Origin: an uncultured Rhodanobacteraceae bacterium | GTDB taxonomy: Bacteria > Pseudomonadota > Gammaproteobacteria > Xanthomonadales > Ahniellaceae | Reading direction: 5' to 3' | Assembly: GCA_937873105.1 (NCBI GenBank) | Contig: CALMWD010000387.1 | Location: 1 to 12,680 of the forward strand | DNA: 12,680 nucleotides | Shown here: positions 1 to 12,680 of the stretch, in pieces | How the letters are laid out: each line of letters opens with the position of its first letter | Numbering within the stretch: position 1 is the stretch's first letter | The notes under the pieces: model-generated | The model's input: only the letters and a program-made list of their open reading frames with translations | Database searches by the model: none | What the model was told of the DNA's origin: nothing | Position numbers and translations under genes: made by a program

Positions 1-776
1 AAGGTGATGCCGCCGGCGATCTGCAGGACCAAGGTGTAGTCGGCCTTGTATTTGCCCGTCGTCGGATCGTAGACGGAACAGAAGATGCGCACGCGCTCGA
101 CGAAATCGGCGGCAGTGTGGGTCTCGGTCAGCAGCATGCCGCGCAGCAGGCGGCGAATCGGCTCACCCAGCATCTCGGCACTGAAGTCGCCGTAGATCTG
201 GCTGCGAATCACGCCCTGCGCGTCGAGCAAGGACACCTGCACGGTGTGGTCGAAACCGGCCGGGCTCGGGCGATAGCGGAAACCGAAGGCATCGGTCAGT
301 GCGGCCACGTCTTCCGTGCGTGGACTGAGGAATTCCCAGTTCGGCTCCTGGATGCGCAACTGCGCGGCGAACTGGCGCATCGCCATCGGTGAATCCTGTG
401 GCTGGTTGAAGCCGATGCTGAGCACGTTGAACTGGTTCGGACCGAAGCGCTCGCGCATCGCGCGCACCGCGCCGAGCAGGTCGCGCGTACTGGTCGGGCA
501 GACCTGGAAACAGCCGGTAAACACGAAATTGACGATCAGCGGCTTGCCGCGGTACTGCGCCAGCGACACCGTTCGGCCCTCGCGGTCCTGCAGCACGAAG
601 TCCGCGGGCGCACTGCCGACACGGGTGCGACTGAACGCCATCGCTTCCTCGATGTCGCGCATGATCGCGGGCGCGGCCTGCAACGCGCCGACCAGGAGCA
701 CGAGGCCAAGCGCGAACCAACAGGAGGCCCGTCGCACCCAATCCGATCGTCGACAGTCGCGGCAGGCGACACCCAT
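1..776 (-). CDS. SCO1/SenC-type copper chaperone, C-terminus cut by window edge
   Basis: SCO proteins are membrane-anchored thioredoxin-fold proteins that deliver copper to the CuA site, and sometimes CuB, of heme-copper oxidases. Reading from the ATG at 776, one hydrophobic segment lies at about residues 20-35, followed by a periplasmic domain. The copper-binding CxxxCP motif is intact (C89, C93, read as CFQVCP), as is the distal histidine (H177 in FDHTV). The start is supported by GAGGTG six bases upstream; it overlaps the ctaB stop codon, so the two genes are probably translationally coupled. 258 residues are visible with no stop. The part beyond the usual SCO domain contains FCSVYDPTTGKY, a C-terminal extension I recall from some SCO proteins. 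The N-terminal CRDC pair before the membrane segment is unusual. As the last visible gene of the oxidase operon, it probably metallates that enzyme. Confidence 0.93.
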   Translation of the reverse strand, partial: MGVACRDCRRSDWVRRASCWFALGLVLLVGALQAAPAIMRDIEEAMAFSRTRVGSAPADFVLQDREGRTVSLAQYRGKPLIVNFVFTGCFQVCPTSTRDLLGAVRAMRERFGPNQFNVLSIGFNQPQDSPMAMRQFAAQLRIQEPNWEFLSPRTEDVAALTDAFGFRYRPSPAGFDHTVQVSLLDAQGVIRSQIYGDFSAEMLGEPIRRLLRGMLLTETHTAADFVERVRIFCSVYDPTTGKYKADYTLVLQIAGGIT

Positions 777-786
777 CGTCTGCACC

Positions 787-1683
787 TCAGGCCAGGGCCC
801 GATCAAGACCGGCCGCGACCAGCAACGAGGACAGCTGCACCAGCGAAGCGAAGAAACAACGCATCGCCGGCGCCCGTTCCGGACATCGCACCAGGCGCAC
901 CGCGCAAACGATGAAGTACAGGCCGCCAGCCAGCGCGCCGAGCGCGTACACCGGCCCCAGGCCGAACGCCGCCGGCACCAGGGTGGCGATCGTCAACAGC
1001 ACGGTACCGAGCAACACGGCGCGAGCGGCGCGTTCGCGTCCGACCACGACCGGCAGCATCGGCACGCCGGCCTGCGCGTATTCGTCGCGATGGGCGATGG
1101 CCAGGCTCCAGAAGTGTGGCGGCGTCCACAGGAACAGCACCAGGGCCAGCAGCAGGGGCACGGGCGCCGATGCCGGGGCGACCGCGGCACCACCGGCCAA
1201 GACCGCGAAACTTCCGGCCAGTCCGCCGATCACGATGTTCATCGGCGTCCGACGCTTCAGCCAGACGGTATAGACGACCCCGTAGAACAGCGCACCGAGC
1301 AACACGTAGCCGGCGGCCAGCGGATTGACTGCCCGCCATGCCAGCGCCACCGCGGACACCAGCATCACCGACATCAGCAGCAGCCACCAGCGTGAGCGCG
1401 GCAGGGCGCCGGTCACGAAGGCACGTCGGCGCGTGCGCGCCATGCGGTGGTCTTCGTCGGCCTCGTAGTACTGGTTGAACAGGCCGGCACTGGCCGATGC
1501 CACCAGCACCGCCACGGCCAGCGCCGTCGCCGTGCCGAAGCCCGGCAGCGGGGCCGGCGTGACCATCATGCCGACCAGTGCGGTCGCCATGATCATCACG
1601 CCGATACGCAGCTTCATCAGTCCGAGCACGTCGCGCAGCAGGGCCGGCAGCGAACGCGCGTGAGTCATCGGCACCGTGTTCAT
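787..1683 (-). CDS. ctaB: heme O synthase (protoheme IX farnesyltransferase)
   Basis: CtaB/CyoE is an integral membrane UbiA-family prenyltransferase that adds a farnesyl group to heme B to give heme O, the precursor of heme A. The 298-residue product is normal for the family. The first aspartate-rich motif is at residues 70-78 (NQYYEADED, followed by MARTRRR). Its first acidic position is Glu, as in mitochondrial COX10. The second conserved region reads FLWTPPHFW followed by HRDEYAQAGVPMLP. Hydrophobic helices fill the rest. The ATG at 1683 has GGAGG seven bases upstream. It lies 40 bases after the subunit I stop and 10 bases before the SCO start, so it is inside the oxidase operon. Together with the divergent ctaA, it implies that heme O or heme A is made for this enzyme. 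Confidence 0.96.
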   Translation of the reverse strand: MNTVPMTHARSLPALLRDVLGLMKLRIGVMIMATALVGMMVTPAPLPGFGTATALAVAVLVASASAGLFNQYYEADEDHRMARTRRRAFVTGALPRSRWWLLLMSVMLVSAVALAWRAVNPLAAGYVLLGALFYGVVYTVWLKRRTPMNIVIGGLAGSFAVLAGGAAVAPASAPVPLLLALVLFLWTPPHFWSLAIAHRDEYAQAGVPMLPVVVGRERAARAVLLGTVLLTIATLVPAAFGLGPVYALGALAGGLYFIVCAVRLVRCPERAPAMRCFFASLVQLSSLLVAAGLDRALA

Positions 1684-1723
1684 CGTCGACCTCCGTTGGA
1701 TTCCGTGCCCGAACCGGGCTGAC

Positions 1724-3424
1724 TCAGCTCAAGCCCCACAGCTGCGACAGGTACTTCCAGTTGATGAAGTAGTAGAGGACAAAGGCGGCGAGGAAGATCA
1801 GGGCCAGCACGAAGCTGCCGGGCGCGACCATGCGACTCGATCCGTAGGTCTGCACCGCGGCCGCGGGGGCTGTCGGCGGTACCGGGGTGGTGCGGTCCGA
1901 CACCGTGCCGCCATCGAGCTTCTTGCCCCACAGCAAGGAGCCGACGGTGACATAGATGTAGATCGCGCCACCCGCGATGGCGGCGATGCCGAACACACCG
2001 ACCAGGCCCATCATCATGTACGCCGCGCCCGGCCATTCGTAGGCGAGCGCCGCGCCCTGGAAGGCCATGTCCCAGTGCCGGCGCGAGACGCCGAGCGTGC
2101 CGGCGCCCATCATCACCAGGCAGAAGCCGTACATCGACAGGCCGAACAGATAGGGCTGCCACTGCGCCAGCTTCGGCGCGATCGTCTCGCGCTTGAACAG
2201 CACCGGGATCAGGAAATAGGTCAGCGCCATGAAGCTGAGCGTGGTGCCGATCACGACCGTGGCATGGAAGTGGCCCGGCACGTAGATGGTGTTGTGGATG
2301 ATCAGGTTGAGCTGCTCGGTGCCCATCATCACGCCGGAGATGCCGCCGAGGAAACCGAAGCCGACGATGGCGATGAACACACCCGAGAACGAGGGATTGC
2401 CCCACGGCGCCTTGCGCAGCCATTCGAACAGGCCCTTGTTGTAGCCCTTCTGGCGCTGCGCGACCTCGATCGCGCCCGGCACCGTGAGGCCGTGGATCAT
2501 CGAGGCCAGCACCGCGAAGTACATGAAGTAGCTGGTGTTGACGACCTTCCATTCGGTGCTGACGCCGGGATCGGCCAGCAGATGGTGCGCGCTCGCCAGT
2601 TGCAGGAACAGGATGTAGAGCAGGAAGGCGCCGCGGCTGACGCGTTCGGACATCGGACGCGCGCCGAACACGATGGCGGCGACCGCGTACCAGATCGAGA
2701 TGTGCGCGGACACGTTGATCTGCTGCGAGGAATGGCCGAAGGCCCACCAGATCGTGCGGTAGACCAGCGGATCGACGGCATCAATGACGCCGATCGAAAG
2801 CAGGTACGTCGGCACCAGGATGATCGCGCCGGAAACGATCGTGAACACCGCGATGATCGTGGCCGTGATCGCGCCGAAGGTGACCAGCGGTACCGAGCCC
2901 TGGTAGGTCTTCTCGGCCTTGGCCACGACCAGCGTGCCGAGGAATACGAAACACGCGACCAGCGCCCCGACCGCGAACAGGATCAGTCCGAGATAGAACG
3001 ACGGTGCCGCCATCATCGGCACGTAGGACGTCATCATCACGCTGGAGCCGCCCTGGTACACGGCGACATTGTTCATCACCGCACCAACCACCATCAGCGC
3101 GAAGGCCGCCCAGGCGATCTTCGGCGTCGCGATGCGACAACGCAGCAAGGTCGAGGAACAGAAGTACAACACCGCGATCTCGAAGAAGATGATCCAGAAG
3201 ATCAGCATGTCGATGCCATGCGCGGTCAGCACCTTGTAGAAGGTGTCGGCTTCGAGCCAGTGGATCGAGGGCCAGCGCGTCAGCACGACGCCGATCGCGA
3301 GGATGCCGCCGATCAGCAGGAAGACGACGGCGGCGACGGCATTGGCCAGCATCAGCTTCTCGGCCTGCGATTCGAACTGCAGGCCGGAACGCGGGCAGGT
3401 CCGGTAGGTGGTTGCGATGGACAT
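1724..3424 (-). CDS. heme-copper oxidoreductase subunit I, B-type (ba3-like), lacking the active-site tyrosine; candidate NO reductase
   Basis: This is the catalytic membrane subunit of a heme-copper enzyme, 566 residues, with about 13 hydrophobic segments. Metal ligands are visible: H69 (low-spin heme, TAHG), H231 (helix VI), H280-H281 (SAHHLLADPG), and H385 and H387 (VPGHFHAT). The TIWWAFGH, HHxxADPG, HNTxxVPGHFH and PWxNPxF stretches align by eye with Thermus ba3 oxidase. Oxygen reductases of types A and B have HPxxY in helix VI. Here it is HSSQQ, with Q235 in the tyrosine place, and the helix VII tyrosine position of cbb3 enzymes appears to be E260. Absence of this tyrosine is typical of NO reductases in the superfamily. 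Helix II carries D72 and E82. The start at 3424 has GAGGAG seven bases upstream; the longer reading overlaps subunit II. Membership of the superfamily is certain; NO reduction is an inference. Confidence 0.95.
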   Translation of the reverse strand: MSIATTYRTCPRSGLQFESQAEKLMLANAVAAVVFLLIGGILAIGVVLTRWPSIHWLEADTFYKVLTAHGIDMLIFWIIFFEIAVLYFCSSTLLRCRIATPKIAWAAFALMVVGAVMNNVAVYQGGSSVMMTSYVPMMAAPSFYLGLILFAVGALVACFVFLGTLVVAKAEKTYQGSVPLVTFGAITATIIAVFTIVSGAIILVPTYLLSIGVIDAVDPLVYRTIWWAFGHSSQQINVSAHISIWYAVAAIVFGARPMSERVSRGAFLLYILFLQLASAHHLLADPGVSTEWKVVNTSYFMYFAVLASMIHGLTVPGAIEVAQRQKGYNKGLFEWLRKAPWGNPSFSGVFIAIVGFGFLGGISGVMMGTEQLNLIIHNTIYVPGHFHATVVIGTTLSFMALTYFLIPVLFKRETIAPKLAQWQPYLFGLSMYGFCLVMMGAGTLGVSRRHWDMAFQGAALAYEWPGAAYMMMGLVGVFGIAAIAGGAIYIYVTVGSLLWGKKLDGGTVSDRTTPVPPTAPAAAVQTYGSSRMVAPGSFVLALIFLAAFVLYYFINWKYLSQLWGLS

Positions 3425-3435
3425 GTCCGGGCTCC

Positions 3436-3975
3436 TCACTTGACGTAGATGCGACCGACCATCGTGTGATGGCCGATTCCGCAGTACTCGTTGCACACCA
3501 CCGAGTAGGTGCCGCTCTGGTTCGGCGTCACCGTCACCACGTGCTCATATCCCGGAACGATCTGGATGTTGATGTTCGCCGGCTGCAGCGAAAACCCGTG
3601 GTTGTAGTCCATCGAGGTCAGGTGCAGTCGATAGGTCTGGTCCTTCTCCAGCTGCAGGATCGGCCAGAAATTCCAGAGTCGCGCGATCATGTAGACGTCG
3701 CTGCCCGGTGGCGGCGCGACGACCGGATAGGCGCCATCCAGCTCGGTGCGCACCGTGTACTGGTCGACCATCGCCTGAGTCTTGGTCGTGAAAAGCTCGG
3801 GCGTGGTCTTGTAGGTCTCGGTCGACAGGTTCTGGGCACCGTACATGTGCCAATAGACCATCATGAAGAACATCACCATGCACCAGACGAAGGCGATGGC
3901 GAGCCAGAGTCCCTCGACGCGGTCGAGCGGATGTTTCCACCAGAGTCGTTCGGACGGTGGTGCGATGGCAGTCAT
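3436..3975 (-). CDS. heme-copper oxidoreductase subunit II with CuA site
   Basis: This is the electron-entry subunit: one N-terminal membrane helix (about residues 22-42) and a periplasmic cupredoxin domain. 179 residues is short, as in Thermus ba3 subunit II (168) rather than the longer two-helix A-type subunits. All CuA ligands are present: H126 (YNHGF), C161, E163, C165, H169 and M172 in CNEYCGIGHHTM. E21 before the helix (RVEGLWLA) aligns by eye with Glu15 of Thermus ba3 subunit II, the entry of the K-type proton channel, so proton uptake from the cytoplasm may be kept. The donor is probably a cytochrome c or a cupredoxin. The ATG at 3975 has a weak G-rich stretch about ten bases upstream. 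The stop lies 11 bases before the subunit I start. Confidence 0.95.
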   Translation of the reverse strand: MTAIAPPSERLWWKHPLDRVEGLWLAIAFVWCMVMFFMMVYWHMYGAQNLSTETYKTTPELFTTKTQAMVDQYTVRTELDGAYPVVAPPPGSDVYMIARLWNFWPILQLEKDQTYRLHLTSMDYNHGFSLQPANINIQIVPGYEHVVTVTPNQSGTYSVVCNEYCGIGHHTMVGRIYVK

Positions 3976-4030
3976 GGATGCAAACCCCCAAGGATGCAGT
4001 GACGTGGAACGCGGATCGACCCGGAACGGG

Positions 4031-4186
4031 TCACTTGGCGAGCGGGATGGTCAAGATGTCGTACACGCCCCATGCCGTGTACAGGACCATCGGAATCATC
4101 ACGCCCAGGAACAGCAGCAGGAACGGGTTGTCCAGGAGCTTCTGCATCATCGGAACGGGTTCGTTGTCGTCGTGTGCGTCGGTCAT
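4031..4186 (-). CDS. small single-helix subunit of the heme-copper enzyme (subunit IIa-like)
   Basis: This 51-residue protein has a polar, acidic N-terminus (MTDAHDDNEP) and one membrane helix (about residues 21-42, FLLLFLGVMIPMVLYTAWGV). It is the first gene of the operon, 55 bases before subunit II. Thermus ba3 has a 34-residue one-helix subunit IIa, and small one-helix subunits are common in B-type clusters, so a structural subunit is the likely role; this rests on size, topology and position rather than on a motif. A longer reading from 4264 adds 26 arginine-rich, non-membrane residues and would run into the FNR-like site. The ATG at 4186 is therefore preferred; it has GAGG about ten bases upstream. 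Confidence 0.82.
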   Translation of the reverse strand: MTDAHDDNEPVPMMQKLLDNPFLLLFLGVMIPMVLYTAWGVYDILTIPLAK

Positions 4187-4214
4187 GGCGGCGTGCCTCG
4201 CGGGAAGTGACCGG

Positions 4215-4220
4215 AATTTA
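4215..4220 (-). promoter_or_regulatory. possible -10 box of the heme-copper operon
   Basis: On the minus strand TAAATT (4 of 6 to TATAAT) stands in an otherwise GC-rich region. If it is the -10 box, transcription starts near 4208, leaving a leader of about 22 bases before the small-subunit start. The FNR-like site would then be centred at -61.5, a standard class I activator position. The matching -35 window reads GTCGGG and is poor, which fits an activator-dependent promoter. The assignment is tentative. Confidence 0.3.
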
Positions 4221-4262
4221 GCCTTGCGCCGGAACGCCCCGACGCAGCCGGGTCGCGAGCGC

Positions 4263-4276
4263 ATGACCTAGATCAA
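4263..4276 (-). promoter_or_regulatory. FNR/DNR-type (Crp-Fnr family) binding site
   Basis: On the minus strand the site reads TTGAT-CTAG-GTCAT. It matches the FNR/ANR/DNR/NnrR consensus TTGAT-N4-ATCAA in 8 of 10 specified positions: one half is perfect and the other has two mismatches. The two-fold symmetry extends through the CTAG centre and one GC pair on each side. It lies between the divergent heme-copper operon and ctaA, with its centre 83 bases from the small-subunit start and 72 bases from the ctaA start, so one regulator could serve both. The sequence cannot tell an oxygen sensor (FNR/ANR) from an NO sensor (DNR/NnrR). Confidence 0.6.
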
Positions 4277-4341
4277 GCGCTGCGCAATTCACCCGACAGC
4301 AACGGGTTAGCATCGCGCTCCGTGCCATCACCGGATCACGC

Positions 4342-5271
4342 ATGACGACCGCGCCAATCCAACTCGTTCGCCTGCGCCGGATGGCCTTGATCGGTTTGCT
4401 GCTGATCCTCGCGGTCACCAGCCTGAGCGCCTACATGCGCCTGGCGAACGCCGGCCTGGGTTGCGCCGATTGGCCGGCGTGTTATGGCGCCGCATTGCGC
4501 GCATCCGCGACCTCGGCGAGTCTGTCGGACACGTCGGTCGCGGTGGCACGCATGCTGCATCGGCTCGCGGCGATGACCGTCCTGGTCCTGGCACTGGTGA
4601 TCGCCGCGGCCTCGTTCTCATCGCGTCCACGATTGCGTCGCGAAGGCGTGCTTGCGATGGTGATGATCGCGATCGCCATCGGACTCGCCGTCCTTGGTCG
4701 CTACAGCGCCGGCGCCAAGTTGCCGATCATCGCGATCGGCAACGTGCTCGGCGGTTTCGCGATGGTCGCGACGAGCTTCGCGGTCTGGCGCGGCCCGAGC
4801 GCCGGCACGCGATGGTCGATGCCGGCCGCGGGCCTGATGCTCCTGCTCGTGGCCCAGATCGCGCTCGGCGTGTGGGTGAGCGCCAGCTACTCGGGACTGA
4901 GCTGCACCGGTTTCCCGGCCTGCGGCAGCGTGATCGATCCGTCCTGGTCACTGCTCGATCCGACACGCGTGCCGCAGATCGCCGCGACCGCACCGACCCA
5001 CGCCGAGGGCGCCTTCACGCACATGTTGCATCGGGTGCTGGCGCTCCTGGTGGCACTGGCTGCATGCGCGACGTCCGTCATCACGTGGCGTGACGGACGG
5101 CATCGTGCCGCTTTGGCGCTCGCCGCCCTGCTGGTCTTGCAGATCGGTCTCGGCGTCACCCTGGTGCTCGCCGCCCTGCCCTTTGCGGCGGCACTGCTGC
5201 ACAACCTCGTCGCGGCCCTGATGTTGCTCGCCGCGATGTCCTGCCTGCGCCGCGAACGCGCGCGCACTTGA
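4342..5271 (+). CDS. ctaA: heme A synthase (COX15/CtaA family)
   Basis: CtaA converts heme O to heme A by oxidising a methyl group; it is an eight-helix membrane protein made of two related halves. The 309-residue product shows both extracytoplasmic cysteine pairs: C41/C47 in GLGCADWPAC and C188/C194 in GLSCTGFPAC. It also has heme-site histidines H73 (MLHRLAA), H230 (MLHRVLAL) and H287 (LLHNLVAA). The expected fourth histidine, on helix 4, appears to be Asn: the region reads AIGNVLGG (N134), where many CtaA proteins have THLLGG. The start has only a weak GGAT about seven bases upstream. The gene is divergent from the oxidase operon across 155 bases and ends 7 bases from the hslR stop. It indicates that heme A is available for the neighbouring enzyme. 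Confidence 0.93.
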   Translation: MTTAPIQLVRLRRMALIGLLLILAVTSLSAYMRLANAGLGCADWPACYGAALRASATSASLSDTSVAVARMLHRLAAMTVLVLALVIAAASFSSRPRLRREGVLAMVMIAIAIGLAVLGRYSAGAKLPIIAIGNVLGGFAMVATSFAVWRGPSAGTRWSMPAAGLMLLLVAQIALGVWVSASYSGLSCTGFPACGSVIDPSWSLLDPTRVPQIAATAPTHAEGAFTHMLHRVLALLVALAACATSVITWRDGRHRAALALAALLVLQIGLGVTLVLAALPFAAALLHNLVAALMLLAAMSCLRRERART

Positions 5272-5278
5272 GGTCGCG

Positions 5279-5686
5279 TTACAACGCGTCGATGTCGCCG
5301 AGCGCGCGGATCAGCCGTCGCGCCTTCTTGTTCGGCCGCGATTCGGGCGGCTGGTAACCGGCGCGCTCGTCGCGCCGCTGCGCCGCCTCGGCCTCGCGGC
5401 GTGCACGGCCTTCGTCGGTTTCGGCGTACAAGGTCCGCGCGACGCCGGCCGGACCGCGCGCCTCGCTGAGCCCGAGCACGCGCAGTTCGAAGCGTTCCTC
5501 GCCGCGCCGCACGACGAGCAGGTCGCCTTCATGCACCAGCTTCGAGGCCTTCGCGACGGTCGCGCCGCCCACCTCGACCTTGCCGCCCTCGATGGCCTGC
5601 TTCGCCAGGCTGCGCGTCTTGAAGAAACGCGCAGCCCAGAGCCACACGTCGAGGCGGGTGCCGGGCCGTGCTTCCGCAGCGCTCAC
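5279..5686 (-). CDS. hslR: ribosome-associated heat shock protein Hsp15 (S4 domain)
   Basis: Hsp15 binds 50S subunits that carry a stalled nascent chain and helps recycle them; in E. coli it is induced by heat. The product is 135 residues (133 in E. coli). An S4 RNA-binding fold begins at about residue 11: [20 protein letters not shown], then [10 protein letters not shown] and a basic patch. The C-terminus is rich in Arg, Glu and Lys and ends with NKKARR. The start is taken as GTG at 5686, which overlaps the stop of the DUF808 gene in a GTGA, with no separate ribosome binding site, so translation is probably coupled. The same frame stays open far upstream, but that extension runs antiparallel-frame to DUF808 and has no family similarity. 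The gene lies downstream of htpG on the same strand, another chaperone-related gene. Confidence 0.93.
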
Positions 5687-6651
5687 TTGCCGCGCAGCTT
5701 CTGCACGCCCGCGACGCCGGCCAGGACCACGGCGCCGGCGACGATGCCGACCACGAGGTCGAACAGCATGCTCAGCAGGGTGCCGACGGGCTTGGCCGCC
5801 AGCGCCTCGCCGACGTGGTGCAGGGCCGGCACGCCTTCGACCAGGATGTGTCCGCCGACCAGGAACATCGCGGCGGTGCCCGCGAAGGAGAGGAACTTCA
5901 TCAGTTTCGGCGCGAACCACAGCAGGAAACGGCCGAAGCCGCGCTTGCTCTTCGCCACCAGCGAACCCGCTGCGTCGCGGATGCACCACAGGCCGAAGTC
6001 GTCGATCTTGACGATGCCGCCGACCAGGCCGTAGACGCCGATGGTCATGATCACCGCGACGCCGATCAGCACGCCCAGCTGCACCTCGAAGGGCTTGCCG
6101 GCCACCGCGCCGAGCGAGATCACGATGATCTCGGCGGAGAGGATGAAGTCCGTGCGCACGGCGCCTTTGATCTTGTCCTTCTCCCACTGGACCATGTCGA
6201 CTTTCTCGTCGGCCACGGCCTTCACCAGCTCGGCATGATGCTGCTCGTCTTCCTGCTTGCTGTGGAAGAACTTGTGCGCGAGCTTCTCGACGCCCTCGAA
6301 GCACAGGAAGGCGCCGCCGACCATCAGCAGCGGCTTGATCGCCCAGGGCGCGAAGGCGCTGATGATCAGGGCCGCCGGCACCAGGATCACCTTGTTGATC
6401 GCCGAGCCCTTGGCCACGGCCCAGACCACCGGCAACTCGCGGTCGGCATTCACCCCGGTGACTTGTTGCGCGTTCAGCGCGAGATCGTCGCCGAGCACGC
6501 CGGCGGTCTTCTGGGTCGCCACCTTGGTCATCGCGGCGACATCGTCCATCACGCCCGCGGACTTCTTCGCCGCGACCTTGGTCATCACCGCGACATCGTC
6601 GAGCAGGGTCGCGATGTCGTCGAGCAGGGCGAAGAAACTGGAACCGGGCAT
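5683..6651 (-). CDS. DUF808/YedI family inner-membrane protein
   Basis: The 322-residue product matches E. coli YedI in many conserved blocks: [89 protein letters not shown] and [12 protein letters not shown]. Several hydrophobic stretches point to an inner-membrane protein; the biochemical role of the family is unknown to me. The start at 6651 (MPGSSFF) is preferred over 6690: E. coli YedI begins at this point and GGTGA lies about five bases upstream, whereas the earlier ATG has no ribosome binding site. The N-terminal region has an 18-residue motif in tandem, which E. coli YedI has once. The stop overlaps the hslR start. The gene lies 112 bases downstream of htpG. Confidence 0.92.
6493..6600 (-). 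repeat. 54-bp in-frame tandem duplication inside the DUF808 gene
   Basis: Two adjacent 54-bp units (6547-6600 and 6493-6546) encode [18 protein letters not shown] and [18 protein letters not shown]. They are identical at 44 of 54 bases and 13 of 18 residues by my count. The second unit joins the conserved [10 protein letters not shown] block. The unit probably arose by internal duplication and then diverged. Confidence 0.8.
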
Positions 6652-6724
6652 GGGCGTCACCAAGGATGGACAGGGCGCCGATTCTGGCATCGGGCGCGGT
6701 GAAGCCCAAGCCGACGCCGGGCCG

Positions 6725-6752
6725 GGTCGCGCCGCCGGGAAGCGGCGCGGCC
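6725..6752 (-). terminator. GC-rich hairpin downstream of htpG
   Basis: Bases 6725-6735 pair with 6742-6752 to give an 11-bp stem with one G-T pair and the 6-base loop CGGGAA. It begins 11 bases after the htpG stop codon. No T-rich tract follows on the minus strand, so it is either a weak intrinsic terminator, a 3' end stabiliser, or an attenuator between htpG and the DUF808-hslR pair. Confidence 0.4.
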
Positions 6753-6763
6753 GGTGCTCCGGC

Positions 6764-8665
6764 TCAGCCGGCGATCAGGGCATTCATGCGCTTAACGAAA
6801 CCGGCCGGATCATCGAGCGCGGCGCCTTCCAGCAACTGCGCCTGTTCGAGCAGCAAGACGGCGAGATCGCGGGCGCGGTCTTCGTCCGGTTCGTTCGCGG
6901 CGCGCTGCACCAGGACGTGGTTCGCGTTGATCTCCAGCGTCGGCGCGGCATCGGGCACGTCCTGGCCCGCGGCCTTGAGCATGCGCTTCAGGTGCGGGGC
7001 CATGTCGTATTCGTCGACCACCAGGCACGACGCCGATTCGGTCAGGCGCTTGCTGGCGCGGACGTCCTTGACCTTGGCGCCGAGCAGCGCGGCGACGCGA
7101 TCGATCACCGGCTTGGCGGCCTCGTCGGCGGCTTTCTCCTGCGCTTCGTCGACGGCGCCGAGCTTGGACAGATCGAGTTCGCCCTTCGCGACGTTGCGCA
7201 GCTTCTTGCCGGCGTATTCGTGCAGGTAACCCATCATCCACTCGTCGATGCGCTCGCCCATCAGCAGCACTTCGACGTCGCGCGCCTTCAGCGCCTCGAT
7301 CTGCGGGCTGCCGCTGGCGGCGGCGAAGCTGTCCGCGGTGATGTAGTAGATGGTGTCCTGGCCGTCCTTCATGCGGCCGATGTAGTCGTCGAGCGAAACC
7401 TTCGCGGCGCCGCCCTCGCCCTTGGTCGAGGCGAAGCGCAACAGCTTGGCGATGCGCTCGCGGTTGCCGTGGTCCTCGGCCACGCCTTCCTTCAGCACGG
7501 CACCGAAGTTGGACCAGAAGGTCGCGTACTTCTCCGGCTGGTCGGCGGCGAGCGAATCGAGCAGATCGAGCGTGCGCTTGGTCAGTCCGCTGCGGATCTG
7601 CGCGACCAGCCTGTTCTCCTGCAGGATCTCGCGCGACACGTTCAGCGGCAGGTCGTCGGAATCGACGACGCCGCGCACGAAGCGCAGGTAGGCCGGCAGC
7701 AGGTGCTCGCTGGCATCCATGATGAAGACGCGGCGGATGTAGAGCTTGAGGCCCTTGCGTTCGTCGCGGCCGGAGAACATCAGGTCGAACGGCGCCTGCG
7801 TCGGCAGGTAGACCAGGCTGGTGTAGCTCTGGTTGCCTTCGACGCGGTTGTGGGTCCAGGCCAGCGGTTCGTCGTAGGCGTGCGCGGCATGCTTGTAGAA
7901 CGCGACGTAGTCCTCGTCCTTCAACTCGTTCTTCGGCCGCGTCCACAGCGCCGAGGCATGGTTGATCGTCTCGATCTCGGGTTCGGACGATTCGCCTTCC
8001 TCGCCGAACCTCTCCTTCGCCATGCGGATCGGGAAGGCGATGTGGTCGGAGTACTTGCCGACCAGGTTGCGCAGCTTCCAGCCGTCGAGGAACTCGTCTT
8101 CTTCCGGCTTCAGGTGCAGGGTGATCGTGGTGCCGCGACGCGCTTCGGTGACGGCGTCGAGCGCGTAGTCGCTGGTGCCGTTCGAGGTCCAGCGTACGCC
8201 CTGGTCGGCCGGAAGGTCGGCGCGGCGCGTGACCAGGGTGACCGAGTCGGCGACCACGAAGGTCGAATAGAAGCCGACGCCGAACTGGCCGATCAGCTGC
8301 GTGTCCTTGCGCGCGTCGCCGGTGAGGGATTCGAGGAAGCGGCGCGTGACGGAACGCGCGATCGTGCCGATGTTCTCGATCACTTCATCTCGGCTCATGC
8401 CGATGCCGTTGTCGCGCAGGGTCAGCGTGCGCGCGGCCTTGTCGAATTCGATCTCGATGTGCAGGTCGGCGTCGCCGGCGGTCAGTTCGGGCCGGGCGAT
8501 GGCTTCGAAACGCAGCTTGTCGAGCGCATCGGAAGCATTCGAGACGAGTTCGCGCAGGAAAATCTCCTTGTGCGAGTACAGCGAGTGCGTGACGAGCTTC
8601 AGGACCTGCTCGACTTCGGCTTCGAAGCGGCGGGTTTCGGTCTGGGAGGCGGTCTCGGCGGTCAT
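6764..8665 (-). CDS. htpG: Hsp90 chaperone HtpG
   Basis: HtpG is the bacterial Hsp90: a cytoplasmic, dimeric, ATP-driven chaperone that works with DnaK. The product is 633 residues (624 in E. coli). The N-terminal GHKL ATPase domain (about 1-225) shows [18 protein letters not shown] (catalytic E39, N43), DNGIGM at 86-91 (D86 contacts adenine), and [11 protein letters not shown] at 124-134. A middle domain and a C-terminal dimerisation domain follow. One change is notable: the normally invariant SGT of the ATP lid reads SVT here (S105-V106-T107, codon GTC). The ATG at 8665 has only a weak GGA upstream, but the protein starts right before the conserved helix. A sigma-32-type promoter lies 32-60 bases upstream. 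Confidence 0.97.
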
Positions 8666-8696
8666 GTGTGTGGTTCCGTTGAAGACGACTGGGCGC

Positions 8697-8724
8697 AGGT
8701 CGGGGCGAGTTGCCGTCTTTCAAG
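8697..8724 (-). promoter_or_regulatory. sigma-32 (RpoH) heat-shock promoter of htpG
   Basis: On the minus strand CTTGAA (8724-8719, perfect -35) is followed by a 13-base spacer and CCCCGACCT (8705-8697). The second element compares with the RpoH -10 consensus CCCCATnT. Spacing is within the known 13-15 range. It would start transcription near 8690, giving a leader of about 25 bases before the htpG start. E. coli htpG is a classic sigma-32 gene, which fits. Confidence 0.7.
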
Positions 8725-8752
8725 ACCGAAGGCCATGTCCTGTCGAACCGCA

Positions 8753-8776
8753 GGTACCGGGAATGCGGCCGGTACC
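8753..8776. promoter_or_regulatory. perfect 8-bp inverted repeat, possible operator
   Basis: GGTACCGG (8753-8760) and CCGGTACC (8769-8776) are exact reverse complements separated by 8 bases, so the half-site centres are 16 bases apart. It lies in the 260-base divergent region between htpG and the ABM gene, 29 bases upstream of the RpoH -35 box and about 150 bases before the ABM start. It could bind a dimeric regulator. The rest of 8777-8925 shows nothing I can name. Confidence 0.35.
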
Positions 8777-8925
8777 GCCCGATCCGGCACCGGCCAATCT
8801 CCATCCCGCTCGGTTCTCGCCGGACTGGCGGATGCTCCAGGCCAAGACTCCCGGGGATCCCTCCACCCCTGCCTGAGCGCCTGCACATGAGTCCGGATCA
8901 CGATGCCGAGGAAAAGACCACCGCC

Positions 8926-9225
8926 ATGAACCCGCCCCAAGACACATCGATCCGCAAACTGGCGCGCATCCGCGGCAAGGCTGGACGTGCCGACGCCTTG
9001 CGCACGGCCTTGCAGCATCTCGAAGCGGAAACGCGCCGCGAACCCGGGTGCCGCGAGTTCAGCTTCTACCAGTCGCTGTCGGCACCGGACGATTTCATCC
9101 TGCTCGAACATTTCGCCGATGCCGCAGCCCTGCAGGCGCACCTGCAACTGCCGCACACGCGTGCCTTCTTCGAGCGGCAACTGGTCCAAACAGTTCGTGC
9201 ATTTGATCTGCCCGCCGCGCACTGA
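8926..9225 (+). CDS. antibiotic-biosynthesis-monooxygenase (ABM/YgiN-like) domain protein
   Basis: This 99-residue protein is a single dimeric alpha-beta barrel of the ABM family, as in E. coli YgiN quinol monooxygenase. Visible family features are the first strand with a spacer (IRKLARIRGKAGRADALRTA), then EPGCREFSFYQS, DDFILLEHFADAAALQAHLQ and PHTRAFF. The exact substrate cannot be read, since the family includes quinol and heme monooxygenases and proteins of unknown role. Two starts are possible. The ATG at 8926 is preferred because it gives the normal family length and has GAGGA thirteen bases upstream, which is rather far. The ATG at 8887 would add a polar, unconserved tail of 13 residues. 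The gene stands alone, divergent from htpG and convergent with pilZ. Confidence 0.8.
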   Translation: MNPPQDTSIRKLARIRGKAGRADALRTALQHLEAETRREPGCREFSFYQSLSAPDDFILLEHFADAAALQAHLQLPHTRAFFERQLVQTVRAFDLPAAH

Positions 9226-9236
9226 AGCGTGGCGGG
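9211..9236. terminator. hairpin between the convergent ABM and pilZ genes
   Basis: CCCGCCGCGC (9211-9220) pairs with GCGTGGCGGG (9227-9236) over ten base pairs, one of them G-T, around the loop ACTGAA that holds the ABM stop codon. It sits exactly between two convergent genes, where a two-way terminator would be useful. No T tract follows on either strand, so intrinsic termination would be weak. Confidence 0.45.
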
Positions 9237-9244
9237 GCGTTCAC

Positions 9245-9616
9245 TCACATCGTGTGCGTCGGCCGCTCGGCGTTGAGCGTGGCGCCGAGGATGGCCTCGA
9301 TCTTCGACTTGGCGGCTTCGCCGTCGGCGGTGTCGTTGAACTGCACGCCGATGCCGGCGGTGCGGTTGCCTTGCGCGCCCTGCGGGGTGATCCAGACCAC
9401 CTTGCCGGCGACCGGCAGGCGGTCCTTGTCGTCCATCAGCGAGAGCAGGATGAAGACTTCGTCGCCGAGGTTGTAGCGCTTCGTCGTCGGCACGAACAGG
9501 CCGCCGCCCTTCACGAACGACATGTAGGCGTTGTAGAGCGCGCCCTTGTCCTTGATCGCGAGCGACAGGATGCCCTGCCGCGGCATGCCGCCCATCGCGC
9601 CCGGTACTGCACCCAT
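9245..9616 (-). CDS. pilZ: type IV pilus assembly protein PilZ
   Basis: PilZ is a cytoplasmic protein needed for type IV pilus biogenesis; in Xanthomonas it bridges the PilB ATPase and the EAL protein FimX. The 123-residue product has a single PilZ domain: RQGILSLAIKDKGALYNAYM, FVKGGGLFVPTTKRYNLGDE, LPVAGKVVWITPQGAQGNR and AGIGVQF. The c-di-GMP-binding RxxxR and (D/N)xSxxG motifs are absent, as in the PA2960/XAC1133 type of PilZ, so it probably does not bind c-di-GMP itself. The start at 9616 has GAGGAG six bases upstream. It follows holB by 10 bases and is the last gene of the operon, its normal place in pseudomonads and xanthomonads. Confidence 0.95.
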   Translation of the reverse strand: MGAVPGAMGGMPRQGILSLAIKDKGALYNAYMSFVKGGGLFVPTTKRYNLGDEVFILLSLMDDKDRLPVAGKVVWITPQGAQGNRTAGIGVQFNDTADGEAAKSKIEAILGATLNAERPTHTM

Positions 9617-9626
9617 CGTCGACTCC

Positions 9627-10613
9627 TCAGGCGGCGTCCGCGTTCACCGCGGCGCGCCATTCGTCCAGCAATTCGATGATCGCCAGATCCTTGCGCAAGG
9701 GCGTCGACAGGCGCGCCCGCGCGAGGTTCAGGTGATCCCACCATGCCTGCAGCTTGCGGAAATCGGCCTGCGCGGTCAAGCGCGCCATCGCGGCGATGCG
9801 CGGCAGCGACGCGGTCCCGGGTTCGGTTCGCATCGCCAGCACCACGAGGCGCGCCAGCATCGCGAACAGGGCATCGCAGTCCTGCTCGCCCCAGCGTGCG
9901 GCGATCGCGGCCAGCGGGCGGCCCCGAGCGGCATCGTCCATGTCGGAAATCAGCGCATCGACCCTGCGTCCGAACCCGGCATCGAGCATGGCCTTGGCGG
10001 CGCCGGGATTGCCGTCGGCGAACAGCAGGGCCTCGTCCGCGGCGGCGGCTTCGCCACCCTGTGCCAGCAGCCAGGCGCGCGCGGCCGCCGGATCGGGCGG
10101 ACGCAGTTCGATGCGCTGGCAGCGGCTGCGAATCGTCGCCGGCAGCCGCGCCGGCTCGTCGGCGACGAGGATCAAGGCGGTATTCGCGGCCGGCTCTTCC
10201 AGCGTCTTCAGCAGCGCATTGGCCGCGGCCACGTTCATGCGGTCGGCGGGATCGATCGTCACCACCTGCCAGCCGCCGAAGGACGGGCGGGCCGCGAAGC
10301 GTTCGCCCAGGGTGCGGATCTGGTCGATGGTGATCTCGGTGCGGAGCTTGCCGTCGTCGCGCGCTTCCAGGGTCACGTGCAGGCGATCCGGATGGGTGCC
10401 CGCGAGGCGCAGCTGGCAACCGCGGCACAGGCCACAGGCGAAGCCGTCGCCTCGCGGCGTCGGGCACAGCAGGCGCGCGACCAGGGCCGCGACCAGGTCG
10501 CGCTTGCCGAGCCCGCTGGCACCGACGACCAGCAAGGCGTGCGGAAAGCGCTGCGCCGCGATGCGCGCGCACAAACCCTCCCAGATCGAAGCCAGCCAGG
10601 GTTGCAGGCTCAT
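9627..10613 (-). CDS. holB: DNA polymerase III subunit delta prime
   Basis: HolB is the stator of the clamp-loader complex that loads the beta sliding clamp on DNA. The 328-residue product (334 in E. coli) has a degenerate P-loop at 31-37 (GASGLGK). It also has the four zinc cysteines C50, C60, C63 and C66 (LLCP, then FACGLCRGC), the NALLKTLEEP block at 132-141, and the SRC motif at 163-165, which supplies the arginine finger to the neighbouring subunit. The same frame is open further upstream inside tmk, but the ATG at 10613 overlaps the tmk stop as ATGA and begins the conserved sequence. The ribosome binding site is weak (GGATGG), so coupled translation is likely. Confidence 0.95.
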   Translation of the reverse strand: MSLQPWLASIWEGLCARIAAQRFPHALLVVGASGLGKRDLVAALVARLLCPTPRGDGFACGLCRGCQLRLAGTHPDRLHVTLEARDDGKLRTEITIDQIRTLGERFAARPSFGGWQVVTIDPADRMNVAAANALLKTLEEPAANTALILVADEPARLPATIRSRCQRIELRPPDPAAARAWLLAQGGEAAAADEALLFADGNPGAAKAMLDAGFGRRVDALISDMDDAARGRPLAAIAARWGEQDCDALFAMLARLVVLAMRTEPGTASLPRIAAMARLTAQADFRKLQAWWDHLNLARARLSTPLRKDLAIIELLDEWRAAVNADAA

Positions 10614-11239
10614 GCCGCATCCATCCAGCGCAGCAACTCGGTCCGCACCGCGGCCGCGACTTCGGCCTGCGACCGGCCCGCGTCGACCACCCGGAACCGC
10701 GCCGGATCGGTCGCGACGCGGGCGTGATAGGCAGCGCGCACGCGCTCGTGGAACTCGGCCTGTTCGCGCTCCATGCGGTCGCGTTCGCCGCGCGAGAACG
10801 CGCGCGCCAGGCCCTGTTCGACCGGCACGTCGAGCAGGAAGGTCAGGTCGGGCGCGATCGGCGCGGCCCAGGCTTCCAGCGCCGCGATGCGTTCGGTCGG
10901 CTGGCCGCGGCCGCCGCCCTGATAGGCGTAACTCGCATCGGTGTAGCGGTCCGAGACCACCCAGCGTCCGGCCGCGAGCGCCGGCTCGATGCGTTCGCGG
11001 ACATGTTGCGCGCGCGCCGCGAAGACCAGCAGCAATTCGGTCTCGGGTCGCATCGTCCCGGTCCAGTGCGCGTCCAGGGCCAGGTTGCGAATCGCCTCGG
11101 CCAGCGGCGTGCCGCCGGGTTCGCGGGTCATCTCGCAGGCGATGCCGCGCTCGGCCAGCACCGCGGCGATCACCGCCATGACCGTGCTCTTGCCGGCGCC
11201 CTCGCCGCCTTCGAGCGTGATGAAACGGCCCCGGCTCAT
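10610..11239 (-). CDS. tmk: thymidylate kinase
   Basis: Tmk phosphorylates dTMP to dTDP with ATP, the step before dTTP. The 209-residue product (213 in E. coli) shows the P-loop GGEGAGKST at 11-19, the TREPGGTPLAE block at 38-48, the DRY motif at 97-99 followed by YAYQGGGRG, and the basic LID (SRGERDRMERE, about 149-159). An arginine-rich LID with no arginine in the P-loop is the type II arrangement of E. coli. The ATG at 11239 overlaps the mltG stop (ATGA) and has no strong ribosome binding site. The stop overlaps the holB start in the same way, so three genes in a row are translationally linked. Confidence 0.96.
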   Translation of the reverse strand: MSRGRFITLEGGEGAGKSTVMAVIAAVLAERGIACEMTREPGGTPLAEAIRNLALDAHWTGTMRPETELLLVFAARAQHVRERIEPALAAGRWVVSDRYTDASYAYQGGGRGQPTERIAALEAWAAPIAPDLTFLLDVPVEQGLARAFSRGERDRMEREQAEFHERVRAAYHARVATDPARFRVVDAGRSQAEVAAAVRTELLRWMDAA

Positions 11240-12240
11240 CGCAATTGGTAGGCGCGCACGGCGCGGTTGTGTTCGGCCAGCGTCGCCGAGAACGCGTGTT
11301 CGCCATTGCCCTTGGCGACGAAGTACAACTCGTCGCCTTCGGCCGGATTCGCGACCGCGGCCAGGGCGGCGTCGCCCGGCAGCGCGATCGGCGTCGGCGG
11401 CAGGCCGAAGCGGGTGTAGGTGTTGTAGGGCGTGTCGGTTTCCAGATGCTTGCGCGTCAGGTTGCCGTTGAATTGGTCGCCGAGGCCGTAGATCACGGTC
11501 GGATCGGTCTGCAGCATCATCGGCATCTTCAGCCGCCGCACGAACACGCCGGCGATGCGCGGCCGTTCCGCGGCCTGGCCGGTTTCCTTCTCGACGATCG
11601 AGGCCAGCGTCAACATCTCGTCCGGCGATCCCAGCGGCAATTGCGGATCGCGCTCGGCCCAGCGCTGCGCGAGTTGCGTCTGCATCGCCTTGTAGGCGCG
11701 CTTGAGCACGTCGACGTCCTTCTGCCCGCGCACGAACGAATAAGTCTCGGGCAGGAAGCGCCCTTCCGGATGCACGCCCTCGGCGCCGACGCGCGCCATC
11801 ACGTCGGCGTCGGACAGGCCGCCGAGCGTCTGCTCGAGCTTGTCTTCCCTGGCCAGGGCGAGGCGCAATTCCTTGAAGCGCCAGCCTTCGATGATCGTGA
11901 ACTGGTGGTGGATCACGTCGCCGTCGGCCATGCGCCGCAGCAGCACGCGCGGCGTGACGATCTGGGTCAGCGCGTATTCGCCGGCATGCAGGCCGTCGAG
12001 CACGCCCATCTCGTGCGCCAGCGCGCGCCAGTACAACCACGGCGCCGGGTTGCCGGTTTCGGACTTGATCTTGCGCACGATGCTGCGGAACGAGGTGCCG
12101 AGCTTCACTTCCAGCACGTGCTCGTGCTTGTTGAGGGTCAGCGGCGTATCGGCGAAGCGCTGGTAATCGCGGTACAGGTGCACGCCGGCCGCGACCGCGA
12201 CGATCAACAGCAGCAGGAAGAGTCGTTTGATCCAGCGCAT
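11236..12240 (-). CDS. mltG: endolytic transglycosylase MltG (YceG-like)
   Basis: MltG is an inner-membrane lytic transglycosylase that cuts nascent peptidoglycan strands and is thought to set glycan length. The 334-residue product has an N-terminal membrane anchor (about 7-20) and an extended periplasmic part. EGRFLPETYSF lies at 159-169, the catalytic glutamate is E217 in ASIVEKETG, and LQTDPTVIYG, YNTYTRFGLPPTPI and HAFSATLAEHNRAV follow. Length agrees with E. coli (340). The start at 12240 comes one base after the pabC stop and has GGAAG about seven bases upstream. The pabC-mltG-tmk order is widely conserved in gammaproteobacteria. Confidence 0.96.
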   Translation of the reverse strand: MRWIKRLFLLLLIVAVAAGVHLYRDYQRFADTPLTLNKHEHVLEVKLGTSFRSIVRKIKSETGNPAPWLYWRALAHEMGVLDGLHAGEYALTQIVTPRVLLRRMADGDVIHHQFTIIEGWRFKELRLALAREDKLEQTLGGLSDADVMARVGAEGVHPEGRFLPETYSFVRGQKDVDVLKRAYKAMQTQLAQRWAERDPQLPLGSPDEMLTLASIVEKETGQAAERPRIAGVFVRRLKMPMMLQTDPTVIYGLGDQFNGNLTRKHLETDTPYNTYTRFGLPPTPIALPGDAALAAVANPAEGDELYFVAKGNGEHAFSATLAEHNRAVRAYQLR

Positions 12241-12241
12241 C

Positions 12242-12680
12242 TCAGGCTTCCGGCAATCCGAGCTCGGGGTTCAAGAAGTGCATCATCGTGTCGACGGCGG
12301 CCACGCGCGGCAAGTCGCGCGCGTCGATGCGGCGCACCGGCATCAGGCCGCGCACGGCGTTGCACAGGAAGACGGCGTCGGCATGGTCCAGGGCGTCGCG
12401 ATGCATCGTCTGCACCCTAGCCGAAAATCCCGGCGGCGGCGATGCCAGCAGGATCGCGCGCGCGACGCCGGCGATGGTGCCGCGCGCCGCCGGCGGCGTG
12501 GCCCAGGTCGTGCCGAACAACGCGAACAGGTTGGCCGATCGGCCGCCCAGCACGAAGCCGTCGCGGTCGCAGACCAGCGCCTCGGCGGACGCCATCGGCG
12601 GCGCCATCCGCACCTGGTCGAGGCGCGACAGCGCCTTCACGCCATCCTCGCGGCCCGCGACGAAGTCGACGCGCGTCGTG
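12242..12680 (-). CDS. pabC: aminodeoxychorismate lyase, N-terminus cut by window edge
   Basis: PabC is a PLP-dependent class IV aminotransferase-fold enzyme that releases pyruvate from 4-amino-4-deoxychorismate to give p-aminobenzoate for folate. 145 C-terminal residues are visible, about half of the usual 270. They include DGVKALSRLDQV, whose Lys matches the Schiff-base lysine position, then EALVCDRDGFVLGGRSANLF (the PLP phosphate-binding region) and DAVFLCNAVRGLMPVRRI. The frame is open to the window edge; the GTG at 12640 is internal because the conserved GVK block spans it. Position directly before mltG supports the assignment over branched-chain or D-amino-acid aminotransferases of the same fold. 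Confidence 0.92.
   Translation of the reverse strand, partial: TTRVDFVAGREDGVKALSRLDQVRMAPPMASAEALVCDRDGFVLGGRSANLFALFGTTWATPPAARGTIAGVARAILLASPPPGFSARVQTMHRDALDHADAVFLCNAVRGLMPVRRIDARDLPRVAAVDTMMHFLNPELGLPEA

Follow-up and report, generated by a model that had tools for sequence, protein, structure and literature searches.

The locus described here very probably encodes a member of the eNOR (ba3-a1) family, a CuA-containing, B-family-derived heme-copper enzyme that converts 2 NO to N2O. It lies in the window, the whole 12,680-nucleotide stretch that was analysed, which is contig C387 in its entirety. The first-pass annotation had proposed either an eNOR or an undescribed relative. The eNOR part of that proposal is supported by the glutamine found four residues after the helix VI histidine and by the separation of a Gln clade from Tyr-type proteins, while an undescribed relative is not needed, as the glutamine is the published mark of eNOR and the group is in print. 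Subunit I is therefore another eNOR of a known family. A gene module linked to eNOR in related genomes is, provisionally, apparently undescribed.

Subunit I and its gene neighbourhood

The frame of subunit I runs without internal stop, and its helix VI reads TIWWAFGHSSQQINV, with the core GHSSQQINV. The codons of H231 (2734-2732) and Q235 (2722-2720) both fall inside 2701-2760, where the HSSQQ motif had been reported at first pass. All six metal-ligand histidines (H69, H231, H280, H281, H385, and H387) are present, again as first claimed. We aligned subunit I with 259 relatives, comprising 240 Gln-type and 19 Tyr-type B-family proteins, and found the first five of these histidines in 259/259 and H387 in 254/259, with Lys in the other five. 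Those five, all Gln-type, have GHFK for GHFH in helix X (L003, L004, L022, and L023 from Thermus, and L055, a Chitinophagaceae MAG), at a position that we take to be a low-spin heme ligand site.

The closest sequence relatives of subunit I in the PDB are B-family oxidases. When the Thermus ba3 chain is aligned, H231 coincides with the helix VI histidine and Q235 with the tyrosine at His+4; H311 takes the place of a Thr and I242 that of a Tyr, and Y246 and S308 are unchanged. The ba3 residues beneath Q235, I242, H311, Y246, and S308 are presumably the cross-link and K-channel residues. The structural model of subunit I has the heme-copper oxidase fold (pLDDT 85.5), with low confidence around the active site (residues 271-300, block pLDDT 67, 55, and 65).

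The HxxxY trait of ba3 oxidases is absent from subunit I, as Q235 occupies the place of the tyrosine, and the same residue departs from the active-site Asn of sNOR. For the cbb3 trait, we aligned the ccoN of the same genome, in which a Tyr lies six residues ahead of the HH pair of helix VII; this residue, presumably the cbb3 cross-linked Tyr, falls on L274 of subunit I. The earlier assignment of this position to E260 was wrong; E260 aligns with a position occupied by Asp in all 19 Tyr-type B-family proteins. Since L274 is not a tyrosine either, the conclusion drawn at first pass that neither place holds one stands.

The genes for heme and copper assembly adjoin those of the subunits (see table). 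Subunit II is encoded directly upstream of subunit I, and its alignment with the ba3 counterpart extends through the copper motif CNxYCGxGHxxM; the SCO gene is cut by the end of the contig. Further genes of the window carry DUF808, HSP90, DNA polymerase III delta, and YceG domains.

Features of the window (positions in the window) and examples of the paralog HCO2 (positions in the named stretches)
Feature	Position	Strand	Evidence
Catalytic subunit I, putative eNOR-type heme-copper NO reductase	1724..3424	-	566 aa; PF00115, 215 bits; Gln clade
Helix VI H231-S-S-Q-Q235, Gln replacing the cross-linked Tyr	2720..2734	-	translation, relatives
His311, invariant in the Gln clade, at the ba3 K-channel Thr position	2492..2494	-	His in 240/240 Gln-type; Thr in 19/19 Tyr-type
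Glu82, helix II, invariant in the Gln clade	3179..3181	-	240/240 Gln-type, 0/19 Tyr-type
Subunit II, membrane-anchored CuA cupredoxin, 179 aa	3436..3975	-	COX2 PF00116
Probable subunit IIa, 51-aa single-helix membrane protein	4031..4186	-	homolog in 51/56 loci
CyoE/CtaB heme O synthase	787..1683	-	UbiA PF01040, 174 bits; homolog in 42/56 loci
SCO/SenC copper chaperone, start codon uncertain	3..806	-	PF02630; homolog in 52/56 loci
CtaA/COX15 heme A synthase, divergent neighbour	4342..5271	+	PF02628; homolog in 12/56 loci
HCO2 example in L188	6720-8075	-	without helix VII CuB histidine pair
HCO2 example in L021	3-1199	+	without helix VII CuB histidine pair

Conservation of the glutamine and the eNOR assignment

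The glutamine is no isolated feature of this protein. Among the best 120 of 8000 scored homologs, 117 have HSSQQ and three HSAQQ, and the near relatives with source names there include Xanthomonadales and Rhodanobacteraceae. A profile built from five Gln-type relatives returned Gln-Gln in 116 of its own best 120 of 8000, the other four being missed by the expression used; where an organism was named in this second set, it belonged to Gemmatimonadota/Gemmatimonadetes or Longimicrobiales. We also scanned genome contigs with the patterns [IL][FY]WI[IL]FFE and [WY]W[GA][FLM]GH[SG][SA]Q, which gave at least 592 stretches, and Gln stands at His+4 in all 80 of the best loci (73 HSSQQ, 3 HGAQQ, 2 HTSQQ, 1 HSAQQ, and 1 HSTQQ); owing to these patterns, Q234 and E82 are partly pre-selected in the 80 loci and Q235 is not.

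This conservation, with an open frame and intact ligands, refutes the reading of the gene as a decayed or mis-assembled ba3 oxidase, to which an assembly that is 67% complete in 528 contigs might have lent some colour and which we regard as having next to no chance of being right; the first-pass annotation had likewise held that the gene is not broken.

Within the 259 aligned relatives, E82, Q234, Q235, N237, N296, and H311 are found in all 240 Gln-type and in none of the 19 Tyr-type proteins. Y270, Y299, P316, and D452 occur in 240/240 Gln-type and in at most 2/19 Tyr-type proteins, and Y302 is Tyr in 236/240 of the Gln-type. We extended the site reading with two B-family searches, one of 397 Pseudomonadota genomes (E 1e-60) and one of 399 genomes from the order of G489 (E 1e-20), with up to three candidates scored per genome in each. 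The sites read were exclusively Gln-type and Tyr-type, plus the odd L178 and L179; the reading of the 399-genome search left out several loci, L148, L152, L165, and L172 among them. L178 (minus strand) and L179 (2018 onward, plus strand) encode an odd heme-copper-like subunit I whose helix X reads VPGYFHF, with Tyr in place of a heme His. Its neighbours, by eye, are a CuA-type domain (in L179) and RND-efflux-like genes. Their host genomes, G593 and G698, also match eNOR loci in the search of G489's order.

We computed a tree from 67 chosen rows, namely 48 Gln-type and 18 Tyr-type proteins with the genome's own aa3 enzyme as outgroup. The Tyr-type rows came from haloarchaea, Deinococcus, Geobacillus, Burkholderiales, the window's order, and other Pseudomonadota; the rows include no R. 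marinus eNOR, sNOR, gNOR, or bNOR sequence. Gln-type and Tyr-type proteins form the two sides of one branch, with support of 100/100 and in 100% of 200 bootstrap trees, in an alignment whose columns include the Gln/Tyr trait itself. The program warned of long terminal branches leading to the outgroup, Deinococcus, Geobacillus, Thermomicrobium, and L055, and flagged two joins between long branches. The subunit thus does not group inside typical ba3 oxidases, the outcome that had been named at first pass as counting against an NO reductase, and falls in a clade related to, yet apart from, the B-family oxygen reductases represented by the 18 Tyr-type rows.

A 2024 PNAS paper reportedly lies behind the eNOR name. 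According to the available passages of PMC8756737, which cites Hemp and Gennis 2008 for eNOR, members are picked by Gln at the position of the active-site Tyr. Its Table A4 gives the site residue as Q in eNOR, N in sNOR and CuANor, D in gNOR, E in cNOR and qNOR, and Y in oxygen reductases. Putative eNORs are reported there from many Alpha-, Beta-, Gamma-, and Deltaproteobacteria, many of them apparently misannotated as cytochrome c oxidase. The same can be seen here, as had been anticipated at first pass: close relatives among the best 120 of 8000 homologs bear the source name cytochrome c oxidase. PMC6431628 describes a sister clade of the B oxidases without the catalytic Tyr and includes SCO in the ba3-a1 operon, PMC8879329 presents ba3-a1 as an NO reductase that uses reduced cytochrome c and was renamed eNOR, and PMC8114936 and PMC10734462 report eNOR from Zetaproteobacteria and Gallionellaceae.

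Several observations weigh against the eNOR reading. The host genome already has a qNOR, so that a second NO reductase is not strictly needed, and no nir gene lies beside subunit I within the window. The tree carries the long-branch warnings and the choice of rows given above, and the model is of low confidence at the active site. Finally, for the B-type relative sNOR, O2 has been argued to be the possible main substrate (PMC6967387).

The best-placed competing reading, which we consider unlikely, is a B-type oxygen reductase that has lost the helix VI Tyr and draws electrons and protons from a different residue, Y270 being one candidate. Y270 lies one helix turn away from the position of the cbb3 Tyr and is Tyr in 240/240 Gln-type proteins where 17/19 Tyr-type proteins have Phe. 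Such an enzyme would also fit the retention of all metal ligands and CuA and the oxidase names that the relatives bear in source databases, but the loss of the tyrosine is clade-wide and occurs together with altered K-channel positions, and the group is in print as an NO reductase (PMC8879329). It is less probable still that the protein belongs to another B-family-derived NO reductase group (sNOR, bNOR, gNOR, or nNOR). The SCO gene here recalls the SenC gene of the ammonia oxidiser sNOR cluster (norSY-senC-orf1), yet the site is N, N, and D in sNOR, CuANor (bNOR), and gNOR by the table of PMC8756737, from which nNOR is absent, and neither N nor D occurs at His+4 in any of the 259 aligned relatives. 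Membership in sNOR was rejected on this ground, the site residue being Gln and not Asn.

In the Thermus plasmid relatives of eNOR (L003 and L004), genes for an Rrf2 regulator and a DUF542 protein lie directly downstream, and L004 has a cytochrome P460 family gene near the plasmid-borne eNOR. Rrf2 and DUF542 genes are linked to NO, and we count their presence beside these relatives in favour of the eNOR reading.

A gene module linked to eNOR

Of the 80 loci, 56 reach 5.9 kb or farther downstream of subunit I, and we took a census of these by tblastn. Subunit II was found in all 56, SCO in 52, and the small subunit in 51. A cytochrome b domain is present in at least 51 loci, CyoE in 42, and hemerythrin in 26; the heme-copper paralog HCO2 was found in 15, CtaA in 12, and a ferredoxin-reductase part in 10. 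A [4Fe-4S]-FlpD part was matched in 50 of the 56 (48 downstream on the same strand, two otherwise), with a query that includes the [4Fe-4S] region, such that a match may leave FlpD uncovered; the FlpD domain itself is shown by Pfam in L052, L002, and L188. FlpD was not found in the other six loci (L094, L022, L023, L030, L071, and L082). The eNOR-linked protein at L188:8635-10200 (minus strand) is a fusion of cytochrome b, two 4Fe-4S domains, and FlpD (MvhD).

In a relative of the same genus (G041), the gene order is IIa-II-I-CyoE-SCO-(cyt b-FeS-FlpD)-HCO2-(cyt b-2Fe2S-FAD/NAD). Contig C376 of the window genome opens inside HCO2 (81% identical) and continues with a cytochrome b-ferredoxin-reductase fusion (82%), and the gene order in relatives leads us to infer that C387 and C376 adjoin. 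The FlpD protein was not found in the window genome, which is 67% complete; its gene would lie in the gap after SCO.

The association also holds across genomes. Of 200 genomes from the window's order, 30 match subunit I; four of these (G134, G139, G142, and G186) were excluded as Tyr-type proteins with 26-31% identity, which leaves 26/200 eNOR genomes. The site was read in 24 of the 26 and is Gln in all 24, G073 and G190 contributing fragments that miss it. The cytochrome b-[4Fe-4S]2-FlpD protein, scored as present when a match (E up to 1e-25) reached beyond the ferredoxin part, occurs in 24/26 eNOR genomes vs 0/174 others, and HCO2 in 25/26 vs 3/174 (Fisher values 5e-29 and 2e-27, which ignore kinship). 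They share a contig with eNOR in 23/24 and 22/25 cases, respectively. Speaking against a strict partnership, G159 has no FlpD, G101 has no HCO2 (a contig end is near), and G063, G076, and G195 have HCO2 with no eNOR match. In the stretches around the HCO2 of these three, eNOR was not found; hemerythrin is present in one and CtaA-like matches in three. In L197, a 1083-aa protein and an HCO2 without eNOR lie tail to tail (3077-6325, plus strand, and 6361-7728, minus strand).

HCO2 matches PF00115 at 67 bits, has no match among NCBIfam models, finds none in a PDB sequence search (E up to 1), and is often named 'cbb3-type cytochrome c oxidase subunit I' among the homologs listed. Its model has the heme-copper oxidase fold (pLDDT 87.5, TM 0.69-0.73 to ba3). 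Among the 120 homologs listed out of 6932, the histidines of helices II, VI, and X are invariant. The first position of the helix VII pair is Ala in 117, Met in two, and Ile in one, whereas 99 have His and 21 have Tyr at the second; the usual three-histidine CuB site is therefore incomplete. H286, seven residues past the pair position, is invariant.

We tentatively suggest, as a reading that could well prove wrong, that these genes form a dedicated, undescribed membrane module with eNOR as terminal enzyme in Proteobacteria, serving electron supply or sensing. It would consist of the cytochrome b-[4Fe-4S]2-FlpD protein and HCO2, joined in the window lineage by the cytochrome b-[2Fe-2S]-FAD/NAD reductase fusion, and would pass low-potential electrons from the cytoplasm, or quinol electrons, to NO reduction. 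HCO2 might alternatively be a copper-free diheme electron carrier or an NO sensor. Should the cytochrome b-FlpD and CuB-less heme-copper proteins indeed serve eNOR, electrons would reach NO reduction by a route different from the familiar bc1-cytochrome c path, and a heme-copper fold lacking its copper site could be tested directly. Titles and abstracts gave no description of an FlpD, cytochrome b, and CuB-less module, a provisional result as they mostly leave subscription literature uncovered, and the one mention of FlpD in the available text of PMC8756737 is a row in a domain table, unrelated to eNOR.

Genomic setting, mechanism, and comparison with known systems

PF00115 matches at six places in the source genome: C476, C228, C513, C399, the window, and C376. 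C476 encodes an aa3 enzyme over its cut-off, and C228 and C513 encode ccoN-like proteins that both score below the cut-off; a contig end truncates one of them. The 765-aa protein of C399, which scores 866 bits against solved 'nitric oxide reductase subunit B' chains, is a qNOR as judged by its length and relatives. A cytochrome cd1 nitrite reductase gene without its end is found on C122, and the missing end is perhaps a fragment on C269. The NCBIfam search did not settle its identity, and PF02239 by itself is shared with NirN and NirF; the PDB search settled it, with solved enzymes matched at 782 bits. The cd1 nitrite reductase of C122 (L185:2-1924, minus strand) has an additional cytochrome c domain at its front (residues 30-138) and so resembles the C1-C2-NirS form reported from Chloroflexi (PMC8756737). 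A NirK search of the genome gave no match, and a NosZ search (TIGR04246) matched solely the window's own CuA domain; these absences mean little, since the genome is 67% complete. With a cd1 nitrite reductase and a qNOR in the genome, NO production and removal fit.

As read from its sequence, the enzyme combines a ba3-like fold, six histidines, Gln for Tyr, a CuA subunit II, and a small subunit IIa. Electrons would pass from a periplasmic cytochrome c or cupredoxin to CuA, the low-spin heme, and the heme-CuB site. Q235, with N237 and H311, would replace the end of the Tyr-based K-channel, and protons from the cytoplasm would reach the heme-CuB site by way of these three residues. The NO could come from the genome's own cd1 nitrite reductase or from neighbours. 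A single K-type proton channel is among the traits of eNOR; of the aligned channel positions in subunit I, Y246 and S308 are conserved and I242 and H311 differ from ba3. Proton pumping by eNOR has been proposed in print. Annotation pipelines tally eNOR, which produces the greenhouse gas N2O, as oxygen respiration, and each locus so miscounted shifts estimates of NO reducers.

Both qNOR and cNOR, in which non-heme iron takes the place of CuB, are expected to catalyse the same reaction. They have Glu at the site (PMC8756737, Table A4). The sNOR of ammonia oxidisers (norSY-senC), compared by description, shares the B-family core, the SenC gene, and a cupredoxin second subunit with the window and differs in the Asn at its site, by the excerpts and Table A4 of PMC8756737. 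The Thermus thermophilus ba3 oxidase (1ehk and 1xme) is among the best solved relatives both by sequence and by fold (TM 0.78-0.79, query length), with the same six ligands and a CuA subunit II; identity with subunit I is ~25%, and where ba3 has the cross-linked Tyr, a K-channel Tyr, and a K-channel Thr, subunit I has Q235, I242, and H311, respectively. The closest match is eNOR, here compared by published description. The eNOR passages of PMC8756737, PMC8879329, and PMC6431628 that were available make no mention of cytochrome b-FlpD or CuB-less paralog genes. In the enzyme itself we found no difference from these descriptions: shared are the Gln at the Tyr position, the B-family core, the CuA subunit II directly upstream, SCO in the operon (as in ba3-a1), an origin in Proteobacteria, and misannotation as an oxidase.
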